A stretch of DNA of 64,000 nucleotides from Streptomyces mirabilis. GTDB taxonomy: Bacteria; Actinomycetota; Actinomycetes; Streptomycetales; Streptomycetaceae. The stretch is from positions 1 through 64,000 of the forward strand of contig NZ_JBCJKP010000001.1 of NCBI RefSeq assembly GCF_039503195.1, written 5' to 3'. Positions 1 through 64,000 of this stretch are shown in pieces. Each line of letters opens with the position of its first letter. Position 1 is the first letter of the stretch. Made by a program: the position numbers and the translations under genes. The notes under the pieces were generated by a model. The model did not search any database. It saw only the letters and a list, made by a program, of their open reading frames with translations, and had not been told where the DNA came from.

Positions 1-497
1 CCATCAACATCGCACCCGAAGGTCCTGGAGGCCAGACTCGAACAGCCAAGGCTCTCCACTTCCCGCAAGATGACCTCCAAGATCCACACCAAGATGACCC
101 CGACGATCCGCACCGAGGTGAACGCATCGATCCATAAAGGCATCCACAACTGAACGAGCCCAGTTCAGCGAGCCGAGCCGCTGCAACTGCTGGAAAAGCC
201 CGAACATGACGACACGACACTCCTCACCCAGTTGAACCCGCCAAGAGGCCGACCCAGTCCCACTTCAGAAACCCGGCCAAGCGCCCGCAACAAGCGGACA
301 GGCTCGGCAACACACCAGCGCAGATGGAATCCGCGACCACCGAAAAGACCACCGACTCCGCCCGAGGACACCGACGCCTCAGAACCCCAGGACCACACAC
401 TCCCCAAACAGGTCGCGCTCATCGCGCGCCTGACACACAAAGCGAAGATGCCAGTCCGCAACAACCCGGCGACGATGCAGGTCATCAGATCGCCTAA
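1..497. other. No recognisable gene
   Basis: This stretch precedes the first insertion sequence. Short open frames exist on both strands, but none shows a motif or family resemblance that I recognise. Composition is GC-rich and repetitive in proline/arginine codons, as expected of out-of-frame Streptomyces DNA. It may be the flank of a gene cut by the window edge or by the IS5 insertion. Confidence 0.4.
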
Positions 498-535
498 GAG
501 GCCATCTCATTTGGCTCGGTCGGTGGTCTGCGCTT

Positions 536-1338
536 GTGGACATCGTGGAGCGTCTGGTGCCGGATGAGTTGTGGGAGTTGTTCGAGCGGGTGGTGCCGCC
601 CGCTCCGACGCGGCCTCAGGGCGGTGGCCGGCGGCGGTACGGGGATCGTGAGGTGCTGGCCGCGATTGTGTTCGTGGCCACGTCGGGGTGCACCTGGAAG
701 CAACTGCCGCCGTCGTTCGGCCCGTCGGGGCCGACCGCGCACCGCCGGTTCGGCGAGTGGAGCAGGGCGCGGGTCTGGGCCAAGCTGCACCGCCTGGTGC
801 TGGACGAACTCGGCGCCCGCGGGAACCTGGACTGGTCGAGGTGCGCGATCGACTCGGTGAACATGCGGGCCCTGAGAGGGGGGATCTGACAGGTCCGAAT
901 CCTGTCGACCGGGGCAAGAAAGGCTCGAAGATCCACCTGATCACGGAGCGGACCGGTTTACCCCTCTCCGTCGGTATCTCGGCCGCCAACCTGCACGACA
1001 GTCAGGCGCTGGAGCCACTCGTGCGCGGGATCCCGCCGATCCGCTCCCGCCGCGGCCCACGCCGACGTAAGCCCGCCAAGCTGCACGCCGACAAGGGCTA
1101 CGACTACGACCACCTGCGTCGATGGCTGCGCAAGCGCGGCATCACCCACCGCATCGCACGCAACGGCATCGAATCCTCCACACGGCCGGGCCGCCACCGC
1201 TGGACGATCGAGCACACCATGGCCCGGCTCGCCGGCTGCCGTCGGCTCCACCGCCGCTACGAGCGCAAGGCCGAACACTTCCTGGCCCTCACCGCCATCG
1301 CCTGCACCCTCATTTGCTACCGCCGACTCACCAAATGA
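536..1338 (+). CDS. IS5-family transposase (two frames joined by -1 frameshift)
   Basis: DDE transposase that would cut and paste the surrounding element. The first frame (536-889) carries the N-terminal DUF4096-like domain, with the ELFERVVPP region and WKQLPPSFG. The second (about 884-1338) carries GPNPVDRGKKGSKIHL, the catalytic aspartate in LHADKGYDYD and the C-terminal glutamate in TIEHTMARL. The frames meet at A-GGG-GGG (877-883); a -1 slip gives a continuous RGGDLTGPNP junction, as is usual in this IS group. The total of about 266 residues is full length. It looks intact if programmed frameshifting is accepted. Confidence 0.85.
877..883 (+). promoter_or_regulatory. Slippery site for -1 programmed frameshift
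   Basis: The heptamer AGGGGGG lies just before the 0-frame stop TGA at 887-889. Re-reading one base restores the conserved transposase sequence. Position and outcome match known IS5 frameshift control. Confidence 0.65.
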
Positions 1339-1347
1339 GACGACGTC

Positions 1348-1463
1348 CAAGAGGTCGTCTCACGTGGCAAGTTTCGCGAGCTTCTTGTAGCAGATCAGGG
1401 CGGCGGCCATGGCCAGGCCTCGGCTCTGCCAGTCGTCGCGGACCACGTGCGGGATCTTGAGAC
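1348..1463 (-). pseudogene. 3' end of an IS5-family transposase
   Basis: Read on the minus strand, this encodes the C-terminal tail of an IS5-type transposase, with VRDDWQSRGLAMAAALICYK and a final KKLAKLAT before the stop, followed by an IS end (AAGAGGTCGTCTCA). Only about 34 codons survive. It was probably cut by the neighbouring element or by a deletion that fused it to the DinB-like gene. Confidence 0.7.
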
Positions 1464-1493
1464 CACGAGTAGCCCATGGCAGGCTCATGCCGC

Positions 1494-2081
1494 ATGATCG
1501 ATGAATTCGCGAAAGGCAACCTGCACGAGAGACTGCGGCGCGATCGCAAGGCGCTGCTCTGGAAACTCGACGGCTTGTCCGAATACGACGCCCGCCGACC
1601 TTTGACAGCGACCGGGACCAACCTCCTCGGCCTGGTCAAACACGTGGCCACCGTCGAAGCCAGGTACTTCGGCGAGGTCTTCGACCGCCCTTCCCCGGAA
1701 CAGCTGCCCCGGTGGCAGGACTCCAACGGCAGCGATCTGTGGGCGACCGAGGACGAGACCCGCGATCAGGTCATCGGGTTCTACCAGCGCACGTGGGACC
1801 ACTCGGACGCGACGATCAATGAGCTTCCCCTTGACGCCCCCGGTCACGTGCCGTGGTGGCCGGAGCCCTATGCCGACACGAGCCTGTTCGCCATCATGGT
1901 CCATGTCCTCGGCGAGTCCATCCGGCATGCCGGGCACGCCGATATCCTGCGCGAGGGCCTCGACGGCCGGACCGGGCTGCGCGCCGAACTCGAGAAGCAG
2001 ATCGACGAGGAAGCCCGTGCAGCCTACTGCGCGAAGATCGAGCAGGCCGCCAGGTCGGCCGCACCAATCGAGGCTTACTGA
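1494..2081 (+). CDS. DinB-like / DUF664 protein
   Basis: A 195-residue cytosolic protein of the DinB/DUF664 four-helix-bundle superfamily. Members are often metal- or mycothiol-dependent, but the reaction of this one cannot be told. Visible features are the conserved N-terminal helix with TGTNLLGLVKHVATVEARYF, including the histidine after the lysine, and a C-terminal helix with HVLGESIRHAGHADILREGL; their histidines are the usual metal-ligand positions. I chose ATG at 1494 because the family normally starts near IDEF; an in-frame ATG at 1476 would add six residues. The IS5 remnant upstream may have removed the native promoter. Confidence 0.75.
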   Translation: MIDEFAKGNLHERLRRDRKALLWKLDGLSEYDARRPLTATGTNLLGLVKHVATVEARYFGEVFDRPSPEQLPRWQDSNGSDLWATEDETRDQVIGFYQRTWDHSDATINELPLDAPGHVPWWPEPYADTSLFAIMVHVLGESIRHAGHADILREGLDGRTGLRAELEKQIDEEARAAYCAKIEQAARSAAPIEAY

Positions 2082-2146
2082 TCATTTCAGAGTGAGATCC
2101 GCATGGTGGCTTGGTAGTCGGGTGTTGTGTCGGCAGGATCTGTCGG

Positions 2147-2335
2147 GTGTCTGCTGATCTTGTGCCTGATGACCTCTGGGAGCGCATAGCCCTGCTGTTG
2201 CCGGTCCGGCCGGCCAGACGGCGTCGGTATCCCGGGCGTGCCGGTGGATGACCGGGCTGCGTTGCGGAGCATCGATTACGTGCTGTGCAAGAGCGTGAGC
2301 TGGCGGGACGTTCCAGCGGAACAGGTCGGGGCTGC
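2147..2335 (+). pseudogene. IS5-family transposase N-terminal remnant
   Basis: Starting at a GTG, the sequence reads LVPDDLWERIALLLPVRPAR, the typical N-terminus of an IS5-type transposase. After a frameshift near 2240 it continues as RSIDYVLCKSVSWRDVP, the usual second block. Homology then stops abruptly. The fragment is frameshifted and truncated, with no terminal repeat recognised. Confidence 0.7.
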
Positions 2336-2554
2336 TGCGGGACGCCCACGTGCTACGGGCGGCGGTGTCTGGCCGCCCCGTTGCTGCCGTCAGCACCCAC
2401 GACCGGCATCATGCCGCACGACAGCCTTCGGAGCGAAACCCTCCATGCACCGTGCGACTTCGCTGCGGGGCCATAAGCGGGGACGTCTGTCGGCACCGGA
2501 TCGGAGGCACCCCAAATGCGGTCGGCACCCCACGGCATTTTGTCGTGATGGGGA

Positions 2555-2842
2555 AGCGTGATGGGGAAGGCCGAGTGACGGTGGCGGAGAGCGGGGTCGG
2601 CGAGGAAGCCGGCGACGGTGGTGTCGGCTGCGGCCACGAGAGGGTTGGCGGTCATGGCCTCGCACACTGGGACACCCCGCAGGAGTACCTGGAGCGTGGC
2701 CTGCCCGCTCTCCGCAGTCGCTGAGGCGATCACGAACCAGCCGATGAATACGAGCCAGATGCCGCTGAACACGGCCCCGAGGAAGACCACGCAGAGGTCC
2801 AGCACGCCAGACCACAACGCAAGAGCCCCGCACGCTGCTCAT
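2555..2842 (-). pseudogene. Site-2-protease / CBS-domain protein fragment
   Basis: The minus strand encodes a hydrophobic segment (VFLGAVFSGIWLVFIGWF) followed by the start of a CBS domain (LLRGVPVCEAMTANPLVA, then FLADPALRHRHSAFP). This order, membrane helix then CBS pair, is that of Streptomyces M50 metalloproteases (Rv2625c type). The catalytic HExxH region and the rest of the CBS pair are absent, and the frame runs into unrelated sequence after the HSAFP motif. A dead internal fragment. Confidence 0.6.
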
Positions 2843-2843
2843 G

Positions 2844-3056
2844 TCACCGGGCGCAGCCGACGTCCAGCACTTCGATCACGTCACCGTGGCTGGTGTAGAC
2901 AAGCCAGCACCATTCACCGAATACTGCGGCCAGCTCCGGGGCCTGTAGCTTCGGGGCCCGGGTCACAGCAGTGATGAGCGTGATGATCTCCTCATGCACA
3001 TCGTCCGGGACGCCGAACAGCGCGTTGGCAGCCTGTTGGATCAGTTCGACTTTCAT
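2844..3056 (-). CDS. Small hypothetical protein (two copies in window)
   Basis: A 70-residue protein starting MKVELIQQAAN, with acidic DDVHEEIITLI in the middle and GEWCWLVYTSHGDVIEVLDV near the end. I do not recognise the family. Start ATG 3056 is preferred over an upstream in-frame codon because the degenerate paralogue at 38,340-38,552 begins at the equivalent methionine (MRVELIQ). No membrane helix is seen. Its neighbours are IS and recombinase debris, so it probably belongs to mobile or accessory DNA. Confidence 0.55.
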   Translation of the reverse strand: MKVELIQQAANALFGVPDDVHEEIITLITAVTRAPKLQAPELAAVFGEWCWLVYTSHGDVIEVLDVGCAR

Positions 3057-3241
3057 TTCGCACCCCGCGGACCACAGAAGCAGCAAGGTAGGGCAGCTGT
3101 GTACTCCGCCCGTGCCTGTGGACGACTACGACCAGAGTCCGTCACTGGTAGCACGCGTCGCAAGGTGTTGGGGTCCCGGCAGTACTCGCTGTCAAAGCAA
3201 CGGATATCGCTGACCAACAGGGATGCGGCTTGGAGCGCTCA

Positions 3242-3611
3242 TCAGCCTTCGTGGCTGGTGCTCTCGCGGTGCTTGCGTAGCTCTCGGTACAGCCTGGAGT
3301 GGCTGACGCCGGGCTCTGCGGCGACCTGTTCGGGGATCGCACTCTTTAATCCACTGGGCGGCTCCGGCGCGGGTGGTCGCGTTGAGCTTCGCGAGCCGTC
3401 AGGTCGGCAGTCCTCGGGCTTCCTTGGCGGCACGCGCGCTGGCGGCACGCTCCAGCATGTAGATCCGTTCCATCTGCGCGAGCATCGCCAGCAGCGCGAT
3501 AGCCATGTCCGTCCCGGGGCCCGGCTCGCTGGTGTCCGCGGTGAGCAACTTTATGGTCTGGCCGGTCCACTTGTTCAGTTCGGCTGCGCTCAGGTAGCCG
3601 ATGCGGGGGTC
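3242..3611 (-). pseudogene. Serine recombinase (resolvase/invertase) remnant
   Basis: The minus strand shows the second half of a resolvase catalytic domain (TDMAIALLAMLAQMERIYML, then ERAASARAAKEARG, the hallmark of the long E helix). An in-frame TGA follows after GLPT, then KLNATTRAGAAQWIK. After a further frameshift comes the DNA-binding helix-turn-helix (IPEQVAAEPGVSHSRLYREL). The catalytic serine region is missing. The gene is broken by one stop and at least one frameshift. Confidence 0.7.
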
Positions 3612-3817
3612 TCGACGTCGTCGCAGTGTCCCACGAGACCCGTCATCCCCGACGGCGCCGACACCGACGCCTTCCAGCACCACCACCTCGATTCCGCATG
3701 GCGCCTGCAGCACCTGCACCACTGGCTCGTCACCGACCCGCGCGGCTGGGGCCCCGGCACCGCACCAGACAGCATCCGCTACAGCGAACGTCCACGGCGC
3801 TTGTACGGCCACAAGGG

Positions 3818-4603
3818 CTATGGCCGAGGCCGGGCCGACGGGCGTCGGTGCGCCCGCTTGGCGGCCCGGACGCTCTCCTCCAGTGCCGCCATCAAGTCCA
3901 GCGCCGGGGCGGCCTCCGCCGGCCCGGCGAGCTCACCGCCGGTGATCTTCACGTCCACGAGCTGTTCAAGGGCGTGGGCGTACTCGTCGTGCACCGCGCC
4001 GACGTCGATGCCGGTGAGTTCCCGGATCAGCACCTCGGCCAGCTCCAGCTCCCGGTCGGTGACCGGCGTCGAGGGCGCGAGGTCTCCGGGGTCGCGCAGC
4101 TCGTCCTGCCACAGGAGAGTCTGAAGGATGAGCATGCCGTGGCGAGGGCGGAGCAGCGCCAGCCGCTCCCGGCCGCGGAGGGCTACCTTGGAGACGGCGA
4201 CGTAGCCGGTGCGCGCGAGCGCCTCGACGAGCAGGGAGTAGGGGCGGTCGGCGCCCGGTCCGGGACCCACGTAGTACGGCCGCCCGTAACTGATCGGGTC
4301 GATGTCCTCGAAGGGCACGAAACCAAGCACGTCGACGGTCCGCTTTGTGGGCAGAGGCAGATGAGCCAGGTCCTCGTCCGTGAGCGGCACCATGCGCCCG
4401 TCCCCCAGGGCGAAGCCCCTACCGACTTGTTCGTACGGAATTTCCCGGTTCTCGGCCTTGCAAAAGCGGCGGTGCTCGACGCGGCTGCCGTCCGTGGCGT
4501 GGATCTCGTGAAGGCGCACGGGATGCTCCTCCGTGGCGGCGTACAGCCTGATCGACAGCGCGACCGACTCGAACCGGATCATCCCGGACCACGTGGCCTT
4601 CAT
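3818..4603 (-). CDS. Ku-family double-strand-break repair protein
   Basis: Bacterial Ku homodimer, which rings broken DNA ends and recruits ligase LigD in non-homologous end joining. The 261-residue product begins MKATWSGMIRFESVALSIRL, the canonical Ku start, which is why ATG 4603 is chosen over an upstream in-frame start. It continues with the Ku beta-barrel blocks (IPYEQVGRGFALGDGRMVPL, TDEDLAHLPL, PISYGRPYYVGP) and the C-terminal ELAEVLIRELTG helix region. The tail is basic (KRAHRRPSARPRP), as in many actinobacterial Ku proteins. No ligase gene is next to it; Streptomyces often encode several Ku copies away from LigD. Confidence 0.93.
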   Translation of the reverse strand: MKATWSGMIRFESVALSIRLYAATEEHPVRLHEIHATDGSRVEHRRFCKAENREIPYEQVGRGFALGDGRMVPLTDEDLAHLPLPTKRTVDVLGFVPFEDIDPISYGRPYYVGPGPGADRPYSLLVEALARTGYVAVSKVALRGRERLALLRPRHGMLILQTLLWQDELRDPGDLAPSTPVTDRELELAEVLIRELTGIDVGAVHDEYAHALEQLVDVKITGGELAGPAEAAPALDLMAALEESVRAAKRAHRRPSARPRP

Positions 4604-4788
4604 GCATCCAGCGTCATCCCACAACACGTGACGCGCATCCCGGTCGCAGCCACCCCCAGCGAGCTGCCCGGGGCACGAGGAAGTCCCCACATATGCTCGA
4701 GCTCGATGCCGTCGGGGCAGTTGTTATAGCCCGGCGAACGTCGATCCGATCCGGCGCGTGATGCGCCTTGAGTGGAAGGATCGGTGCC

Positions 4789-5082
4789 ATGGGCACCGAG
4801 AAGGGTTGGGTGTACCGGGTCGACGAGCCGCACGGCTCGCAGGGCTGGCGCCCCTACGGCGGCCATCCCGAGCGGTGGCGAGGGACCGTCATCACCGACG
4901 ACCCCAAAGAGGACGCCGAGTACGTCGCCGCCTACGTCGTCACCGACCTGATGACCGAGTGGGAGGTGCTCGGCACCGGGCAGAGGCACGTACGCGTGAT
5001 CGTCTGGGAGGACGAGGAAGGCGAACTTCCCGAGGACGCAGCCTTCACCGTGGAGATCCAGCCCGACATCGATGCAGACTGA
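4789..5082 (+). CDS. Hypothetical protein, acidic
   Basis: A 97-residue protein starting MGTEKGWVYRVDEPHGSQGW and ending FTVEIQPDIDAD, divergent from Ku. Start ATG 4789 is chosen because GGAAGGA sits about 8 nt upstream; a TTG 21 bases earlier is less likely. It is rich in Asp/Glu with no cysteine pair or membrane segment. I do not recognise the family. A stable hairpin follows at 5145-5179, consistent with a single-gene transcript. Confidence 0.6.
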   Translation: MGTEKGWVYRVDEPHGSQGWRPYGGHPERWRGTVITDDPKEDAEYVAAYVVTDLMTEWEVLGTGQRHVRVIVWEDEEGELPEDAAFTVEIQPDIDAD

Positions 5083-5144
5083 CCGATCCGGCCGCAGGGG
5101 ACAGGCTTGGCGCTCTTCGGTTCCGCGGAGCGCGGGCGTCACAC

Positions 5145-5179
5145 AGCCTTCGCGCCGCGGTCAGGCCCGCGCGAAGGCT
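5145..5179 (+). terminator. Hairpin, probable terminator
   Basis: A perfect 11-bp inverted repeat (AGCCTTCGCGC and its complement) with a 13-nt loop lies 63 nt after the preceding stop codon. There is no U-tract, as is common for Streptomyces terminators. Confidence 0.55.
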
Positions 5180-5582
5180 CCGAGGGCAAAAACAGTCCCC
5201 GGTAGTGCTGCGCGTGTCCTGAGCCTTCAGTCGTCACTGGTGCCTCGGTATCACGCCGGCTTGCCGGGGGCCCAAACCACATCCTGTCCAAGCCGCTCCG
5301 CCGATTAGACGTCCTCACCGACTTTGTGGCTCTTTCGGTGTTGTGGCCTAGTAATCACCCTGCATGGAATACGCCATGAGGTAAATTTTTCGAACATTCA
5401 GTGGATGAAGGTGCGGACTTCTCGCGGCGAGGACATGGAGACCGGGGCGCACGAATACCCGAAGCGGGTGCGTCTCCGGGGGCCCGCTCCTCGCTCGCCC
5501 GGCAGGCGAGGGCACACGAGCTGGGCGTCGCGTCCGTATCGGCAGGTCAGCCCCTGGCTTCTCTGCACTTCATTTGGAGGGG

Positions 5583-5846
5583 TGACGGGGCTCTTGGCTC
5601 ACCCCGGCCCTTGCCACCGACTCAGCCGGTGGGTTCCCGTGCTGCACCGCTGTGGTGGACTATCCGGGCATGGGCTACAGGGCCCTGTTCGACTGGGTCC
5701 AGTTGGTGCGTTCGACGGACAACTCCTCCGCCGGCTTCGACATGGATCCGATCTATTCGTTCGAGGATGGGCCGTCACCGAACGCGTTCTTCGGAATCAA
5801 TCCCACTCTATTTGACGCTCCATCACGAGCCAAGCACACCCCCTGA
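5583..5846 (+). pseudogene. Unrecognised protein fragment
   Basis: One frame reads coherently as LTPALATDSAGGFPCC, VVDYPGMGYRALFDWVQLV, then FDMDPIYSFEDG and PNAFFGINPTLFDAPSR, with natural residue composition unlike the other frames. It lacks a convincing start and looks like the C-terminal part of a larger protein whose 5' part is frameshifted or lost. No family recognised. Confidence 0.35.
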
Positions 5847-5915
5847 CCTGGATGGCGCACAGCTTTCTGGCATGGACGCCGATGCATGACGCCGAACGGC
5901 GCCCGGCATCCAGAG

Positions 5916-7328
5916 CTACTTCCGCAGAGAATCGCATGGAATCCCGTTCAGGCGGGCCATGAGGACGGTGATGTCGTCGTGGTGACCCTCGGGATGCTGG
6001 CACCGCATCAGTGCCTCACAGGTGTCCTCCAGCGACGAGTGCTGGGCGGTGAGTCTGCGGCCGAGCGCGTGGAGTGCCTCCTCGATGTCCTGCCCGCGGG
6101 TCTCCACCAGGCCGTCGGTGCACAGCAGGAGGAGGCTGCCGGGGTCCGTGAGCAGTTCCAGGGTGTCGAAGGTGACGCTGCCCACTCCGATGGGTGCGCC
6201 GACCGGGACCTTCAGCAGATCATTGCTGCCGTCGGGCCCCACGAGGACTGGCGGAAGGTGGCCGGCGCTGGCGAGAATGGAGCGGCCGGTCGTCGGGTCG
6301 TAGACGCAGTACAGACAGGTGGCCAGCTGGGTATGGCCCAGGTGCTGTGCGAAGGCGTCGAGCTGGGCAAGTAGCCGCCCGGGGGGCAGGTCCAAAGTGG
6401 CGAGGGTCCTGACCGCCGTGCGCAGCTGTCCCATGACGACCGCTGCGTGCAGGCCGTGACCTGCCACGTCGCCGATGACGAGTCCGACTCGGTGGCCCGG
6501 CAGGGGGATCACGTCAAACCAGTCGCCTCCGACCTGCGTGGTGTGACTGCTGGGGTGATACCGGTAGGCGATCTCCACCCCTGGCAGGCGAGGAGGCGGC
6601 GTGGGAAGCAGGCTGCGCTGCAGCACCGCGGAGGCCGTCGCTTCGTCGCTGTGGATCCGGGCGTTGTGCAGGGCCACGGCCGCCCGCTCGGCCACCTCCT
6701 CACAGGCTGTCAGGTCCGCGGCGACGAAAGCGGGACGGTCGGGTTTGCGCCCGAACACCAGGAAGCCGAGGGCCCCACCGTGCGCCACCAGATGCACCAG
6801 CAGGACGGAGGAGCCCTTCAGCACCAACCGGGCGGCCGGGCTGTCGAGCTCCGCCGGAAGTTGCTGCAAGACCTCATCTCCTACATGGGGAATGAGGACT
6901 GGTTCGATCTCCGCAAGGAATCGAGCCATGGCCGTGCCGGTCGTGTAGACGAAGGTCTTCCCTGGGCGGAGTTCCTCCCGGCAGTCCAAGTCCTCATGGT
7001 GGACTGCCGCCACGCGGTGCATCACCACCGCACCCTCCAGGCCCTGGGGCGCGAGGTCATCTTCCGACGCAACGACCTGATCGCACAGATGAACCGAAGC
7101 GAAGTCGGCGAACCCCGGCACCGCCAGGCCGGCAAGTTGGCCGGCCTGGCGCTTGAGATCCAGGGTTGTGCCGATACCGCGCACGGCGTCGCACAGGAAG
7201 GTCAGCCTGGCCGTGTCGGTGCTGGTGACCGTACCGGGTGTCGCTCGGCGATCGGAGCCCGGGAGCGTCAGAGCGCATCGTTGTGTCTCTGGCGGCAAAG
7301 AGGCCCCCCTGACGTGTGCCGGGCGCAA
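5916..7328 (-). CDS. GAF-SpoIIE PP2C-type serine phosphatase
   Basis: A cytosolic sensor phosphatase of about 470 residues. Such proteins dephosphorylate anti-sigma-factor antagonists in partner-switching stress pathways. An N-terminal GAF-like sensor (roughly residues 45-215) is followed by a linker with SAVLQRSLLPTPPPRLPGVE, the normal entry into the SpoIIE domain. Then come metal-binding GGDWFDVIPL and VIGDVAGHG, the LCTDGLVETRG loop and HHDDITVLMARL near the end. All PP2C acidic metal ligands appear present. The start is uncertain: TTG 7328 is the longest frame, and the conserved part starts near DTARLTFLCDAV. STAS and kinase partners of this type lie at 22.4-23.3 kb. Confidence 0.85.
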   Translation of the reverse strand: MRPAHVRGASLPPETQRCALTLPGSDRRATPGTVTSTDTARLTFLCDAVRGIGTTLDLKRQAGQLAGLAVPGFADFASVHLCDQVVASEDDLAPQGLEGAVVMHRVAAVHHEDLDCREELRPGKTFVYTTGTAMARFLAEIEPVLIPHVGDEVLQQLPAELDSPAARLVLKGSSVLLVHLVAHGGALGFLVFGRKPDRPAFVAADLTACEEVAERAAVALHNARIHSDEATASAVLQRSLLPTPPPRLPGVEIAYRYHPSSHTTQVGGDWFDVIPLPGHRVGLVIGDVAGHGLHAAVVMGQLRTAVRTLATLDLPPGRLLAQLDAFAQHLGHTQLATCLYCVYDPTTGRSILASAGHLPPVLVGPDGSNDLLKVPVGAPIGVGSVTFDTLELLTDPGSLLLLCTDGLVETRGQDIEEALHALGRRLTAQHSSLEDTCEALMRCQHPEGHHDDITVLMARLNGIPCDSLRK

Positions 7329-7516
7329 CGCGCCCCTGGGATGACAAGGACAACTGCGCCAGACCCGGCCCTCGAGACTGCCCAGACCTTCCGTTATGAC
7401 CCTATCGCCCCAGCTCAGCGGAGGCGTTCACTCACAGGGGTGGTCCGCGCTGGTGGATCGGCGGTGTGGTGACGGGCCCGTGAGGTCTGTACCCAGTTCG
7501 GTGTGCTCGGGAAGCG

Positions 7517-7633
7517 GCGCAGGGTGGTGGCCTCACTCCGCAGGGTCAGGCCGTGCGCGAGCGGGTGCGCTTGCTCACCGCCGATGGCTTCATGCGGGGT
7601 GAAGAGAACTCAGTGATAGCCAACGGCTCCAGG
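7517..7633 (+). pseudogene. IS630-family transposase N-terminal remnant
   Basis: About 38 codons match the N-terminus of actinobacterial IS630 transposases: AQGGGLTPQGQAVRERVRL, then FMRGEENSVIA, which is the start of the helix-turn-helix. The sequence diverges before the second helix. No terminal repeat or catalytic domain follows. Confidence 0.6.
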
Positions 7634-7759
7634 GCAGTGTGCGCTCGGGGGACGGTGGCGCCAGTCCTGGTGTGAGGGAGAGCGAGAGGCACTGCGCACG
7701 TCGGGCCCTCGCGAAGCGGCCGAAGGTCGAGGAAAGTGACCGCGCACGAGCCGCTCCTG

Positions 7760-7930
7760 CTGGAACACCTCAGGGCTTTGCACGTACGGCAGGGCGCTGC
7801 CGCCATGGCGGAAGTCGTAGATCAGCGGGCTCCATAGGACCGGATCAAGGTGATACGTACCAGGCACGACGATGCGCTCGTCGGCGTGTACACCGATCAC
7901 CTCGGTCTCGACGCTGAAGAACCGCCCCTC
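7760..7930 (-). pseudogene. Flavin-reductase-like C-terminal fragment
   Basis: The minus strand reads FFSVETEVIGVHADERIVV followed by PGTYHLDPVLWSPLIYDFRH, which resembles the C-terminal part of Streptomyces flavin reductase family proteins. Upstream and downstream the frame loses coherence. The assignment rests on my memory of the family tail and is tentative. Confidence 0.35.
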
Positions 7931-8034
7931 CGTGCTGGTGTGAGCGCGATCGCCCTGGCCTCCATTTGGAGGGTGCTTGGCCACCCGAGGCGGCCGTACG
8001 ACGTCGGAGGCCGTCGGCGTGAGCCCGGCCGCAG

Positions 8035-8465
8035 CGAACTTTGTCGCGCTCGAATCGGTACAGAGGCTGCTTGCTCTCCAGGACCGGGGTCGGCCCGATC
8101 AGCGGCGCGAGGCGCGCCACCTGCGCCCACAGGTCCGGCAGCAGGAACGCGATGTCGAGCCAGGTCGTGCAGTTCCAGGTGATCCCTTCCCCGGGAATCT
8201 TGGCGTCGGCCTGGTTGGGGATCAGTCCCAGGCCGCCGAAGGCGAACTCGACGACGTAACCGGCGCCACCATCGCGGCGAAGAAGGTGACCAGCAGAATG
8301 GCGGCCATACGGGCGCCCAGTACTTCTGGTAGCTGCCGTAGTACTTCCGGTAGGTATTGAGGATCGGGAGGATCAACAGGTCGGCGTACATGAAGGCGGT
8401 CACGCCGCCGAAGCTCATGCCGCTTCCACAGCAGCACGGCCAGGGGCACGTTGCCGATCAAGCAG
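8035..8465 (-). pseudogene. Permease (UPF0718/ArsP-like) remnant
   Basis: Joined across three frames the minus strand gives GNVPLAVLLWK, GMSFGGVTAFMYADLLILP, ILNTYRKYYG, ARMAAILLVTFFAAMV, EFAFGGLGLIPNQADAKIPG and ITWNCTTWLDIAFLLPDLW. This is the C-terminal half of a two-module permease of the UPF0718 family, whose members export metalloid or organic substrates. The N-terminal half is missing and at least three frameshifts break it. Confidence 0.65.
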
Positions 8466-8777
8466 ACGATCCACCCGCATCACAGGAACCCCGCAGACCT
8501 TCGAGATCACCAGAAAGCTCACCATCAAAGCCCCCGGACCCACCCGGTCACGGTGCACGGGAAGGGGAATGGCGACAGGCTGTTGCGCTGCTGGGCGACC
8601 GTCATTCAATCCGCCTGGGAATCCAGCCCTACACCGCGTTCTTGAGTGCGTTGCGGCTGGCTGATGAGATCATTGTGGAGTTCGAGGTCGCCAGGATCGA
8701 ACCGGTGGATGGGACTGGACAGCCACCCGACTCGATGCCGCGAGCAGGTCGGGCGCCCGGCCGCCTACTGTGGGGGC

Positions 8778-9059
8778 ATGGGCGAAATCGTCGTCGTGTA
8801 CGAGCTCGACAACCCAGTGGCCAAGCGCTCCTCCCTGGGGATAGCGACTGGTGAGGAACGGCCCGTCCGCAAGCTGCACGCCGCGCCCTCCGCCCCGGGG
8901 GAGCCCTCCGCGACGGGACCGCGGACCCTCTGCGGCAAGGACACCTTCGCCATGCAGACGGCCTGCTGGAAGCCCTCCGCACACCCTGGCGCTCCCTGGT
9001 ACCCCGTGCAGTACGTATCCGTGGTCTGCTCCGACTGCGATGCCGTGATCGAGACCTGA
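8778..9059 (+). CDS. Small Cys-containing hypothetical protein
   Basis: A 93-residue protein starting MGEIVVVYELDNPVAKRSS and ending VVCSDCDAVIET. Four cysteines (in TLCGKDTF, TACWKP and CSDC) could bind a metal, but the spacing is not a standard zinc ribbon. Start ATG 8778 follows a GTGGGGG stretch. I do not recognise the family. The gene follows the permease debris on the opposite strand. Confidence 0.55.
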   Translation: MGEIVVVYELDNPVAKRSSLGIATGEERPVRKLHAAPSAPGEPSATGPRTLCGKDTFAMQTACWKPSAHPGAPWYPVQYVSVVCSDCDAVIET

Positions 9060-9233
9060 CCGGCGTGCGGAGCATGCGACTCCAAACGGGGTCATTCCAA
9101 ATCCGTCAGATCCTCCGCCCCACCGCGGGTTCCGACACAACGGCGCGCAGCGGCTACGGCGCCCCGGCCCGCCTGCGGCTTCGAGCGCAGGCTGCGGTCC
9201 TCGACAGCCCCCTGCACCCGCCTTCTCTACCGC

Positions 9234-9665
9234 TCAACCCCCTTGTTCCACGCACTCCTTGAAATGCTCCAGATCGCTGCGAACGAGCCGTTCGATCGCG
9301 TGCACCTGGGCGAATCCCCTCTGCCCGCCGAAGGTCTCCCTGATCGCGTCGGGGTCGTACTCGAGCCGTGCCTGGACCCGGGTGCGGTTCTCGTTGGTCG
9401 GCTGCAGCGAGAAGGAACCCACCAGTTCGGGGTCGCTGGTGGTGTGCCACTCCATCACGCGTTCCCCCTTGCGATCGGAGATCTCGGCCTCGAACACCCG
9501 GGCCCGGCCGCCGGCCTCGACGTCCAGACGCGCTCGACCACCCGCCTCCGTACGGACCTCGCGCACTCCTTCTACGAACCGCGGATAGTTCTCCACGCGG
9601 TGGAGGTCGTCCCAAGCCTTGTCGATCGGCACTCCAACGTCGACGTGTTCTTCGAGGGTGCTCAT
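9234..9665 (-). CDS. SRPBCC (START-like) family protein
   Basis: A 143-residue helix-grip protein of the polyketide cyclase/dehydrase-like SRPBCC superfamily, which binds hydrophobic ligands in a cavity. The N-terminal strand EEHVDVGVPIDKAWDDLHRV with ENYPRFVEGV is the family signature. The middle strand has MEWHTTSDPELVGSFSLQP and the long C-terminal helix ends LVRSDLEHFKECVEQGG. ATG 9665 is chosen because GGAGGTGGGCC stands immediately upstream; longer frames lack a site. The ligand is unknown; the family has both stress-related and biosynthetic members. Confidence 0.85.
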   Translation of the reverse strand: MSTLEEHVDVGVPIDKAWDDLHRVENYPRFVEGVREVRTEAGGRARLDVEAGGRARVFEAEISDRKGERVMEWHTTSDPELVGSFSLQPTNENRTRVQARLEYDPDAIRETFGGQRGFAQVHAIERLVRSDLEHFKECVEQGG

Positions 9666-10022
9666 GGCCCACCTCCATGTTCGACTCATGACGCATGGGC
9701 TTTCTGTGTCCAGTGTGCGCCCGGTGGGGTGCCCGGTGGTGGCGTCGAGTGTTCCGGTGAACGCGGTCCGCAACGCGCATCGCTACGACCACGCTGTCCG
9801 ATGCTGTCACCACCGGCAGGTACCTATGAGGTGTTCGGCCGGCAGGACACACCGAAGCCGACAAGATCATGCGCGGCATGCGGAAGACCCCGGGCGACTT
9901 CACCCTGATGAGCGCGACACCTCACGGGGCATGGAGCACAGCCTGGGCAACAACGTCTCGGTGAGCCTCAGCGACGACGACCGGAAGCTGCGGGCCGGCC
10001 GGTCCCGGCGCATGCTGGTGAC
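9666..10022. other. Intergenic, no gene recognised
   Basis: Sequence between the divergently oriented SRPBCC gene and the small gene at 10,023. Open frames are short and without motifs. It should hold the SRPBCC promoter, but no clear -35/-10 pair stands out. Confidence 0.4.
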
Positions 10023-10241
10023 ATGGACGTGCGCCCCCCGGTGGTCGTGCTTTCGCCGGAGTCGGACGGGGGTCGGCGCGTGATGATCCGCGGCAAGTGC
10101 ACGGGCACCGCGCACAGCCTGTTCGACGTGCTGGATTTCCTGCACCGTGCCGGCCTGCCCGTCGAGGACCGGGTCGTCGACGACCCAGAGCTGATCAAGT
10201 GGTGCGGTGGCGGACCGTACGACTGGGACAACACGGCGTAG
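10023..10241 (+). CDS. Small hypothetical protein, paralogue of gene at 36.2 kb
   Basis: A 72-residue protein starting MDVRPPVVVLSPESDGGRR and ending GGGPYDWDNTA. Its second half (FDVLDFLHRAGLPVEDRVVD, then DPELIKWCGGG) aligns with the small protein at 36,211-36,462 (FLEAGGVVDPENVLDDPPLV, QWWGR), so both belong to one Streptomyces family of unknown function. No cysteine pair, signal peptide or membrane segment is seen. Confidence 0.6.
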   Translation: MDVRPPVVVLSPESDGGRRVMIRGKCTGTAHSLFDVLDFLHRAGLPVEDRVVDDPELIKWCGGGPYDWDNTA

Positions 10242-10343
10242 CCACCGTAACCCCGGATTTCCGCCCCACCGTGTATCGCCGTCCTGGCGCGTTGGGGGTC
10301 TTCCCTGTCTGACCGCATGCCGAGAGGGCGACAGGGGCCTCCC

Positions 10344-11090
10344 CTACTCGTCGCCGACGCGTACGACCGCCAGCGTGATGTTGTCGGGTCCGCCCGCCGC
10401 GATGGCGGCCTTCCACAGTTCGAAGGCCGCCCGGCCGTCGTCGTGCTCCCGCATCACCGCATCGATCTCGTCCGGCGTCACCGGGTCGGTCAGACCGTCT
10501 GTGCAGATGAGGTAGCGGTCGCCGGGCGACAGCGACGCGGCCGTCACGTGAGGACTGATGGGGCGGTAGCCGGGCGTACCGCCCAGGCACTGGGTGACGA
10601 GGGACGTGGTGCGCTCCCCGGGTTCGAGCGGCGGGCTGTCGTCGACGCTCACCTGGCGCAGCCCGTCGCGAGAGGCCGCGAACACCCGGCTGTCCCCCAC
10701 GTTGAACGTCAGCAGCGAGCCGGGCTGTACGACGACGCCGGCGACGGTCGTCCCCATGGTGGCCAGCTCACTTCCGGTGCCGCCGGCAGCCCGGTACAGG
10801 GCGCGGTTGCAAGCGTTCAAGGCGTCGCGGACGGCGTCCTCGCTGCTCAGAGTGGGACCGATCGACGCGAGCCGGTGGGCAGCCAGGGCGCTGGCCACGT
10901 CGCCGCCGGGATGTCCGCCGAGCCCGTCGGCGACGGCGACGACGAGGGGCGTCCCCAGCGGGAAGACCAGGCTCTGCGGGTTCTCGGTCACGGTGGCGCA
11001 CAGTGTCCACGGTCCGACGACGAGGCTGTCCTCGTTCCGCCCGCGGAGCAGCCCGGGATGGCTCAGCGCACTCACGGCGACGTACGACAT
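10344..11090 (-). CDS. PP2C-type serine/threonine phosphatase
   Basis: A soluble Mg/Mn-dependent protein phosphatase (PPM family) of 248 residues, expected to reverse Hanks-type kinase signalling. Visible motifs in order are GRNEDSLVV (motif with metal Asp), VAVADGLGGHPGGDVAS, ATMGTTVAGVVV, FNVGDSRVFA, ICTDGLTDPVTPDEI and GGPDNITLAVVRV, so all metal ligands are present. ATG 11,090 (MSYVAVSALSHPGL) is chosen since the family begins just before the GRNED motif. No kinase gene is adjacent. Confidence 0.92.
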   Translation of the reverse strand: MSYVAVSALSHPGLLRGRNEDSLVVGPWTLCATVTENPQSLVFPLGTPLVVAVADGLGGHPGGDVASALAAHRLASIGPTLSSEDAVRDALNACNRALYRAAGGTGSELATMGTTVAGVVVQPGSLLTFNVGDSRVFAASRDGLRQVSVDDSPPLEPGERTTSLVTQCLGGTPGYRPISPHVTAASLSPGDRYLICTDGLTDPVTPDEIDAVMREHDDGRAAFELWKAAIAAGGPDNITLAVVRVGDE

Positions 11091-11499
11091 GGAGCGCCAC
11101 CGCCTTCCCGCACCGGCACACCGCAGGAGGCCGGGCCCCGGACCTGCTGACACTCGTACACGAGTCCTCGCGGCCGAAAGCCTGAGCCGAGAGATGGACC
11201 CTCACGAGACGTCCTGTCCGGGACACCCGGCGAGTTGATGCCTGTCGCTCAGACGTCGGCCAGCCGCGCGCACACGCAGAACTCTCGCGGTTCGGCCCGG
11301 ACGCACGGGCGGGCGAAGGCTATGACGTCGCCCCGCCGCAGCGCCAGGCACAGTGCGTCGGTCGGTTTCCAGCGCGCGGAGCCACCCGGCCGAGCCTGTC
11401 CATCCGACCACCGCCCAACCGACGAGCGGGGCAACAACACCATTCTCCGCTCCGGCGCCCCCTCCGGCCAGCCTCCACGGACGGTCACAGTGGCCTGCC

Positions 11500-11727
11500 G
11501 CACGCCCCTGGCGGGACCTCCTCGACACCGCCCCACACCGGTGACGTCCACTACGACACCGGCGCCGCCCACGGCGACGACCCCTTTGAGCACGGCGGCT
11601 TCGCGGTGCGCTTCTCCCCCGCGACCTGGTCGGCATGCTTGCCGACGGCTGGACACTCGACGAGGTCCACGCCTTCGACGAAGGGGACCTGCCCCGCCGC
11701 CTGTGGCGCTTCACCCAGCCCCTCTGA
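11500..11727 (+). pseudogene. SAM-dependent methyltransferase C-terminal remnant
   Basis: The sequence reads HTGDVHYDTGAAHGDDPFE, HGGFAVRF and, after a frameshift near 11,620, LVGMLADGWTLDEVHAFDEG, DLPRRLWRFTQPL and stop. This is the C-terminus of class I methyltransferases common in actinobacteria. The SAM-binding N-terminal part is not recognisable upstream (11,235-11,500), where I see no other gene. Confidence 0.6.
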
Positions 11728-11878
11728 CGGCCGGTGACCAGTCCGTCGGCAGGGTGCCCCGGGGCGCGCCGGTTCGCCGAGCGTAGGGGGCCGAGCCGCC
11801 ATAGGGCCGGGTTCACGGGGTGATGGACGCGTCTGTGCTCAGCTCGTCGGCATGCTCGCCGGTGACCAGGTAGACCAC

Positions 11879-12490
11879 TCACCGGGCTACCGACACGGCA
11901 TGGTCGGCGAACCGTTCGTAGTAGCGGCCGACCAGCGTGACGTCGACGGCCGTCTCGACGCCGTGCTTCCAGCGGTCGTCCATCAGATGCTGGAAAAGCG
12001 TGCGGTGCAGCTCGTCCATCCGGTCGTCGTCCTCCTCCAGCCGGAGGGCCGCATCGACGTCCTTGGTGGTGATCACTTCTGCGGCCTGCGCCATCAGGCG
12101 CTGCGCGAGCTGGCCCATCTCCAGGATCGTACGGTGCAGGTCGCCGGGTACCGCGAACTTGGGGAAGCGCAGCCGGGCCAGCTTGGCCACGTGCTCGGCC
12201 AGGTCGCCCGAACGCTCCAGGTCCGCGCTCATCCGCAGCGAGGTGACGACGACCCGCAGGTCCGTGGCGACCGGCTGCTGCCGCGCCAGGATCGCAATCG
12301 CCCGGTCTTCCAGGTCGCGCTGCAGGTCATCGACCCTCGAGTCGGCCGAGATGACGCTCTCGGCAAGCGAGAGGTCGGCATCGAGGAGGGCGGTCGTGGC
12401 CCGGCCGATCGCCGAGCCGACCAGCCTCGCCATCTCCACCAGACCGTCACTGATCGAGTCCAACTCCTCGTGATAAGCGTCCCGCATCAC
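11879..12490 (-). CDS. PhoU phosphate-signalling protein, C-terminus shortened
   Basis: PhoU is a cytosolic three-helix-bundle dimer that links the Pst phosphate transporter to the PhoR sensor kinase. The two tandem PhoU repeats are visible, each with an E/DxxxD metal motif: DSRVDDLQRDLEDRAI in the first and LEEDDDRMDELHRTLF in the second. The frame stops at FADHAVSVAR, but the next codons would read VVYLVTGEHADEL, the usual end of Streptomyces PhoU. A TGA at 11,876-11,878, where relatives carry an arginine codon, removes 21 residues. The fold is likely complete. No pst or phoR genes are adjacent, so this is probably an extra copy. Confidence 0.88.
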   Translation of the reverse strand: MMRDAYHEELDSISDGLVEMARLVGSAIGRATTALLDADLSLAESVISADSRVDDLQRDLEDRAIAILARQQPVATDLRVVVTSLRMSADLERSGDLAEHVAKLARLRFPKFAVPGDLHRTILEMGQLAQRLMAQAAEVITTKDVDAALRLEEDDDRMDELHRTLFQHLMDDRWKHGVETAVDVTLVGRYYERFADHAVSVAR

Positions 12491-12918
12491 GCTCTCCCCG
12501 CTCCATCGGTTCTGTGCCCGCTTGTTCTTTCCGGCGGCCAGCCTTCCACCCCAGGGGTACGGCTCAACGACGCTTTGACGCCTGCGATTCGACCGCGGTG
12601 GCCCGGCAGCGCCCGCTCGCTTTGTCCAGCCGTGCCGGGACGTCGCCGTGGCCCGATGTCGCGCTCTTCGGCGAAGGCACGGTACCCGCTGCCGGGTGAG
12701 GCCGTTGTGCTCGGTGCCTGGGGCATCGCCCGCGCTGGTGGCGTACGGGGAGAGCGGGTGCGGTGGCGGTGGTTGGCCGGCTGGGGGTGGGGGTGTTGCG
12801 CTGGTGCGGGGTCGGGTGAGGCGTTCAGGCTGTTGGAGGTGATATGAGGCCGGTAGAGCTGGTGGGTGGAGGTGCGTTCGAGCTGCCCGCGACCAACCAC
12901 GTGGCCCAACTCATTGCG
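12491..12918. other. Intergenic, no gene recognised
   Basis: The 428 nt between PhoU and a phosphatase remnant contain low-complexity GT-rich sequence near 12,750-12,830 and no coherent frame on either strand. The phoU promoter should lie at the left end, but no PHO-box repeats (GTTCACC type) were seen. Confidence 0.4.
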
Positions 12919-13200
12919 TTACCTGCTTCCCCCCGGATCTGGGCAGCCGCACGATCGCGCGAGACAGCTCGCCGCGCCCCAGGCCCCAGCAGAGGCTCCG
13001 GCCTGCCGGGTCCAGGGGTGGGCGGTGGCGAACAGGCCGCCCCCGATCCGGGTCTCGTTCTCGGGCAGGTACAACCAGGCCACGCGCCACGAAACGATCC
13101 GGCGGAGCGGAGGCCGCAGCAGTACTTGCTGCGCCGTCTCGGCAACCGAACGTGACAGGACCAGTTCCGGCCGAGCCGCTCCCGCAGACCGCAGACCGCA
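12919..13200 (-). pseudogene. SpoIIE phosphatase domain remnant
   Basis: The minus strand reads VAETAQQVLLRPPLRRI then WRVAWLYLPENETRIGGGLF, the standard entry of the SpoIIE phosphatase domain seen in Streptomyces membrane-anchored RsbU-like proteins. The metal-binding GDVRGKG block and everything after are lost to frameshift or truncation. A third phosphatase of this class is intact at 32,366-33,625. Confidence 0.55.
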
Positions 13201-13536
13201 GACCACCGATGCGGATCAGTCTCGCGGGGCCGAGGTCGAGATCCAGCCGACGGCGAGGACGCCGCCGCCAGCGCGCCCCGGACGATCCGGAGTTCGGAGT
13301 GATCCGGAACAGGATCCGGTCATAACAAGGTCTGTCCCTGGCTTTCCGTGCCTGATTGAAGGCCTTGACGATGCTGGCGCGTTGGGCCGTCGGAGTCGTG
13401 GGAGCCTGCGCCGCGCGGACGCGGCGGCGGGCCGCGCGGCCAGTTGGCGGCAGGCCGCCAGGGTGCGACTGCTCACCTCGACGAGTGGCGGGCAGGGCCG
13501 TGTGACAATGGCGTCCGCAAGGGCTGAGGGGGCGGT

Positions 13537-14394
13537 GTGGCTCGCGTCGTTTGCGTGCACGGAGTGGGCAAGCAGCTGCTGGGGGAACGCACGCTGCTGC
13601 GGGACTGGTGGCCAACGTTGCTGGACGGCCTGGCCAGGGCGGGTGGCGACGAGGCGGCCGCCGGCGACGGCGCCATGGCGTTCTACGGCGACCTGTTCCG
13701 CCCGCCCGGTGAATCCCTGGGCGTCGGCGACCCCCTCCTCGGACCCCAGGATGTCGAGCCGGGATGGGAGCAGGAGCAGCTCCTCGCGTGGTGGCGCGCG
13801 GCCGCCGAGGCCGATCCCGCGGTGGCGCCACCCGGCGCTGACACTCTGGCGCGCGTGCCCGGGTCCGTGCAGGCGGCGCTGCGCCAGCTGTCGCGCTCGA
13901 GGTTCTTCGCCGGGATCGCGACGCGCGCGCTGGTCTTCGACCTCAAGCAGGTGCACCGCTACCTGGCCGATCCCGAGCTGCGGGCGGCGGCCCGGTCCCG
14001 GCTGGCGGCGCTGATCGAGCCAGACACCCGGGTGGTGGTCGCACACTCGCTGGGCACGCTCGTGGCGTACGAGGCGTTGTGCGCGCGGCCGCACAGCGTG
14101 AGGGCGCTGGTGACGCTCGGGTCGCCGCTCGGGATCCGGAACCTGATCTTCGACCAGCTCGAACCCGCGCCCATCGACGGGCTGGGGGCCTGGCCGGGCC
14201 CGGACGACCTGGTGTGGACGAACGTCGTGGACCGCGGCGACGTGGTCGCACTGGAGAAGGACCTCCGCTGCCGGTTCGGCGACCGGGTGCACAACGTCGT
14301 TGTGCACAACGGCTCCCACGCGCACGACGCCGCCGCGTACCTGACCGACCGGCTCACCGGCGCCGCCATCGCCGGAGGGCTCGGTGAACGGTGA
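13537..14394 (+). CDS. Alpha/beta-hydrolase, operon partner of caspase-STAND protein
   Basis: A 285-residue serine hydrolase of lipase/esterase type. VCVHGVGK (residues 6-12) is the oxyanion-hole loop; VVVAHSLGTLVAYEA holds the nucleophile elbow with Ser171; an Asp near 232-235 (TNVVDRGDV) and His263 or His261 (HNGSHAHDAA) complete the triad. It resembles PGAP1-like/GPI-deacylase-type hydrolases that act on lipids or esters; the substrate is unknown. Start GTG 13,537 follows GAGGGGGC. It overlaps the next gene by 11 nt, implying translational coupling. No signal peptide, so it acts in the cytosol. By context it may be an effector, or a regulator, of the caspase-STAND system. Confidence 0.85.
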   Translation: MARVVCVHGVGKQLLGERTLLRDWWPTLLDGLARAGGDEAAAGDGAMAFYGDLFRPPGESLGVGDPLLGPQDVEPGWEQEQLLAWWRAAAEADPAVAPPGADTLARVPGSVQAALRQLSRSRFFAGIATRALVFDLKQVHRYLADPELRAAARSRLAALIEPDTRVVVAHSLGTLVAYEALCARPHSVRALVTLGSPLGIRNLIFDQLEPAPIDGLGAWPGPDDLVWTNVVDRGDVVALEKDLRCRFGDRVHNVVVHNGSHAHDAAAYLTDRLTGAAIAGGLGER

Positions 14395-17300
14395 CGACCC
14401 GGTACGGCGGTTCCTGATCGCGACCGCGGTGGCGCACTACGCGAAGGCGCCGCGGTGGGACCGGCCCAGCCTCGTACACGCGCGGGAGCGGATCATCGAG
14501 CTGTTCACCGGCACTCTCGGCTACACCCTCGTCGACGACCTCGGCCTCGACCCGACCCGCGAGCAGCTCACCAGCCGGCTCCGCGCCTTCTGCCGCGCCC
14601 CCGACCGGCGGCCGGACGACGTGCTCGCGGTGTACGTCGCGGCGCATGGTGAGGTGCTCCAGGGCAGCGAAGACCACGTCCTGCTCACCGCGGACACCGA
14701 CCCGGACGACGTCGCCGACGCCCTGCCCACGGCGGAACTGGCCCGGCGAATGCTGCTCGACACCCCCGTGCGGCGGCTGCTGCTGATGCTCGACACCTGC
14801 TACTCCGGCCAGGGCGGCAACGAGCTGACGGCCGCAGCGCTCACCAGGATGACCCGGCACTGGGCGGGCGAGGCAGGCACAGGGCTCGTGGTCATCACCT
14901 CCGCCCAGCCCGTGGAACAGGCGAGCGTCGGCGCGTTCCCCCGACTGCTGGGTGACGCCGTCGTGGACGTCTCAACCGCGGGCCACGCGCCGTCCACCCT
15001 GCCGCTGGACACGGTGGTCAAGGCGATGAACGCCAACCCGGCCCGGCCGCGCTTCCAGATGATCGGCTCGGCGATGGCCGCGCTCACCGGCGAGGTGCCG
15101 CCGTTCCTGCCCAACCCGCGCCGCGACACCCGCCCGTCGGGCGTGGACCTCGCAATCCAGCAGGCCGTGGAGTGGGACGCCGAGGCGCGGCGGCGGGACG
15201 GCGAGTTCCGCGCCACCCTGCTGGTCCGGGCCAAGGGCGGGGACGGGTGGTGGTTCTCCGGGCGGGTGGCCGCCCTGCGCGACATCGCACGCTGGCTCGC
15301 CGAGCCCGACCCGGCGCGACCGCTCCTCGCGGTGACCGCCGCGCCCGGGTCCGGCAAGACCGCGGTCCTCGGCCTCGTCTCGACGCTGACCCACCCGGAC
15401 CGGCGTCCCATGGTGCCCGTCGACACGATCGGCCTGCCGCCGGACGCCGTCCCCGCCGTCGGAGCGGTCGACGTCGCCGTGTACGCGCAGAACCTGACCA
15501 CCGACCAGGTGCTGCGGGGGATCGCCGCCGGTGCCCGCGTGCCCGCCGAGACGCCGGGTGCGCTGCTCGACGCGCTGACCACGCCGGTCACCGTCCTCAT
15601 CGACGCGCTCGACGAGGCGGCCGACCCTCACGACCTCGTCCTGCGGCTGCTGCGCCCGCTGGCCGACCACGCGGCGGGCCGGCTGCGCCTGCTCGTCGGC
15701 ACGCGGCCGCACCTGCTGGCGGACCTCGGACTGCGGCGGGACGGCAGCGTGGACCTCGACGCATCCCGCTACGCCGACCTCGACGCCCTGACCGCGTACT
15801 CGGCGCGCTGCCTGCGGGAGTCGGCGGCCGAGAGCCCCTACCGGGACCGGCCCCACGCGACCGCCGCCGTGGCTGCGGCGGTCGCGGCGGCCGCCACCCC
15901 GTCGTTCCTGGTCGCCCGCATCACCAGCGGCACCCTCGCGGCGGACACAGCGATCCCCGACTGGCGCGACCCGGTGTGGCGCGCGGCGCTGCCGCGGCTG
16001 CCCGGGCCAGCAATGCGCCACGACCTCGTGACCAGGCTCGGCGGCGACGCCGAGCGCGTGCGCGACCTGTTGCGGCCGCTGGCGTTCGCCGAGGGGCAGG
16101 GCCTGCCGTGGGAGGACATATGGGCACCGCTCGCCGCCCGGCTGGCCGGGACGGGGTACGGCGACGAGGACCTGCAGTGGCTGCGCCGCCACGCCGGCTC
16201 GTACGTCGTCGAGGCGGTCGAGGCGCACCGCTCCGCCTACCGCCTGTACCACCAGGCGCTTGCCGAGCACCTGCGTGAGGGCGTCGACGCCGTCGCGGCG
16301 CACGGCGCGTTCACGGAGGTGCTGCTGTCGCGGGTCCCGCTCGACCACACCGGCGAGCGGCTCTGGTCGCGAGCGCACCCGTACCTGCTGCGGCACCTCG
16401 CGACGCACGCCGCGCGGTGCGGGCGACTGGACGAACTCGTCGCCGATCCCGGCTACCTGGCCCACGCGGAACCCGACGAGTTGCTCCCCGCACTCGACCA
16501 CGTCACCACGCCCGGCGCCCGCCTGGTGCGCTCGGTCTACCGCGCCTCCTCCGGCGTGCACCGGCGCCTGCCGCCGCAGCGGCGCCGCCTGGTGCTCGCC
16601 ACGGACGCGGCGAGGTTCGGCGCGACCGAGCTGCACCGGGCGCTCGTGCCGCCCCTGCGGTGGTTCCCGCGCTGGGCGACCGGGCAGCAGATCAGCTCCG
16701 CCCTCCGCGCGACGCTCGTCGGCGGCGACAAGCCGGTGACGGCGAGCGCGTGCACCGTCCTCGACGGTCGCCCCGTCGCGGTCACCACGGGCCACGACTG
16801 CGTGGTCCGGCTGTGGGACCTCGACACCGGGGCCGTCCGCGCCACGCTCACCGGTCACACGGACACGGTGGACGCGGTCGCGTGCACGGTCGTGGACGGG
16901 CGTCCGCTCGTGGTGACCGCGGGCCGCGACGCTGAGCTGCGGGTGTGGAACCCGGCCACGGGCGCGGTGTGGAGCACGCCCACCGGCCACGGCCGCCACC
17001 TGAACACGGTCGCGTGCGCCGAACTCGACGGCCGTCCCGTCGCCGTGGTGGGCGGACCGGCGCTCGAGGTGTGGGACGTCCACAGCAGCACCCGCGTCGC
17101 CGCCTACGCCTGTTCCGTCGACGCGCTGGCGTGCACGGTCCTCGACGGCCGACCGGTGGCCGTCGTCGCGACCCACTCGAACGTCCTCGTGGTGGACCTG
17201 GCCACCGGCGCGCAACGCAGGATCACCGACGACTTCCTCGGCGGTCACGGGTTCCGCGCGGTGGCCTGCACCGTCCTACATGGACGTCCGGTCGCGGTGT

Positions 17301-18547
17301 CCGGCAGCACCGATGGCAGCGTCCGGGTGTGGGACCTCCACAGCGCAGAGGAGGCGCTTGCCCTCATCGGTCACGAGAACACGGTGACCTCGGTGGACTG
17401 CAAGGTGATCGACGGCGAGACCGTCGCGGTCACCGGCGGGATCGACGGCACCGTCCGGGTGTGGGGCCTGGTCACGGGCGAGTCGCGCGCGGTCATGGCC
17501 GGCCACGAGCACTTCGTGTCGTCGGTGACCTGCACCGTCCACAGCGGACAGCCGGTCGCGGTGAGTACCGGGCTCGACGGCACGGTGCGGGTGTGGGACC
17601 TCACCGCGTCCGTGCGCGCCCGCCTGCCCGCCGCCGGCCACACCTCGGACATCGGCGCGGTCGCGACCGCGGTCGTGGACGGCGTTGCCGTGGCGGTCAC
17701 CGCCGGGCACGACGACGTCGTCCGGGTGTGGGAACTCGACACCGGGCGCCTCCGCGTCACCCTCACCGGGCACAGGAGCGCCGTCTATGCTGCCGCGTGC
17801 GCCGTCGTGGCCGGACAGCCCGTAGCGATCACCGGCGGGGACGACGAGACCGTGAGGGTCTGGGACCTGGCCAGCGGGACGCCGGCGTCTACCTTCACCG
17901 GCCACAGGGGACCAGTCAGGGGGATCGCGTGCACGACTCTGGCGGGACGGCCCGTGGCGGTCAGCGCCGGGGCGTACCACGACTCGCTGTTCGTCTGGTG
18001 GCTCGACACGGGCGAGGTGTGCCGCGAGATCCACACCAGGCACGAGATCGCGGTGAACGGCATCGCGTGCTCGGGCGTTGGCGGGCGGCCGCTCGCGGTC
18101 TCGGTCGGCTACGACGGAACCGCGTGGGTGTGGGACCTGACCACGGGCACCCGGCGCGCGGCGCTGACGGGACACGACGGCACCGTGGAAGCAGTGGCAT
18201 GCGGATCGGTCGACGGCCGTCCCGTGGCGGTCACCGGCGGCCAGGACACGTACGTCCGAGTGTGGGACCTGACGACCGGTGCCGCCCTGCACGCCCTCGC
18301 GGGGCACGAGCGCCCGATTGCCGCGATCGACTGCCGCGCACTCGACGGCGTGCCCACCGCGCTCTCCGTCGACAGTGGAGGGTCGGTGCGGTTCTGGGAC
18401 CTGCGGAACGGCACGCAGCGTGACGCGTTCGACGTAGCCGGCATGATCCGCGGTGCGCTGTGCGTCGGCCCGCGCGGGGAGATCGTGGTCGGCACCGGTT
18501 GGGACCTCGTGGTGTTCGACCGCGCCGAACCATCGAGCACGGTGTAG
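14384..18547 (+). CDS. Caspase-like / STAND-type ATPase / WD40 protein
   Basis: A 1,387-residue multidomain protein. Residues about 1-240 are a caspase-like (C14) peptidase domain with catalytic His88 (VYVAAHGEV) and Cys139 (LMLDTCYSGQGG). Residues about 285-640 are a P-loop STAND/NACHT-type NTPase: Walker A APGSGKT (320-326), Walker B TVLIDALDEA (403-412) and sensor-like LLVGTRP. A helical arm follows. Residues about 780-1380 hold 14 WD40 units (typical WDLDTG, GGxDGTVRVWDL, LTGH), enough for two seven-bladed propellers. GTG 14,384 has GGAGGG 10 nt upstream and overlaps the hydrolase stop. By analogy with known caspase/STAND proteins, the propellers would sense a ligand, the NTPase oligomerise and the caspase cut a target. 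The link to defence or programmed death is inference. Confidence 0.9.
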   Translation: MNGDDPVRRFLIATAVAHYAKAPRWDRPSLVHARERIIELFTGTLGYTLVDDLGLDPTREQLTSRLRAFCRAPDRRPDDVLAVYVAAHGEVLQGSEDHVLLTADTDPDDVADALPTAELARRMLLDTPVRRLLLMLDTCYSGQGGNELTAAALTRMTRHWAGEAGTGLVVITSAQPVEQASVGAFPRLLGDAVVDVSTAGHAPSTLPLDTVVKAMNANPARPRFQMIGSAMAALTGEVPPFLPNPRRDTRPSGVDLAIQQAVEWDAEARRRDGEFRATLLVRAKGGDGWWFSGRVAALRDIARWLAEPDPARPLLAVTAAPGSGKTAVLGLVSTLTHPDRRPMVPVDTIGLPPDAVPAVGAVDVAVYAQNLTTDQVLRGIAAGARVPAETPGALLDALTTPVTVLIDALDEAADPHDLVLRLLRPLADHAAGRLRLLVGTRPHLLADLGLRRDGSVDLDASRYADLDALTAYSARCLRESAAESPYRDRPHATAAVAAAVAAAATPSFLVARITSGTLAADTAIPDWRDPVWRAALPRLPGPAMRHDLVTRLGGDAERVRDLLRPLAFAEGQGLPWEDIWAPLAARLAGTGYGDEDLQWLRRHAGSYVVEAVEAHRSAYRLYHQALAEHLREGVDAVAAHGAFTEVLLSRVPLDHTGERLWSRAHPYLLRHLATHAARCGRLDELVADPGYLAHAEPDELLPALDHVTTPGARLVRSVYRASSGVHRRLPPQRRRLVLATDAARFGATELHRALVPPLRWFPRWATGQQISSALRATLVGGDKPVTASACTVLDGRPVAVTTGHDCVVRLWDLDTGAVRATLTGHTDTVDAVACTVVDGRPLVVTAGRDAELRVWNPATGAVWSTPTGHGRHLNTVACAELDGRPVAVVGGPALEVWDVHSSTRVAAYACSVDALACTVLDGRPVAVVATHSNVLVVDLATGAQRRITDDFLGGHGFRAVACTVLHGRPVAVSGSTDGSVRVWDLHSAEEALALIGHENTVTSVDCKVIDGETVAVTGGIDGTVRVWGLVTGESRAVMAGHEHFVSSVTCTVHSGQPVAVSTGLDGTVRVWDLTASVRARLPAAGHTSDIGAVATAVVDGVAVAVTAGHDDVVRVWELDTGRLRVTLTGHRSAVYAAACAVVAGQPVAITGGDDETVRVWDLASGTPASTFTGHRGPVRGIACTTLAGRPVAVSAGAYHDSLFVWWLDTGEVCREIHTRHEIAVNGIACSGVGGRPLAVSVGYDGTAWVWDLTTGTRRAALTGHDGTVEAVACGSVDGRPVAVTGGQDTYVRVWDLTTGAALHALAGHERPIAAIDCRALDGVPTALSVDSGGSVRFWDLRNGTQRDAFDVAGMIRGALCVGPRGEIVVGTGWDLVVFDRAEPSSTV

Positions 18548-18819
18548 CACCCGCCGATTCGCTAGCAGCCCGCCAGGAACACCGCGGCGAACACCACGGA
18601 TGACGCGGCACGGTAGCTGGAGCACATAGTGACCCCTCACCAGCAGGCAATGGCTGCGCACATACTCCCCGGCCGACGCATCAGCACACCGGCCGGGGCC
18701 CGCGCCAAGAAGCACAACCGAATGCGGAGTGCGCCACCGCGCAGCGCGTCGCCTGCATCCGCTCACCGAGGGCCTCAGCCACCGCCCCGACCAGCCCATC
18801 CACGTCACTCGCGCCCGCC
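18548..18819. other. Intergenic after the caspase-STAND operon
   Basis: No gene or clear terminator was found. The sequence separates the + strand operon from a degraded minus-strand gene. Confidence 0.35.
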
Positions 18820-19480
18820 GGCCCCCGCCCACAGGGCGCGGCCTTGCCCGGCGCCGCCGTCACGACGGCGCCGAGTGCCGGCCGGTACGGGCCGGCTGGA
18901 GACGGGGTGTGTGCGACGCCGTATTCGCGGGCAAGGCGGTTGGCCTCCGCGGCGGAGCCGGTCATCCGGTGCAGCCACAACGCGTACGCCACCGAATCCA
19001 TCTGCTCCTGTGTCAGATACAGCCGCCACCGCTTGATCCCGTGATCGCACGAGGCCGTACGGACCTGCTCCGCCAGCCTGTCGGCCGGCGGCACCCGGAG
19101 CCGGCCGGTGAGGCCGACGAACACTCGCAGTGCGGCCATCTGCCAGGGGGATCAGCTCCACCAGTTGCCGGTCCGGGGCCGCCTCCCCGGGCGGAGGCTC
19201 GGCCCGGGGGCGGGACTGGCCGTACGCGAGGGTGTCGTGGCCGTACGGCGTCAAACGGGCCGCCCACCGCACGGGCCGACCCTCCAGGACCGACAGCTCC
19301 GCACGGCCTCCCGGCAGGCAAGCTCCACCAGGCCCTGGCTTCCAGGGCGTTCACCTGCTGCTGATGCGGCAGGAGGAGCTCCGTATCCAGCGTCCAGCCG
19401 TGCCCGGCCACCCGCCCACGCTCCCACAGCGCCTCCAGCACCGACAGCCCCCTCTCCCAATTCCTCATCCCGCTCCCCCA
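18820..19480 (-). pseudogene. DUF6417-like protein, frameshifted
   Basis: Pieces in all three minus frames join into one protein: LSVLEALWERGRVAGHGWTL, then DTELLLPHQQQVNALEA, GLVELACREAVR, RWAARLTPYGHDTLAYGQS, APDRQLVELIP, MAALRVFVGLTGRLRVPPAD and KRWRLYLTQEQMDSVAYALW. This matches the winged-helix-like layout I recall for Streptomyces DUF6417 proteins. About four frameshifts are needed, so either the gene is dead or the assembly is faulty here. Confidence 0.5.
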
Positions 19481-19727
19481 GCGTGTGCCCATGAACGCGT
19501 GCGCCGACCGTAGACGCCGACACCGGCCCGGACAGCGCCAAAGGCAGGGAAGGCAAGCCCACCGGGTGACACCGGCCGCCACAGACGTGCCAGGCGGGAC
19601 GCCACCCGGTAAAACACGGCGGTACCGGCGTCGTCTGATGCAGGGTTTTGCACCCGTTCACCCCTCCCTCTCAACACACTCAGGCCCGCCTACCAGCCAG
19701 GGCGGGACGGCGCAACGTTCGCGCTTC

Positions 19728-20066
19728 ATGCAGGTGCCGCTGCACGAGGCGAAGGCGGAGTTCTTCCGGATGCTCGGGCATCCGGTGCGGATAAGGGTGC
19801 TGGAGCTGTTGCAGGACGGGCCGAAGCCGGTGCGTGACCTACTGACGGCGATCGAGGTCGAGCCGTCGAACCTCTCGCAGCAGCTGGCGGTTCTGCGCCG
19901 CTCGGGGATCGTCACCGCCACCCGCACCGGCTCCACCGTGGTGTACGAGCTGGCGGGCGGGGACGTGGCCGAGCTGCTGGCCGCGGCGCGCCGGATCCTG
20001 TCCGTTCTGGCGGCGGGCCGTCGGGATTTGCTGGATGAGCTGCGTGTCACGGAGCCGGCGCCGTGA
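19728..20066 (+). CDS. ArsR-family winged-helix regulator (copy 1)
   Basis: A 112-residue ArsR-type repressor. The winged helix-turn-helix is complete: AKAEFFRMLGHPVRIRVLEL, LQDGPKPVRDLLTAIEVEPS, NLSQQLAVLRRSGIVTATR and the wing TGSTVVYELAGG, followed by a C-terminal dimer helix. The ELCVCDL metal motif is absent, so a non-thiol signal is likely. Start ATG 19,728 matches the paralogue starts (MSVPLYQAKAEFF). It is about 60% identical by eye to the ArsR at 25,432-25,773, which controls a SulP operon. Its own likely target was the truncated kinase gene downstream. Confidence 0.88.
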   Translation: MQVPLHEAKAEFFRMLGHPVRIRVLELLQDGPKPVRDLLTAIEVEPSNLSQQLAVLRRSGIVTATRTGSTVVYELAGGDVAELLAAARRILSVLAAGRRDLLDELRVTEPAP

Positions 20067-20087
20067 TGGGCGGACGCTCGTTCCGGC

Positions 20088-20289
20088 CGTGGCGCCGAAG
20101 CCGGGCCGCAGCAGCGGTAGGTGTCGCTGACGCCGAGCCGCATCTGCCCGAGCTCGAACCGGGCGCGACGGGCGCGGGCTGCAGCTGGTGGCCGAGCTGG
20201 CCGCCGAGTACGACGGCGACGTCAGCGCGGCACGGGCCGCCGACCATGACGGCAAGGTAGTCCTCGTCCGGTTCCCCCTGTCGTCGTAG
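20088..20289 (+). pseudogene. RsbW-like ATP-binding protein, C-terminal remnant
   Basis: After a frameshift the sequence reads GRGLQLVAELAAEYDGDVSA then DHDGKVVLVRFPLSS and stop, the tail of HATPase anti-sigma-factor kinases including the G2 box (GRGL). The piece before it (GVADAEPHLPELEPGATG) fits the preceding loop in another frame. The N box and G1 box are lost. Confidence 0.55.
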
Positions 20290-20332
20290 GCCGTATCAAT
20301 GTGGAGATCGCGGGAAGCAAGGAGACAACACT

Positions 20333-20518
20333 GTGAGTGGTAGAGCTGAGGCGACCGAGCGGCGGAAAAGCAAGCGGGGCGAGCGGAAGGCCAAGAACGG
20401 GGAGTGGCGGATCGAGCGCGGTGTCGCGATCCGGGCGGGCTTTTACATCTTCGGCACCCATCTGTTCGCCGGGTTCGTGTGGCTGCTCTTCTACCTGGGC
20501 GAGCACGCGCACAAGTGA
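20333..20518 (+). CDS. DUF6126-like small membrane protein
   Basis: A 61-residue protein with a charged N-terminus (ERRKSKRGERKAKNG) and one C-terminal membrane segment (AGFYIFGTHLFAGFVWLLFY), matching the Streptomyces DUF6126 pattern. Function is unknown. Start GTG 20,333 has AAGGAGA 8 nt upstream. In other genomes I recall such genes beside XRE regulators; here the neighbours are ArsR genes. Confidence 0.75.
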   Translation: MSGRAEATERRKSKRGERKAKNGEWRIERGVAIRAGFYIFGTHLFAGFVWLLFYLGEHAHK

Positions 20519-20840
20519 CCAGGAATCAGAGAGGCTGCGTTCCCCACGGAACGGGGCCGACCCGCCTCGTCTGAGGACCGGTCGGCCCTATGGGAACACC
20601 GGTGCAACAGTGAAGCTGTGGATCAAAGGAGCTGGCGGGTGGTCGTTCTTCTCTTGCGCCGCCACCCCTGCCTCCCATCCGGCGCACTGCCCTGAAACAC
20701 AGCTTGAAGACTTTCTCGCTTGGCTGGGGGCCGTGACCGGGGTGGATGGCGAGACACGTCACTCGGGGGTGAAGCGGCCGCCTCCCGCTACCACAGAGCG
20801 CTGTCAGTCCCGGGAAGCGGCCGCCGGTTGAGGGTCGCCG

Positions 20841-21191
20841 TCACGACGGCGGTTTCGCCTGGGTCTGGGCGGCCTGCAGATCGGCGAGGAGCTCGGCTTG
20901 TCCGGCGAGCACGCCGGACAGGATGGTGCGGGCGACCCTGAGCAGCTCGGCGATATACGGGCTGGTCAGCGAGTAATACACCGTCGATCCCTCTTTACGG
21001 GTCACCACCAGGTTCGCCCTCCGCAGCACCGCGAGCTGCTGCGACAGATGCGCTGCTTCGATCCCTACCTCCGGGAGCATCTCCGCGACCGCGTGCTCGC
21101 GCTCGCTCAGCAGCTCCAGGACCCGGATGCGCGCCGGGTGGCCGAGCGTCTTGAAGAACTCGGCCTTCAGTTGGTACAGCGGCGTACTCAT
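20841..21191 (-). CDS. ArsR-family regulator (copy 2), divergent to zinc-ribbon gene
   Basis: A 116-residue winged-helix repressor starting MSTPLYQLKAEFFKTLGHPA. The helix-turn-helix (LPEVGIEAAHLSQQLAVLRR) and wing (KEGSTVYYSLTSPYIAELL) are complete, with no clustered cysteines. ATG 21,191 follows GGGGAGG. It is transcribed away from the zinc-ribbon gene at 21,405; the 213-nt gap holds a strong palindrome at 21,361-21,376 that is the likely operator. It is more distant from the other two ArsR copies, having lost the V at VRIRVLELL (ARIRVLELL). Confidence 0.88.
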   Translation of the reverse strand: MSTPLYQLKAEFFKTLGHPARIRVLELLSEREHAVAEMLPEVGIEAAHLSQQLAVLRRANLVVTRKEGSTVYYSLTSPYIAELLRVARTILSGVLAGQAELLADLQAAQTQAKPPS

Positions 21192-21360
21192 CGTGTCGTC
21201 GCCTCCCCGGTACGGCAGCACGGCCGCACCAGGCCGTCCTCGGCGCATCCCATCAACCCACTCGTCAAACACATGTGGCCATCCTCGCGTGCGACAGCGG
21301 CCCAGCCGAATCCGCGCACGAGAACCGAGCCGCCCGAATCCAGCAGTGCGACCTCAGCAA

Positions 21361-21376
21361 TTGCTAAGATTAGCAA
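21361..21376. promoter_or_regulatory. Candidate ArsR operator
   Basis: The perfect palindrome TTGCTAA-GA-TTAGCAA (7-bp arms, 2-bp spacer) lies between divergent ArsR and zinc-ribbon genes, about 30 nt before the zinc-ribbon start. AT-rich dyads of this size are typical ArsR sites. Confidence 0.6.
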
Positions 21377-21404
21377 CTCCATATGTGATGTGAAGGAGGC
21401 TGGC

Positions 21405-21584
21405 GTGAGAATCATTCCGCTGCGTGGCGCGGGCGTCGCCTGGTTCAAGTGCCCCGCCTGCCGCCTCAAGTGCCGGCCCACCGCCGTCGGCCCGGACGGG
21501 CAGTGCCCGCGGTGCGGCGAGGCCCGCATGCTGAAGCTGTCCTTCGGCGGCCGGGCCACCGCGTCGGACGGCGGCCGGAGCTGA
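21405..21584 (+). CDS. Small zinc-ribbon protein
   Basis: A 59-residue protein with two cysteine pairs (WFKCPACRLKC and GQCPRCGEARM) forming a likely zinc ribbon. Start GTG 21,405 has GAAGGAGG at 21,392-21,399. No catalytic domain; possibly a regulatory or adaptor protein. It is divergent from the ArsR gene and 33 nt before the phosphosulfolactate-phosphatase-like gene, so the two probably form an operon under the 21,361 palindrome. Confidence 0.7.
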   Translation: MRIIPLRGAGVAWFKCPACRLKCRPTAVGPDGQCPRCGEARMLKLSFGGRATASDGGRS

Positions 21585-21617
21585 CCCGCACGCGGCTCCG
21601 CCACGGGGGGATGGACC

Positions 21618-22412
21618 ATGGGTGACTGGACGGTTCAGTCCGGCACCGGGATCCGCTTCGAGTGGGGACCCGCCGGCGCGGGGCGCCTCGCCGGAGAGGC
21701 TGCCTGTCTGATCGTCGTTGACGTGCTGTCCTTCACCACGGCGGTGAGCATCGCCGCCGAGAGGGGCATCCGGGTTCTCCCGTTCAGGCTGCCGGACGGC
21801 CCCGCCACCACGGCCGAGCGGGCCGCATCAGAGAAGGCCGCCGCCGTCTACGCGCGGCAATCCGGAGCACGGCTGGCCGTCGCCCGCCACGCCGTGACGC
21901 CCGACAGTCCCTGGTCCCTCTCACCGGCCCACATGGGCCGCGCCCCGTTCGTCGCGCGCCTGGTGCTGCCGTCCCCGCACGGCGCGGCCATCGCCGCGGC
22001 CGCACCGCCTCACGTGCGAGTGGTCGCCGCCTGTCTGCGCAACATCACCGCGGTCGGCAGCTGGCTCGCGGGCCGCGGCTACGGCTCGCCCGCGCATCCG
22101 GTCGCCGTGATCGCAGCGGGCGAGCGATGGCCGGACGGCAGCCTGCGCCCCGCGTTGGAGGACCTGCTGGGCGCCGGCGGCCTCATCTCCGACCTGCACG
22201 CCCAGGGCGCGGGACCGCTGTCCGCCGAGGCAGCCGCCGCGAGAGCGGCCTACGAGGGCACCGCCGATCTCACCCGCGCGGTCGCCGCCGGTGTCTCCGG
22301 GCGGGAGCTGGCAGCAAGAGGCTTCGTCCAGGACGTGGCCATCGCCACGGAAGGGGACATCTGCGCTGCCGTGCCCGTACGGGATGGGGACGGAGCCTTC
22401 TCCCCCGGCTGA
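21618..22412 (+). CDS. 2-phosphosulfolactate phosphatase-like (ComB family)
   Basis: A 264-residue ComB-fold protein. In methanogens ComB hydrolyses 2-phosphosulfolactate during coenzyme M synthesis; actinobacterial homologues have no proven substrate. Visible are LIVVDVLSFTTAVSIAAERG (conserved Asp), the glycine-rich VLPSPHGAAIAAAA, VVAACLRNITAVGSWLAGRG and VAVIAAGERWPDGSLRPALE with DLLGAGGLISDL. Start ATG 21,618 follows GGGGGGATGG. It lies in an apparent operon with the zinc-ribbon gene and converges on the SulP operon, so a link to oxoanion or sulfonate stress is possible but inferred. Confidence 0.85.
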   Translation: MGDWTVQSGTGIRFEWGPAGAGRLAGEAACLIVVDVLSFTTAVSIAAERGIRVLPFRLPDGPATTAERAASEKAAAVYARQSGARLAVARHAVTPDSPWSLSPAHMGRAPFVARLVLPSPHGAAIAAAAPPHVRVVAACLRNITAVGSWLAGRGYGSPAHPVAVIAAGERWPDGSLRPALEDLLGAGGLISDLHAQGAGPLSAEAAAARAAYEGTADLTRAVAAGVSGRELAARGFVQDVAIATEGDICAAVPVRDGDGAFSPG

Positions 22413-22423
22413 GCCCGGCGGGA

Positions 22424-22837
22424 TCAGGCCCGATGCTGGTCTCCGGTCGGCTGCCCTGTCGTCTGCCACTCGGGGCGGCCCTGCGGCGGCTCGTCGTGCC
22501 GTGTGCTGTGTGCGGCGAGCGCGCCAGCCAGGTCGGCGTGCACGGGGATGAGCGGGCAGTCTCCGCCGGGGACGAGAGATCCGTCGGCGGGGATCGCGGC
22601 CAGTTCCAGGCTGCGGCCCGATGCGGCGAGACGGCGCGCGGCCTCGGTGATCGCCAGCTGCCCCTCGGCCGACCAGCCGCGCAGTCCGGTGAGGTCGACG
22701 ATGACCGGACCGGTGCCCCGGGCCAGCGCCCAGCCAACGGCACCGGTGAAGCGGTGGACGGCGTCCGGGCCCAGGTATCCGGAGACGGACAGGATGCCGA
22801 GGTCCTGCTCGACGGTGTAGCGCCACTCGATGGTCAT
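22424..22837 (-). CDS. STAS-domain anti-sigma-factor antagonist-like protein
   Basis: A 137-residue SpoIIAA/RsbV-type STAS protein. The core reads LGILSVSGYLGPDAVHRFTG, VGWALARGTGPVIVDLTGLR and GWSAEGQLAITEAARRL. Phosphoacceptor Ser/Thr in the D-x-S loop is likely the serine of GWSAEG, followed by a second helix. ATG 22,837 is chosen because GGAAG is 8 nt upstream. It is the last gene of the operon descending from 25,773 and lies 35 nt after the ATP-binding kinase-like gene, its natural partner in a partner switch. Confidence 0.8.
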   Translation of the reverse strand: MTIEWRYTVEQDLGILSVSGYLGPDAVHRFTGAVGWALARGTGPVIVDLTGLRGWSAEGQLAITEAARRLAASGRSLELAAIPADGSLVPGGDCPLIPVHADLAGALAAHSTRHDEPPQGRPEWQTTGQPTGDQHRA

Positions 22838-22872
22838 GTGCGTCAACTTCCTTGCGCGGTCAGCCTGGCGAT

Positions 22873-23298
22873 TCAGAGGGGGAGGGTGATCCAGATGCTT
22901 TTGCCCTGGCCGTCGGCATCACTCCGTACGACGGCCGTGCCGCCCAGGCCGAGGGTGAGCTCCATGACCGTGCCCAGACCGCCGCCACCGGTTTGGGTGA
23001 CCGCGCCGTACAACGCCGGCTGGTAGGGGTGACGGTCATGGACGGCGAAAGCCAGACAGTCCTTGCCCGCCGCGTAGATGACGGTCAGCTGCGGGGAGAG
23101 GTCGGCGGCATGCCGGACGGTGTTGGTGACCAGTTCACCGAGGATCAGCAGGGCCGGATCGACGCTGGGGTGACGCAGGCTGATACCCCACTCGGCCAGC
23201 GCCTGCTCGGCGGTTTCCCGGGCCATGCGGACCGCGGACGGCATCGTCGGCAGCGTGAGGACATGCCGGTAGGGCAGGGTTTCGAGCCGAGTGCTCAT
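22873..23298 (-). CDS. RsbW-like ATP-binding protein (anti-sigma kinase type)
   Basis: A 141-residue GHKL-fold protein. The N box is LLILGELVTNTVRHAA; the G1 region AFAVHDRHPYQPAL replaces the usual DxGxG; G2 is GGGGLGTVMELTLGL. These are the marks of Streptomyces HATPase_c_2 anti-sigma-factor kinases. The start overlaps the stop of the preceding PNPOx-like gene (TGATG), and GGAGG lies just upstream of ATG 23,298. It is expected to phosphorylate or bind the STAS protein encoded next. The degraded tail at 20,088-20,289 appears to be a relative. Confidence 0.85.
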   Translation of the reverse strand: MSTRLETLPYRHVLTLPTMPSAVRMARETAEQALAEWGISLRHPSVDPALLILGELVTNTVRHAADLSPQLTVIYAAGKDCLAFAVHDRHPYQPALYGAVTQTGGGGLGTVMELTLGLGGTAVVRSDADGQGKSIWITLPL

Positions 23299-23705
23299 CA
23301 CGCCTCCGCGCGGGCGAGGCGGAAACCGGTCACCGTCTTGGGGTTCAGGCGCAGCAGGGTGTCGTGCGGGCCGTGGCTCCAGCCGGCGAGGGTGCGCTGG
23401 TAGTGGGCGGCCTCGTCAGGCTCGGTGATCACGTCGACCGGCCCGGCGACCGTGACGCTCCAGCCGGTACCGGTCGCCGCGCGGACCTCGTCCACCTGGT
23501 AGGTCGCCGTGGCGGGGACCGCAGCGGCAGGTGCCGGGGTGCGCACCACCAGGCGGCCGTACTCCCAGGTGTGCCGGCCCGGGCGCAGGACGGTCAGGTC
23601 CCGCTGCGCGTACACCAGCCGTCCCAGCGCACTGCCCTCGAGCAACCACAGGGCCTCGGCACCCGAGACCTCGACCATGCGCAGGGATGCGGGGGGAGTG
23701 CTCAT
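23298..23705 (-). CDS. Pyridoxamine 5'-phosphate oxidase-like (PNPOx) protein
   Basis: A 135-residue split-barrel flavin-binding-type protein. It begins MSTPPASLRMVEVSGAEALW and shows LLEGSALGRLVYAQRDLTVL, the strand pair that usually reads GRLAF...P, and DEAAHYQRTLAGWSHGPHDT near the C-terminus. Actinobacterial members bind FMN or F420 and are often stress-linked; activity here is unknown. It overlaps both neighbours by 1-4 nt (ATGA with the SulP gene), so it is translationally coupled inside the operon. Confidence 0.82.
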   Translation of the reverse strand: MSTPPASLRMVEVSGAEALWLLEGSALGRLVYAQRDLTVLRPGRHTWEYGRLVVRTPAPAAAVPATATYQVDEVRAATGTGWSVTVAGPVDVITEPDEAAHYQRTLAGWSHGPHDTLLRLNPKTVTGFRLARAEA

Positions 23706-25435
23706 CCGACGGTTTCCTCTGTTTCCTCGCTGATGGGCCAGGACATCTGGGCGGGGTGGAGCGGTATGACACCGGCGCATTCCAGGTAGGTGCGCGCGCC
23801 CTGGATCGCCTCCGGCGTGGTGGCGTACTCGCGTCCCTCCCGTCGCAGCAGCTCCAATGCGCCCACGGAGTCCAGGACCTGACGCTGGCTGGGGCGTATT
23901 CCGGAGGTCAGAACAGCGATGCCGCGCCGGTTGAGCTTCTCCACCGCGTCCTTGAGGACCAGGGCGCCGGTGGCGTCGATGGTGCTCACGCGGGACATGC
24001 GCAGGATGACGACGCGTACGTCGGCGACCTCGGCCAGCTCCAGCAGGAAGCGGTGGGCGGCGGCGAAGAACAGCGGCCCGTCGATCCGGTACGCGACGAT
24101 GTGCTCGGCGAGCAGCGCGTGCTCCTCCGCGCTGTGGTCCCCACGGTCGAGGGGAACCTGGTCCAGGCGCGCCTGTTTGGCCACGGCGCGCAGGGCGAGC
24201 GTGCCCGCGACCATCAGGCCGAGGATCACGGCGTAGACGAGGTCGAGGGCGAGGGTGGCCAGGGCGGTCAATACGAGGATCAGGGCATCTGAGCGGGTGG
24301 CCTTCGCCATCGCCTTGAGCGAGCCGACCTCGACCATCCGGACAGCAGTAGCCAGGAGCACGCCGGCGAGCGCGGCGAGCGGGATCCTGGAGACGAGGGG
24401 CGCGGCAGCAAAGACGATCACGGCGAGGATCGCGGCGTGGGTGAGGGCCGCCAGCCGGGACCCGGCGCCGGTACGGACGTTGACCGCGGTCCGCGCGATC
24501 GCGCCGGTCGCGGGTACCCCGCCGAACAGCGGGGCGGCGATGTTGGCCAGGCCTTGCCCGAACAGCTCGCGGTCCGGGTCGTGCTTCTGGCCGACCGTCA
24601 TGCCATCGGCCACCGATGCCGACAGCAGCGACTCCAGCGCGGCCAGCGCCGCCACAGCGACCGCTGGAGCGAGCAGCGAGCCGAGTGCGCCGACGTCGAG
24701 GAAGGCGAGGGACGGCGCGGGCAGGCCGGACGGCAGGTCCCCGATCGGCTTTGCCGCGTGCAGGCCGGCTACCTGGGCAACGATGGTGGCCGCGATCACC
24801 GCGAGGATGGAGAAGGGGATCGCGGGCCGCCAGCGAGCGCCGACGACCATGACGGCGGCTACCGCGAGGGCGAAGGCGACGGCGGTCCAGTTCGGGTCTT
24901 TCGTGAACGCCTCCAGGGCGCGCCAGGTCACCACGAGGACACGGTCGCCCTCCGGCTTGGGCACCCCGAGGGCATTCGGGATCTGCTGCAGTCCGATCAC
25001 GCAGGCGATGCCGAGCGTGAAGCCTTCGACGACCGGGGCGGGCACGTACTGCATGTACTTCCCGGCCCGAAGCAGGGCGAGCGCGACGAGCATCACGCCC
25101 GCCATCAGCCCGACGGTGAGCACCCCGGACGGCCCGTGCTCGGCAACGATCGGCACCAGCACGACCGTCATCGCGCCCGTCGGTCCGGACACCTGCAGAT
25201 TCGAACCACCGAACACCGCGGCCAGCGCGCCGGCGATGACCGCGGTCGCCAGACCCGCCTCCGCGCCCAGCCCGGAGGAGACGCCGAAACCGAGCGCGAG
25301 CGGCAGCGCGACGATCGCCACCGTGAGGCCGGCCAGCAGGTCCCGGCGCAGGTCGCGCCGCATCTCCGCCAGGTCCGTACGGCCCGGCAGCAACGCAGTG
25401 AGCCGGGCCCCGATCCGGCCGAACGAGAGCCTCAT
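23702..25435 (-). CDS. SulP-family anion transporter with STAS domain
   Basis: A 577-residue SLC26/SulP permease for sulfate, bicarbonate or a related anion. The membrane domain (about residues 25-420) has the SulP signature LLAGLTVAIVALPLALGFGV and FGGSNLQVSGPTGAMTVVL. A cytoplasmic STAS domain (about 440-560) includes VRVVILRMSRVSTIDATGAL and LKDAVEKLNRRGIAVL. It overlaps the upstream ArsR stop and the downstream PNPOx start as ATGA. No carbonic anhydrase is fused or adjacent, which argues slightly for sulfate. Repression by the coupled ArsR is likely. Confidence 0.93.
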   Translation of the reverse strand: MRLSFGRIGARLTALLPGRTDLAEMRRDLRRDLLAGLTVAIVALPLALGFGVSSGLGAEAGLATAVIAGALAAVFGGSNLQVSGPTGAMTVVLVPIVAEHGPSGVLTVGLMAGVMLVALALLRAGKYMQYVPAPVVEGFTLGIACVIGLQQIPNALGVPKPEGDRVLVVTWRALEAFTKDPNWTAVAFALAVAAVMVVGARWRPAIPFSILAVIAATIVAQVAGLHAAKPIGDLPSGLPAPSLAFLDVGALGSLLAPAVAVAALAALESLLSASVADGMTVGQKHDPDRELFGQGLANIAAPLFGGVPATGAIARTAVNVRTGAGSRLAALTHAAILAVIVFAAAPLVSRIPLAALAGVLLATAVRMVEVGSLKAMAKATRSDALILVLTALATLALDLVYAVILGLMVAGTLALRAVAKQARLDQVPLDRGDHSAEEHALLAEHIVAYRIDGPLFFAAAHRFLLELAEVADVRVVILRMSRVSTIDATGALVLKDAVEKLNRRGIAVLTSGIRPSQRQVLDSVGALELLRREGREYATTPEAIQGARTYLECAGVIPLHPAQMSWPISEETEETVG

Positions 25436-25773
25436 CGCCCGGCGACCTGGGTTTCCCGCAGCTCTGCCAGCAGCTCGTTCTTCCCTGCCAGCAGCTCGGT
25501 CAGAATGCGGCGCGCGGCCCCCATCAGGTCGGCGACATCCCCGCTGGCCAGTTCGTAGACCACCGTCGAGCCTTCGCGTATGGAGGTGACGATGCCCGAG
25601 CGACGCAATACCGCCAGTTGCTGCGACAGGCTGGCGGGCTCCACCTCGATCTCGGCCAGCAGCTCACGAACCGGCATCGGCCCGTCCTGCAGCAGCTCCA
25701 GCACCCGTATCCGTACGGGATGCCCCAGCATCCGGAAGAACTCGGCCTTGGCCTGGTACAGCGGAACGGACAC
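25432..25773 (-). CDS. ArsR-family regulator (copy 3), first gene of SulP operon
   Basis: A 113-residue winged-helix repressor starting MSVPLYQAKAEFFRMLGHPV. It has a complete helix-turn-helix (LAEIEVEPASLSQQLAVLRR) and wing (REGSTVVYELASGDVADLM), with no metal-binding cysteines. It is translationally coupled to the SulP gene (ATGA). A palindrome about 100 nt upstream (25,866-25,885) is a likely autoregulatory site. It is closely related to the ArsR at 19,728-20,066, which suggests a local duplication. Confidence 0.9.
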   Translation of the reverse strand: MSVPLYQAKAEFFRMLGHPVRIRVLELLQDGPMPVRELLAEIEVEPASLSQQLAVLRRSGIVTSIREGSTVVYELASGDVADLMGAARRILTELLAGKNELLAELRETQVAGR

Positions 25774-25865
25774 GACTCCTCAACTTCCCCGACAGCGCCC
25801 CACCCGGGGCAAGCGAAGACTGCGCCCGCGACTACCTGCAGGCATAGTAATGACAGCATCTAACC

Positions 25866-25885
25866 AATTGCGAAATTTTGCAATT
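25866..25885. promoter_or_regulatory. Candidate ArsR operator of the SulP operon
   Basis: The near-perfect 20-bp dyad AATTGC-N8-GCAATT (centre AAATTT) lies upstream of the ArsR-SulP operon in an AT-rich patch unlike the surrounding DNA. It shares the TTGC/GCAA half-sites of the palindrome at 21,361-21,376. Confidence 0.6.
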
Positions 25886-25932
25886 CAGCATCAGACTGCT
25901 GCCGGGCCGCCCCGGCGACTGGGGCGGGCTGG

Positions 25933-26289
25933 TCAGCCCTTCTTGACCACGCTCGACTTCAGCTGCATCGCTCCGAAACCGTCGATCTTGCAGTCGATGT
26001 CGTGCCCGTCGACTCCGTCGACCAGTCGGATGCCGCGCACCTTCGTGCCGGCCTTGATCCCCGAGGGGCTGCCCTTGACCTTGAGCGCCTTCACCACGAC
26101 CACGGAGTCGCCGTCCTGCAGCACATTGCCGACGGCATCCTTGACGATCCGCTCCGCGGGGGCGCCGGAATCCGTGCCGCCCTCGGCGGCCACCCATTCA
26201 TGGCCGCACTCCGGGCACACCACCAGGGCGTTCATCTCGTAGGTGTACTCACACGAGCACTTCGGACAGGGAGGAAGATTCTCGATCAC
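25933..26289 (-). CDS. YjdM/PhnA-type zinc-ribbon protein
   Basis: A 118-residue protein with an N-terminal zinc ribbon ([20 protein letters not shown] then ECGHEW) and the conserved PhnA C-terminal barrel: [40 protein letters not shown] and [20 protein letters not shown]. Length and layout match E. coli YjdM, whose function is undefined despite the alkylphosphonate name. GTG 26,289 is preferred because the family begins at the zinc ribbon. It converges with nothing and is separate from the SulP operon. Confidence 0.88.
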
Positions 26290-26733
26290 CCCGCCAGCGT
26301 ATCCGGCCTCGGTCTCCGTCCCGACAGGACGATAAGGCCACGCTGGTCGCCAGGCACCGCAGTCTTCGTGACCCCGGTGCCGCTTTCGTGGGCCGCGCTG
26401 TCGCGTACGTCTTGATGATGGCGAAGCGGGTGGAGGAGCCTCAACGATGCTCTTCTCGTCAGCGGACGCAGCGTTCCCGGCGGCTCTCACGACCCAAGCC
26501 CTGAACCTCATCCGTCATGCCAGCCATCATCACGACAGCTCGACGAAGGAGATAAGGGCACCCCCCACCAACACCACCGCCGGCGCTGCCCTGTTCCGCA
26601 CGGCGGAAGTCGCCGGGCTTGCGCAGGCGCACGAAGATCGACTGGACCCTCCTGCGCAGCATGGGCAAGAGGAGCAAGAGGAGCAAGAGGAGGGGGTCTC
26701 CGCTCGCGGCTCTGGGTAAGTAACAGATCAGGA
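26290..26733. other. Intergenic with a 9-bp tandem repeat
   Basis: No supported gene. At 26,665-26,691 there are three exact copies of GCAAGAGGA, which on the + strand would encode KRSKRSKR within a 20-codon open frame (ATG 26,661) ending at a TAA. A tiny basic peptide is possible but unsupported. Confidence 0.35.
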
Positions 26734-26768
26734 AGGGTGGCCCGGGACCATCCGACCGGGCCGCCCCT
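26734..26768 (-). terminator. Hairpin, probable terminator of the HxlR gene
   Basis: The inverted repeat AGGG-N-GGCCCGG with a 10-nt loop and the matching arm CCGGGCC-N-CCCCT lies about 45 nt beyond the stop of the minus-strand HxlR gene. Confidence 0.55.
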
Positions 26769-26813
26769 CTTCGACACCTTAGGGCGAGACGGCTTTCCCG
26801 CCTCCCTGGACGT

Positions 26814-27200
26814 TCAGCAGCCGATCGGTCGACTCGGCTCCGGCAGATGGGCCCTCGCCCACTGCGCGAGCTCCTTGAGCGCAGGCTCCAATGCCGCGCC
26901 CGCTTCCGTTAGCCGGTAGGACACCCGCAGTGGCGGACCCTTGTCCACCTCGCGCACGACGAGTTCCGTGGCGGCAAGCTCGGTCAGGCGGTTGGAGAGC
27001 ATGCGCTCGCTGATTCCGGGGATCGCCCGGCACAGGTCGGCGAAGTACGTCGGTCCCGTGATCAGCACGGACATGATGGGGCCGTTCCAGCGCTTTCCGA
27101 GGAGTTGGAAGACGCGTGTGATGCCCTCGTCGACCTGTGTACGGGTCTCCGCATCGTGACGGGCTGCGCTGTCGCGGGCCCGGCGCGTCGGCCGATTCAT
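26814..27200 (-). CDS. HxlR-family winged-helix regulator
   Basis: A 128-residue HxlR-type repressor/activator. The winged helix reads ITRVFQLLGKRWNGPIMSVL, then YFADLCRAIPGISERMLSNR and LTELAATELVVREVDKGPPL, with wing RVSYRLTEAGAAL, the standard order. The usual redox-sensing cysteine at the start of the first helix is replaced by Thr/Val, so it is unlikely to be a thiol sensor. ATG 27,200 overlaps the preceding short ORF by 4 nt (ATGA). Regulators of this family often control adjacent oxidoreductases; the SDR gene at 27,579 is a candidate. Confidence 0.88.
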   Translation of the reverse strand: MNRPTRRARDSAARHDAETRTQVDEGITRVFQLLGKRWNGPIMSVLITGPTYFADLCRAIPGISERMLSNRLTELAATELVVREVDKGPPLRVSYRLTEAGAALEPALKELAQWARAHLPEPSRPIGC

Positions 27201-27505
27201 ACGCCGAGGCCGTGGCGCAGTGCCGCGGTCATGTCGAGGATGCGTGGGTCGAGCGCCGACTCGGAGATGGGTCCTCCGAGTACATACTCGGCGCGTGCGC
27301 GTGCGCGTGCGGCGTGGAGGGGTCCATGGGCGGTGTCCCGGCCGCCCTCGCCAAGACAGCGGTCCCAACTCGTGCGTGTGGCAAGGCGGTTCGACATGCG
27401 AACCGACTCCGCACCCGGCGTGCGCAGTGCCCGGACGCCGGAACGTGGCCCGCTCGGGAGTGGCGAAAGCCACGGTGTGATCTCGCGGTCGCACGCGTAC
27501 GTCAC
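27197..27505 (-). CDS. Hypothetical ORF coupled to HxlR gene
   Basis: A 102-codon frame whose stop overlaps the HxlR start as ATGA. The C-terminal stretch YVLGGPISESALDPRILDMT followed by ALRHGLGV looks like real protein, but the N-terminal half is arginine-rich and may be out of frame. No family recognised. It could be the tail of a frameshifted gene filling 27,197-27,570. Confidence 0.25.
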   Translation of the reverse strand: MTYACDREITPWLSPLPSGPRSGVRALRTPGAESVRMSNRLATRTSWDRCLGEGGRDTAHGPLHAARARARAEYVLGGPISESALDPRILDMTAALRHGLGV

Positions 27506-27578
27506 AGGCGCCTCCTCGGCGGGCAGATGCTGGGACGGCTTGGGGCGTCGTGCGCCTGGCAGGACGATCAGTCATGGG

Positions 27579-28256
27579 TCAGCCTCTGAATATTCGCTCG
27601 GCCTGGTCCCGGTTGGTGGTGTGCAAGTCCCAGTAGATGGGCGCGAGTTGGTCGGCCGGGGCCTGCGGCTGGCCGTAGAAGGTGGGGGTGCCGATCGTCA
27701 CGTCGAGGCCGATGTGGGCGGCCTGGATGCCGGCGTGGGCAAGCTCCTTGTGCAGGTTGATCGCCCAGTTGCGCAGCGCGGCCGTGGCTGTGTCGATATT
27801 GACAGTCGGCGGTTGGGGGTTCATGGAGCCCGCGCCAGTGGTGAACAGCAGCGTGCCGGTGCCGGCCTCGCGCATCGCGGGCAGCACCGCCTTGGTGGCG
27901 GCGATGGCGCCGTAGAGGTGAAACTCGATCTCGTGCTGCACGTGCACGAGATCGGTCTCGGCCGGGGTGGTCATCGCGCTGGTGTCGAGCCCGGCCAGCG
28001 GGGAGTATTCCAGGACGTCGATCCCACCGAATTGTGCTGCGGCGTCCTTGAGCGCCTGGGTGAGGGCGTCGCGGTCCAGTACGTCCGCGGGGAACGCGGC
28101 GGCGGTGATGCCCTCGGCGGTGAGGGTGCCCACGAGATCGTCGAGCTTGGTGCGGTTGCGGGAGATCAGGGCGACGTCGTAGCCCTGGGAACCGAAGGTA
28201 CGGGCGATGGCCAGACCCAACCGGGGGCCGGCTCCGACAATGGCGATGCTGGTCAC
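27579..28256 (-). CDS. SDR-family oxidoreductase (copy 1)
   Basis: A 225-residue Rossmann-fold short-chain dehydrogenase. VGAGPRLGLAIARTFGSQGY is the NAD(P)-binding glycine motif (GxxxGxG-like), ALISRNRTKLDDL carries the cofactor-selecting Arg, and FPADVLDRDAL and DVLEYSPL follow. The classic YxxxK is not evident: the equivalent region reads TAALRNWAINLHKELA, which puts catalysis in doubt. GTG 28,256 follows AAAGGATC. Its first 86 codons are nearly identical at DNA level to the SDR at 29,206-29,907. It lies between the HxlR gene and a hypothetical gene, all on the minus strand. Confidence 0.85.
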   Translation of the reverse strand: MTSIAIVGAGPRLGLAIARTFGSQGYDVALISRNRTKLDDLVGTLTAEGITAAAFPADVLDRDALTQALKDAAAQFGGIDVLEYSPLAGLDTSAMTTPAETDLVHVQHEIEFHLYGAIAATKAVLPAMREAGTGTLLFTTGAGSMNPQPPTVNIDTATAALRNWAINLHKELAHAGIQAAHIGLDVTIGTPTFYGQPQAPADQLAPIYWDLHTTNRDQAERIFRG

Positions 28257-28269
28257 AGCGATCCTTTCG
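28000..28269 (-). repeat. 270-bp direct repeat, copy 1
   Basis: Positions 28,000-28,269 repeat at 29,651-29,920 at a constant offset of 1,651 bp without gaps. I found one mismatch by eye (G/A near 28,167). The repeat covers the ribosome-binding site and 5' part of both SDR genes. Confidence 0.9.
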
Positions 28270-28322
28270 AAGCGGGGTGGGGGTCTTTCAAAGAGGGGTT
28301 GGGGGTCTTTGCTGCCATACCG

Positions 28323-28655
28323 TCACCACCACCTGGGTTCCGGCTTCGTCAGGACGGATCGGCCGGTTGCCGGGCTGGATGCGAGAGGGACCGTTGGCTC
28401 TCCGAGGCTGGTGCCGCCGTCCCGACCTCCCTGGAAGACCTCCCTGAACAGCGGCATGACTTCAGCCGCCAGAGACTCGCCTTTGGTCGCCTGCACCATC
28501 TGCAGCAGATCGGCTGCCGTGTCGAGGTCCTCGACGGTCAGGTCCTCTCCGTCGCGCATGCGGACCAGAGCGTCTCTGAACGCCTCGGCGAGACGTGCCG
28601 CGTGGGGGTCGAACGACATCGAGTCGATGTCTGACAGGTGGGTGGCTGTGGTCAT
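28323..28655 (-). CDS. Hypothetical protein
   Basis: A 110-residue acidic protein starting MTTATHLSDIDSMSFDPHAA with a helical centre (RLAEAFRDALVRMRDGEDLT then VEDLDTAADLLQMVQATKGE) and a disordered tail. ATG 28,655 has AAGGAAACAG upstream. No family recognised; no membrane helix. It sits in a minus-strand series SDR, DoxX-like, this gene, SDR, so it may belong to the TetR-controlled transcript. Confidence 0.55.
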   Translation of the reverse strand: MTTATHLSDIDSMSFDPHAARLAEAFRDALVRMRDGEDLTVEDLDTAADLLQMVQATKGESLAAEVMPLFREVFQGGRDGGTSLGEPTVPLASSPATGRSVLTKPEPRWW

Positions 28656-28744
28656 GTCTGTTTCCTTGTGAGGGGAGAAGAACCGAAGGCGGGTATGGAG
28701 CCGGCCATGGGGCCGTTGGCCACCAGCGCCCCGTGATGAGCCGG

Positions 28745-29116
28745 TCAGAAAGCCTGGGCCCGAAGCGGCCCCACATGACGATGGCCGCGGGGATGAACAG
28801 GACCGCGTTGAACGCGATGCTCGAGGGCTCCTTGCGGCGGGCATGGAAGCCCATGGCCAGGGATCACGATGACCGTAAGCCCCGTGGCGGCCAGGGGCGT
28901 GAGTACGGTGGCGATGTTGAGGGCGGCCGGGAGGATCAGCCCGAGGGCTGCGGTGAACTCGGCCAGGCCGATCAGGCGCACCACCGCAGCCGAGACATCG
29001 TTCACTCATGACAGCTGTGGGCTGAGCTGCTCACGGGACTTGATGGTCTTGAGGACGTCGGAGGCCGCGAAGGCCACGGTCAGCAGGCTCTGCACGATCC
29101 ACAGGCACACGTGCAT
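28745..29116 (-). pseudogene. DoxX-family membrane protein, broken
   Basis: Reassembled, the product reads CLWIVQSLLTVAFAASDVLK, stop, VNDVSAAVVRLIGLAEFTAA, LGLILPAALNIATVLTPLAA and, after a frameshift near 28,860, NAVLFIPAAIVMWGRFGP. This is a four-helix DoxX-like protein. The TGA replaces the usual Trp before VNDVSA, a one-base change. A nonsense mutation plus a frameshift make it non-functional unless both are sequencing errors. Confidence 0.7.
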
Positions 29117-29205
29117 CGGAGCGGAAGCCCTCTTCTGGGATCGCGACGCGGCGTGGCGGGCCGCGGCGCGATCAGGGTTCGACGAGGGACTGGTCTGGTG
29201 CGGTG

Positions 29206-29907
29206 TCAGCCGCCGGGGAAGCCCTTGGCATCGAGCTTGAAGACGAGCTCGGCCTCGTCGCGCTTGGTGGTGTGCAGCTCCCAGTACATCGGTGAGATCT
29301 GCTCGGGCCGGGCCGCCTCGACGCCAGGGAGGACGGAGACGCCGATCGACGAGTCGATGCCGACGTGGGCGGCCTGGATGCCGGTGCCGACCAGTTCCTT
29401 GTGCAGGTTCATCGCCCAGTTGCGCAGCGCCGCCGCGGCGGCGTTGACGTTGGCGACCCGCGGGTCAGGCCAGATCGAGCCGGCCCCGGTGGTGTAGAGC
29501 AGGGTGCCCGCGCCGGCCTCGCGCATCACAGGCAGCACCGCCTTGGTGGCAGCGATGGCCCCGTACAGCTGGAAGTTCATCTCGAACTCCACATGGGACG
29601 GTTCGGTTCCGGCCGGAGCAGTCAGCGTGGTGATGCCGAACGTGCCCACTGGGGAGTATTCCAGGACGTCGATCCCACCGAATTGTGCTGCGGCGTCCTT
29701 GAGCGCCTGGGTGAGGGCGTCGCGGTCCAGTACGTCCGCGGGGAACGCGGCGGCGGTGATGCCCTCGGCGGTGAGGGTGCCCACGAGATCGTCGAGCTTG
29801 GTGCGGTTGCGGGAAATCAGGGCGACGTCGTAGCCCTGGGAACCGAAGGTACGGGCGATGGCCAGACCCAACCGGGGGCCGGCTCCGACAATGGCGATGC
29901 TGGTCAC
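29206..29907 (-). CDS. SDR-family oxidoreductase (copy 2), divergent from TetR
   Basis: A 233-residue paralogue of the SDR at 27,579-28,256. The N-terminal cofactor domain (AIVGAGPRLGLAIARTFGSQ) is identical; from residue 87 onward the two differ substantially (VGTFGITTLTAPAGTEPSHV here versus LAGLDTSAMTTPAETDLVHV). The active-site segment again lacks YxxxK (AAALRNWAMNLHKELV). GTG 29,907 is preceded by AAAGGATC. It is transcribed away from the TetR gene with a long palindrome between them, so it is the likely TetR target and first gene of the minus-strand series. Confidence 0.87.
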   Translation of the reverse strand: MTSIAIVGAGPRLGLAIARTFGSQGYDVALISRNRTKLDDLVGTLTAEGITAAAFPADVLDRDALTQALKDAAAQFGGIDVLEYSPVGTFGITTLTAPAGTEPSHVEFEMNFQLYGAIAATKAVLPVMREAGAGTLLYTTGAGSIWPDPRVANVNAAAAALRNWAMNLHKELVGTGIQAAHVGIDSSIGVSVLPGVEAARPEQISPMYWELHTTKRDEAELVFKLDAKGFPGG

Positions 29908-29920
29908 AGCGATCCTTTCG
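29651..29920 (-). repeat. 270-bp direct repeat, copy 2
   Basis: Second copy of the segment described at 28,000-28,269, including the start region of the second SDR gene and 13 bases upstream. Confidence 0.9.
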
Positions 29921-29970
29921 TAGAACGCCGTCGAGGAGACACGAGCGGCGCTGAAGAGACGGAGAGACAC

Positions 29971-30055
29971 GGAAAGGGCTATCCGTTTCGAGATCCGGAT
30001 AGCCCTTTCCGGTTCACTGCAACCACCGTAGCACACGAAATGGATAGGGCTTTCC
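29971..30055. promoter_or_regulatory. Candidate TetR operator with third half-site
   Basis: Perfect 15-bp arms GGAAAGGGCTATCCG (29,971-29,985) and their complement (29,996-30,010) flank a 10-bp spacer. A related half-site GGATAGGGCTTTCC follows at 30,042-30,055, 19 nt before the TetR start. The arrangement suits autorepression and control of the divergent SDR gene. Confidence 0.75.
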
Positions 30056-30073
30056 GATTGCTAGACTGCCCCC

Positions 30074-30772
30074 ATGAACCCTGGCGACCAACACTCCGAC
30101 GCCCCCGCAGCCCAGCCTGTGCGCAGTGACGTCGAGCGCAACCGGGGACGAATCCTCGCTGCCGCGCGCACCGTGTTCGGACGCGACGGCCTGGGCGCCT
30201 CCATGGCCTCCGTGGCCCGCGAGACAGGCGTCGGAATCGCCACCGTCTTCCGTCACTTCCCCACGAAGGAAGCGCTGGTCGCAGCCGTCTTCTCCGACCG
30301 CATGGACGCCTACGCCGACGCGGTCGCCACCGCCCTCGAAGACCCCGACCCCTGGCACGGTTTCACCGGCTACATCGAGGCCGCCTGCGCGATGCAGGCC
30401 GCCGACAACGGCTTCGCCGACGTCCTGACCATGACCTTCCCCACCGCCAAGGCCATGGAGAAGCGCCGGAACGAGGCGTACGAGGGCATGGTGCGGCTCA
30501 TCGGCCGCGCCAAGGCCACGGGCCGGCTGCGCGAGGACTTCGACCCCTCGGATCTGGTACTGCTGCACATGGCCAACCTCGGCGTCGTCAACGCCTGCGG
30601 CGACGCCGCTCCGGACGCCTGGCGACGCGTCGTCGCCCTGATGATCCAGTCCTTCGAGGCCCCGGCCCGGGCCCCCCTTCCCGCCTCGCCCGAGCACGAC
30701 GACCTCTACAGGGCCATGCTCCGCGCCGTCCCGGCGGGCGACACCGCCCGGAAGCCGGAGCAGAACCGCTGA
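30074..30772 (+). CDS. TetR-family regulator
   Basis: A 232-residue TetR-type repressor. The N-terminal helix-turn-helix is clear: RNRGRILAAARTVFGRDGLG, ASMASVARETGVGIATVFRH and FPTKEALVAAVFSDR. The C-terminal ligand domain contains MTFPTAKAMEKRRNEAYEGM and LLHMANLGVVNACGDAAPDA. ATG 30,074 is used, as the HTH lies 20 residues in. It is divergent from the SDR gene across a 166-nt gap with the palindrome at 29,971-30,010. The ligand is unknown; SDR-linked TetR proteins often sense the substrate of the partner enzyme. Confidence 0.92.
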   Translation: MNPGDQHSDAPAAQPVRSDVERNRGRILAAARTVFGRDGLGASMASVARETGVGIATVFRHFPTKEALVAAVFSDRMDAYADAVATALEDPDPWHGFTGYIEAACAMQAADNGFADVLTMTFPTAKAMEKRRNEAYEGMVRLIGRAKATGRLREDFDPSDLVLLHMANLGVVNACGDAAPDAWRRVVALMIQSFEAPARAPLPASPEHDDLYRAMLRAVPAGDTARKPEQNR

Positions 30773-30789
30773 CCTCCTGAGCCCGTCCG

Positions 30790-31050
30790 TCAGCTGGCGG
30801 AGGGCGATGGCGGCACGTGCACGTTCTGGTCGGCGGCCCAGGAGGCGAGGATACACAGCCGGTCACGGGTGACGGAGCCGGGCGCGGCGGTCCAGACGGT
30901 CAGGTTCTGGTCGGGGTCGGTGCTGGCGGTGAGGGTGTCCCAGTCCGGATCAGCTCGCCGACCACCGGATGGTTGAGGGTCTTCGTGCCCCTTCTCAGCG
31001 AACCGGGTGAGATGCTGCTTCACCTCCGTGCGGAGGAAGGGTGGGAGGAC
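30790..31050 (-). pseudogene. MmyB-like XRE regulator, C-terminal remnant
   Basis: The minus strand reads VKQHLTRFAEKG, then in a second frame LNHPVVGEL, then DWDTLTASTDPDQNLTVWTA and APGS, ending in LASWAA. This is the C-terminal ligand-binding half of MmyB-type XRE regulators (KRFxHPxVGELxLxYE...DPxQxLxxYTAxPGSxS). Two frameshifts and the loss of the N-terminal DNA-binding half make it a dead fragment. Confidence 0.5.
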
Positions 31051-31152
31051 GACCGCATCCGGGCCCTCCACCCATCGGAGAAGGAGGGCCGTGGCGCCCC
31101 CGGCCATGGGAGTCCGGTTCTCGGCTGACGCCTCGACCGCCCGAAGCGTTCC

Positions 31153-31600
31153 TCAGCGCGCCGTGACCGGTGCGGTGGTGGTGTCCGACCCGTCGCTCCA
31201 GCCGTAGTGGTGGGCGGTCACCGTCACGGTGATCTTCTGGCCCTTGTCGGCCTTCACCACGATGTAGGTGGACTTGGAGGCACCGGCGATGGCCTTGCCG
31301 TTGCGTTTCCAGGTGTAGGAGTACGAGGTGGCCGTCGGCGACCAGGTGCCGTGTGCGGCCGTCAGCCGGTAACCGATCTTGGCGGTGCCGTTGAGCGAGG
31401 GCGCCTTGGCGGCCTTCGCCGCAGGGCCGACGGCGACCTGATGGCCGGGGACGTGGAGTTGGCCGAACCCGCACCGTTGCTGGCCGTGACCTTGCACGCC
31501 ATCTTGTGGGTGTAGTCGTCCGAGGTCAGGGTCCGGGTCGTGCCGGTGGCGCCGGAGATGGTCCCGCCGTCACGCAACCATGACCAGGCGCTGGTCGCGT
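31153..31600 (-). pseudogene. Secreted Ig-like-repeat protein, C-terminal remnant
   Basis: Two bacterial Ig-like modules are readable: LRDGGTISGATGTTRTLTSD with KMACKVTASNGAGSANST, then after a frameshift PSLNGTAKIGYRLTAAHGTW, SPTATSYSYTWKRNGKAIAG and ADKGQKITVTVTAHHYGWSD before the stop. Such modules end Streptomyces secreted esterases and adhesins. The catalytic part is absent; the break lies next to the inverted repeat at 31,619. Confidence 0.55.
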
Positions 31601-31618
31601 TATAGCCGGACCAGGCCG

Positions 31619-31692
31619 CGTACGCTCGCCAGCTTTCACGCTGCTCGGCTTTCCCTGGCGGTCCGTACGGCCCTCGCTCAGCCGGTGCTGTC
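31619..31692 (-). repeat. 74-bp inverted repeat, left copy
   Basis: Nearly the same sequence recurs in opposite orientation at 34,857-34,929 (about 3-4 mismatches and one 1-nt indel over 74 bp). Both encode a GKPSSVKAGER-like peptide in the same sense relative to the repeat. The ends may be remnants of one IS type bracketing 3.2 kb. Confidence 0.7.
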
Positions 31693-31764
31693 GGCTGCCG
31701 GCGGCCGTGTTGGTGGCGGCGCTGGACGCCCCGGCCGCGGCGGCGAGCGTCAGCGCCAGACTCA

Positions 31765-32100
31765 CGAGGACGACGGCCGGCCGCCCTGGCAGCGCGGCTT
31801 CCACCTCACTTTCGCGCACGTCCGGTCCTGTGGGGCCCTGCCAGTGCGGGCGGGCGAGGTGCTCGTGCAGGGAGAGGACGTCTGGACCTGGACGAGGCGC
31901 AGCGGGTCGGCTGGGATGCGCTGACGCCCGCGCAGCAGTGGATGCTCGACAGCGTCCTGGGACTTGAGCCCGCCCGCGAGGCGGAGCAGCCGCCTGCGCG
32001 CACGCAAGCCGACCGGTGGGCCGGCCATCTCGCTGCGGCTCGTCAGTTCCACGCCCGCGAGGGCACTTGAACGTGCCGCGGAACTCGATGCTCTCGGCAT
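31765..32100 (+). pseudogene. Helicase-associated-domain protein fragment
   Basis: The + strand reads PPWQRGFHLTFAHVRSCGAL and LPVRAGEVLVQGEDV, then in the next frame LDLDEAQRVGWDALTPAQQW, LDSVLGLEPAREAEQPPART and AGHLAAARQFHAREGHLNVP. These are consecutive helicase-associated (HA) repeats found at the C-terminus of actinobacterial DEAD/DEAH helicases of mobile regions. No helicase core is near; one frameshift breaks it. Confidence 0.55.
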
Positions 32101-32365
32101 GCGCTGGTAGGGAGGTCGGGCCGGCAGGCGGTCGCCCCGGTGAGGGAATGACGAGGCGACCGCCCTGGCCTGCCACGGTGACCACAGCAGCAGGAACCCA
32201 CCTCCCACCGACATGTCCACGGAGAGGAAGGTGGATCATCACTTATTGTGCATGCCAGATCTACAAAAAGTGATGGACACTCGCCTGATGCAGAAGATTG
32301 GCGTGAGGGGCATGTCCGGGCCGCGGCGACGCCGTTGCACGGGACATCCCGTACCGACTGCCGCG

Positions 32366-33625
32366 TCACCGGTGCTGCGGACGCCATTCGAAGAGCAGGA
32401 TGGAGGCATCGTCCCGCAGTTGGTTGCGCTGGTATTCGAGGATGGCGTGGATGAGCAGTCGCAGCACCTCTGCCGGGCGCTGTCCGGCGGAGGAGGAGCG
32501 GATGATGAAGTCAGTGAACCGGTCAAGGCCGAACTCCGCACCGTCCGCGTCGCGAGCTTCCACGACGCCGTCGGTGTAGAGCAGGACGCAATCGCCCGGT
32601 TCCAGGGTCGCCTCGTGGACTTGCCGGGCTGCCGGGGCGAGTGGGCCGGCCAGGCCGATCGGCGGCTGTGGGAGGCTGTCCAGCGCCCGGGCGACCACCC
32701 GCTCGGCACGGATCAGCAGCGGTGGGGGGTGACCGCAGTTGACCCAGCGCAGCACCCCGGTCTCGGCGTCGAGCCGGCACAGCACGCCGGTGCAGAAAGA
32801 GTCGGGCAGCCACTGGGCGAGCGCCTGGTCGACGGAGCCGACGACGTCGGCCAGGTCGGCGCCGCTCCGGCGGGCGTTGCGCGCTGCCGCCATGGCGACC
32901 GACGTGGTCAGGCCGGCGGTCAGATCGTGACCCATGGCGTCGAGGATCATGGTGTGCAGGATGTCCTTGACCACCGAGTGGTCGAAAGCGTCGCCGGCGA
33001 CGTCGTACGCCGGTTCCAGGACCGCGGTCGATACGCATCTGCTGCTGCCGATGGTGCGGGGTGGCAGGAAGGCCCGCAGCATCTCGGCGGGCAACCGCAT
33101 GGTCGCAGTGCGGGTGCGGGCGGCGAGCCAGTCGCTGTAGGCGCGCTTGGAGGTGATCAGCATGGCGAACAGATGGGCCAGCATCCGGCTGCGGCGCATT
33201 CGCACCCGGTCGAGCGAGGCGGTCCGCACCGCCAGCACGCCCAGCCGCTCCGCACCATCGACCAGAGGCATCCAGAGGATCAAGCCGTCGTCGGACTCGG
33301 CCACCCGCGGAGAGACCGTGCGGTACGCCCAGCCGGCCGACGAGCGGTCCACCGGCAGCGGCTCCCGAGCCTCGTCGAGTGGGATGAGCAGCTGTTGTTG
33401 CAGGTCGGCGAGGTAGATCAACGCGGTGTCCAGGCCGAGGGCGGAGGCGCACCGGTTCGCCAGGGCGGGCAGTTCGACTGGCAGGGCAGTCTGCGCCTCG
33501 ATGATCAGGTCTTCCAGCCGATTCTCGTCGACGGCGGTGTCTGGACCGGAGGAGGCGTGCGGTGGGTCCGACACGGGGATCACCCCTTCCGTGCCCAGTT
33601 TCACACCGATCCCGCCCTCTCTCAC
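32366..33625 (-). CDS. SpoIIE-type PP2C phosphatase with N-terminal GAF-like domain
   Basis: A phosphatase of about 419 residues. The N-terminal part (about 30-190) is GAF-like (LIIEAQTALPVELPALANRC, LIYLADLQQQLLIPL); the C-terminal SpoIIE domain has VLEPAYDVAGDAFDHSV, LDAMGHDLTAGLTTSVAMAA, WVNCGHPPPLLI, LYTDGVVEARDADG and RDDASILLFEW. Metal-binding residues D of GDAFD, D of LDAMGHD, D of TDGV and DD of RDD are in place. GTG 33,574 with GGAAGGGG upstream is an alternative start. It is likely a partner-switch phosphatase acting on STAS antagonists. Confidence 0.87.
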   Translation of the reverse strand: MREGGIGVKLGTEGVIPVSDPPHASSGPDTAVDENRLEDLIIEAQTALPVELPALANRCASALGLDTALIYLADLQQQLLIPLDEAREPLPVDRSSAGWAYRTVSPRVAESDDGLILWMPLVDGAERLGVLAVRTASLDRVRMRRSRMLAHLFAMLITSKRAYSDWLAARTRTATMRLPAEMLRAFLPPRTIGSSRCVSTAVLEPAYDVAGDAFDHSVVKDILHTMILDAMGHDLTAGLTTSVAMAAARNARRSGADLADVVGSVDQALAQWLPDSFCTGVLCRLDAETGVLRWVNCGHPPPLLIRAERVVARALDSLPQPPIGLAGPLAPAARQVHEATLEPGDCVLLYTDGVVEARDADGAEFGLDRFTDFIIRSSSAGQRPAEVLRLLIHAILEYQRNQLRDDASILLFEWRPQHR

Positions 33626-33818
33626 GTCAGCTCGGCCGTGCAGCTCGATGCCGAGCAGGCCCGTACGTCGACCTGGTCCACCTCGGACTCCCGATTCAGT
33701 CAGATCGCCGCCCGCATCGCTGACCCGGACTACCTGCGGTCAAGGAGTGCACGCCGTGGGAGGAACTGCGCGAGGCCCACCTTGCCCGCCTCGCAGCCCA
33801 GCGCCCGGCTGTGGCCTG

Positions 33819-34081
33819 ATGCCCGGACGGCGCCGCGCTCAGATCGCCTTCAGCGACTCCGCCGCGAAGCAGCTGGAGAACCTCACCGACGAACACCAGA
33901 TCCACGCCCTGGACCGCGCCCTGGTCGCCATCTCCGTCGACCCGAGATCGGCGAACCGATCCCCGGCGACACCACCCACCCCGAACTGCGCCAGTACACA
34001 GACGAGATCGAACGCGTCCGCGTCCTGTACTTCGTCACCGCACTGCGCAGTGTGGTGGTCGTCGCGTACATCGAGGCTTGA
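33819..34081 (+). pseudogene. RelE/ParE-like toxin, frameshifted
   Basis: The small basic product starts MPGRRRAQIAFSDSAAKQLE and continues NLTDEHQIHALDRALVAISV. After a 1-nt frameshift near 33,948 it ends with ELRQYTDEIERVRVLYFVTA, LRSVVVVAYIEA. The layout, a domain ending in Ixx-RVLYFVTxxxxxVVVxYIE, is RelE/ParE-like. The ATG overlaps the TGA of an upstream frame (LREAHLARLAAQRPAVA) as TGATG, an antitoxin-toxin spacing; the upstream partner is itself decayed. Confidence 0.5.
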
Positions 34082-34141
34082 GTTTGCCGTCTAACGACTC
34101 CGCTGGGCAGGCAACGGTGCTGGGCAGCGATCGACGTAGGT

Positions 34142-34564
34142 CTATCCCCAACAGCGTCTTACCCACCATCCGTCGTCGGGCGAGGCGAAGGGGTCGGGCC
34201 AGGTTTTGGCGATGTAGAGATCGTCGAGCGGTTTCACCAGACGCCGCAGTTCACGCGCCGCCTGTGGCGGAAGAGCGTGCATTGCCGCTTCCAGAACTCC
34301 CCGCTCGTCGGTTGTGTAGAAGGGGTTACACAAAGGACAACCACAACCGCCGGAGAGAGCACGACTGGGGCGGTGGGCTGTTCGTGACCACTGCTGCAAG
34401 GCCTGGGCTATCGCCCCAGGCCAGAGCCGATCGTGTTCGAGGCGGGAAACCGCTCCGGCAAGCTTGCCGGAGCCACGCGGCAACCCAGGCGTTGGTGTTC
34501 CATGCGTCTGTCGCCTCGGGTGACGTCCGGCGGCGCGGACTTGGGACGGCCGATTACGCGGCAT
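34142..34564 (-). CDS. Hypothetical protein, Cys-containing
   Basis: A 140-residue protein. The C-terminal half looks well conserved: CGCPLCNPFYTTDERGVLEA, AMHALPPQAARELRRLVKPL and YIAKTWPDPFASPDDGWWVR. The CxC/CPLC cluster could bind zinc. The N-terminal 40 residues are basic and less certain. ATG 34,564 has AAAGGACG directly upstream. No family recognised. Confidence 0.5.
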   Translation of the reverse strand: MPRNRPSQVRAAGRHPRRQTHGTPTPGLPRGSGKLAGAVSRLEHDRLWPGAIAQALQQWSRTAHRPSRALSGGCGCPLCNPFYTTDERGVLEAAMHALPPQAARELRRLVKPLDDLYIAKTWPDPFASPDDGWWVRRCWG

Positions 34565-34856
34565 CGTCCTTTCTGAGCTTGCTGTTCACGGGGCCAGCAT
34601 GCCGGATCCGGGGACGGCTTCGCGCCCCGGATTAGGCGTCGGGCGGGTCGTGTCGCCAGTGCGCCGGGGCTTGGTTCCTTGCTTGTGGCGCGCGGGTCGG
34701 GTGTAGGACTCGCCGGTGGCGAGGACTCGTCCGACGTCGTAGCGGGTGGCGGGTTGTCGGTTCTTCGAGCCAAGCGAGCGGCCGGGGCCGGGCCTGGTGG
34801 CTTTCGGTGCACCGGCTGGCGTGCCCGTCTTCGCCCACAGGTTCCTGAACTCGGGT

Positions 34857-34929
34857 CCACAGCACCGGCTGAGCGAGGGCCGTACGGACCGCAGGGGAAG
34901 CCGAGTAGCGTGAAGGCTGGCGAGCGTAC
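34857..34929 (+). repeat. 74-bp inverted repeat, right copy
   Basis: Counterpart of 31,619-31,692 in reverse orientation. It is followed 90 nt later by the hairpin at 35,017, an arrangement that resembles the right end of IS200/IS605-type elements, though no tnpA or tnpB is seen. Confidence 0.65.
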
Positions 34930-35016
34930 GGACCAGAAGCGCCCAGCCTGACCCTCACCACAAAGGCGCAGAGAACTCCGGCGCTTCGCGCCCCCAGACC
35001 GAGGATCGCATTCCCG

Positions 35017-35034
35017 CCCGGCCTCAAGGCCGGG
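35017..35034. repeat. Hairpin CCCGGCCT-ca-AGGCCGGG
   Basis: A perfect 8-bp stem with a 2-nt loop, directly followed by ATTCCC. It may be a terminator or the subterminal hairpin of an IS605-like right end. Confidence 0.45.
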
Positions 35035-35247
35035 ATTCCCTGCGAAGAACAAGAGATGGACAGCTCGAGGTCCGTTCGGAATTCGCATGCAGAAGTCGGC
35101 ACTCGGCGACCGGTCGTGGGTCTCGAGGCACAACCTGCCGGGGGCCGTGCCTGAGCCGCCGTCAGTGAGCGAGTCCGAGCGGCACCACGGCGTGGGCGCG
35201 GGCCTGCGCGGCGGAGAGGTGGCCGGTCGCTGCGAGGGGCGCGGGCC

Positions 35248-36120
35248 TCAGGGACGGCTCGCCGCACCGATGTGCGACTTGATGGCGTTGGTGATGAACC
35301 GGCGGGTGCTGTCGGGGTCGAGAGCCTGGGTCTGGAGGTGGTCGTACAACACGCTGTAGTGCTGCACGTCGGACGGTTTCTCCAGATAGATGCCGCTGGT
35401 GAACCGCTCCAGGTACACCACCCCCGCCTCAGGGCCGTCGGTGGACTGGAGGATGGAGAACTGTCCCGACAGACCTGGGTGAGCCCCGACCGCATAGGGG
35501 AGGACCTGCACGGTGATGTGCGGCTCCGCGCCGAACGCGTTCAGGTACTCCAGCTGTTCACGCATCACGTCGTGAGATCCGACGACACGGCGCAGGACCG
35601 CCTCGTCCAGGACGACCCACAGGCGCAGCGGGCGGGCCGGATCGTAGATCCGGTGCTGCCGGCGCAGCCGCACCTTCAGGCGTGCGGCGGCCTGCTCAGC
35701 CGTGAGCGGGGGAACCGCTTCGCCGATGACCGCATGCGCGTAGGCGGGGGTCTGCAACAGACCGGGAATTACCAGGGGCTCGTAGGCATGGATCGAGGCG
35801 GCCTCCGTCTCCAGGCCGACGTAGACGCTGTCCGGAATGTCGCCGTAGGCATGCCACCATCCCTGCTGCCCGGAATCCCTGGCCAGCTCCATCAGCAAGT
35901 CGATGACCTGCTGGTCCGTCACTCCGTAGAGTGCGCACAGGTCGCGCACATCGCGGAGACTGATGGCGCGACGGCCGTTTTCCATGCGACTGATCTTGGA
36001 CTGGGAGACCATCAGCCGCTCAGCCGCTTCTGCGCTCGTCAGCCCACTGGCCTTACGGAGCCGGCCCAGCTCAGCCCCCAGGCGGCGCCTCCTGACGGTG
36101 GGATTGATGCTCGCCGCCAC
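35248..36120 (-). CDS. XRE regulator with DUF5753 domain
   Basis: A 290-residue Streptomyces-type regulator. The N-terminal Cro/C1 helix-turn-helix (about 12-70) reads GAELGRLRKASGLTSAEAAE, RLMVSQSKISRMENGRRAIS; the DUF5753 ligand-like domain (about 95-280) has EAASIHAYEPLVIPGLLQTP, YAHAVIGEAVPPLTAEQAAA and FSILQSTDGPEAGVVYLERF. These proteins usually pair with a DUF397 protein, but no intact DUF397 gene follows at 35,050-35,247. ATG 36,120 fits the family start (xxxNPTVRRRRLGAELGRLR). Confidence 0.93.
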   Translation of the reverse strand: MAASINPTVRRRRLGAELGRLRKASGLTSAEAAERLMVSQSKISRMENGRRAISLRDVRDLCALYGVTDQQVIDLLMELARDSGQQGWWHAYGDIPDSVYVGLETEAASIHAYEPLVIPGLLQTPAYAHAVIGEAVPPLTAEQAAARLKVRLRRQHRIYDPARPLRLWVVLDEAVLRRVVGSHDVMREQLEYLNAFGAEPHITVQVLPYAVGAHPGLSGQFSILQSTDGPEAGVVYLERFTSGIYLEKPSDVQHYSVLYDHLQTQALDPDSTRRFITNAIKSHIGAASRP

Positions 36121-36210
36121 GGGCGGGGTACCTCCGGCTCCACGTCATCGTCCTGGCCCCGCAGACTCCCACGAGAACGGACTTGTTGATCACGTGCCAT
36201 GCCGTCGCGC

Positions 36211-36462
36211 TCAGGAGCATCCAAACTGGCCAGTGACACTGTCACATGCCTCCAAGCCCGGCTTCCGACAGCGCCACTGGTGCGCCCGCCCCCACCACTG
36301 CACGAGCGGCGGATCATCCAGCACGTTCTCCGGGTCGACCACTCCGCCCGCTTCAAGGAAAACCACCAGGTCATGATCGGAATGAGCCAGGTGGAGGACG
36401 GCGCCGACGGGTACGTGATGGTGGTGCACCGTCTCGTTGCTGCGGCGCGAATTGTCCCTCAC
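36211..36462 (-). CDS. Small hypothetical protein, paralogue of gene at 10.0 kb
   Basis: An 83-residue protein. The core HDLVVFLEAGGVVDPENVLD, DPPLVQWWGR matches the small protein at 10,023-10,241. GTG 36,462 is chosen because GGGGAGA lies 10 nt upstream; a longer frame to 36,567 is possible. The histidine run VHHHHVPVGAVLHLAH is unusual and might bind metal. It lies 90 nt upstream of the XRE gene in the same direction, so co-transcription is likely. Confidence 0.5.
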   Translation of the reverse strand: MRDNSRRSNETVHHHHVPVGAVLHLAHSDHDLVVFLEAGGVVDPENVLDDPPLVQWWGRAHQWRCRKPGLEACDSVTGQFGCS

Positions 36463-36693
36463 GGTAAAAGCGTCTCCCCGCGCCCGCAGCGGCCGCCCGG
36501 CCCACCGAAAGGGGCCACCGCGCCGCCAGCACATCCAGTGGCCGAGCGAGTCGTGACTGCTCACCAACGGTGATCTCCGGCAGGTGGCCAGCGCCTCCCA
36601 CCGTAAGCGGTGTTACAGGTCGACTGCGATAGCTGAAGTCGGCCACAGCGGTCATCAGTACGAAGAGCCGCACCCAAATCCGTTGCGGGTTCA

Positions 36694-37265
36694 GGCAGCG
36701 CGGCCCAGTGCCCGCAGGCTCGCCGACGCGTTCAGCAAAGGCGGCACGATGCTTCGACGAGCCGTCCCGGGCAGGCAGAGGGCGGCCCGGATCCGGGCGG
36801 CGGGCAGGTCGGGTGCGGTGGACCACAGGAGGGCTGCCGTGCCGGTGACGAAGGGGGCGGCGGCGCTGGTCCCACTGAACGGCTGTAGCCGCAGCCCGGT
36901 GTGGTGGTGAGCACCCGCAGGCCCGGCGCGCGCAGGCCGGAGCGGCCGATGCCGATGCCGAGGTTGGCGCCGGGCAGTGGTCCGCCGAGCGGGTCGCAGG
37001 CGGTGACCGGCAGGGCCCAGGGATGGGTCAGCAGGGGAGCGGGGCCCACATGCCCGTGGTTGCCGGCGGCCACCACGACCAGAACACCGCGTGTCCTGGC
37101 ATGGTCGAAGGCGTCGTCCAGCGGACGGCTGCGGGCCAGCGCGTGGCCGTCGCCCCCCAGACTGAGATGGACGATCCATGCCCCGGCCTCCACCGCGTCC
37201 ACCACCGCCGTGGCGAGCCCGTCCGGGGTGAGCACCGGAGAGGGCCCCGGAGTAGTCCGCGAATG
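36694..37265 (-). pseudogene. Subtilase (S8) peptidase fragment
   Basis: The minus strand encodes LATAVVDAVEAGAWIVHLSL, GGDGHALARSRPLDDAFDHA, LVVVAAGNHGHVGPAPLLTH (oxyanion Asn) and, after a frameshift near 36,900, FSGTSAAAPFVTGTAALLWS (catalytic Ser) with PAARIRAALCLPGTARRSI. The catalytic Asp and His regions are missing. It is truncated at the N-terminus and frameshifted, so not functional. Confidence 0.75.
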
Positions 37266-37472
37266 TCCGGTTTGACCATGGGATGCCGTGGAGTGTGAGG
37301 GATTGCGCCTGAGCGGCGATCGCGGTGTTACGGAGAATCCCCCTGCGGTGTCGTCAGCGGCTGAATCGCGACCCGGTGTGCTCTGTGCTGCGCCGTGCGC
37401 GGCGGACGTCCCCGGCACGGAAGGCAGGACATGATGGACGTAAATCCATGTTCCGGGAGGGAGAGGTAGGAA

Positions 37473-38315
37473 ATGGCCGAATCCGGCGCTGGCGGTACCG
37501 GCGGTGTGGCGGGCGGCAAATCGCGGTTCGACGACATCTACGACCGTCCGGACCCCCGCGCGTACTTCCAGCGGCTGGCCCCGCTTGAGTACGAGATCCC
37601 ACATCATGCCCAGCCGGTCTTCCGGCAGGTAGCAACCGACCGGACGGCGCTCGACGACGGACACCGCGGCAGGCCGGCCATGCTGGACGTGTGCTGCTCG
37701 TACGGGATCAACGCCGCGCTGCTCAACCACGACGTCACGCTGGCGGAGATGTACGAGCGGTACACCTCCCCTGCTTGCCAGACGATGTCGACGGCAGAGC
37801 TCGCCGCAGGGGACAAGGAGTTCTATGCCGAGCGACGCCGACCGGACGCAGTACCTGTCTTCGGCCTGGACATCGCTGCACCCGCCGTGCAGTACGCGCT
37901 CGGGGTGGGACTGCTGGACACCGCCTTCACCGACGACCTGGAACAGAGCTCACCCAGTCCCGGTCTGAGGCGCGCGCTCGCCGAGGTCGGTCTCATCACC
38001 CTGACAGGCGGCGGCAGCTATATCACCGCCCGCACATTCACCGCACTGCTGTCCAGTGTCAGAAGGCCGGTGTGGGTCAGCGCGTTCGTTCTGCGGACCG
38101 TGTCGTACCACCCGATCGTCCGGGCACTGGCCGCGCACGGTCTGAGCACCACCGTCGACGTCACCCACACCTATCCGCAGCGTCTCTTCACCGACGAGCG
38201 GGAACAGCGGTATGCGATCGAGGCGGTACGGGCGCTGGGAGGCGACCCCGCAAGGCGCGAGAAGGACGGTCGTTTCCACAGCCTGCACTACGAGTCCCGC
38301 CCCGATACGCGGTGA
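37473..38315 (+). CDS. SAM-dependent methyltransferase-like protein
   Basis: A 280-residue protein with a Rossmann-type motif MLDVCCSYGINAALL (about residues 70-84), equivalent to motif I of class I methyltransferases, preceded by FDDIYDRPDPRAYFQRLAPL. The C-terminal half (LITLTGGGSYITARTFTALL, WVSAFVLRTVSYHPIVRALA, YAIEAVRALGGDPARREKDG) is distinctive and shared with Streptomyces proteins of unknown target. ATG 37,473 follows GGGAGGGAGAGGTAGGAA. It lies between the subtilase fragment and a degenerate small gene, so no operon partner is evident. Confidence 0.75.
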   Translation: MAESGAGGTGGVAGGKSRFDDIYDRPDPRAYFQRLAPLEYEIPHHAQPVFRQVATDRTALDDGHRGRPAMLDVCCSYGINAALLNHDVTLAEMYERYTSPACQTMSTAELAAGDKEFYAERRRPDAVPVFGLDIAAPAVQYALGVGLLDTAFTDDLEQSSPSPGLRRALAEVGLITLTGGGSYITARTFTALLSSVRRPVWVSAFVLRTVSYHPIVRALAAHGLSTTVDVTHTYPQRLFTDEREQRYAIEAVRALGGDPARREKDGRFHSLHYESRPDTR

Positions 38316-38339
38316 CAGCCAGGCGACCGAGCAGGGACT

Positions 38340-38552
38340 CACTGAGCGCAGCCGACGTCCAGTACTTCGATCACGTCTCCGTAGACCGTGTAGACGAGTC
38401 AGCACCACTCACCGAACGCTGCCGCCAGGCCCGGAGCCCGCATCTCCGCGTCCTCGGTGGACGCGTCGATGAGCGCGATAATCTCCTCGGGCATCTGGTC
38501 CGACAGGTCGAAGAGCAACGCTGGCGGCGGGTTGGATCAGTTCGACTCGCAT
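38340..38552 (-). pseudogene. Degenerate paralogue of the 2.8-kb hypothetical gene
   Basis: The minus strand starts MRVELIQPAA, shifts frame, then reads FDLSDQMPEEIIALIDASTE, MRAPGLAAAFGEWC, stop, LVYTVYGDVIEVLDVGCAQ. It aligns over its whole length with the protein at 2,844-3,056 but has one frameshift and one internal TGA (Trp position). Confidence 0.65.
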
Positions 38553-38618
38553 GACGCCCCCGCAGACGGGCAATCAGGGCACGGCTGCCGCCGGTTGAAC
38601 CCTGCGCCGTGGAAGGCT

Positions 38619-39323
38619 TCAGCTGGAAGAGGCTCGCTGCCCAGGTGCCAGCCCGAAGCGAGTGGCGATACGGTCCGCCAGCTCGCACGCAGAGGCTGTC
38701 CCGTCGATCACGGTCGTGTCGAGACCGTGGAGCGGGGCCTGCCTGCGGACTTCCTCGTCCCACAGAGCGTCGCGGGCCAGGCGTTTGGTGAAGGTGTCTG
38801 TCGGATCCTCGCTGCCCCAGTTGGCCCGAGTCCGAGCGGGATCCGCATAGCGGTTGGTAAGTGCGTTCTCCCTGAATGCGGGAGTGGGAAGGAGCAAGGC
38901 GGCCTGGTCCGGTTGGCGCAGCAGCGGTGCCAGGTGACGAGGCAGGATCCCGAAGTAGTCGACCAGAATGATGCGGTCGTCAGACAGGGCGAGGAGATCG
39001 TCGACGACGAAGCCGACGGTTTCGCCGTGCAGGCTCGGCATGGCCTGGAACACCTGGTGCGGGGTGCGGTCGTGCCACATGGCTCCGGGCGGCAGGTTCC
39101 GCGGGGCGGCAAGGTGCGGGTGGCGTTGCGCAGTGCACCGGTCGAGCCAGCCGCGTTCTGCATGATCGCCTCGGTAGACCGCAACGTCATACCGGTCGGC
39201 CAGTAACCGGGTCAGCGTGCTCTTGCTGGCACCCGTGCCGCCGACGATCCAGCGCACGTGCGCAAGTCGCTCTTCGAGGGCACGGAAGGTCTCGGCATCC
39301 GAGAATGCGAAGGTCATGCCCAT
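38619..39323 (-). CDS. P-loop kinase-like NTPase
   Basis: A 234-residue soluble P-loop protein. Walker A is GGTGASKST (residues 28-36), followed by LLADRYDVAVYRGDHAERGW, a possible Walker B LSDDRIILVDYFGILPRHL and a basic lid region. It resembles zeta-toxin/AAA_33-type small-molecule kinases; no substrate can be assigned. ATG 39,323 (two codons before a second ATG) is used because Walker A then lies at the normal distance. It stands alone on the minus strand. Confidence 0.7.
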   Translation of the reverse strand: MGMTFAFSDAETFRALEERLAHVRWIVGGTGASKSTLTRLLADRYDVAVYRGDHAERGWLDRCTAQRHPHLAAPRNLPPGAMWHDRTPHQVFQAMPSLHGETVGFVVDDLLALSDDRIILVDYFGILPRHLAPLLRQPDQAALLLPTPAFRENALTNRYADPARTRANWGSEDPTDTFTKRLARDALWDEEVRRQAPLHGLDTTVIDGTASACELADRIATRFGLAPGQRASSS

Positions 39324-39774
39324 ATGGTCGTGGTCGCGACGCAAAAATTGCAGTCTTGTTCTCCAGCGCCAGCAGCATGAATATGAAAGAGAGAGCACCC
39401 GTCAGCTGGCCTCCCATCACACGAAACAGCCTCCACACGCCCCCAGTCACTCTCCTTGGGACGTACTCATCACCTGCGCTCGGCGCACGCTCCGCCAGGC
39501 GCCTCATGGCCTCGCAGAGGCTCTCACAAGTGGGAACACGGCAACAAGTACGGGGCTCCTGTCGCGCTCTAGGCGACATCAATTCTCATCAACATTGATC
39601 AAGCAGGAGCGCCGTGAGTGACTCCCGAACTCGTGTCGAAACGACCTCCACGAGAAGTGACACAGCCACCTACCGACGGGTCTGGTGCAGGTTTGGGTGA
39701 CAGGTTGACCTGCCCCGCCTCTCAGGTTCCAGTTCTGCTGGCTAACTGACGGCCTTCACGAAAGGCTGCCGGAC
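39324..39774. other. Intergenic, less GC-rich, no gene
   Basis: Contains an AT-richer patch (39,330-39,430 and 39,570-39,610) and, towards the right, the probable upstream end of an IS3 element (CAGGTTGACCTGCCCCG near 39,698). No coherent frame was seen. Confidence 0.4.
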
Positions 39775-39888
39775 ATGCCCCGCGCCTACCCCGCTGAGTT
39801 CCGCGCCCGGGCCATCGCGTTGGTGCGGGCAGGAAAAGAACAGAAGCAGACCGCCGTCGACCTCGGCATCCATCCGGTCACGTTGTCC
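39775..39888 (+). pseudogene. IS3-family OrfA N-terminal fragment
   Basis: The start MPRAYPAEFRARAIALVRAG then KEQKQTAVDLGIHPVTLSN is the helix-turn-helix of an IS3 OrfA transposase. After SN the frame passes without a stop into an unrelated protein (NDYTTLYTELMHQAQ), so the IS3 fragment is fused to foreign sequence at about 39,888. Confidence 0.7.
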
Positions 39889-40784
39889 AACAACGACTAC
39901 ACCACCCTCTACACGGAGCTGATGCACCAGGCCCAGCGTGCCCGGCTCCTCGCCGCCAAGCACATCGGCCAGCTCTACGCCAAGATCGACCCCAGCGAGC
40001 CGTGCAGAAGGGCGACAAGATCGTGGTCGCCGACTACCTGCGCGGCCTGTGGACCGCTGGAGCGGAGGGCGACCGGGCCCTCGGCCTGGACATGGCCGAC
40101 GACATCAAGTACGCCCAGGAGGAGCACGACAAGGCGCTGTCCGCGCTGAAGGACGAGGAGACCAAGTTCCGGACGGCGGACGCGAACCTCCCCAAGGCGT
40201 TCAAGCTGCGCGGGGAGTGGCAGGCCGCCGCCGACCAACTCGACAGCCTGGAAGGGCGGCTGGCCGGGCTGGAGAACGGCAGCTCCCATGTGCCGTACGA
40301 CCGGTACCTCAACTACAAGATGGCGGACGTCCTGCGCGGCAGTGAACTCGCCGAGGGCGCTCCCCGGTTCCTCAAGGAGATCCCGGTCATCGACGTCGCG
40401 GCCACGGTGGCCGTGGGCGGTCTGGAGGCCAAGCAGGTCCACGACGAGGGCTGGTCCTGGGGCCACTCGGTGCTCGTCGACGTGGGCGGCGGCCTGGTGG
40501 CCCTGGGTGCCGGTGTCGGTCTCGCGGCCTCGATCCCGGTGGACGGGGTGGTCGCCACGGCCGCGGTCGGCGGCGCGGTCGTCGTCGGCGTGGGAACCGT
40601 CGCCGACAAGCTGCTCCACGAGCACTGGAGCGAGGACTGGGACGACCACGGCGCGGTCGTGGGCACGCTGTACGGCATCGGCCACTCCGGGGCCCAGGCG
40701 TGGCACACGGGCGAAGGTACGGTGACTGGCACCGGCCACTGGATCGGCGACAAGTCCAAGGCGCTGTGGCACAAGATCTTCTGA
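39889..40784 (+). pseudogene. C-terminal part of a large Streptomyces toxin-like/WXG-associated protein
   Basis: The product reads YTTLYTELMHQAQRARLLAA and IGQLYAKIDPSEP, then after a 1-nt loss near 39,998 KGDKIVVADYLRGLWTAGAE. It continues open from 40,002 to 40,784 with long helices, a hydrophobic stretch (GGGLVALGAGVGLAASIPVD, VVATAAVGGAVVVGVGTVAD) and a C-terminal GHWIGDKSKALWHKIF. Proteins with this tail are usually long, helical and co-encoded with a small membrane protein, as is the case here. The N-terminal part has been replaced by the IS3 fragment. The tail alone (from 40,002) could still be translated. Confidence 0.55.
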
Positions 40785-40800
40785 TGTTGGTGGGGACGAC

Positions 40801-41391
40801 ATGAAAAGTACGGTGGACGGCGTCCCCGGGGAGCAGGTGGAGCCGGCGGCGATTCCGCGCCTGGGCACGACCTGGTTCGACCGGGGCGCCGGGTACTGGC
40901 TGCGCCGGATCGCACATGGCTGCTTCCAGCTCGCCCTGCTGCTGTTCGCCGGCCTCGTCGTGACCGCCTTCTACGCGGGGTTCTGGGAAGCGGTGGGGGT
41001 GCCCCGCTCCGTACGTACCGCGGTGTACGCGGTGACGGCGGTCGCCTGCCTGCTCAGCCTCGTCGCGGGTTTCGTGCGCACCCGGCGCGCACCGGTGGAG
41101 ATCCCCACCCCCGAACAGGCATGGCGGGAGCACCGTTCCCGGCAGCGCAGGAACGCCGCCTCGGCCGCCGGCGGCCGCTGGACGCTGCTGCTCCTCGCGC
41201 CCGTCCTGCCCGCCACCGTCGCCTGGGCGATCGGCACCTGGGCCGCCCCGACGCTCGCGCGCCGCACCGCCGCCGAGATCGGCGCCCGCGAGGACTACGA
41301 GCGCCGGGTGCGCGAGCAGGAGGAGCGGGCCGAGTCCGCCCGACCGCTCCCGCCCCGCAACCGGGCCGAGCGCCGCCACGGACGCCGCTGA
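40801..41391 (+). CDS. Small integral membrane protein, partner of preceding gene
   Basis: A 196-residue protein with three predicted membrane segments (CFQLALLLFAGLVVTAFYAG, AVYAVTAVACLLSLVAGF, LLLLAPVLPATVAWAIG) and a charged C-terminal coil (EDYERRVREQEERAESARPL). It starts 16 nt after the previous stop, so the two are co-transcribed; a role as immunity or accessory protein for that gene is inference. No family recognised. Confidence 0.65.
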   Translation: MKSTVDGVPGEQVEPAAIPRLGTTWFDRGAGYWLRRIAHGCFQLALLLFAGLVVTAFYAGFWEAVGVPRSVRTAVYAVTAVACLLSLVAGFVRTRRAPVEIPTPEQAWREHRSRQRRNAASAAGGRWTLLLLAPVLPATVAWAIGTWAAPTLARRTAAEIGAREDYERRVREQEERAESARPLPPRNRAERRHGRR

Positions 41392-41435
41392 GCGCGAACC
41401 GGGCCGGTTGCCCAACCCGTCAGCGTCACAGCCCA

Positions 41436-42915
41436 GTTGACTGGCTCGCGCAGCCCGGCGTACGCCGAACCTCCGCACCCGGCGGCCCTCTGCCGTAGTC
41501 CGGCCGGGCGACGACCGGGAGCGTTCGTCGGCCGTCATGCGCGGCAGTGCCGAGCCGAGCTGGCGCTTCAGCGTGGCCCACGTAGTGGTGGTCTGCTCGC
41601 AGGCGGTCTTCTTCAGTGCCCCGCGAATGGCGGTGGCGGCAGAGCGCAAGCTTTCCGGCATGAGGGCTTCGCGCTCGAAGGGGGTGCGGGCCGCTTCCGG
41701 CTGAGCCGGCCTTTCGATCCAGGATCGCGCCCTGCGCTGCTCGCTGAGAGTCAGTCCGTTCCCGGCGCGGTCTACCGCTTCGGTCAGCTCCTGAACCAAT
41801 TCCGGGATTTCGGCATCGGTGAGCGGAACCGGCTGGGTGAGGCGGTCCAGGATGTTCCGCGCCTGGCGGATCGCCGTACGGCGAGACTGCCGTTCCTGGC
41901 GGCGCCCCTGCCGCACAGCGGCGCTGCCCGACTCTTGAGCGGAGGCGACGGCAGACGTCGGCACTGGGAGCCGTTTCGGCTTCCGGGAACGGGACCGTAC
42001 GGCCGGTACGGGGATCTGAGCGCCCACGCCGCGGCGCAGCCGCAGCAGCTCATCCGAGGCCTGCCGCATGAGGTCGTTCGCCTCTGCCGTGGCTCCCTGC
42101 CGAGTGGCCGCCTCCAGCAGGTCCAGGCAGTGCTGCAGGCGCGTCACGCTCGCGCGGTCGGCAAGGGTCTTGCGCAGCGCTTCGATCGCGGTGTGGTCGA
42201 CCGGCTGGGCCGGTGCTGTGGCGAAGTGCGGGGACGGGACGGTGGGCTTTGCGGTCAGATCGCGTGCGTACACGCCGATCGGCACAATGTCGCTGCGCCG
42301 GCGCCGGATCTCCACCACCGCGGGAGTGGACAACCCGTCGGGATTGAGCCCCACCGTGTCGGAGACGAAGTCGTACCAGTCGAACGTGCCGTTGCTGTGC
42401 TCGGTGCCGATCTGCACCTTGCGGTGCGCTCCGTCAGGCACACAGCGGACCCGGTGCACGTAGCCCTGCTCGCGCAGGATGCGCGGATCCGGATCGATCC
42501 CCGGTCCGAGGACAGTGCCGGCGTGTAAACCCCCAGGCTCGGGAAGGGCGGAACTGTCCAGGATGAAGTGCAGCGGCTCGTACCCGCTGGGCTCGGCGGT
42601 GACCTGCGCGCCCAGCCTGATCTCACCGATCGGATCCCGCAGGATGCTGGCCTCGCCCCTGAGACCGCGGCGGGCCATCCAGTCGGTCACGGCGGCCTTG
42701 ATGGAGAGGTGGTCGGCGCTGCCCGTTCCAGATGTCCTCGAGCTCGTCCGACGCACAAGGAATCGGGAGCGTCCGGATCCGGCATATGCGCGAAGTGGCA
42801 GATCTTGTCCGTGCAGAGCCTGGTCGTCAGCCAGCCTCCACAGCCGCCCAGCCACACCCCCTGGTGGCAGGGCCGTCCTCCCCGCGTAGGCGGAGGTGAG
42901 CCGAACAGTGATCAC
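41436..42915 (-). CDS. Hypothetical protein, possibly CoiA-like; 3' end uncertain
   Basis: A coherent minus-strand frame of about 490 residues: SADHLSIKAAVTDWMARRGL, GEASILRDPIGEIRLGAQVT, LHFILDSSALPEPGGLHAGT, STPAVVEIRRRR, then a long coiled region (RKTLADRASVTRLQHCLDLL, LDRLTQPVPLTDAEIPELVQ). The LSIK...W helix followed by strands faintly resembles CoiA-type nuclease-like proteins, which is tentative. The frame stays open to 40,387 antisense to two genes, so the true end is probably lost to a frameshift near 41,520. Its first 20 codons lie in a CRISPR-like repeat, suggesting a missing 5' end. Confidence 0.4.
42875..42903 (+). repeat. Solitary CRISPR-like repeat unit
   Basis: A 29-nt sequence beginning GTCCTCCCCGCG and ending GAGGTGAGCCG, two differences from the perfect copy at 52,528. 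The palindromic core CCCCGC...GCGG matches type I-E repeats. No second unit within 61 nt. Confidence 0.6.
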
Positions 42916-43147
42916 ATGATGAGGATCTTTGAAAACGGCTCTGACCGCGGTTCCGTGAATTTCCAGGTTCGACGACCCGACCGTTGGTCAGATCGGGGGC
43001 TGCGTGTCGGAGGATTCACGTGCTGGGCGCCCGGCTCGTACGAAGTCGATGTATTCGTCTTGTGCCAGGCCGGTGTTGACCCATCGGCCGCTGACCGCCC
43101 CCGCGCGACCCGCAGCCTCGGCTAGGCCGTGTCTGATAATTGATCTT

Positions 43148-44070
43148 GTGGCTGGTCGAGGTGAACTGACGGATGCGGCGTGGGAGCAAATACGACCGCT
43201 GCTTCCTGCGATGGATGGGCGGGGTAAGCCCTGGCGGGATCACCGGCAGGTGATCGACGGGGTGCTGTGGCGGCTGCGAACCGGTGCTCCGTGGCGAGAT
43301 CTGCCCGAGTGGTACGGCCCGTGGCAGACTGCCTACGAACGCTTCGCCCGCTGGGAAGCCGATGGCACATGGGCCAGGTTGCTCGAGCACGCGCAGGTCC
43401 GCGATAACGCGGTGGGCCGCATCGAGTGGACCGTGTCGGTGGACTCCACCATCAATCGTGCCCACCAGCACGCCGCTGGCACCCGCAAAAAGGGGAGCCT
43501 TGCGGGTACAAATTGGAGGATTCGCAACGCTCGGCGGCGCGGCAGGCTCTCGGCCGATCCCGGGGAGGGCTGACCACCAAGGTCCACCTGGCCGTCGACG
43601 GACGAGGCCTGCCGCTGTCCATCGTCCTGACACCGGGCAACGTCAACGACTCCACGATGTTCGACGCAGTCCTGAACGCCATTTACGTTCCCCGGTCCGG
43701 GATGGGCAGGCCCCGACGCCGACCTGACCGGGTGCTGGCCGACAAGGCGTACTCCTCCCGGGCTATCCGGGCCGCGCTCAGGCATCGTGGCATCAAGGCC
43801 ACAATCCCCGAACGCTCCGACCAGGTCGGCAACCGGCGTCGAAAGGGCAGTGCCGACGGCCGCCGCCCCGCCTTCGATCGGGAGGCATACAAGCACCGGA
43901 ACGTCGTGGAACGCTGCTTCAACCGGCTCAAACAGTTCCGGGCCGTCGCCACACGGTTCGACAAACTTGCCACCCGTTACCAGGCGGGACTGCAGGTGTG
44001 TTCGCTGATCTTGTGGCTACGCGGCTGCCGTGACCACCGGGCGAACAGACTTCGCCGCCTGCGCGGTTGA
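43148..44070 (+). CDS. IS5-family transposase (-1 frameshift)
   Basis: A DDE transposase split over two frames. The first (43,148-43,573) holds the N-terminal DUF4096 domain (LTDAAWEQIRPLLPAMDGRG, WRDLPEWYGPWQTAYERFAR) and the first catalytic Asp (SVDSTINRAHQHAAG). The second (to 44,070) has GRSRGGLTTKVHLAVDGRGL, Asp in LADKAYSSRAIRAAL and Glu in VERCFNRLKQFRAVATRFDK. The frames join at the A-run CAAAAAGGGG (43,486-43,495), a -1 slip giving RKKGEPCGYK. All catalytic residues are intact, so the element may be active. Confidence 0.87.
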
Positions 44071-44255
44071 GCCGTGAACGCCGTTTGCGGGACACCCAGC
44101 GCATCGAGCTGTGACATGAGCCGAACCTCTGCTCGGGCTTCGACATCCACGAGCTATGCAGGAGGCCCTGCCTTCATACGCCGCCCTCATGGCGATCACC
44201 CGAACGCGACTCCCGTTCGATCAACAAGCTCCATGATCGGTACGACAACGGCTCT

Positions 44256-44768
44256 TTACAGACTCGCCGTTGCGCTGTACGCCTCATCGGTGAACTGCCC
44301 GTTCCCACTGCTGTCGAAGTATCCAAGAATCGCGCCCGATTTCCATTGGCCGGCCTCATAGGGCGCCGTAACGGTCACATAGCACGATGTGCAGTTGTGT
44401 TTGGTCGCATTGTTCTGGCTGACGTTGGATCCGTAGAAGTACAGGGCCGTCCCGAACGTCAGTGTGGCCGCGTTGCTGTTGCAGTAGGCCCAGACCGTGG
44501 ATGTCACGCCGGCAGCGCCGTGGTACGGCTTGCCGGGGCTGACGGTGCAGGTGAGTACGGCGACGGAGGGTGCTGACCTGGTGACGGTCACTGTGCTTCC
44601 GCCCACCGTCATGGTCGCACTGTTCTCGCCGGCCGGCACGCTGATGGTGGCCGCGTGGGCCGAGTGGGAGGTGGTGGGCGGAGCGGCCTGAGCGCCGGGG
44701 GCGCCGATCAGCGCGACAGCGGTCATCGAGGCCACGCCGAACAGGCAGCCCAATATTTTAGTGCGCAT
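44256..44768 (-). CDS. Secreted hypothetical protein (IS cargo)
   Basis: A 170-residue exported protein. MRTKILGCLFGVASMTAVAL and IGAPGAQA form a classic signal peptide (cleavage after AQA). The mature part is Thr/Ser/Ala-rich beta sequence (SATMTVGGSTVTVTRSAPSV, NAATLTFGTALYFYGSNVSQ) with cysteines that could form disulphides (TCTVSP, YCNSN, NCTSCY). ATG 44,768 is preceded by GAGG. It lies inside the IS5 inverted repeats, opposite to the transposase. Function unknown. Confidence 0.75.
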   Translation of the reverse strand: MRTKILGCLFGVASMTAVALIGAPGAQAAPPTTSHSAHAATISVPAGENSATMTVGGSTVTVTRSAPSVAVLTCTVSPGKPYHGAAGVTSTVWAYCNSNAATLTFGTALYFYGSNVSQNNATKHNCTSCYVTVTAPYEAGQWKSGAILGYFDSSGNGQFTDEAYSATASL

Positions 44769-45100
44769 GCAACCTCGATCTGGAGAGGGGAGACTGAGCA
44801 CGGTGGTCAACCGCCGCAGCGCAGCGCTTGATTAGCGGAGAACGGCCGAGCGCAACGTGTGCCACTGAAGGCGCCTGCCGCAGGGCGAGCGTCCCAAGGA
44901 AAAGAAGTTCGCGATCTTCACGGACCGACCACGGGCTAGATTCTGCGGCATGGAGTCAGAGGCGTCCATGCCGCACCGTGATATTTCAGGCCATTCTGTT
45001 TCCGGAAATGCTCACGACGGAGCCGTGGGCGCCGCGGTGACGACGGCAACGGCCCGCCGCCCCGATCCGTGCGGGTCCGCTCGCCGACGGGGCGGACGGA

Positions 45101-45436
45101 CTATCCGGCGTACGGGACCCAGGCATGCGCGCCCACGTCGTTCCTGCTGTACCAGTAGTGCGGCATTCCCTCGATGGCCGTTGTCCCGAACGGCCCGCCG
45201 GGATCGTCGACGCGGATCGTGCCGCTGCGGCCCTGGCAGGACCAGTCAAGTTCCAGGTACCAGCGGGCCTCGACTGCCAGACGCGTTGCCCGCTCACGCA
45301 GTTCATCGGCTTCACTGGTCATGCGGCTCAGCCCTTCACGCGCCGATGCGTCCGTTTGAAGGGCCTGACCCTTCAGGGCTACCGCTGCCGTTGTGGCCAC
45401 GCAGCCGACGATTTCGCCCGCCCATAGCTTGATCAT
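45101..45436 (-). CDS. Small hypothetical protein (IS cargo)
   Basis: A frame of 111 codons, of which the part from MTSEADELRERATRLAVEAR onward (ATG 45,322) looks like real protein: WYLELDWSCQGRSGTIRVDD, GPFGTTAIEGMPHYWYSRND and VGAHAWVPYAG. The longer start at 45,436 lies in the IS right inverted repeat. No family recognised. It has no signal peptide from the internal start and lies upstream of the secreted-protein gene on the same strand. Confidence 0.5.
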   Translation of the reverse strand: MIKLWAGEIVGCVATTAAVALKGQALQTDASAREGLSRMTSEADELRERATRLAVEARWYLELDWSCQGRSGTIRVDDPGGPFGTTAIEGMPHYWYSRNDVGAHAWVPYAG

Positions 45437-45453
45437 TTATCAGACAGGACCTA

Positions 45454-46668
45454 GTGCTGGATTCCTCTTTGGCTGGGTATATGTCCTGGTGGCGGGGTAG
45501 TTGCGGGTGCTCGGGGGCGGGTGCTGGGCGATGGTTTTATGGGCACGGCCGGAGCATGATGAGGATGAGCGGGCTGTCGTCCGCCGGCTGGCGCGGGCAC
45601 GGAAGGCGCCGCGGGATGTGGTGATGCGGGCCCGGATGATCGAGTTGAGCTGGTCGGGGCTGCGGGTGTCGGCGATCGCTGTGGAGCTGGGCTGCAGCCA
45701 GAAAACAGCTCGCTGCTGGCTGCACCGCTTCAACGGCGCCGGCCTGCAGGGGCTGGAGGATCTGTGCGGGCAGGGCCGCAAGCGGCGGATCACCGAGCAG
45801 GAGCGGTCCCGGATCATTTCCCTGGTCAAGACCGTCCCGCCGGGGCGGCTGCGGTGGGAGCCCGTCGGGGAACTGTGGGCCTTCGACGAGTCGGGACCCG
45901 CCGAGTGGACGCTGGATTCTCTGGCCGCTGCAGCACAGGTCGAAGGGATTGAGGTGGGCCGCTCGCAGGTGCGCCGCATCCTGCTCGCCGAGGGGGTGAG
46001 GTGGCGTCGCACCCGGTCGTGGATGCGGTCGAAGGACCCGGACTTCGTCCCAAAAGGACAAGGATCATCGGCCTCTACACCCAGCCGCCCGACGACGTGA
46101 CGGTGATCTGCGCCGACGAGCTGGGACCCGTGATCCCCCGAACTTTCCCGCCCGCACCCGCCTGGTCACCCGACGGGCACCGGATCAAAGCGGAGCTCGA
46201 CTACAGCCGCGGACCGGAGAAGACCTGGGTCTACGGCGGCCTGCGGCCGGCCGACGGCCAGGCCCTCACCATGACCGCGTCCTCCCGGAACAGCGTCTTC
46301 TACCAGCAGTTCCTGCAACAGGTCGAGGACGCCAACCCGACCGGCCAGATCTGGATCGTCACCGACAACCTGTCCAGCCACAACAGTCTGTCCACCCGGA
46401 CCTGGCTCGAGGGCCACCCCCGCATCCACCACGCTTTCATCCCCGTCGGAGCCTGCTGGCTCAACCTCCAAGAAGGCTGGTGGCGCATCTTCCGCAAGGC
46501 CGCCCTCGCCGGCCGATCCTTCGCCAACCCCAACGACATCGCGTACGCCACCACCCTCGCGACCAGCCAACTCAACTCCCGCGCAAAGCCATGGATCTGG
46601 GCAGGCCGGCACCCCCAACCCGACGACTGCGACGCCGATATGTGTACAGAGTTTGAGGAATCCAGCAC
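45454..46668 (+). mobile_element. IS630-family element A
   Basis: Bounded by GTGCTGGATTCCTC at the left and its complement at the right, with TA at each outer edge (45,452-45,453 and 46,669-46,670), the normal IS630/Tc1 target. Length 1,215 bp, one transposase in two frames. Confidence 0.85.
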
Positions 46669-46768
46669 TAGTGCTGGATTCCTCAAAGGAAGTACACATA
46701 GCGGCGGCGTAAACGCCTGGTGGGCGGTGCGGGTCTGCCCCAGATCCAGGGTCGGGCGCGGGCGTTGA
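45501..46768 (+). CDS. IS630-family transposase A (-1 frameshift, runs into next IS)
   Basis: A DDE transposase in two frames. The first (45,501-46,100) holds a helix-turn-helix (LRVSAIAVELGCSQKTARCW), a second DNA-binding block and the first catalytic Asp/Glu region (GELWAFDESGPAEWTLDSL). The second holds VICADELGPVIPRTFPPAPA (catalytic Asp), VTDNLSSHNSLSTRTWLEGH and VGACWLNLQEGWWRIFRKAA (catalytic Glu). The join is at CCAAAAGG (46,050-46,057). The normal stop is missing and the frame continues across the junction into the neighbouring IS630, adding about 40 residues. TTG 45,501 is conserved with copy B. Confidence 0.8.
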
Positions 46769-47886
46769 GCTGGGCTGTGGCCACTTCGGTGGCGTGGGTG
46801 ATGTGGTCGCGGTCGCCGAAGGAGCGTCCGGCCAGGGCGGTCTTGCGGAAGATGCGCCACCAGCCTTCTTGGAGGTTGAGCCAGCAGGCGCCGACTGGGA
46901 TGAACACATGCTGGATGCGGGGATGTTCCTCGAGCCAGGTTCGGGTGGACACGCTGTTGTGGGAGGACAGATTGTCGGTGATCACGTAGATGTCCCCGAC
47001 GGGGTTGGCGTCCTCGACCAGCTGAAGGAACTGCTGGTAGAAGGCACTGTTACGGGAGGTGGCCGTCAGCGTGAGCTCCTGGCCGTCCCGGACGCGTAAG
47101 GCGCCGTAGACCCAGGTCTTCTCCGGTCCGCGGGAGTAGTCGAGCTCGTTTTTGATGCGGTGTCCGTCCGGTGACCAGCCCGGTGCCGGCGGGAAGGTGC
47201 GTGGGATCACCGGGCCGAGTTCGTCGGCGCAGACCACCGTCGCGCCGTCGGGCGGGCTGGTGTACAGCTCGACGATCCGCGTCCTTTTCCCTCGAAGTCC
47301 ACATCTCCCGAGCGCGTCCACGAGCGCGTGCGCCGCCAGCGCACCCCCTCGGCCAGCAGGATCCGGCGTACCTGGGAGCGGCTGACCTCGATGCCCAGGT
47401 CCCGGGCCGCGGCAGCCAGTGTGTCCAAAGTCCACTCCGAGGGCCCCAACTCGTCCGCGGCCCACATCTCGTTCGACGGCTGCACCTCCAGCCGACCCGG
47501 CGGCGTCAGCCTGACCAGGCCGACGATCCTCGAGCGCTCGGCCTCGGTGATCCTTCGCCTGCGGCCCTGCCCGCCCAGATCCTCCAGTCCCTCCAGCCCC
47601 AAGCGGTTGAAGCGGTGCAGCCAGCGGCGCACCGTCTTCTGACCGCACCGCAGCTCGTCGGCTATCTGCGGGACCAGCCAGCCGCCCCAGCTCAGCTCCA
47701 CCATCCGGCAGCGCTCCACCACAACCTTGGGCGCCTTTCTGGCCGACGCCAGGCGGTGGACCACCGCTTGCTCACCCTCGTCACGGCCCGGCCGTGCCCT
47801 CAGCACCACTACCCAGCACCCGCCCCCGAACACCCGCAACTGCCCCGCTACCCGCAGCTATACCCACCGAAAGAGGAATCCAGCAC
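46671..47886 (-). mobile_element. IS630-family element B, inverted next to A
   Basis: Same terminal sequence (GTGCTGGATTCCTC) as element A but opposite orientation, sharing the central TA at 46,669-46,670; outer TA at 47,887-47,888. 1,216 bp. Transposase clearly diverged from A, so it is not a simple duplication. Confidence 0.85.
46683..47839 (-). CDS. IS630-family transposase B (-1 frameshift)
   Basis: The first frame (47,839 down to about 47,290) has LVPQIADELRCGQKTVRRWL, RRITEAERSRIVGLVRLTPP and NEMWAADELGPSEWTLDTLA. The second (to 46,683) has VVCADELGPVIPRTFPPAPG, ITDNLSSHNSVSTRTWLEEH and VGACWLNLQEGWWRIFRKTA, ending RRRYVYFL. The join is at GGGAAAAGG near 47,290, as in copy A. Full length with all catalytic acids; possibly active. 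Confidence 0.82.
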
Positions 47887-47889
47887 TAG

Positions 47890-49314
47890 TAGGACTCCGT
47901 TAGGTCTTCCGGTTTGGGCTGTTTCTGGGCATGTTGGATGGGTGGACGCACATGAAGTGAACCGTGTCCGGGCGATGTTGGCGTTGTACGTTGCGGATGT
48001 GTTCGCCTCGGTGCCGCGCAAGGACCAGCGGGCCAAGCGCGACTGCTACCTGCGGGGACTGATGCTGGACGGCCGCCGCAAGTCCATCCAGGCCATGGCC
48101 TCGCGGCTACCGGACGGCGACGAACAGAACCTTCAGCAGTTCGTGAACCAGTCCACCAGGGATCCGGTGCCGGTGCAGCGGCGGATCTGCGAACGGATGC
48201 TGCCGCTCATCGCCCCGACGGCCTGGGTGATCGACGATGTGTCGGTACCCAAGGACGGAAGAATGTCGGTCGCGGTGGTCCCGCAGTACTGCGGGATCCT
48301 GGGAAAACGCGCCAACTGCCAGGTCGCGGTCAGCGTCCACGCCGCCACCGACACTGCCTCCTGTCCGCTGCAATGGCGGCTGTTCCTGCCGAAGGAGTGG
48401 GCGTCGGACACCGGCCGCAGGACCGTCACCCGCGTCCCGCCCGAGGTCACGCACCGGGAGAAGTGGCGGCTGGCCCTGGACATGCTCGACACCCTGGCCG
48501 GCTGGGGCATGAGGCCACCGGTCGTCGTGGCCGACGCCGCCTACGGCACCAACGCACACCTGCGGGCCGGCCTGGCAGAGCGCGGAATCGACTACGTGCT
48601 GGCCGTCCGCGCGGACGTGACCGCCCATCCCTTCGAGGAACAGCCCGTCGCTCCGGCCCGCAACGGGCCCGTCGGGTGCTGGCCACAGCCTCGCTACCGC
48701 CATCCCCCACCGTCAGTGACAGCCCTGGCCGCCGGTCTCGCGCAGGACGCGTTCACCACCGTCGCCTGGCGGAACGGCTCGCGAGGAGAGTTACGGTCCC
48801 GCTTCGCCGCCGTGCGCATCCGCCCTGCGGGCAAGGCCGTCGAGCGTCCGATCCGAACCGCTGCTTCGGCCGAGCAGGGCAGGGGGGACGGGGTCCTGCC
48901 GGACTGCTGGCTGCTGGTCGAGTGGCCCGAGGGGGCCGAGGCTCCCACCAACTACTGGCTGTCCAACCTGCCGGCTGACATGGCGATCGCCGACCTGGTC
49001 CGTCTGGCGAAGGTCCGCTGGCGCATCAAGCACGACTACCGCGAACTCAAGCACGGCCTGGGCCTGGACACTTCGAAGGCCGGTCCTGGCCCGGCTGGCA
49101 CCACCACGTCACCCTCGTGACCGCCGCCCACGCCTTCCTCACCGAACAACGCCTGGCCCCAAAAGCACCCGGTCCGGCCTCACCCTCTACCAGATCCTCG
49201 ATGCAATCCAGGACACCTTGAGGTGCTAGACCGGCATCTGCACCACCTGCCAACAGCCACTGCCCAGCAGGACACACAGAACACCGAGATCAAGAACGAC
49301 CTAACGGAGTCCTA
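47890..49314 (+). mobile_element. IS701-family element
   Basis: Ends TAGGACTCCGTTAGG (left) and CCTAACGGAGTCCTA (right) form a 15-bp perfect inverted repeat, flanked on both sides by CTAG (47,886-47,889 and 49,315-49,318), a YTAR-type 4-bp target duplication typical of IS701. 1,425 bp. Confidence 0.85.
47942..49230 (+). pseudogene. IS701-family transposase, C-terminus frameshifted
   Basis: From GTG 47,942 the frame encodes a canonical IS701 transposase: RKSIQAMASRLPDGDEQNLQ, QFVNQSTRDPVPVQRRICER, AWVIDDVSVPKDGRMSVAVV (catalytic Asp), VVVADAAYGTNAHLRAGLAE (second Asp) and LAKVRWRIKHDYRELKHGLG (catalytic Glu). A single-base loss near 49,068 turns the expected LDHFEGRSWPGWHHHVTLVT into an early stop at 49,120, and another shift follows near 49,165. 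The catalytic core precedes the break, so partial activity cannot be excluded. Confidence 0.8.
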
Positions 49315-49594
49315 CTAGGGCGGTCAGCGGGTCGTCCGCAGTGGTGACCAGACGACCGAACTCTTTCTCTCCGTCGTCCAGGTCGAGCGGTGGGAACTCG
49401 ACAAGGTCCATGAAGCCCGGGTGGCCGACATCCTGGGCGGTGTGGAGGAAGACCTCGTAACGTCCGGAAGCTGGTCTGACCTCGACCCAGCGGACACCAG
49501 GCCGTTCTGGCGAGCCGGTGGGGCCCAGAAACTGCTCGACGGACCGACCTCGCCTCAGTGCTCCAACGGCGAAGGCGTCTAACAAATAGCGCAT
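49301..49594 (-). pseudogene. Immunity-like hypothetical gene truncated by IS701
   Basis: The minus-strand frame encodes MRYLLDAFAVGALRRGRSVE, PGVRWVEVRPASGRYEVFLH and DLVEFPPLDLDDGEKEFGRL, then TTADDPLTA; the last residues LVGLR and the stop come from the IS701 end. The IS has cut off the C-terminal part of a gene of unknown family that stands next to a SUKH-like gene. Confidence 0.55.
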
Positions 49595-49726
49595 CTGTGC
49601 ACCGTAGAGGATGGTCTCGTGCTGTCTGAAGCCGACCAGGGCAAAGGGCCAGGCACGGGTGAAATCCGGCTCCTGAGGATCCGAATCCTCACCCGGCTTC
49701 GAGTCGGCTCGCCCTTCGACCAGCCG

Positions 49727-50230
49727 TCAGAGCCGGCCGCTGATCTGCCGAGAGAGCCCCTCGAAGAACTCCTGAAGACTGGCCGCGGCAAGGTCGAACT
49801 GATCGAACCACGAGGCGGTGGTCGACCTCCAGACCCGCCCGGAGCCCGCCAGTGCGAACAGGTGCCCGCCCCCGTCGCTGGCGAATACCAGGGCGGACTC
49901 CTCCCCGTCGATCTGGATGGCCCCGTACTCGCGGAAGTGGTCCGCGACCAGCAAGGCCGGGTGGACGAAGTAGCCGTTCTCCACATCGGGCAAGGAGACC
50001 TCGGCGATCACCCAGTACATCGTGGTCAGGTCCGAGGGAATCGGCGTCAGCTCCACGAGCACGTCGGTGGCCTGATGGCTCGCCTCCGAAGCGTGCACGA
50101 CCACGTTGCTTCCCGGCTCGAAGCCAAACCGTGCCTGGAACGACTCCATCAGCTTCGCGAGCGCCGCACCCGCCTGCTCACACCAGCCGCGAAGCCACTC
50201 GGCATCAAGCCGTTCGTCAGCCACGGTCAC
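49727..50230 (-). CDS. SMI1/KNR4 (SUKH)-like protein
   Basis: A 167-residue protein. The second half (HPALLVADHFREYGAIQIDG, EESALVFASDGGGHLFALAG, SGRVWRSTTASWFDQFDLAA, SLQEFFEGLSRQI) fits the SUKH/SMI1-KNR4 pattern, in which a strand with GDGGGDLFxxD precedes a helix ending FxxFLxxL. Such proteins are immunity factors of polymorphic toxin systems. No toxin gene is adjacent. ATG 50,230 has GGGGGTG upstream. It is in line with the truncated gene at 49,301. Confidence 0.6.
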   Translation of the reverse strand: MTVADERLDAEWLRGWCEQAGAALAKLMESFQARFGFEPGSNVVVHASEASHQATDVLVELTPIPSDLTTMYWVIAEVSLPDVENGYFVHPALLVADHFREYGAIQIDGEESALVFASDGGGHLFALAGSGRVWRSTTASWFDQFDLAAASLQEFFEGLSRQISGRL

Positions 50231-50481
50231 CCCCCTTTTTCCTCCACCGAGGGCCCGCCCACGCGAGTCCGGAAGAACCTACAGGAGCGTTCACGCCGAT
50301 CCGGTCAGAGCCTTGAAATCGGCCACCTCCTGCTCGGGGGTGCCCCCAAACCTGCTCGATGGATCTCACCACGGGGAAAGGCCATCGGACGGGCGCGAGG
50401 CGCACTTCTGAAGTGGGTGTATTTCGTTTGCCGCGCAGCGTAACCGCCACATGGGGTCACCGCGTCCCAGGAGGTGAGGCC

Positions 50482-51098
50482 GTGACCACGTACGGCACGA
50501 TCTTGATTCCCGTGCCGCTCGAACAGGCGGCCCCCGTCCTGCGCGAGGTCTGCACGGCCGGCTACGCGACCCCGCCGGGCCGACATTCTGCCTCGCCCAT
50601 CCGGACCGGTTCGTCGACGGCAATGGTGTCTTCGCGCTCGCCGGGCCCATCACCGCCGAGTTGGGCGTCCCGGTGCTGGCGGCCTTCCAGTACGACGGTG
50701 ACCGACTGGAGTTGGAGGTCTGGCGGGACGGAGTTCTCGCCCAGCGCTACGACTCCTGGCCGGACCGCGACGATGAGAGCGCCAACGACGCACCCTCGGG
50801 CGCGGATCCCGCTGCGTTCCTGGGCTTCGCCACCGGGCCCGTTGACAGCCACCGCTTGGCCTCGCGCTCGCGGACACCCCGATCGACGCGGAGGACATGG
50901 ACGTCGACGGCGAGCCGGGGTACGTCCTGGGCCCAGGCCCTGCACTGGGACGTGCTGCGTGCGCTCAGTCACCCGGACCAGGTGATCCGCCGCGCGCAGT
51001 GGGACTACTGCCACATGTGCGGCGCGCCGCAGGCACTCGCGGAGGCGCTGGGCAGCACCGAACTCGTTGTTCTGGGCACGGCCGATCGCACGTTCTGA
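50482..51098 (+). pseudogene. Hypothetical protein, multiply frameshifted
   Basis: Joined over three frames: MTTYGTILIPVPLEQAAPVL, REVCTAGYATPPG, TFCLAHPDRFVDGNGVFALA, ELGVPVLAAFQYDGDRLELE, WRDGVLAQRYDSWPDRDDES, then LADTPIDAEDMDVDGEPG and ALHWDVLRALSHPDQVIRRA ending LGTADRTF. It looks like a 200-residue Streptomyces protein of immunity-like composition. Breaks lie near 50,577 and 50,865 and again near 50,930. Confidence 0.5.
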
Positions 51099-51354
51099 AG
51101 CCCGACCCGCGCTCTGGAAGAGTTCTCACGAGGCAGCACGGCACATGGCGTCTGCCGGAGGTTTCGTCTCGCGCACTCCACGAGCGGGCGGCCTCGGTCG
51201 ACAACACGCCCGGCGCTGCTGGAATCCCCCACTTCGTTGAACACCGGATCGAGTGGCGCGACGAGCGTACCTGGCCGTTCTCAAGGCTCTGTCCGCAGTT
51301 CCGTGAATGATCTCGCGGGTGCAGCGGCAGTCACGTGTGTACCGGATGGGCGGG

Positions 51355-51771
51355 TCATGCAGGCGTCAGTGGATCTTCGCGTCCGAGCATCTCGGCGAGG
51401 GGAGTCCCGGTTCGTGCTGCCGCGATTCGACGTGCTCGCAACTGTGCCCGTGTACGAGGGCGGAACTTGGGTTCCCTGCCGCAGCCGCAGGGTTCGCGGC
51501 CCTCGTAACGCAGTCCCGCGTCCAGCACCGCAGCCACGACGGTCCACGCCTTCGTGTCTCGGCGCCGTGGTGCCGCAAAGTCATGGCCAGCACAGAGCAT
51601 GGACTCGGCGCATCGGTTGCATCGGTGTGCGCCAGGCCCGGGGTGCTGCTTGAACGCGACGCGGCAGGGCACGCACACGTCATGCAGTTTGTAGGGCCGC
51701 TCGGCGTAGTAACACACGAGACGAACGTACCCGGCAGCCTGTCGGCTGACGAGGCGGTTTTCATGCCGCAT
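51355..51771 (-). CDS. Cys-rich hypothetical protein
   Basis: A 138-residue protein with repeated CxxC pairs (VCVPCRVAF, CNRCAESMLC, PCGCGREP), likely zinc-binding, followed by a helical tail (RTRAQLRARRIAAARTGTPL then AEMLGREDPLTPA). ATG 51,771 is chosen, but the frame is open to 51,825. No family recognised. Immediately upstream is an ISL3 transposase tail, which may have replaced its promoter. Confidence 0.5.
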   Translation of the reverse strand: MRHENRLVSRQAAGYVRLVCYYAERPYKLHDVCVPCRVAFKQHPGPGAHRCNRCAESMLCAGHDFAAPRRRDTKAWTVVAAVLDAGLRYEGREPCGCGREPKFRPRTRAQLRARRIAAARTGTPLAEMLGREDPLTPA

Positions 51772-51775
51772 TTCA

Positions 51776-51990
51776 TGCCTGGGTGAGGATGCGGGCTCGC
51801 AGGAGTTCGAACGAGGCTCGGCCATACATCGCCCTCTTGAGTGTTTTCACCCGGTTCACATACCCCTCGACGACGCCGGAACTCCAGGCGAGGGTAAGGC
51901 CGGCGGTGACGGCGTCAAGGGTCCTGGCGAAGGAAGCCTGGCAAAGCCTTGCATGGGCTTGGAGACGCCCTGTTCGGCCTGGCGAATCCA
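51776..51990 (-). pseudogene. ISL3-family transposase C-terminal remnant
   Basis: The minus strand encodes TLAWSSGVVEGYVNRVKTLK, RAMYGRASFELLRARIL, the diagnostic C-terminal block of ISL3 transposases including the catalytic Glu (VVEGxVNRxKxLKRxMYGRA). Nothing else of the element is left. Confidence 0.75.
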
Positions 51991-52006
51991 CTCCAGGCCG
52001 CCAGTT

Positions 52007-52035
52007 GTCCTCTCCGCGCAGGCGGGGGTGAGCCT
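52007..52035 (+). repeat. CRISPR-like repeat unit, + orientation
   Basis: 29 nt beginning GTCCTCTCCGCG and ending GGGGGTGAGCCT; two differences from the 52,528 copy. It faces the minus-oriented pair at 52,042-52,131 across 6 nt. Confidence 0.6.
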
Positions 52036-52041
52036 CAACCC

Positions 52042-52131
52042 CGGCTCACTTCAGCCTGCGCGGGGAGGACGACCAGGTCAGCAGCTCGCTCTCCGCGTTC
52101 CACGGCTCACCCCCGCCTCCGAGGGGAGGAC
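52042..52131 (-). CRISPR. Two-repeat mini-array with one 32-nt spacer
   Basis: On the minus strand a near-consensus 29-nt repeat (52,103-52,131; core CTCCCCTCGGAGGCGGGGG) is followed by exactly 32 nt and then a second repeat (52,042-52,070) that matches at both ends but is degenerate in the second stem arm, as a leader-distal terminal repeat often is. The 29/32 geometry is that of type I-E. No leader or cas gene is evident. Confidence 0.5.
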
Positions 52132-52309
52132 AGGCTGAGCCGTTCGAGCTGACGAACTTACGCCCCCGGCGTCGCCGCAGGCGGTCACCAAGCTCACCCA
52201 AGACGATCACAAGCGCAGAAGTGGCTGCACACCCTACGAGGCCTAGTGACTGATCCGTAACCTTGCTGAGCAGCCAAAAGCCGACTGTGACGACCGCCCA
52301 CCACGCCAT
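52046..52309 (-). CDS. Small membrane protein whose C-terminus runs through CRISPR-like repeats
   Basis: From ATG 52,309 the frame encodes two membrane segments (MAWWAVVTVGFWLLSKV, LGLVGCAATSALVIVLGELG) and a basic tail RLRRRRGRKFVSS. The coherent sequence also extends upstream without a start codon (TYRDAAKRVRWSAIGWW), up to another repeat unit at 52,393. After SSNGSA the frame continues through the repeat-spacer-repeat at 52,042-52,131 and stops inside the last repeat. The gene is probably truncated at both ends. Confidence 0.45.
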   Translation of the reverse strand: MAWWAVVTVGFWLLSKVTDQSLGLVGCAATSALVIVLGELGDRLRRRRGRKFVSSNGSACPPLGGGGEPWNAESELLTWSSSPRRLK

Positions 52310-52392
52310 CCACCAGCCGATCGCGGACCAACGGACTCTCTTCGCAGCGTCACGATACGTCGACGTCGCTCTCCCGGGATCAGAAACAGGAG

Positions 52393-52419
52393 CGACTCAC
52401 CCCCGCCTGCTGGGAGGAC
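52393..52419 (-). repeat. Degenerate CRISPR-like repeat unit, - orientation
   Basis: 27 nt reading GTCCTCCC-AGCAGGCGGGGG then TGAGTCG on the minus strand: a 2-nt deletion and one further difference from the consensus. It lies just upstream of the small membrane-protein frame. Confidence 0.5.
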
Positions 52420-52527
52420 CCCAACGACCGAGAGACGCCGCTCGGTATGCAAAGCGCGCTGGTCTGCGGGCTCAGACCGAGGAATAGTCAGGTGTCGGCT
52501 TGAACTGGAGCGCATCCTTCCGGCCCT

Positions 52528-52618
52528 GTCCTCCCCGCGCAGGCGGGGGTGAGCCGGATGCGGGGCGACGACTCCAGTCCGTGGTGGGGTCCTCCCCGTG
52601 TACGCCGGGGGTGAGCCG
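52528..52618 (+). CRISPR. Two-repeat mini-array with one 32-nt spacer
   Basis: The best 29-nt repeat (52,528-52,556; GTCCTCCCCGCGCAGGCGGG at its 5' end, TGAGCCG at its 3' end) is followed by exactly 32 nt (52,557-52,588) and a degenerate 30-nt second unit (52,589-52,618). The array lies downstream of the MarR gene. There is no leader-like AT-rich sequence and no third repeat. Confidence 0.55.
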
Positions 52619-52656
52619 CCCCCGGCGTAGGCGGGCATGGGGTGCACACCGGGGAG

Positions 52657-53136
52657 TCACGCGGACTCTTCCTCTGGCAGCGCACGGCTGCTGATCGCCT
52701 CGGTGATGGCGTACGCGGTCTCCACGAAGGACTCCGCCTGCTGCTCCGACAGATTCCGGGTGGAGGTCTCCTCCAGGGCCTGCCACAGGGCCGCGATGGG
52801 CTCGCGCATGGCACGGCCCTTGTCGGTGAGGTGGACCACCATGACGCGCCGGTCATGTGCGGCAGGCTCGCGGATGACCAGGCCGACATCCTGCATGCGG
52901 CGTAGCGCCTTGGAGATGGTGGAGTGGTCCACGCCGAGGCATTCGAGCAGCTCGGACTGGGACTGGCCGTCCCGGTCAAGGAGGTACATCAACAGCAGTT
53001 CCTGTCCGGGATGCAGGTCCATCTCACGCAACAGGGTGGCGGCGTAGGCGCGGTGGGCGCGGGCGAGTTGGAAGATCGCGTAGCTCATCGGTCCTGCGCC
53101 GGCCGTCGTGGGGATGCGGGGTTCAGGGGTGGACAT
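52657..53136 (-). CDS. MarR-family regulator
   Basis: A 159-residue winged-helix repressor. The family layout is complete: MSYAIFQLARAHRAYAATLL, GQELLLMYLLDRDGQSQSEL, LLECLGVDHSTISKALRRMQ (recognition helix), DVGLVIREPAAHDRRVMVVH (wing) and LTDKGRAM. It starts 11 nt after the ene-reductase stop and is the last gene of a three-gene minus-strand operon with quinone oxidoreductase and ene-reductase. It is likely an autorepressor responsive to electrophiles or quinones, acting at the palindromes near 55,230. Confidence 0.92.
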   Translation of the reverse strand: MSTPEPRIPTTAGAGPMSYAIFQLARAHRAYAATLLREMDLHPGQELLLMYLLDRDGQSQSELLECLGVDHSTISKALRRMQDVGLVIREPAAHDRRVMVVHLTDKGRAMREPIAALWQALEETSTRNLSEQQAESFVETAYAITEAISSRALPEEESA

Positions 53137-53147
53137 GGTTCGGTTCC

Positions 53148-54209
53148 TCAGCCGGTGTGGGTGGGGTAGTCGGTGTAGCCGGCCACTCCGCCGCCGTAGA
53201 AGGTCGCCGGGTCGGGGGTGTTCAGCGGCGCGCCGGCGCGGAGCCGCTCGACCAGGTCGGGGTTGGCGAGCGCAAGGGCGCCGACGGAGACGAGGTCGGC
53301 CGTGCCGTTGTCGATGTCCTTGGCGCGGGCGGGCAGGTCGGTGCCGCCCCGGTTGAGGATCACCGTGGTCGGCCACAGCGCGCGCAGGGTGCCCAGCAGC
53401 TCCTCGTCGCCGGTGTGCATCACGTGGAGGTAGGCCAGGTCCAGGGGGCGCAGAGCGTGTAGGAGCGCCGGATACAGCTCGGCGGTGTCGGACTCGGCGA
53501 TGTCGTTGTAGGGGTTTGCGGGGGAGATACGCATACCGGTGCGCTCGGCGCCGATCTCGTCGGCCACCGCGGCGGCGACCTCGACGGCGAAGCGGATCCG
53601 GCCCTCGATCGAGCCGCCGTAGCCATCGGTGCGCTGATTGGTGTTGTCGGACAGGAACTGGTGCACCAGGTAGCCGTTGGCGCCGTGGATCTCCACGCCG
53701 TCGGCGCCTGCCGCGACAGCAGCCGCTGCGGCGCGGCGGAAGTCCTCGACGGTCGCCGCCACCTCCTGCGTCGACAGAGCACGGGGCGTCGGCATCTCCT
53801 GGGGCCCGGACGCGGTGAACATCACGCCCGCCGGCCGGATCGCCGAAGGGGCGACCGGCCGGCGCCCGTGGGGGGTGTTGTCGGGGTGGGCGATGCGTCC
53901 GGTGTGCATCAGCTGGATGACGATCCGGCCGTCGGCCGCGTGCACGGCGTCGATGACCTTGCGCCACCCGGCGATCTGCTCGTCATTGTGGATGCCGGGG
54001 GTCAGGAGGTAGCCCTGGCCGTCGGCGGAGGGCTGGGTTCCCTCGGTGATGACGAGCGCGTGCGAGGCCCGCTGGGCGTAGTACTCGGCGTTCAGCTCGG
54101 TCGGTACGCCTTCAGGTGTGGACCGGTCACGGGTCATGGGGGCCATGACCAGGCGGTGCGGCAGAGATATGCCGCCAAGAGTGGTCGGCGTCCACAGGGA
54201 ATCCAGCAT
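53148..54209 (-). CDS. Old-yellow-enzyme-type ene-reductase
   Basis: A 353-residue FMN-dependent NADPH ene-reductase (TIM barrel) that reduces activated C=C bonds in enones, quinones and nitro compounds. Motifs are LPHRLVMAPMTRDRSTPEGV, VIQLMHTGRIAHP, DFRRAAAAAVAAGADGVEIH with GANGYLVHQFLSDNTNQRTD (His-x-x-Asn replaced by HGAN, the normal substrate-binding pair), YGGSIEGRIRFAVEV and a final VAGYTDYPTH. ATG 54,209 has AAGGACC upstream. It is co-transcribed with a quinone oxidoreductase and MarR regulator, which supports electrophile detoxification. Confidence 0.93.
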   Translation of the reverse strand: MLDSLWTPTTLGGISLPHRLVMAPMTRDRSTPEGVPTELNAEYYAQRASHALVITEGTQPSADGQGYLLTPGIHNDEQIAGWRKVIDAVHAADGRIVIQLMHTGRIAHPDNTPHGRRPVAPSAIRPAGVMFTASGPQEMPTPRALSTQEVAATVEDFRRAAAAAVAAGADGVEIHGANGYLVHQFLSDNTNQRTDGYGGSIEGRIRFAVEVAAAVADEIGAERTGMRISPANPYNDIAESDTAELYPALLHALRPLDLAYLHVMHTGDEELLGTLRALWPTTVILNRGGTDLPARAKDIDNGTADLVSVGALALANPDLVERLRAGAPLNTPDPATFYGGGVAGYTDYPTHTG

Positions 54210-54292
54210 GAGGGGGTCCTTCGATAGGGCGGTGACCGGCCGGTCACCGAAAAGGCAGCGGGTGATCGTAGGGAGACGGTGGGCGGGCGTGC

Positions 54293-55198
54293 TCAGTCGA
54301 TGGTCAGGACGAGCTTGCCCCGCACGTGCCCGGCGTCGCTGACCTGCTGGGCGGTGGCCGCCTGGTCGAGCGGGTAGGTGGTGACGGTGGTGACGAGCTT
54401 GCCGACCGCGGCGTCCTGAGCCAGGGCGGCCAAGCGGGCGGTCGAGCGTTCCTGGGACCCCTGGGAGAAGGTGATGCCCAGTTGACGTGCACCGAAGTCG
54501 GCGATGGTGACGATGCGGTCGGTGCCGCCCCGCAGGGTGATGGAGTCCTCCAGGGCTCCCTTCCCGGCCAGGTCGAACACCGCGTCCACGCCGTCGGGGG
54601 CCAGCGCCTGCACCCGCTCGACCAGGCCCTTGCCGTACACGGTCGCGGTGGCGCCGAGCGAGGTGAGGTAGTCCTGGTTGGCGGGGCCCGCGGTGGCAAC
54701 CACGCGTGCTCCGCGGGCCGTGGCGAGCTGGACCGCCAGGGTGCCCACCGCTCCGGACGCGCCGTGCATCAGCACGGTCTCCCCGGCGGCCACCCCCAGC
54801 AGGTCCAGGACCCGCTCGGCCGTCTCGCCGGCCACCGGCAGCGCGACCGCGTGCTGCCACTCGAGGCCGGCGGGCTTTGGGGCCACGGTGGTGGCCAGCG
54901 TGTACTGGGCGTACGAGCCGGTGTCCGACCAACCCAGCACCTCATCACCGACCTGCACGTCGCTCACGCCCTCACCCAGGGCGTCCACCACGCCGGTGAG
55001 CTCGCCACCGGGGACGGCGGGGAAGGTCGTCGGACGGACGGCTTCCATCATCCCGGCGCGGATCTTGCCGTCCAGCGCGTTCAGCCCGGCGGCCTTCACA
55101 CGGACCCGGACCTGGCCGGGGCCGGGCTGCGGGACCTCGATGTCCGCCTCGTGCAGCACGTCCGGGCCGCCGAACTGGTCGAAAACGATTGCTTTCAT
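54293..55198 (-). CDS. MDR-family quinone oxidoreductase
   Basis: A 301-residue zinc-independent medium-chain reductase (quinone oxidoreductase/crotonyl reductase type). The N-terminal GroES-like domain has VFDQFGGPDVLHEADIEVPQ, VKAAGLNALDGKIRAG and VPGGELTGVVDALGEGV; the Rossmann domain (about 125-255) has LMHGASGAVGTLAVQLATAR (AxxGxxG NADPH motif); the end is VRGKLVLTID. No zinc-ligand cysteines. ATG 55,198 is used because the family begins MKAIVFDQFG. It is first in the operon with the ene-reductase and MarR genes, with palindromes upstream. Confidence 0.93.
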   Translation of the reverse strand: MKAIVFDQFGGPDVLHEADIEVPQPGPGQVRVRVKAAGLNALDGKIRAGMMEAVRPTTFPAVPGGELTGVVDALGEGVSDVQVGDEVLGWSDTGSYAQYTLATTVAPKPAGLEWQHAVALPVAGETAERVLDLLGVAAGETVLMHGASGAVGTLAVQLATARGARVVATAGPANQDYLTSLGATATVYGKGLVERVQALAPDGVDAVFDLAGKGALEDSITLRGGTDRIVTIADFGARQLGITFSQGSQERSTARLAALAQDAAVGKLVTTVTTYPLDQAATAQQVSDAGHVRGKLVLTID

Positions 55199-55229
55199 GA
55201 TGACTCCATTCCCTTCGGCCACCAAAAGC

Positions 55230-55275
55230 GTGGCTGGCCACATAATCAAGGTAACAGCAATCATGTGGCTAGCCA
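55230..55275. promoter_or_regulatory. Candidate MarR operators
   Basis: Two dyads, GTGGCTGGCCAC (55,230-55,241) and TGGCTAGCCA (55,266-55,275), lie 32-77 nt upstream of the quinone-oxidoreductase start in locally AT-richer DNA, with a further GTGGCC half-site at 55,217. The spacing of about 36 bp suits two MarR dimers. Confidence 0.55.
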
Positions 55276-55744
55276 AGTAATGCCGGACGTAGGGGCGAAG
55301 GCAGCCACCTCGGCTCGCTTAGAGGTGTGACGACGCCGTCTACGTGTGGATCGGCGTCCCCGTCGGCCCTCCCCGCGCAGGCGGGGGTGAGCCGCTCGGC
55401 GGGGTGTCCTTCGATACTGAAGTCAGTCGACGTCGTCGCTCTGATCTGTGGCGACCGACTTCACTGTCAAGGCGTCTGCCTTGTGGTCACCCGCCACAGG
55501 GAGGCGAGGAGTCCTCGGCTTCGCCAGGCACGAGGGGCCAGCCCGTCGCAACATCAATCCCACCGTTGTGGCAGATGTACTCGGCCCCGGGAAACTCGTG
55601 CAGCCACGCGGCCAGGGTCTGGTGCGGTCGGGCAGGATGTTCAATCCGCTCACTTGCCGGCGTCGATGCCGAGGAGCTTCGCCACCCCGGCGACCTGCCG
55701 GCCGGAGGGGCAGCTGCCCGGCGATCGTCATCCAGGGATCACGT
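55276..55744. other. Intergenic with one CRISPR-like unit; weak frames
   Basis: Apart from the repeat unit at 55,366-55,394 there is no supported gene. Minus-strand pieces such as HQTLAAWLHEFPGAEYICHN and QVAGVAKLLGIDAGK look like real protein in different frames, probably a decayed gene of unknown kind between 55,500 and 55,740. Confidence 0.35.
55366..55394 (+). repeat. Solitary CRISPR-like repeat unit
   Basis: 29 nt identical to the 52,528 copy except GCC for GTC at the start. No partner at 61-nt spacing on either side. Confidence 0.6.
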
Positions 55745-56563
55745 CTAGGCTTTCCGGGCCAGTCCGGCGGCGATGAGGTGTTCCCAGACCGTGAGCTCTC
55801 GTCTTTCGCCGCTGTTCCACGGGGTGTCGCTCTCGTCGGGACGCCACAGGGACGCGGGGACGATCCCGGGGTCGAGGATCTCCAGGCCGTCCAGCAGGGA
55901 GGCGATCTCCGCGTCGGTGCGCCACCGGCCGCGGCCGAACGTCTGCTGGAGGACCTTCTCGGCCTCCGCGGTCTCCGGGTTGTTGCCGGAGCGGAAGTGG
56001 CTGATGAAGAAGTAACTTCCGGAGGGGACGTGGTCTCGCCAGTAGCGGACGATGCCGGCCGGGTCCTCGTCATCGTTGACGTGGTGGAGGATGGCGCTGA
56101 GGATGACGGCGACGGGACGAGTGAAGTCGATGATTTCCAGGGTGTCGGGGTGAGTGTGGATGCCTTTGGGGTTGCGCACATCGACCGCGACGACGCGGGT
56201 CCGGTCGTTGTTCTCCAGCAGTGCACGGCCGTGGACCAGCACTTGGGGGTCGATGTCGACGTAGACGACCCGGGACTCGGGGGCGTGCCGTTGCGCGACC
56301 TGGTGGACGTTGTCCGCGGTCGGCAGGCCACTGCCCAGGTCGATGAACTGCCGAATGCCGGTGGTCTTCGCGATCTCCCTGACCGCCCGGGTCAGGGCCG
56401 CGCGGTTGGCGAAAGCGATGGCCACCGAACCGGGCAGGTCGCGCTTGAACACGTCGCCGATCTCACGGTCCACGGCGTAGTTGTCCTTGCCGCCGAGCAG
56501 GTAGTCGTAGACGCGGGCGATGCTGGGCTTGGCCGGGTCGATGGAGGAGCCTTCGTACGTCAT
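55745..56563 (-). CDS. SAM-dependent methyltransferase (PF04672/DUF574 type)
   Basis: A 272-residue protein of the Streptomyces family with the N-terminal signature KPSIARVYDYLLGGKDNYAV. The Rossmann motif follows: IRQFIDLGSGLPTADNVHQV, RVVYVDIDPQVLVHGRALL, VAVDVRNPKGI and PVAVILSAILHHVNDDEDPA; the C-terminus is LTVWEHLIAAGLARKA. The family is abundant in Streptomyces, often near regulators, and the substrate is unknown. ATG 56,563 sits about 10 nt after GGGGAAG; ATG 56,572 is an alternative. Transcribed alone on the minus strand. Confidence 0.9.
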   Translation of the reverse strand: MTYEGSSIDPAKPSIARVYDYLLGGKDNYAVDREIGDVFKRDLPGSVAIAFANRAALTRAVREIAKTTGIRQFIDLGSGLPTADNVHQVAQRHAPESRVVYVDIDPQVLVHGRALLENNDRTRVVAVDVRNPKGIHTHPDTLEIIDFTRPVAVILSAILHHVNDDEDPAGIVRYWRDHVPSGSYFFISHFRSGNNPETAEAEKVLQQTFGRGRWRTDAEIASLLDGLEILDPGIVPASLWRPDESDTPWNSGERRELTVWEHLIAAGLARKA

Positions 56564-56752
56564 GGCGGCCATTCTTCCCCGCAACGTCGCCTGCGGACCC
56601 TCGTTTTGGGATCCTCCGGCCGGTCGGGGACGGCGCGAGGGCATGGATGCCTGGGCTCGCTGTCAAACGCCCGTACCCTTCAAGCAGGCTCGATCGGGCA
56701 TGAGTAGCAGCCCCGGGACACCGGTGCCCTCGGGCGTGAACGCCAGGCATTT

Positions 56753-56780
56753 GTCCTCCCCGCGCAGGCGGGGTGAGCCG
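56753..56780 (+). repeat. Solitary CRISPR-like repeat unit
   Basis: 28 nt matching the 52,528 copy with a single G missing from the G-run. It lies about 190 nt upstream of the methyltransferase start and of the divergent gene at 56,950. Confidence 0.6.
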
Positions 56781-56949
56781 TTGCCGCACCCGCGGCCCAA
56801 GCCGGGCAACCAACGAAATGCGGTGCTCGGGGTGACGGAATGCGCGGGGCGCAAGGTCAGTCGGTTGGGCGGCTGCCTCGGGGCTTTACGTCGGACCGCG
56901 GGACGGCGACGGGTCCCCGGGAGCGTGACCGCGTTCTAAGATCCACCGC

Positions 56950-57756
56950 ATGTCTTGGATACGTCGCCGAGCGCGTGACGCCGAACCGCCGCCCGAACGC
57001 CTGCCGGACCTGGAGTTCCTCGCTCTGGTGAAGGCCGGTCTGGAGAGGTACGCGCCGGGTGTGACGGAACGGACCGAGCTGAAAGGCAACTCCTTGAGCA
57101 GCCCGCACGGGTGGGCGATCGGCGTGATGCCGCCCGTGCACGGCGGTCCCCACCACTACGACCTGGTCGCGCTGCCGGACACGAGCCTCCAGCCCGACGT
57201 GCCGTGCTTCATGGACTGCGTTGTGGCGATCGCCGGGGACGCCCCCAAGGCGGCCGACACATGGGTGCAAACCGCCGGTGCGTGCATGTTGGAACTCCTG
57301 GACCGGCGCCAGTGCTTCGCCGACCATGCCGGTCCCGATGACGAACGCGGCGTTCCCGGGTGGCACTGCATCGCCTCCGGGGCCGTCGGCCTCGGCGTCG
57401 ACGCCGAGGAGAGCCGCCGCCTGCAAAATTCCCTGGTCGACGCGAACGTGCTCCACCACATCGCGGACACGTTCACGGCAGACCTGGAATCGCCGTTCTT
57501 CAACGGCATCAAGGTCTTCTACGGTGGGCAACCCGGCAAGATGCGGGCGGAGATCCGCGTCAACGGGGAGCGTCACGAAGCGGCCTCCGCGGCCTTGGCG
57601 GCCATGAACCTGCCCGAACCCAACGCGTTCACGATGGTCCGCGCCTACGCCCTGTTGCTCCCCATGCCGGAAGACGGAACCGAGCCGCCGTATCCGCCAG
57701 CCCGTCTCGACCTCACCCACACCCGCGCCTACGGCTCCGGCAACCAGCCGGCGTGA
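56950..57756 (+). CDS. DUF6348-like hypothetical protein
   Basis: A 268-residue soluble protein starting MSWIRRRARDAEPPPERLPD. Conserved-looking blocks are GWAIGVMPPVHGGPHHYDLV, LQPDVPCFMDCVVAIAGDAP, GVPGWHCIASGAVGLGVDAE and FNGIKVFYGGQPGKMRAEIR, in keeping with the DUF6348 family as I recall it. Such proteins have immunity-like features but no proven role. ATG 56,950 is used. Downstream is a remnant IS701 end. Confidence 0.65.
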   Translation: MSWIRRRARDAEPPPERLPDLEFLALVKAGLERYAPGVTERTELKGNSLSSPHGWAIGVMPPVHGGPHHYDLVALPDTSLQPDVPCFMDCVVAIAGDAPKAADTWVQTAGACMLELLDRRQCFADHAGPDDERGVPGWHCIASGAVGLGVDAEESRRLQNSLVDANVLHHIADTFTADLESPFFNGIKVFYGGQPGKMRAEIRVNGERHEAASAALAAMNLPEPNAFTMVRAYALLLPMPEDGTEPPYPPARLDLTHTRAYGSGNQPA

Positions 57757-57900
57757 GCGCGACGCTTACAGTGACGCGTCGGCAGGAACCGGTCATGAGC
57801 ACCCAATCGACGACACCGGCGTACCGCGGTTCACCGGGAAACTCCACACTCCTTCGTGGGTGTCGGCGACGGCTGAAAAGTTCGAGCGACGCCGAGAGGA

Positions 57901-57938
57901 ACAGCCCAAACCGGAAGACCTAACGGAGTCCTACTAGA
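57901..57938 (-). repeat. Orphan IS701 left end
   Basis: A 38-nt sequence whose complement starts CTAGTAGGACTCCGTTAGGT and continues identically to the left end and flank of the IS701 at 47,886. The matching element is absent, so this is a relic of a second insertion or of a one-ended rearrangement. Confidence 0.75.
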
Positions 57939-57978
57939 GATGCGAGGAAGAACCCCAACTCACACGATCAGCGCAGCG

Positions 57979-58494
57979 TCACGCCCCACTCCCGGAAGCC
58001 TGGGAGAACGACGTAGAGGAGCACGGCCCGGCGCGGGTCGCGGGCCGTGCGCTCGCGGACGACCTGCACGTAGCTCTGGCTGCCGAATCCCCGGCCGGAC
58101 GAGCACAGAGATCCCCGTGCGCTCCAGCCAGCCGGTCAACTGGGCCCGTGGCGTGTCCTTCTCGCAGGCCACGTACAGGGCTGACGACTGGCCGGCGGTC
58201 CGGTCCAGGGCGAACCAGTCGGGCGCGTCCCGGAGGAACGCCCCCGACGTCCTGCCAGGCTGGCGGAACGTGGACCTCGCGCAACGGGTCGATGAGGTCG
58301 GGGAACCGCTCTTCCCGGCGGGCCTGGGCAAGGCGTGCCGACAGACGTCGGTACGTCGGCGCGGTGTGCGGGATCAGGCCCTCCGAGACGAGCCTGTAGT
58401 ACGCCTGGCGCAGGGTGCAGCCGCCGACCTCGTCGTAGCTGGTGACGATGTCGGCGGCGCGGTCCACGATGCGCGGCCCCTGGAGTCTGGGCAC
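57979..58494 (-). pseudogene. TOPRIM/topoisomerase VI A-like protein, frameshifted
   Basis: Three minus frames join as VTSYDEVGGCTLRQAYYRLV, SEGLIPHTAPTYRRLSARLA, FPDLIDPLREVHVPPAWQDV, then GAFLRDAPDWFALDRTAGQS, ALYVACEKDTPRAQLTGWLE, then SYVQVVRERTARDPRRAVLL. This is the N-terminal half of a Streptomyces plasmid/ICE-associated protein of Spo11/Topo VI A-like fold. The TOPRIM acidic motif (YxGDxDxxG) is gone. Two frameshifts and a 3' truncation. Confidence 0.6.
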
Positions 58495-58655
58495 ACCGGG
58501 TTGCGGGCGACGCGGTCGAATCCACGGTGTCCCCTCCCCCTACGTCGCCCGGGAGGCACCGTCGCCCGGACGTGCCACCCGCGCAATCTCTGAGGGCGCC
58601 GGATACGTACATGTAGACGACATATGGGGCGAACCAGCTTAGGGGATCACTTACC

Positions 58656-59084
58656 ATGCGTCTCTCAACAGCCACGATCATCCCCCTCTTGGCAGCCGGG
58701 GTCGCCTTCACGGGGGCGGTGCCCGCTGTGGCAGATCCGCAGCCCAGCCCGACTCCACCCACCACCAGCACCATGCCGCAGCCCGGCCCGACTCCACCCA
58801 CCACCAGCACCATGCCGCAGCCCGGAACGGCTTCGGGATCCGACAACGGGGGGCGGGTCGGCCACGGGCAAGACAACGGGTTCGGGTTCGGCAACGTCCG
58901 GCCAGGCCCCGGGTTTGGTGACCGGAACCACATCCACCACTTCCGGCTGCACCACCGGTTCTGCTTCTTCGTGCACCGCCACGTAGTGATCCGGATTATC
59001 CGGTTTGATGACCGTCGTGTGGTGATCGTCAAGACGATCGTCCCCGGCCACCTTGTGTGCCTCAGCCCGTTCAGGGACTTCTGA
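58656..59084 (+). CDS. Secreted hypothetical protein with Pro/Thr repeat
   Basis: A 142-residue exported protein. MRLSTATIIPLLAAGVAFTG then AVPAVA is a signal peptide. The mature N-terminus contains two tandem copies of PTPPTTSTMPQPG (about 36-nt DNA repeat at 58,739-58,820), then a Gly-rich linker and a His/Phe/Arg-rich C-terminal part (HFRLHHRFCFFVHRHVVIRI, VVIVKTIVPGHLVCLSPF) that might bind metal or surfaces. ATG 58,656 follows a GGGGATC site. Function unknown. Confidence 0.7.
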   Translation: MRLSTATIIPLLAAGVAFTGAVPAVADPQPSPTPPTTSTMPQPGPTPPTTSTMPQPGTASGSDNGGRVGHGQDNGFGFGNVRPGPGFGDRNHIHHFRLHHRFCFFVHRHVVIRIIRFDDRRVVIVKTIVPGHLVCLSPFRDF

Positions 59085-59777
59085 GGAAAACTTCAGTGTG
59101 GGAAACAGGACCTGAAAGAAGTGCTGTTCCGGTGACCGCGAACGCGAGACGGTCACCGGGTCGGCGTGGGGTGGCCAGCGCCCGAAAGGCGAAGTGCGCT
59201 GGCCACGAAGCAGGAAGTCGATGCTCTCGCGCTGGGGCCTCTCGTGCTCGTCGAAGGTCTGATCCGGTGTGGCGGCGTTCTCGACGGCTGTCGTGATGAT
59301 GACCTCGAAGCCAGCCATGACGACCGGATCCCGGTGTCGATGCTGAACGCGCCCGACTGGAACAGTTGGATGTCGGCGCGCAGGTGGGCGACGCGCGGCC
59401 TCGGCGTCGCGCGCGAGGAGCACCGGCGGCGCCCGATCCCCTCGCCCGCCGCCCGGGACCTGTCCCACCCACCCACTTTCCTTGTTCTTCCTGCTGTGGG
59501 GCGGGTCCGGGGGCGTAGAGGGGATGTCGGCCTCCCGACCACGGCCGCACCAGCGTGGTGACCTGCGGGTTCACGGGCGGGTGCGGGAGTGGGTGCGGAC
59601 GGTTGTCGGCCGGGTCGTCGGAGGGGGGTTACGGCCTGGTCCACGGAGGCGTTGTCGCCTCGTGACCGTGGTCGGGCCCTCGTGGTCGGGGTTCTGGCGG
59701 GGGCCGGCTGCTGACCTGACCGGTACACGCGGCGCCGGGGCAGGACGGCGCCGCACCGGACGGGAAGCGGGCGGACC
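59085..59777. other. No intact gene; decayed minus-strand frame
   Basis: Minus-strand pieces (RRVAHLRADIQLFQSGAFSI, HRDPVVMAGFEVIITTAVEN, EHERPQRESIDFLLRGQR) look like real protein over 59,200-59,420 in two frames, but I cannot name the family. The rest is GC-rich sequence without features, just upstream of the replication-relaxation gene. Confidence 0.4.
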
Positions 59778-60661
59778 GTGATGATCGGCGTGGACGCGGG
59801 CAGCGGGGACCGAATGGCACTGGCCGTGCTGACGCAGTACCGGATGGCCACCACTGAGCAGATGCACCGGGTGATCGCCCCCGCGGTACGCATCGAGCAG
59901 ACGAGGCGCAGGCTGGCCGGACTGCGTACCGAGGGGCTGGTCGACCGCATCACCCTGCCGCAGGCCGGACGAACCCGGGTGTGGTTCCCCACCCGATACG
60001 GCGCGCAACTCGCCTCCGAATGGCCCGAGATGCGCGGGCACCGGCCCCCCGGGACCGTGTCCGACCCGACCGCCGTGCGGCTGAAGGTCGGCCCCACGCT
60101 GACCGTGACCGAGACCGCGCTCGCCTTCCTCGAGGACGCCCGACGCCACGGCGACCTGTGCCGGCCGCTGGACTGGCTGACCGAGGTTCACCACCCGATC
60201 GGGAGCGGCGAGGCCGTCATCCCCGACGCCCTCCTGTACTACAAGCGCCGCCCCGCCGACGATGACAACGGGGCGATGCTGCGGGCCTTCGAGAAGTCGA
60301 CCGGGCCACCATGGGCCCCGAACGCCTCGCCGCCAAACTGCCCGCGTACGGGCGCCTCCACCGCTACGTGCCCACGGTCCGGGGGCGCCGCCGGCCGTCC
60401 ATCGGCCAGAAGCCGGAACCGGAGGACTGGCGGCGGCACTACCCACTGTTCCCGCGGCTGCTGTTCGTCCTGGACGGCACCGGACCCGCCGACATCGAGA
60501 ACCGGGTGACCGCCCCGTGTTCGGCCGCCAGGCAGTTGGCGCCGTCCCGCTTCCTACAGGACGTGCCCATCGTCGCGGCGCCGCTGGCCGACCTGCTCCA
60601 CCACAGCCCCTCCGCAACCGTACGGCGCCCCGTCCACGACCCCGACCAGCGAGTCCCCTAA
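59778..60661 (+). pseudogene. Replication-relaxation family protein, frameshifted
   Basis: The frame from 59,778 reads MALAVLTQYRMATTEQMHRV, RRLAGLRTEGLVDRITLPQA, RVWFPTRYGAQLASEWPEMR and PTLTVTETALAFLEDARRHG, then AVIPDALLYYKRRP. A frameshift near 60,300 leads into ERLAAKLPAYGRLHRYVPTV, PEPEDWRRHYPLFPRLLFVL. This is the winged-helix replication-relaxation family found on actinobacterial plasmids and ICEs. Otherwise complete, so a single error could explain the break. Confidence 0.75.
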
Positions 60662-60887
60662 ACCGGCTCCGGGCATCGGCAGACATGAAATGCGGCCGCC
60701 ACAGAGAGGCGTCGGCCGTGCGCTGACCAGCCATGGTCGGGGCTGGGCGCGGCACGGTCGGGGTCATGGTCGGGGTCGCCTGCCGAATGCCGAGGGTCCT
60801 GTTGTCAGTGGTGCCGGGGACACTGGTCGCAAGCCTCAGCGTCGCACTTTGAGGTGTCGGCTTTCCCTGGACCAAAGGATTGGCGCA

Positions 60888-61110
60888 TGCTCGCCGAAGC
60901 ACTCATGGCCGTGGCCGGAGCGGGCGGTGCCGCCGTCGTCCAAGCCACCGGAACAGACACCTTCGCCAGGAGGCGTCGTGGCAGACCCGTTTCGAGTCGC
61001 TCCTGGAGGACCTGGCGGATTCAGAGCAGCAGCAGGCCGCAGCCGAACGTCGCGCGCTGGTGGCTGAGCAGCGCTGGGGGAAGCCGAGCCGCCGGAGAGA
61101 CGGAGCGGGC
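60888..61110 (+). pseudogene. Streptomyces hypothetical protein fragment
   Basis: LAEALMAVAGAGGAAVVQAT followed in another frame by FESLLEDLADSEQQQAAAER and RALVAEQRW resembles a common Streptomyces protein of unknown function starting with an Ala/Gly-rich helix and a charged coil. Frameshifted and short. Confidence 0.4.
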
Positions 61111-61167
61111 GCGCAGGGAAGCGGTCTACTTTTGCCCGAAAATCGAACATGCGATCTAATCGGTGGT

Positions 61168-61398
61168 ATGGATGCCAACGTCTTCCCCAGTGAACTCGTG
61201 GAGGCTCAGACCGCCTGGTACGCCACATACCAGGAGCTCGCCGACACCTCGCCCGCTCACGGCACCGCCGCTCACCGGCGACGCCTGCAGGAACTGTCCC
61301 GGCGCATCGCCGGACACCCGTACTGGCAGACGGCAGCCGGAACGCCGGCGGCCCGGATGGCGCTGAAGGAGCTCGCCCGTGCAAAGGCTCAGTCGTGA
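61168..61398 (+). CDS. Small hypothetical protein of mobile regions
   Basis: A 76-residue helical protein, MDANVFPSELVEAQTAWYAT, YQELADTSPAHGTAAHRRRL, QELSRRIAGHPYWQTAAGTP ending LKELARAKAQS. The pattern (xFPxDLxxAQxAWxxxYxxL, then HRRxLxxxSxxxxxHPYW) is a recurrent small actinobacterial protein near plasmid/ICE genes; function unknown. ATG 61,168 lies after GGTGGT. Confidence 0.7.
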   Translation: MDANVFPSELVEAQTAWYATYQELADTSPAHGTAAHRRRLQELSRRIAGHPYWQTAAGTPAARMALKELARAKAQS

Positions 61399-62130
61399 TG
61401 CGGGGCAGGCTGGCAGCCTGCCGCCGCGCCGCAGAACGCACTGCTGCGCGCCCGCGAGTGGAGCGCCGCGTACGGGAGGAACCAGGAGCGCCAACCACCC
61501 CGGCCGGCCTCGGCCTTGCCGATCCCCGGCGGGGTGGAAGGGGCCGTAACCACCTGCTGGACGGCGCGTTGCCCAAGTGAGCCTGGCGACGTGCCCACCG
61601 TACGGCGCCAGGCTTCCCGCTATCCTCCGGCCAAGGGCCGCCCCTACGATGATCACCGTGACCACCCGCCGCACTCTTGGCGCCGGCCCACGGATCCCGC
61701 GCAGAACATCCGCGCCGCCCAGGCCGACCTTCTCGACGCACTGCCCGGCGTCCGTCTGCCAGACCTCGGCGAATTGCGAGCCCGAGGAGTCCTCGGCGCC
61801 CACCCCACAGCACTGCCGAGCCCGCGACGAGCCCTCAGCGCCGGCCGCACAAACGACGCCATGCCGGAATGCCCCGACCCGGGGTAGACGACGGCAGACC
61901 GCCTCTCCCCGCCGTGTTCGAGCTGCGCCATCTCATGAGGTGTGTGGCGTCGCTGGTGACGCCACCGGCGCGTACTCCGTTGTGGCTAGGGCCTGCCTGA
62001 CGGGTCGCGTCACCGACCCCGCGCCCGACGGCAATGTCACCCGAATGGCGCAACATGGCGTGCCACCCAAATGGGTGAAGGTCAGGCTGACTAGTGCCCC
62101 AATTGAGGCAATCCGTGAAAGGGGAACCAA
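61399..62130. other. No supported gene
   Basis: A stretch QNIRAAQADLLDALPGVRLP, DLGELRARGVLG at about 61,695-61,800 looks like protein but has no start or neighbours in frame. Nothing else was recognised. Confidence 0.35.
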
Positions 62131-62319
62131 ATGCGCATTCGACGAATCCTCGCCGCCGTCATCGCCACGGCAGCTCTCGCCGGACTCGGCCTCACAGGCG
62201 CCGCCACCGCCACCGCCGCCAGCCTCACCCCGGGTGAGTGCGAACAGGGCGGCGGAACAGTCAATTGGGCGAACAACACCTGCAGGGGCGGTATGTACGA
62301 CGGGCAGATGGTCGACTAA
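62131..62319 (+). CDS. Small secreted peptide
   Basis: A 62-residue exported peptide. MRIRRILAAVIATAALAGLG then LTGAATATAA is a strong signal peptide (cleavage after ATA/TAA). The mature part SLTPGECEQGGGTVNWANNT with one further Cys (CRGG) would form a single disulphide. ATG 62,131 follows GAAAGGGG. Such small two-cysteine secreted peptides are common in Streptomyces, function unknown. Confidence 0.75.
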   Translation: MRIRRILAAVIATAALAGLGLTGAATATAASLTPGECEQGGGTVNWANNTCRGGMYDGQMVD

Positions 62320-62885
62320 ACCCCACTAGGCGCCCCGCAGCCACGCGCTGCAGGGCGCTCCCGCGCGAGCGTAGCCGGGAGAGTCGCAGGGACCGTGCCG
62401 ACCCGTCGGGCACGCTGGGTCCGAGTCGGCCCGGAAGCACGTGGCGGGTGGGAACTCCTCATCTCGGCTGCCAGCTCGCGGCTCGTCCTGATGAGCGTAG
62501 GACGGACTGGCGCTCGCCTTCGAGGGCGCGCTCGCCCATGACGAGCGTCTGTTCCAAGTCCCCCTCCCGCGCGCCCCTGAGCGTTACGTCTCCATTACTC
62601 TCTGACACGCTTCAACGGTGCCGGGTCACTTGCTGCGCGAGCGCCGTCCGAAGACCGCTTTGGCGCAGGGTCGGGTACTGCTGGCGCAGGTCGGTGCGGC
62701 AGGCGGGCAGTGCCGGCCGTCCTCCGGCGGGGCGAACTCAGGGTCGTAGCCGAGCGGGCCGGTGATCAACTCCGGCACGCCGACATCGCGTGCGTGCTCG
62801 ATCCGCTCGTCCAGGAAACCGTCGACCCCAACGCGCTCAGGGCAGGCGTGAGCTGGTCACCCGCTCTTCTGAACACGGCTGTTGA
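62320..62885. other. No supported gene; weak minus-strand frame
   Basis: A minus-strand frame at about 62,626-62,835 reads GFLDERIEHARDVGVPELIT, GPLGYDPEFAPPEDGRHCPP and stops at 62,626. It looks like the end of a real protein but has no start, so it is probably a fragment. No other feature. Confidence 0.35.
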
Positions 62886-63185
62886 TCATGGATTCGGGCA
62901 CGGCTCAGGGCAGATCCGGTGGTACGCGACTCCGTCGCGGACGTAGCGGCGCCATTCCTGTTCGGTCAGTGACCGGCCCGCGACGGTGCAGGCATGGTCG
63001 GTGAGGGTGGCGAGGTCGTTGAAGGCGTCGGTGTCCCACAGCCGTACGGTCCCGTCGTCGCTGCTGGTGGTGAGGGTGTTCCCGTCCGGGGTGAAGGCCA
63101 CCGACTGTGCAGAGTCGGTGTGACCCGCGAGTGTTGCCGTGAGGCGGCGGCGGTGCACGTCCCACAGTTGTACGGACGAGAACTG
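62886..63185 (-). pseudogene. WD40-repeat protein C-terminal fragment
   Basis: The frame reads VQLWDVHRRRLTATLAGHTD, SAQSVAFTPDGNTLTTSSDD, GTVRLWDTDAFNDLATLTDH and ends RSLTEQEWRRYVRDGVAYHR, a terminal motif of Streptomyces WD40 proteins with N-terminal kinase or NTPase domains. One and a half blades remain; the 5' part is gone. It is not from the 14-blade protein at 14.4 kb. Confidence 0.65.
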
Positions 63186-63452
63186 GCCACGCCGGCACCA
63201 GCCTCGTGAAGGACTTCTCATGACGACCTCGAACTTCGCCACGATGAAGTCGGGCGTCAGCTTCAGGAACACGAGGCCGTCGTCCTTGTACTTGTCGCCC
63301 TTGTCCCTTGTGGTTGTGGAGCGCGCTGTTCGCGACGGAGGACTCGATGTAGGACTCCGGGTGAGGTCGGTAGTGCCGAGGGTGGATGCGACGATCGAGC
63401 CGCCAGCAGAACCTCAGCCGGGGGCCGCCTGCGATGCCGTCATTCTCGGCCC

Positions 63453-63755
63453 GCCGTTCTTGATGCGGTTCGTGAGTTCGGTGGCCAGATGGGGCGGCGC
63501 TCGGCCATCAGCGCAAATCTTGCGGTCGGCGTGCATGACGGTCGTATGGAAGGTGTGGAAGAACTCCTCCTGCGACGACTCCCTGTCCGCCAGGAACTGG
63601 ATGTCGTGGACCCGCAGGATGTCCATCTCGCGGTACCGCTTGCGGAAGGTGTCGCTCTTGCCGTCGCGCATGGAGTTGATGAACTCGTTGGTGAACTCCT
63701 CGGAGCTCACAGCGCACGTGCGTATCCGGGCCAGGGAACGGCACAAGACGCAGCC
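63453..63755 (-). pseudogene. DnaA AAA+ domain fragment
   Basis: The minus strand reads VSSEEFTNEFINSMRDGKSD, TFRKRYREMDILRVHDIQFL, ADRESSQEEFFHTFHT and then degenerate HADRKICADGRAPPHLATEL. This is the centre of DnaA domain III; the chromosomal version has YREMDILLVDDIQFLADKES. Walker B Asp is changed (RVHDIQF for LVDDIQF) and Walker A, domain IV and both ends are missing. A dead second dnaA copy. Confidence 0.75.
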
Positions 63756-63816
63756 TGCTGCGCCGACGTTGTGGCAGTACCTGCGCGAGCAGGCCAACAC
63801 CGGACCAATGAGATCG

Positions 63817-63906
63817 TTTCATCCTGCTGCAGTTACAGGTCACGGGGCTGGTGTGGCCGGTCATGGGCGTGCTCATGCTGGTCGGTGGCGTGATCGATAG
63901 CAGGTG
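63817..63906 (+). pseudogene. Membrane-segment fragment
   Basis: One frame ends RFILLQLQVTGLVWPVMGVL then MLVGGVIDSR and stop, a single hydrophobic helix with natural composition. No start or upstream continuation, so probably the tail of a lost membrane protein. Confidence 0.25.
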
Positions 63907-64000
63907 ATCGTCTGGTCATGGAGTGATTCGCCGGATCTGGGCCCGCGGGACGTCCGTGCCGTCTACGGCCCACGGAATCAAGGGAGTTCACGGGGCGGGA

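Follow-up and report, generated by a model that had tools for sequence, protein, structure and literature searches.

The analysed window, a stretch of 64,000 nt forming bases 1–64000 of a 10.97 Mb contig, contains two overlapping genes, for an alpha/beta-hydrolase and a caspase–STAND–WD40 protein. Both products carry their catalytic residues, and the pairing goes beyond chance: it is a conserved, co-diverging two-gene unit. The pair is only partly new, being a known caspase–hydrolase pairing in a stand-alone, NLR-like form. We give about even weight to the reading that it is an NLR-like cell-death or defence module, in which a signal would run from sensor to NTPase, caspase and hydrolase. The features are as follows.

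13537..14394, + strand: alpha/beta-hydrolase gene, 285 aa, GTG start
14047..14049, + strand: nucleophile Ser171 (AHSLG), in 24/24 alignment rows and 80/80 relatives, the latter figure partly guaranteed by the scan pattern
14239..14241, + strand: acid Asp235, in 24/24 alignment rows and 80/80 relatives
14323..14325, + strand: base His263, in 24/24 alignment rows and 80/80 relatives
14374..14394, + strand: junction, with a GGAGGG ribosome-binding-like box and the GTG of gene 2 within the end of gene 1
14384..18547, + strand: caspase–STAND–WD40 protein gene, 1387 aa, GTG start
14384..15103, + strand: caspase domain, residues 1–240
14645..14647, + strand: catalytic His88 (AAHG), in 73/73 aligned caspase domains
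14798..14800, + strand: catalytic Cys139 (LDTCYSG), in 73/73 aligned caspase domains
15140..16660, + strand: STAND NTPase and helical arm, approximately residues 253–760 (Foldseek, NPHP3_N)
16682..18544, + strand: 14 WD40 blades, approximately residues 767–1387 (Pfam WD40)

The two ORFs (13537–14394 and 14384–18547) overlap by 11 nt, as the initial annotation of this DNA had claimed, and the GGAGGG lies directly 5′ of the second GTG, inside the hydrolase gene. The GC content at the three codon positions, 0.79/0.51/0.91 for the hydrolase and 0.76/0.55/0.93 for the caspase–STAND–WD40 ORF, is consistent with both being real high-GC genes. Apart from the pair, all genes called between 7.4 and 23.7 kb encode 269 aa or fewer, and the neighbours scanned in this interval were PhoU, PP2C, ArsR-type and 2-phosphosulfolactate phosphatase-like proteins. 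No family of PADLOC-DB 2.0.0 matched either protein (E≤0.01). The motifs listed in the initial annotation (HGVG, AHSLG, His88, Cys139, APGSGKT and LIDALDE) were placed correctly to the residue, and its 14 WD40 blades agree with the fourteen WD40-type repeats found here, whose W-D-like motifs span residues 808–1375.

In the larger protein, residues 1–240 alone matched Pfam Peptidase_C14 (31.6 vs a cut-off of 21.4 bits), and the model of this domain was nearest to caspases, metacaspase-4 and MALT1. Asp137, two residues before Cys139, was conserved in 73/73 aligned caspase domains. An Asp at this position, as in metacaspases and MALT1, goes with cutting after a basic residue, and the window caspase therefore probably has this specificity. 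The NTPase matched the STAND-type model NPHP3_N (28.0 vs a cut-off of 24.8), but not the Pfam NACHT model. Its P-loop (APGSGKT) starts at residue 320 and its Walker B motif (LIDALDE) at residue 405, so that by its motifs it appears active, and Apaf-1 was the top Foldseek match to the predicted structure of its core. The WD40 blades probably form two seven-bladed propellers, split between them as we infer. Among 13 repeats compared, pairwise identity averaged 41% with a maximum of 61%; concerted evolution of the repeats was rejected, as none were near-identical. Compared with six relatives, identity was 36–43% in the propellers and 55–64% in the caspase domain, a faster propeller divergence that is compatible with a changing sensor but is no proof of one. 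No VMAP model was found in residues 1–780, and the VMAP-C places of the same genome (three over the cut-off, one below) all lie away from the window pair.

The hydrolase has HGVG at residues 8–11 and a helical insertion at approximately residues 51–160, between core strands 45–48 and 166–170. Its predicted structure (pLDDT 91.7) has the alpha/beta-hydrolase fold, and with the Ser-Asp-His triad it thus has the arrangement sought in a phospholipase or lipase. It matched Abhydrolase_1 and PGAP1 of Pfam below cut-off only and had no NCBIfam match; its model gave zero Foldseek matches at E≤0.001, and by VIA many esterases were tied, as were thioesterases. Judged by the model, the likeness to lipases and thioesterases is generic only. 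The initial annotation had named no full triad, to which the alignment adds Asp235 and His263. The 80-row residue count excludes L143, which has no intact ORF, and the 24-sequence alignment left out some relatives, including five lacking the serine. In 45 further ORFs, from the reverse-test loci described below and 14 left-out relatives, the triad was present in 38; the other seven comprised two fragments (L074 and a piece in L192) and five serine losses (L048, L049, L050, L052 and L069). No caspase neighbour was seen at these five serine-less loci.

Relatives of the hydrolase were gathered by a species-genome scan with the 24-sequence alignment, and the best 80 of at least 386 confirmed relatives were analysed. 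Hydrolase matches (E≤0.001) occurred in 34/100 genomes, the source genome counted. By a local caspase profile, a caspase ORF lay within 400 nt of the hydrolase in 71 of the best 80; hand reading added L075, with its caspase at 601 nt, giving 72 of the best 80 within 700 nt. At L128 a WD40 gene overlaps the hydrolase by 4 nt, but the contig ends there. Seven of the best 80 (L145–L149, L151 and L153) showed no caspase neighbour by profile, five of them being read by hand as well, and the genomes of five of the seven have a caspase elsewhere; the hydrolase can therefore be kept without an adjacent caspase. The gene order in the 72 pairs was hydrolase-first in 53, caspase-first in 17 (13 of these overlapping by exactly 4 nt) and divergent in two (L144 and L154). 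The hosts include members of Actinomycetota, Cyanobacteriota, Acidobacteriota, Pseudomonadota, Bacteroidota and Verrucomicrobiota. The initial annotation had proposed a search for the same gene pair across genomes, and had taken a lone hydrolase or unconserved catalytic residues as evidence against its claim. The pair proved to be conserved, the hydrolase does not as a rule stand alone, and the catalytic residues are retained in all 73 aligned caspase domains and in all hydrolases of the 80-row count.

The reverse test, with the window caspase domain as query, gave 39 places in 33/296 genomes (E≤1e-8, own genome included), and all 39, namely, the window and 38 other stretches, were inspected. 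A hydrolase ORF was found beside the caspase or caspase–STAND gene at 31/39, including L074, where the match is an 83-aa piece only, the broken L192 and L204, and the divergent pairs L194, L207 and L208. No flanking hydrolase was seen at eight (L189, L196, L202, L203, L205, L209, L210 and L211). When only places with a STAND profile were counted, the hydrolase was present in 31/34 (misses: L196, L202 and L203). Pairwise distances of the hydrolases and caspase domains were correlated (Mantel test, Spearman 0.78, n=72), compared with a maximum of 0.25 in 999 permutations. Within the 37 Streptomyces-labelled rows, window included, where hydrolase identities ranged from 34 to 95%, the correlation was 0.75 against a permutation maximum of 0.31.

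The same genome carries a paralogous pair at approximately 2.599 Mb, the two ORFs of which overlap too. Its hydrolase is 55% identical to that of the window, and its protease ORF (1812 aa) is 41% identical over a 784-position alignment, with a C-terminus matching Pfam beta-propeller models. A third caspase of this genome (G000:C1:5504541) was rejected as a similar system: phmmer searches of 18 kb around it, in which the queries were the hydrolase, caspase, STAND and WD40 parts of the window pair and the caspase of the paralogue, detected nothing of the type.

Using a WD40 profile built on the repeats of the window protein itself, we detected three or more WD40 matches in 39/72 partner ORFs; 25/72 had the STAND profile with fewer than three WD40 matches and 8/72 lacked the STAND profile, several short partner ORFs ending at contig ends. 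Eight C-termini of the 25 STAND partners were re-examined with Pfam, and five matched beta-propeller models, indicating that propellers are commoner than the WD40 count suggests. Other bodies were also identified by Pfam. The partner of L118, almost identical to L133, has C-terminal TPRs; that of L141 is caspase–VMAP-M1–VMAP-C and that of L131 caspase–iSTAND, both over cut-offs. The next genes at L131 encode AAA and VWA_CoxE proteins, and those at L141 and L152 encode AAA and large FGE-sulfatase proteins. A MoxR/vWA reading of these loci was abandoned, since Pfam confirms AAA with VWA_CoxE in L131 only, and no vWA model was found in the large third gene of L141, L152 (both FGE-sulfatase) or L065 (helicase models). 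In the same-genus loci L065, L068, L071 and L072, a related hydrolase precedes a VMAP-M2 protein (over cut-off); the Pfam caspase model did not match these four proteins, and the caspase motifs GHG and DTCH were seen by eye in those of L065, L071 and L072. In a maximum-likelihood tree of 90 hydrolase rows, VMAP-linked hydrolases formed two separate supported branches (L141; L065/L068/L072), or three counting L152, whose VMAP label is by eye because its caspase protein has no Pfam VMAP match. A supported cyanobacterial clade holds VMAP, iSTAND and STAND–TPR partners, and the window hydrolase groups with rows from Amycolatopsis, Saccharothrix and Nocardia in a clade of seven rows that is also supported. 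Label changes of the STAND-without-WD40 group are inflated, since some labels reflect cut contigs or weak propellers. These results indicate that the same hydrolase family adjoins caspases fused to VMAP, iSTAND, STAND–TPR and STAND–WD40 bodies. In the reading as a cell-death or defence module, the evolutionary unit is the hydrolase–caspase pair itself, STAND–WD40 being one of several sensing bodies.

The pairing itself has been reported. In the parts of Kaur et al. 2020 that were available (PMC7159879), caspase-bearing VMAP proteins always occur with a neighbouring alpha/beta-hydrolase gene, a related hydrolase is among the effectors of a GAP1-type system, and domains such as FGE-sulfatase are effectors of vWA components; these parts contain no STAND–WD40 version with a hydrolase. 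No printed description of a stand-alone caspase–STAND–WD40 and hydrolase pair was found in the open-licence literature, nor any functional test of the Kaur et al. pairing in the literature searched. The VMAP ternary system shares the caspase domain and neighbouring hydrolase gene with the window, and the cyanobacterial hydrolase of L141 is 40% identical to the window's. The window protein has a STAND NTPase and 14 WD40 blades in place of a VMAP domain, and no MoxR ATPase or vWA gene lies beside the pair, so that we do not class it as a VMAP system, although as to caspase and hydrolase it probably works like one. The hydrolase of L131, representing the iSTAND ternary system (PMC7159879, in part), is 41% identical to that of the window; the window differs in keeping P-loop and Walker B and in having no ternary genes. 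The metacaspase–NACHT–WD40 proteins that Asplund-Samuelsson et al. 2012 call ‘widely distributed’ combine caspase, NTPase and WD40 domains in a single chain and in the same order, and the available text mentions no alpha/beta-hydrolase neighbour (PMC3501461). The window is not an EACC1–caspase system, its match to NCBIfam NF047832 (EACC1-type caspase) reaching 52.2 bits against a cut-off of 140 and its 5′ gene encoding a hydrolase, not EACC1. The animal Apaf-1 apoptosome has a comparable NTPase core; the window caspase is fused in the chain and a hydrolase is added. Caspase-9, in contrast, joins the apoptosome by CARD recruitment. CARD-NLR/gasdermin systems, from the portions available (PMC12881547, PMC13236601), likewise combine an NLR-like protein, a protease and a membrane effector (putative here); the window differs in having protease and NTPase in one chain, and no gasdermin or CARD model was among the Pfam matches listed (25 of 35 for the WD40 protein). 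What the initial annotation offered as a candidate undescribed conflict system therefore stands in part. A conserved co-diverging unit, catalytic residues, patchy multi-phylum spread, Apaf-1-like NTPase and caspase fold all support it, and the word ‘undescribed’ does not survive the 2020 report of the pairing (PMC7159879, in part).

The proposed mechanism would begin with a trigger bound by the propellers, much as Apaf-1 senses cytochrome c via its WD40 repeats (PMC7159879, in part). The Apaf-1-like NTPase would then oligomerize, and proximity of the clustered caspase domains would give caspase activity. The caspase, probably cleaving after a basic residue, would act on the co-made hydrolase, most likely turning on a held-back enzyme, which would attack a lipid or acyl-ester target and lead to cell death or arrest. 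Related published findings, each available in part, are as follows: alpha/beta-hydrolases are lipid-hydrolysing domains fused to a bacterial death-like domain (Kaur et al. 2021, PMC8195603) and are frequent on fungal NLRs (PMC9815663), phospholipases can replace gasdermin in CARD-NLR variants (PMC13236601), and sensor-fused proteases and a MALT1-like caspase activate separately encoded pro-nucleases, with further protease-activated enzyme classes suggested as possible (Tuck et al. 2025, PMC12799240). Canu and the other nuclease–protease pairs of that work resemble the window pair in a separate effector beside a sensor-linked protease, in co-evolution and in pairing with unrelated sensors; they differ in their MBL-fold nuclease effector, compared with a Ser-Asp-His alpha/beta-hydrolase here, and in that effector activation by cleavage was shown there and is proposed here. 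We tentatively suggest, with less than even confidence, that hydrolase and caspase form a transferable effector cassette attached to at least four sensing bodies: a lipase-like enzyme kept in check, together with the caspase that activates it. Such a cassette would parallel the pro-nuclease/protease pairs of Hachiman, AVAST and Canu, with lipids as its target, and the window pair would be its smallest, Apaf-1-like form. If the caspase does switch on the hydrolase, the pair would represent a further effector class beside caspase-activated gasdermins and nucleases. The two-gene form isolates the pairing of Kaur et al. 2020, next to an Apaf-1-like NTPase, at a size that makes cloning, purification and direct testing practicable.

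The search for a cleavage site in the hydrolase of the window was negative, its cap loops showing conservation instead of variability. Arg106, which lies in a loop of lower confidence, was rejected, as Arg occupied this position in an insufficient 40/68 and 80/121 rows. A dual Gln-Gly signature marks hydrolases of the VMAP-type branch, not the window type; it may be structural, since it also occurs without an adjacent caspase (L146, L148, L149 and L151).

Alternatively, the caspase itself could be the executioner on cell proteins, with the hydrolase as a brake or licensing factor that, for example, deacylates or restrains the receptor. We regard this as unlikely, though it is the strongest competitor: the full catalytic triad is conserved, which makes a pure binding role improbable, and in the published protease–nuclease pairs, as far as available, the direction is from protease to effector (PMC12799240). 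Less probable still is that the same machine serves development or programmed death of the mycelium instead of phage defence. Many hosts are actinobacteria or cyanobacteria whose habit we take to be filamentous. Kaur et al. tie such systems to multicellularity (PMC7159879, in part). However, the patchy presence (caspase in 33/296 and hydrolase in 34/100 genomes) is more easily reconciled with an accessory conflict system than with a conserved developmental programme, and so is the occurrence of the pair in Pseudomonas, Chitinophaga and other lineages. A hydrolase acting upstream, through synthesis or breakdown of a small lipid-like signal that the receptor reads, appears very improbable; signalling modules do occupy similar places, as the peptidase class of VMAP proteins alternates with nucleotide-signal-making enzymes (PMC7159879, in part), but propellers, TPRs and VMAP proteins would all need to read the signal. 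That a metabolic esterase merely neighbours an unrelated WD40 protein, as the seven relatives without a caspase neighbour might suggest, is scarcely credible given two-way adjacency, co-divergence and overlaps in both gene orders.

As to the conflict-system reading, 149 proteins of 110–900 aa within 6 kb of 23 pair loci were compared with PADLOC (E≤1e-10), and 110/149 matched, in 72 families; the 25 of these 72 listed include oligonucleotide-cyclase and phospholipase-effector models, RmrA, a type IIG enzyme, PD-T4-6 and mad6. In 19 random control stretches, one of 20 being excluded for overlap with a pair locus, 110/155 proteins matched 21 families, including mad3 (five members), mad8 (two), PDC-M02A and AriA. 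The neighbour signal is only suggestive, because the families are redundant and members were counted per family, not per protein. Searches for carriage on phages and plasmids gave uninformative counts: none of 50,697 phage records matched the query, and 26 of 72,556 plasmid records did, five of them covering at least 80% of it.

Hydrolases of the VMAP type, the branch linked to VMAP-domain proteins, carry two Gln-Gly dipeptides, one in each of two variable loops that both lie N-terminal to the nucleophile, as in the following example.

L065:7333-8298, VMAP-type hydrolase: Gln-Gly at residues 70-71 and 130-131

In 121 sequences, mostly from Streptomyces and made up of the reference and the 120 top-ranking homologues of alignment A6, Gln was conserved in 121/121 and Gly in 120/121 at either site. 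Of 120 hydrolases of the type encoded in the window, 105 showed no Gln-Gly at these sites. By analogy with the dual gating loops of HamM/CanC, the Gln-Gly pairs of the VMAP-type hydrolases could be cut sites. They could alternatively be structural, a role considered because hydrolases without a caspase neighbour also carry them.

The genome containing the window itself encodes VMAP-C proteins (contig G000:C1, 4979806, 4663773 and 8365922 over the cut-off; 1006957 below it), and VMAP-type systems therefore coexist with stand-alone hydrolase-caspase pairs. At three cyanobacterial and verrucomicrobial loci, the hydrolase-caspase unit heads a larger gene set that includes an AAA ATPase, together with a VWA_CoxE protein (L131) or an FGE-sulfatase protein (L141 and L152). 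In Kibdelosporangium and Amycolatopsis (L144 and L154), the hydrolase and caspase-NTPase genes are divergently transcribed. At L040:1868-5863, the hydrolase is followed by a STAND-WD40-type protein without a caspase domain, whose ORF begins at the hydrolase stop.

Five hydrolase-related proteins have lost the nucleophile and, judged by the motif at this site, are apparent pseudo-enzyme paralogues.

L048: AHGLG
L049: GHALG
L050: GHALG
L052: GHGLG
L069: GHDLG

Those at L050 and L052 adjoin a prephenate-dehydratase-like gene, identified by eye.

Window 19485-25773 may be a sulfur-related cluster, in which ArsR-type regulators surround a gene resembling 2-phosphosulfolactate phosphatase and one for a SulP/STAS transporter.

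19485-20066: ArsR-type regulator
20841-21272: ArsR-type regulator
25432-25773: similar ArsR-type regulator, recognized by eye
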